Of a stretch of DNA of 6,584 nt, positions 1 through 6,584 are shown one piece after another. Position numbers and translations under genes: made by a program. The notes beneath the pieces are model-generated. The model ran no database searches and had not been told where the DNA came from. It saw only the letters and a list, made by a program, of their open reading frames with translations. Within the stretch, counting starts at the first letter, position 1, and the number at the start of each line of letters is the position of its first letter. The DNA comes from Thiomonas sp. (GTDB lineage Bacteria > Pseudomonadota > Gammaproteobacteria > Burkholderiales > Burkholderiaceae): the NCBI GenBank assembly GCA_027443745.1, contig DAIAZB010000303.1, positions 1 through 6,584 of the forward strand, read 5' to 3'.

Positions 1-1
1 C

Positions 2-1732
2 ATCCTCGCCAACACCTACAAGAGCCGTGGCGAAGCCGTGCCGGTGCTCACCGCCGCCGACTTCCGGCTGGACGACGACGCCTCCGGCATCGGCGCGCTG
101 CTTGAAGCCGTCGCCAACCAGCACCACCGCACGCTGCGCGAGAAGGCGCAGCAGAACATCATCTCGGTGCAGGAGGCACGGTACGACCACGCCAGCATTG
201 CGCCGCACCTGCAGGAAATCATTGGCGCGCTGTGGCTGCGCTCTATTGCGGTCGGTAACCTCGCTGGTGCCGATCCGGCCACGCTGCAACTGGACATCAC
301 GCGCGACATGCCGGTGGACGACAACGCCTTCCAGGTCGAGCTGGCCACTGTCGTCGAGAACAGTTTCAACATCCATCAGGAAGGCACCAAGCTGCTGTTC
401 CGCGAGGAAGAGAACCCGCGCGCCAAGCTCATGGCCTACGCGCGCAACGACAAGCTGTTCGCCGACGGCACCGATCAGGCGCAGCTCGCCAAGCAGGTGC
501 GCTACGTCATTGGCGGCAGCGACGAGGTCGCCAAGACCTTCCGCGTCATCGCCCTGCCGAAATCGTGGGTCAACGATCCGTGGACAGCGCTCGATGAAGC
601 CGAGCAGCCCGACAAGTGGGATGACCGTCTGCCCATCCTCGTGCTGCCCGAAGAGGCCGACAAGCTCGACGCCACGTTGGGCCGCTGGATCAAAGACCAA
701 TTGCAGAAGCGCCGCAACACCGTGCGCTTCCTGTTGCCGCGCGCAGGCAGCACCAACTCCTTCATGGATCGCGACCTGCTCATCCTCACCCGCGCCGAAA
801 TGAAGGCGCAGGAATGGAGCGGCCAGAACCCCGAATACAAGAAGCTGCACAAGGAATTCGAGAACACCCTGCGCGACAACCTGAAGAAGCGGTTCGACCG
901 CTTCGCCGTGCTGCAACGCTGGAATTTCGCCGACCCCGCGCAGTGCAAGTTCAGCGTCGAGCGTCTCGACAAGCAAGGTTCGCAAATCCCTGAAGCCATT
1001 GAGGAGGCGCTGACCGGCGACCTGTTCGTGCCGGAGGACTTCGAGGATCTGGTGCTCGAATACGCCAGCAACAACGAATCGGTCGGCAAGCTGCTGCGTG
1101 AGCTTCAGGAGCCGCGCCCGGCCGGACGGGACTGCATCCCGTGGCTGGGCGAAACGGCGATGAAGGAACGCCTGCTGCGCCTATGCGCCAAGGGCAAGGT
1201 CGCCATCAATTTGCGCGGCATGGAGTGCCTGCAAACGAATCCGGGCGAGGACGAGGACACCGCGTGGCGGCGCTTGCGCCCCAAGCTCTCGCTCACGGGC
1301 CGCCACCTCGACGACGTGTTTGTGATGCTGCCTTCGGCGGTGCCCGCGACGGGTGGCTCCGCGCCGCCCGCGCCGCCGGCGCCGTCGCCGGGTGGTGTTC
1401 CTCCGGGCGGTGGTGCTGCCACCACGCCGGGCGTCACCGATCCACCACCGGGCGGTTTTCCCGCTCCTACGCCAGCGCCGGGCGGCATCTTCGGCGGCGG
1501 CACGGGTGAAGGTGGCGCGACCACCAAGCCGCGCACGCCGCTGTCGAACCCGGCCACGTCGCCGCTCAATCTGATTGGCAAGATCGAAGGCTGGGGCATC
1601 GGCCCGGCCACGAAGGTGGCGGACGTGTCGATCAAGGTGTCCGCCGCCACCGGCGCGCAGCTCAAGGAACTGCTCAAGAAGCTGCCCGAGGGCATGAGCT
1701 TCGAGCTGAACCTTGAGAAGGAGGACGATTGA
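2..1732 (+). CDS. DUF499-type ATPase of a defence locus, C-terminal part (5' truncated)
   Basis: The reading frame is open from the left edge to the TGA at 1730-1732, giving 576 residues with no start in view. A GTG at 38 could be called as a start, but the frame continues upstream and proteins of this kind are usually about 1000 residues, so the P-loop ATPase core is probably off the window. What is visible: a helical alpha/beta region (residues 1-440), including a hydrophobic strand followed by LLPRAG (244-249) and a long charged helical stretch; a helical segment starting RPAGRDCIPWLGE (372-384); a Pro/Gly-rich linker (about 446-505); and a C-terminal module of about 57 residues starting SPLNLIGKIEGWGI. 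This order and C-terminus resemble DUF499 ATPases, which occur beside DUF1156 methyltransferases in predicted defence loci. The role would be analogous to BrxC/PglY in BREX: a large cytoplasmic ATPase in the defence complex. Its stop overlaps the next start by 1 nt. The family call is from recognition, not a search. Confidence 0.75.
   Translation: MLANTYKSRGEAVPVLTAADFRLDDDASGIGALLEAVANQHHRTLREKAQQNIISVQEARYDHASIAPHLQEIIGALWLRSIAVGNLAGADPATLQLDITRDMPVDDNAFQVELATVVENSFNIHQEGTKLLFREEENPRAKLMAYARNDKLFADGTDQAQLAKQVRYVIGGSDEVAKTFRVIALPKSWVNDPWTALDEAEQPDKWDDRLPILVLPEEADKLDATLGRWIKDQLQKRRNTVRFLLPRAGSTNSFMDRDLLILTRAEMKAQEWSGQNPEYKKLHKEFENTLRDNLKKRFDRFAVLQRWNFADPAQCKFSVERLDKQGSQIPEAIEEALTGDLFVPEDFEDLVLEYASNNESVGKLLRELQEPRPAGRDCIPWLGETAMKERLLRLCAKGKVAINLRGMECLQTNPGEDEDTAWRRLRPKLSLTGRHLDDVFVMLPSAVPATGGSAPPAPPAPSPGGVPPGGGAATTPGVTDPPPGGFPAPTPAPGGIFGGGTGEGGATTKPRTPLSNPATSPLNLIGKIEGWGIGPATKVADVSIKVSAATGAQLKELLKKLPEGMSFELNLEKEDD
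1337..1546 (+). other. Pro/Gly-rich low-complexity linker inside the DUF499-type protein
   Basis: This stretch encodes about 70 residues dominated by Pro, Gly, Ala and Thr. In its central 53 residues (SAPPAPPAPS to GTGEGG) 16 are Pro and 16 are Gly. It separates the large N-terminal region from a compact C-terminal module. A flexible tether is the simplest reading, allowing the end module to reach a partner such as the PglZ-like protein or the methyltransferase. The DNA is correspondingly repetitive (CCGGGCGG-type units), which makes it a likely site for length variation between strains. Confidence 0.8.
1718..1724 (+). promoter_or_regulatory. Ribosome binding site for the PglZ-like gene
   Basis: AAGGAGG is a near-perfect Shine-Dalgarno sequence lying 7 nt before the ATG at 1732, inside the last codons of the upstream gene. 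It favours ATG 1732 over the TTG immediately before it (1729) and indicates translational coupling with strong initiation of the downstream gene. Confidence 0.85.
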
Positions 1733-2733
1733 TGGCCCTGACCGCCAGCGCCTTGCAGGCCCTGACACAAGGCTCGGACGCTGACGCTTGGCGCGTCATC
1801 ATCGACCATGCGCTCGGAATCGCCGCCAAGCCTCTGGCCGCCGGCAACGCGCCCAGCGAGGTCGTCAGGCGCGACCGCGAAATCGGCGAACTGGATCTGT
1901 TCCTGTCCTCCAGCGGCTGGGATTTGTGGCAAGTCTTCGGTGGCAGCGTCGAACGCACCTCGGATCGCTTGTTGCGCTGGTGGGCCGAACCCTTCAGTGC
2001 CAAGGCCGTGCTCATCCTCGATGGGCTGTCACTGCGCGAACTGCCGTGGCTGTTGCAGGGCGCGAAGGAACGCGGTTTCACCACGCAGGAGGTCGCTGCC
2101 TGTGCCTCCGAGCTGCCCGGTGAAACCGATGAGTTCGCTCACGCGCTCGGCTTCGCCAGTCGCAGCAAGCTCCAGAACAACGGCGGCGGCCTCGCGCACA
2201 AGCTGCAAGCGGCCAGCACCGAGACGGTGGATTTGCCGTGGAAGGACTGCGAGAGCCTGATCAGCAGCGCGCCGAACCAGATCTTCTGGCACCACTGGCC
2301 CGACGCCAAGCTGCACGACGGTTCCGGCGCAGGCCAGGGGCTGGAGCCGCTGACGAAGGACGTGGCCGAGCAGTTGTCCAGTGACGACTTTTGGGCCTTC
2401 GTCGAACGCCTTGCCACCGGGCGGCGGCTGGCCATCACTTCCGACCACGGCTACGCGGCCACCGGCTACTTCCCCGATGCCGACGGCGAGGTCGGCCAGT
2501 TCCTCAAGCAGACGTTCTCAAGCGGGCGCAGCAAGCCGGGCACGGGCCTGACCCAAAACGACTGCGGCCCCTTCGTGCCGCCCGTTGCCTTGCAGATCAC
2601 CAGCCCGCACGGCGCGCACCTGTTGGCCTTGGGCCGCAGGAAATGGCGCAGCCAGGGTGGCTACCCGACGCTCACGCATGGCGGCCTGTCGCTGCTGGAA
2701 GTGCTGTCGCCCTTCGTCGAGCTGACCAAGTAA
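1732..2733 (+). CDS. Short PglZ-domain protein (alkaline phosphatase superfamily)
   Basis: The product is 333 residues from ATG 1732, chosen for the AAGGAGG site 7 nt upstream. Three blocks fit the alkaline-phosphatase-superfamily PglZ fold: AVLILDGLSLRE (92-103) with candidate metal ligand D97; PDAKLH (190-195), a D-x3-H pair (D191, H195); and ITSDHGYA (235-242) with D238-H239. The C-terminal block THGGLSLLEVLSPF (315-328) carries H316 and resembles the HGG-type ending of PglZ proteins. A full ligand set thus seems present, so metal-dependent phosphoester hydrolysis is plausible; I could not assign the nucleophile (S100 is only a candidate). BREX/Pgl PglZ proteins are typically 700-900 residues, so this is close to a bare catalytic core. 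There is no signal peptide or membrane segment, so it is cytoplasmic. It starts 1 nt inside the ATPase gene and ends 13 nt before the methyltransferase, suggesting equimolar partners. PglZ is essential in BREX but its substrate is not settled. Confidence 0.8.
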   Translation: MALTASALQALTQGSDADAWRVIIDHALGIAAKPLAAGNAPSEVVRRDREIGELDLFLSSSGWDLWQVFGGSVERTSDRLLRWWAEPFSAKAVLILDGLSLRELPWLLQGAKERGFTTQEVAACASELPGETDEFAHALGFASRSKLQNNGGGLAHKLQAASTETVDLPWKDCESLISSAPNQIFWHHWPDAKLHDGSGAGQGLEPLTKDVAEQLSSDDFWAFVERLATGRRLAITSDHGYAATGYFPDADGEVGQFLKQTFSSGRSKPGTGLTQNDCGPFVPPVALQITSPHGAHLLALGRRKWRSQGGYPTLTHGGLSLLEVLSPFVELTK

Positions 2734-2736
2734 GGA
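2731..2736 (+). promoter_or_regulatory. Probable ribosome binding site for the methyltransferase gene
   Basis: TAAGGA overlaps the stop codon of the upstream gene and sits 10 nt before ATG 2747. A second purine run, GAGG at 2740-2743, is only 3 nt from the ATG and is probably too close. The 13-nt gap between genes holds no other signal. Confidence 0.5.
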
Positions 2737-2746
2737 TTCGAGGCTG

Positions 2747-5700
2747 ATGGCCACCAAAAAACAACTACTCGCACAACAAGTCGCCAAAGCCGTCGGCGCA
2801 GGCAAGACCGTTGCGCTGGAAACCGTCGATTTCAACGACGCGAACCGTTCCAAAACCTGCCTGGAGGTGGATTTCCCGATCGTATCGGTCAACCAAATTG
2901 CCGCAATTGAGGGAAAGGGGTCTGGTGCTCTAAAGCCCATCTATCAAGTATCAAAATGGTGGGCGCGGCGGCGTTCCAGCGTGTTCCGCTCCATGCTGAT
3001 TGCGGCGGCGACCAAAGCTCCGAGCGACCCTTCGCACGCGGCCAAACTGGTGTGGGACAACTACTACGCCAACCACCAGAAGAAGGGAGCGTTCAAACAC
3101 CTGAAAGTCGCGGACATCTTCATGGGGGGCGGTACCACGCTGGTGGAAGGCTCGCGCTTGGGCATGCAGATGGTCGGCAACGACCTCAACCCGGTCGCAT
3201 GGTTCGTGGTCAAGCAGGAACTGGCCAATGTCGATCTGGAGCAAGTGAAGAAGCTACTCGCCGACATCGAGGCCGAGGTCAAGCCGCAGATCGTGCCCTT
3301 CTACTACTGCGACGGGCCGGAAGGCGAGAAGGGCAAGTGGACGCACCTGCCGACGAACAAGGCGATGCCCTCCGATTTCGACCCCCTCGCCATCCCGCGC
3401 AGCGAGCGCAAGGACTATCGCTACGAAGGCCCGGAGATCATTTACACCTTCTGGGCCAAGCACGGGCCGTGTCAGGTGACAGGTTGCGGCCACCGCACGC
3501 CGATCATGACCAGCCCGGTGATGGCGGTGAAGACGCTGACGGTGAAATCGTGGGGGCACACCTGCGGCAAGTGCGGCGAGGAGTTCGACGTGGAGGAAGA
3601 AGCCGCGCGAATGGCTCCCGGCGCACCGTTCTACGATTCGCCCAGCGAAACCCCGTATTCCGTGCTCGACCGCAAGAAGGGCGTGATCTGCCCGCACTGC
3701 GGTCACACAGCGCTGGTGAATCTGGGCAAGGGCAAGAACAAGAAGGTGGAACTGAGCTTGCTGGTGCATCCGCAATGGCTGGCCGGCGAGGCCAAGCAGG
3801 ATGCGAATGGCCAGCCCTACGGCGGTTCGGCGCAGGACGATGTGGCGGCGACCACGCGCTGGGATGCGGCACGCGCCGCGAATATTCGCTTGCTGGAGGT
3901 GCGCGGTGCGTTGCCGGATGAAGTGACCGATCCGGAAACGGGTGTCACGTTCGCGCCCGAAAAAGGTACGGTACCCAAGAAATCGCACTACGCCTGCGCC
4001 GCCTGCGGCACGGTGCAGGACGTGCTGACCACCATCAAGGCCACGGCCAAGACCGGGCCGATGGCGGCCTACGCGGTGCAGGGCTTCGCGCCCAAGCGCG
4101 ATGCGGCGGGCAATCCCTACGGCGGGCGCTTCATCGCTGCGTACGACGCGGCCCACGCACGGCGGTACGACAGCGCGTTCGCAGAATGGGAAGCTCGCAA
4201 AGACGCCGATCTCAAGGAATACTGGCCACGTTCCGGTGTGCCATATGGCTTCATGACCAGCATCGCCAATGGGGACATCCGCGATGGTCACGGCTTTACC
4301 CACTGGTGGACGATGTTCAACCCGCGCCAGTTGCTCGTTCATGCGCAACTACTGAAGGCCATCGTGAACGTCGGCAGCTACGACTGGAAGGTGCGGGAAT
4401 ATGTGCTTGGAGCCTTCCAGCAGTACGTTCGTAACCAGGACATGTTCTGTTTCTGGAACCTGCAACGAGCGCTGGAGCCGATGTTCTCGAATAACAATTT
4501 TCACCCCAAGATGAACGTGGTAGAAAATTCTGTATTTTCGAGGCTGGGCCGGGGCGATTTCACTTCGTGTGGATCGAAAGCACTGGAGTCGCAAGTATGG
4601 GCAGAAAATCCTTGGGAAATTGCATGCTTTGACGATGATAAGCACAGTGAGAAGGTAACTACTGGCGACGCCATTTCTCCTAAGAATGTTGATATTTCTT
4701 GTCATTCAACAACAGACTTAAGCAGTCTTGCGGCAGGCTCAATCGACCTTGTCATCACAGACCCACCCTTCGGCGGCCTGCTGCACTACTCGGAGCTGTC
4801 CGATTTCTTCTACGTCTGGCTGCGCCTGGCGCTGAAGGACAAGTACCCAGACTACTTCGGCAAAGACTATACGCCCAAGTCTCTGGAGGCGGTAGCCAAC
4901 CGCGCGCGCGAGCCGGAAGACCCGGACGGCTTCTACCAGCGCCTGCTCACCCAGTGCTGGCGCGAGGCGCATCGGGCGCTCAAGCCCAGCGGCATCCTCG
5001 CCTTCACCTTCCACCACAGCGAGGACGAACCGTGGGTGGCGGTGCTGGAATCGCTGTTCGATGCGGGCTACTACCTCGAAGCGACGTACCCGATCCGCTC
5101 CGACGAGACCAAGGGCGACGGCGAGTTCGGCTCCAAGACCATCGAGTACGACATCATCCACGTCTGCCGCAAGCGCACCGAGGAACCCAAGCCGGTGAGC
5201 TGGGGCCGGATGCGCCGCGAGGTGATGGCCGACGTGCGCCAGTTGCAGGCCATGCTGGAGAACCACGCCAAGGAAGGTCTGCCCGCCGCCGACATCCAGG
5301 TCATCCGGCGCGGCAAGGCACTGGAATACTTCTCGCGCCACTACGGCAAGGTGTATGTCGATGAAGGCCGCACCATCTCCGTGCGCGACGCGCTGGTTGG
5401 CATCAACCAGCTCATCGACGAGGATGCCGACAAGGGCAAGGAAGCGCCGCCGGTGAACGCCGAGCCGATTTCGCGCCAGTTTCTGCGCACCTTCGGCCAT
5501 GCCGCCGAACTGAAGCGCGACCAGTTGCAGAAGTTCCTCAAAGGCTCGATCACCACGCCGGATGAGTTCGTGCAGCGTGGCTGGTGCGCGGAGAAGAACA
5601 AGGTGTTCACCCGCACCGATGCGCTGGAGTTCGCACGCGAGTGGTCGGGCAAGCACCGCCGCCGCCTGACCTCCGATCTGGATCAGGCGCTGGTGCTGAT

Positions 5701-5938
5701 CGGCGCGTGCGTCGACGGCAGCGGCATCAATGCCTCGGACACGCTGAAGAACGACAACTTTAAACCGCACGTTGCGCTCAAGCCGCTGCTGGAATGGTTG
5801 CACCGCAACGGCCCGGATCAGACCACCCGCAACGCCGCGTCGCGTGCGGTGTCCATCTACAACTCCTGGCACGCGAGCCAAGCACCCCAGCCCGCGCAGG
5901 GTGCCTTGTTCGATGACGATGGGGAGTACGGGCGATGA
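2747..5938 (+). CDS. DUF1156-type DNA methyltransferase with zinc-ribbon inserts
   Basis: The 1063-residue protein opens with the DUF1156 signature: FPIVSVNQIA (43-52) and YQVSKWWARRRSSVFRSM (66-83). SAM-binding motif I is IFMGGGTT (124-131), followed by the acidic motif II region NDLNPVAW (145-152). Catalytic motif IV is DPPF (672-675), then HYSELSDFFYVWLR, typical of N6-adenine or N4-cytosine methyltransferases of the COG1743 type. Between motifs I and IV lies a roughly 540-residue insert with paired cysteines (C242/C247 with C273/C276; C315/C318 with C417/C420) that look like zinc ribbons, plus the family-like FTHWWTMFNPRQLL (517-530). A region after about 815 is of unassigned function, probably DNA or partner contact, and the tail carries QGALF (1051-1055). 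The likely role is epigenetic marking of host DNA in a BREX/Pgl-like defence system. Codons for about 581-665 have unusual composition. The ATG of the next gene overlaps its stop. The target sequence and the methylated base cannot be read from sequence. Confidence 0.9.
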   Translation: MATKKQLLAQQVAKAVGAGKTVALETVDFNDANRSKTCLEVDFPIVSVNQIAAIEGKGSGALKPIYQVSKWWARRRSSVFRSMLIAAATKAPSDPSHAAKLVWDNYYANHQKKGAFKHLKVADIFMGGGTTLVEGSRLGMQMVGNDLNPVAWFVVKQELANVDLEQVKKLLADIEAEVKPQIVPFYYCDGPEGEKGKWTHLPTNKAMPSDFDPLAIPRSERKDYRYEGPEIIYTFWAKHGPCQVTGCGHRTPIMTSPVMAVKTLTVKSWGHTCGKCGEEFDVEEEAARMAPGAPFYDSPSETPYSVLDRKKGVICPHCGHTALVNLGKGKNKKVELSLLVHPQWLAGEAKQDANGQPYGGSAQDDVAATTRWDAARAANIRLLEVRGALPDEVTDPETGVTFAPEKGTVPKKSHYACAACGTVQDVLTTIKATAKTGPMAAYAVQGFAPKRDAAGNPYGGRFIAAYDAAHARRYDSAFAEWEARKDADLKEYWPRSGVPYGFMTSIANGDIRDGHGFTHWWTMFNPRQLLVHAQLLKAIVNVGSYDWKVREYVLGAFQQYVRNQDMFCFWNLQRALEPMFSNNNFHPKMNVVENSVFSRLGRGDFTSCGSKALESQVWAENPWEIACFDDDKHSEKVTTGDAISPKNVDISCHSTTDLSSLAAGSIDLVITDPPFGGLLHYSELSDFFYVWLRLALKDKYPDYFGKDYTPKSLEAVANRAREPEDPDGFYQRLLTQCWREAHRALKPSGILAFTFHHSEDEPWVAVLESLFDAGYYLEATYPIRSDETKGDGEFGSKTIEYDIIHVCRKRTEEPKPVSWGRMRREVMADVRQLQAMLENHAKEGLPAADIQVIRRGKALEYFSRHYGKVYVDEGRTISVRDALVGINQLIDEDADKGKEAPPVNAEPISRQFLRTFGHAAELKRDQLQKFLKGSITTPDEFVQRGWCAEKNKVFTRTDALEFAREWSGKHRRRLTSDLDQALVLIGACVDGSGINASDTLKNDNFKPHVALKPLLEWLHRNGPDQTTRNAASRAVSIYNSWHASQAPQPAQGALFDDDGEYGR
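2881..2960 (+). other. Smaller low-GC patch over the DUF1156 signature
   Basis: Hand counting gives about 46% G+C over these 80 bases, with A-rich codons (AAA, CAA, ATT, GTA, TCA) in the segment encoding the start of the DUF1156 domain. Flanking DNA returns to high G+C at about 2961. It is short, so the shift could reflect conserved Lys, Ile and Gln residues and not transfer. Confidence 0.5.
4487..4741 (+). other. Low-GC island inside the methyltransferase gene
   Basis: G+C falls to about 47% over 4501-4740 by hand count (about 40% over 4681-4740), against 67-68% in sampled downstream lines (4981-5040 and 5281-5340). Codons rare elsewhere in the window cluster here: GTA four times, TTA, AGG, TCA, ACA, AAT and TTT. 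The frame is intact. The segment encodes the run leading into the DPPF motif, including VENSVFSRLGRGDF. A recombination patch from a lower-GC homologue, or incomplete codon amelioration, would explain it. Confidence 0.75.
5897..5911 (+). other. QxxLF peptide in the methyltransferase tail (possible sliding-clamp-binding motif)
   Basis: The codons spell Q-G-A-L-F (residues 1051-1055) in a Pro/Ala/Gln-rich, probably disordered tail, 8 residues from the end and followed by DDD. It fits the QxxLF form of the bacterial beta-clamp-binding consensus (QL[SD]LF), which often sits in flexible ends of DNA-acting enzymes. Short motifs of this kind also occur by chance, so the function is inference. Confidence 0.35.
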
Positions 5939-6432
5939 GGCAACTGCGCGACACGGTGTGGCAACGGCGAGGCACCAGTTGGGTGTGGGACGAAGAGGCC
6001 CGCAACCAGATCTGCGCGGCCAGCGAGGTGTGGAGCCTGCGCCAGTTCCTCCGTGCGAAAGGAAACTGGCCAGACGACCTGCCCAGCAATGGCGGCAGGA
6101 CGCTGGTGGTGGCCGGGCTGGATGGCAGCCTCGATCTGCTGACGCCGACGGATGCCGAAGCGTGGCTGGGCGATGCGATCAAGCCCGCCATCCTGTCGTT
6201 TCAGGACGAGTACGAAGGCGATGCGGCGCTGGCGTTCTGGCTGCCCGGCGGCCACAACCGCGTCAAGGCACAGGCGGCCACCGATGAGGTGGGTTGGCTG
6301 TGCCACACGCCGCACGGACATCAGATCGACTTCGGCCGCATTCTTTGGGGCCAAGCCAACGAGTACCCGCAGGAGATTCTGCTGCGCGACGGCGGCAGGC
6401 CCGCTGGCCTGTTCCATCTGCGGATTACTTGA
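5935..6432 (+). CDS. 165-residue protein of unknown function in the defence operon
   Basis: I do not recognise a named family. ATG 5935 overlaps the methyltransferase stop by 4 nt (ATGA), with GGGGAG at 5921-5926 as a suitably placed ribosome binding site, so expression is coupled to the methyltransferase. The protein is soluble-looking, with no signal or membrane segment. It reads as a small alpha/beta domain: a basic N-terminus; a strand at TLVVAGLDGSLDLL (56-69); a helix with WLGDAIKPAI (77-86); ALAFWLPGGHNRVK (98-111), which looks like the most constrained block; a Trp/Cys/His stretch GWLCHTPHGHQID (120-132); and FGRILWG (133-139), ending GLFHLRIT (158-165). There is no obvious nuclease or ATPase motif. 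Position and size suit an accessory or scaffold subunit comparable in place to the small BREX proteins or DUF3780, but homology to any of these is not shown. Confidence 0.85.
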   Translation: MRQLRDTVWQRRGTSWVWDEEARNQICAASEVWSLRQFLRAKGNWPDDLPSNGGRTLVVAGLDGSLDLLTPTDAEAWLGDAIKPAILSFQDEYEGDAALAFWLPGGHNRVKAQAATDEVGWLCHTPHGHQIDFGRILWGQANEYPQEILLRDGGRPAGLFHLRIT

Positions 6433-6451
6433 GTGACGGCTGAGTGACGGC
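6430..6451 (+). repeat. Perfect 11-bp tandem duplication at a gene junction
   Basis: TGAGTGACGGC occurs twice in direct succession (6430-6440 and 6441-6451). Each copy contains a TGA stop followed immediately by a GTG start. The first TGA ends the 165-residue gene. The GTG of copy one (6433) opens only GTG-ACG-GCT-GAG-TGA, whereas the GTG of copy two (6444) opens the downstream gene. The mini-ORF stop overlaps the real start as GTGA. With a single copy, the downstream gene would begin directly after the upstream stop. Confidence 0.9.
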
Positions 6452-6584
6452 AGAGATTCAGTTCCAACCCGGCGAGCGCATCACTCACCACGAGTACGGA
6501 CAGGGTGTCGTTGTCGATCCGGCGCGTGACGGCTACCTGCGCGCGTTCTTCGGCGTCGGCGAACGCCGCGTGCCGGTGGCGTCG
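6444..6584 (+). CDS. N-terminal 47 codons of a probable helicase (3' truncated)
   Basis: The frame from GTG 6444 stays open to the right edge. An in-frame TGA sits immediately upstream (6441-6443), so the start cannot be further left, and GTG 6444 is the first plausible initiator. No clear Shine-Dalgarno sequence precedes it, so initiation probably depends on coupling to the upstream gene. The peptide includes FQPGERITHHEYGQGVVVDP, then GYLRAFFGVGERRVPV. This pattern of GERV-H-YG-G-VV followed by a strand and F-G-G-R-V-PV resembles the small beta-barrel lead-in domain found at the N-terminus of some UvrD-like and SNF2/DEAD-type helicases and of CarD-like proteins. After DUF499, PglZ and DUF1156 genes, a helicase is the expected partner, but no helicase motif lies inside the window, so the product call is inference. 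Confidence 0.55.
   Translation, partial: MTAEIQFQPGERITHHEYGQGVVVDPARDGYLRAFFGVGERRVPVAS

Follow-up and report, generated by a model that had tools for sequence, protein, structure and literature searches.

We analyzed a 6,584-nt stretch of DNA from Thiomonas sp. (the window), which likely represents the greater part of a Type-3 BREX-Related (BR) operon working along the lines proposed below and encoding, in this order, a DUF499 ATPase, a standalone PglZ, a DUF1156 adenine methyltransferase (MTase), a candidate inactive STAND protein (iSTAND) and a nuclease-free SNF2 helicase. The operon probably guards against viruses. The analysis adds two features: a sharply bounded hypervariable block in the MTase and, in relatives of the operon, exchangeable cassettes that are bound to particular slots.

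Gene content and classification

Five consecutive genes are located on the + strand of the window: the end of the ATPase gene, the genes for PglZ, the MTase and a 165-aa protein, and the start of the helicase gene. According to the list of open reading frames, the ATPase frame is open at its 5' end and covers positions 2–1732 (576 aa), pglZ runs from the ATG at 1732 to 2733, the MTase gene covers 2747–5938 (1063 aa), the gene for the small protein covers 5935–6432 and the helicase frame starts with GTG at 6444 and is open through 6584 (47 aa). The junctions listed in the first-pass annotation were recovered exactly, with a 1-nt overlap at 1732, a 13-nt gap at 2734–2746, a 4-nt overlap at 5935–5938 and an 11-nt gap at 6433–6443. 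The reduced PglZ of 333 aa was likewise confirmed by its frame and start codon. None of the four junctions of the window contains an insert.

The ATPase piece corresponds to the C-terminal 576 of approximately 914 residues, the nucleotide-binding part being located outside the window, and the helicase is represented by 47 residues that are weakly Tudor-like (PcrA_UvrD_tudor, E 0.021, under the cut-off). The identities of both proteins therefore rest on full-length orthologues, such as those of the Aminobacter plasmid pSR6. The top Pfam match of the 914-aa ATPase orthologue in locus L081 was DUF499 (32.8 bits, E 2.3e-8, cut-off 23), and its only PADLOC matches were HmaC (15.1 bits) and mad8; BrxC (DUF6079), the mark of the classical BREX types 1–6, was not among these matches. 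A Walker A motif was present in 72 of the 74 full ATPases of relatives. The helicase orthologue of L081 displayed clear SNF2-rel_dom and Helicase_C domains and no nuclease family in its Pfam table, and scored 338.2 bits for BrxHI|BrxHII and 309.7 bits for HmaA in PADLOC, in agreement with the probable helicase proposed at first pass.

As modelled, the 333-aa protein (1732–2733) has the PglZ fold and its metal-site residues in a domain that stands alone; D97, T132, D191, H195, D238, H239 and H316 are the predicted catalytic or metal-binding residues. Aligned by profile to a single BREX-1 PglZ (L095), the protein scored 34.8, which was reached by none of 200 shuffled templates; no such alignment was obtained with the BREX PglZ of L093 or L094. 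The protein matched no Pfam family, and no meaningful match to solved structures was found by sequence. In Type-1 BREX, BrxB is predicted to hold PglZ through the PglZ N-terminal domain. The window's PglZ lacks this domain, suggesting that the minimal system either needs no BrxB contact or uses another one. With only 333 aa and an operon of five genes, this PglZ offers a small test case for an open BREX question, namely whether PglZ cuts and how it is restrained.

Type-3 BR was first described in January 2026 (Rakesh & Krishnan 2026, PMC12839542), and the description is repeated in PMC13326643. According to these papers, the type comprises 569 taxa with a DUF499 ATPase, an N6-MTase, a nuclease-free helicase, a near-universal standalone PglZ and, in 82% of the taxa, an iSTAND. 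The window shares the ATPase, MTase, helicase and PglZ with this type and adds one more small gene, as the type does. The "little-described branch" suggested earlier is therefore already described, and we regard the window as probably belonging to the published type.

The operon resembles Type-3 BREX in its helicase, whose orthologue is closest to BrxHI|BrxHII, and in having a PglZ and an MTase of related kinds, whereas DUF499 replaces BrxC, PglZ is cut down to its domain and no BrxA-like gene is found among the five. The MTase and the helicase orthologue match HmaB and HmaA of the Hma/Type-1 BR systems, respectively; however, the ATPase orthologue is only distantly similar to HmaC, PglZ and the small gene are additional to the three-gene Hma set, and Pfam detected no nuclease on the helicase orthologue, whereas the Hma helicase carries one. 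The PglZ fold is shared with the classical BREX types 1–6. Thus, the earlier view of a PglZ-centred, BREX-like operon outside the classical types was upheld by the DUF499 orthologue and the absence of a BrxC match to it. In the defence classifier (PADLOC 2023), HmaB was recognized on the MTase, there was no model for the 165-aa protein and PglZ reached only 9.4 bits.

Methyltransferase motifs and hypervariable block

The MTase (METHYLTRANSFERASE) was identified by Pfam as N6_N4_Mtase (29.9 bits, cut-off 26.7) and by PADLOC as HmaB (123.9 bits), with motif I near 3119–3139 and the DPPF motif at 4760–4771. Of the two domain types assigned at first pass, DUF499 stood on the L081 orthologue, whereas the window's own ATPase piece matched no Pfam family and the N-terminal DUF1156 of its own MTase scored 16.4 bits, below the Pfam cut-off of 24.

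Four cysteine pairs (3470–4006; MTase aa 242, 273, 315 and 417) are located between motif I and DPPF and, judging from the sequence, probably form two four-cysteine zinc fingers. Three CxxC pairs were found within aa 180–520 in the MTases of 72 of 81 relatives, a count that fits four pairs because the first pair is spaced wider. The two candidate fingers are in line with the smaller subset of Type-3 BR MTases that is reported to carry two zinc fingers (PMC12839542).

The MTase DNA was compared with that of 14 near relatives and displayed approximately 79–91% identity on both sides of a block in which the similarity was lost. The alignments break off between 3972 and 4537 and restart at 4743–4751 in all 14 relatives, just before DPPF; one short additional match inside the block was obtained for L009. 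The limits of the block, 4457–4742 (aa 571–665), were set by the gap in the blastn comparison with L001, in which the flanks are 90–91% identical. At the protein level, mean column identity in the block was 0.56–0.72 per 25 residues, as compared to 0.84 for the whole protein (16 rows). We take the block to be a probable target-recognition segment.

Conservation of the operon and cassette sites in relatives

Species genomes were scanned with the MTase as query, which gave 175 loci; the best 80 were kept and combined with two plasmid loci to a total of 82. Selection of the loci by their resemblance to the window's MTase means that all rates presented here refer to the clade near this MTase and not to Type-3 BR systems in general. 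The five genes had one order and one strand wherever they were found. The small gene was present in 81 loci, PglZ in 77 and all five genes in 69. The spacing at the junctions was also conserved: −1 nt between ATPase and PglZ (71/74 relatives), 11–14 nt between PglZ and MTase (43/77), −4 nt between MTase and small gene (55/80) and 9–11 nt between small gene and helicase (50/74). The recurrence of the gene order and tight junctions across the 82 loci agrees with the single unit claimed at first pass.

Re-inspection of the five loci without PglZ showed that the contig end cuts the MTase itself in L051 and L067, that the contig of L080 starts inside a HerA gene abutting the MTase, and that other frames occupy the 1.2 kb upstream of the MTase in L066. 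In the 4-kb contig L041, whose flanks measure 390 and 396 nt, PglZ and the small gene are both absent. Thus, the co-occurrence of the five genes is strong, but L041 and L066 do not bear out a universal PglZ.

As judged from record titles, most hosts belong to the alpha-, beta- and gammaproteobacteria, and the few bins from other phyla may be mis-binned. The carriers include conjugative and other plasmids. Plasmid pSR6 of Aminobacter sp. SR38 aligns with 92% of the window (DNA identity 81.3%) and encodes an ATPase of 914 aa, a PglZ of 329 aa, an MTase of 1070 aa, a small protein of 165 aa and a helicase of 924 aa. The row nearest to the window in the core tree is Xanthomonas dyei L001 (94% identity over 1059 columns). 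The MTase was rare in even samples, with the centre genome counted: within one genus it occurred in 2 of 398 genomes (E≤1e-100), and within one order in 5 of 399 (E≤1e-150). Among phage records, it matched only Sulfolobus virus STSV1 (2 records, 22% identity over 30% of the query), and the SIR2 protein described below matched none.

Inserts longer than 150 nt were observed at least once in 31 of the 69 complete operons. They were found at 25 of 77 PglZ–MTase junctions, the site of the 13-nt spacer in the window (2734–2746), as compared to 0 of 74 ATPase–PglZ junctions (Fisher test, 6e-9), 6 of 80 MTase–small gene junctions (1e-4) and 9 of 74 small gene–helicase junctions (3e-3), the latter corresponding to the 11-nt spacer at 6433–6443. 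The cassettes run in the direction of the operon and their joints are tight.

Two cassettes recur between PglZ and the MTase. One consists of SIR2 and HerA and was found in eight loci (L010, L013, L031, L043, L050, L070, L071, L082); the other consists of an AAA ATPase and a subtilase (IetAS) and was also found in eight (L003, L005, L011, L029, L032, L034, L036, L047). PADLOC scores were 305.7 bits for SIR2 and 738.3 bits for HerA in L010, and 483.3 bits for IetA and 1060.1 bits for IetS in L003. The SIR2 TTNYD/HGS and subtilase D/H/S residues, which we take to be the catalytic motifs, are intact in 8/8 proteins each; SIR2-HerA is likely an NADase and IetAS likely a protease. A remnant with only the SIR2 front and the HerA end is present in L054, and the HerA of L080 is 93% identical to that of L010 and adjoins an MTase that is 60–62% identical to the query MTases. 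Searches for SIR2, HerA, IetA and IetS over the 82 loci revealed no further site in the operon; distant kin outside the operon were an IetA-like protein in L007 (33%) and a HerA-like one in L075 (32–35%).

At the small gene–helicase junction, a pair of OLD-type ATPase and DUF4276 genes precedes the helicase in 7 of 82 loci (HEC-01A, 438.7 bits for the OLD gene of L018; 149 bits for the DUF4276 of L047). Outside the 82 loci, L098 has an OLD gene after the small gene and no insert between pglZ and the MTase gene, and L085/L096 has no insert. An AlbA-like gene precedes the helicase in L009 and L015, and weaker kin at the MTase–small gene junction in L056, L065 and L051 indicate that this type is not bound to one slot. 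The remaining inserts are single or paired cases, named by sequence only.

OLD-type pairs are listed among the back-up effectors of BREX and BR systems generally, whereas Type-3 BR is said to lack auxiliary or backup nucleases or to retain them in limited instances (PMC12839542). The main text of that paper names no SIR2, sirtuin, subtilisin or IetA, although its supplement may list these cassettes; the SIR2-HerA and IetAS cassettes of the relatives, which differ from the main-text description in this respect, are compatible with it because neither is a nuclease.

In the core tree (a quick tree of 78 rows, with 18 of 75 inner forks open and the window row 46% filled), the states none, SIR2, IetAS and other need at least 18 changes, 7 each for SIR2 and IetAS. 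The two Stutzerimonas loci L005 (IetAS) and L013 (SIR2-HerA) share a 3,750-bp stretch of 93.5% identity that stops 22 bp short of the pglZ end; similarity returns 5 bp ahead of the MTase start and continues for 6,532 bp at 93.1% identity, and the cassettes enclosed by these two stretches are unrelated. The divergence between Dyella L003 (IetAS) and L077 (empty) begins at the same place. Between L003 and L005, DNA identity is 67–78% in pglZ, 85–94% in IetAS and 83–95% in the first approximately 750 bp of the MTase gene, a profile that fits cassette transfer by recombination in the flanking core genes.

Proposed working and alternatives

Sequence and modelling show the gene set, the fold and residues of PglZ, the hypervariable block and the cassette sites. 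From these features we infer methylation, scanning, cutting, defence and any joint action of core and cassettes. In the proposed working, the MTase would mark host DNA, with the hypervariable segment and the zinc fingers reading the target site, while the ATPase, the small protein and the helicase would form a scanning complex. PglZ, acting as a metal-dependent phosphodiesterase, would nick or cut unmarked invading DNA. In relatives, two junctions would take second-line defence cassettes that move between operons by recombination.

A role in plasmid or element maintenance or in epigenetic regulation, rather than in phage defence, is improbable given the defence-type gene set with defence cassettes within it and the hypervariable recognition block in the MTase. 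Such a role would nevertheless agree with the presence of the operon on conjugative and other plasmids and with the origin of IetAS, which was reportedly first named in plasmid incompatibility work. More weight, albeit still that of an unlikely reading, is given to a PglZ that, like PorX, has nucleotides or signalling oligonucleotides as substrates and regulates the system or drains a pool, with the helicase complex restricting by blocking replication; it is opposed by the reported nicking and linearisation of plasmid DNA by Type-1 BREX PglZ in vitro and by the nuclease that fills the Type-3 place of PglZ in Type-1 and Type-2 BR (PMC12839542). For the 165-aa protein (5935–6432), a confident alpha/beta model was obtained whose structural neighbours are P-loop cores (RAD51, KaiC and Hda, among others), and no Walker A motif was found. 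Together with the frequency of iSTAND in published Type-3 BR taxa (PMC12839542), both points argue against a small adaptor or DNA-binding protein unrelated to iSTAND, a possible though doubtful identity. A profile search against one BrxB gave nothing, the BrxB homologues listed in a further search were all near-identical to one another, and comparison with solved structures by sequence gave no meaningful match; we retain iSTAND as the candidate.

The cassettes may also be independent defence systems in a tolerant spot of a mobile operon that do not cooperate with the core, a reading for and against which we find the arguments evenly balanced. The SIR2-HerA lineage (75% DNA identity) was present in 20 of 5,426 E. 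coli genomes, in which the 6.5-kb core piece had no match, and the one context viewed of the 20 was an integrated element without the core. The lineage is thus not tied to the core, and its confinement to these operons, expected from the drop from approximately 81% to 31% identity among the SIR2 plasmid matches listed, is ruled out. Nor are the eight nested copies clustered beyond shuffling in a SIR2 tree with 113 other rows without known context (7 changes needed, as compared to a mean of 7.9 after shuffling; 59 of 500 shuffles needed no more). Against independence stand the avoidance of the ATPase–PglZ junction, the return of the same pairs at the same junction, and the orientation and tight joints of the cassettes. 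We attach the same even weight to the view of the Type-3 BR operon as a chassis with two slots, in which whole back-up modules, mostly non-nuclease second effectors, are exchanged by homologous recombination in the conserved core genes adjoining the slot and lie under one transcript. Such a chassis would be a methylation-restriction system with interchangeable second effectors. The approximately 93% identical operons L005 and L013 offer a natural comparison of core plus protease with core plus NADase. The PglZ C-terminus reads SPW[IL]EIS in 7 of 8 IetAS operons and in 0 of 69 others.

The ATPase linker and genes bordering the operon

A proline/glycine-rich linker of variable length is located within the ATPase, near positions 1350-1530 of the window (aa ~776-850 in L081, the Aminobacter sp. 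SR38 plasmid pSR6), where it separates the ATPase body from the final ~65 residues. In the alignment of near relatives, column identity falls to 0.40-0.69 in this linker.

Immediately upstream of the ATPase gene, a HigA-like antitoxin/regulator gene was observed in 4 of the 82 loci (the best 80 of 175 from the methyltransferase scan and two plasmid loci), namely L081 (6679-6966), L012, L019 and L021. The 5' limit of the window falls short of the position where this gene sits in the four loci. An unnamed gene of ~145 aa was found downstream of the helicase in L081 (17254-17712), L002, L038 and L077 (4/82), and also in L096, a locus outside this set (4480-4911, minus strand).

The junction between pglZ and the methyltransferase gene

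Mutually related genes of ~310 aa occupy this place in two operons (L006, 9052-9999; L046, 9075-9998). The L006 gene had no match in Pfam or PADLOC and may represent an unknown defence gene. Locus L054 carries a remnant of the SIR2-HerA cassette (9090-9985), which keeps SIR2 aa 1-195 and HerA aa 495-603 with the middle missing, and all five core genes are complete frames. For L041, with the methyltransferase gene on a 4-kb contig, neither PglZ nor the small gene was recognisable within the short flanks.

The Klebsiella plasmid copy

The conjugative plasmid pK516_KPC of Klebsiella michiganensis, on which blaKPC-2 is found as well, contains an operon copy with the SIR2-HerA cassette (L082, 7620-20183). 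In the annotation, the ATPase gene of this copy encodes 705 aa and, compared to orthologues, lacks approximately the first 200 residues, the region in which the nucleotide-binding part of the orthologous ATPases is located. The SIR2-HerA stretch of this plasmid is present in 34 plasmid records at an identity of at least 99%.
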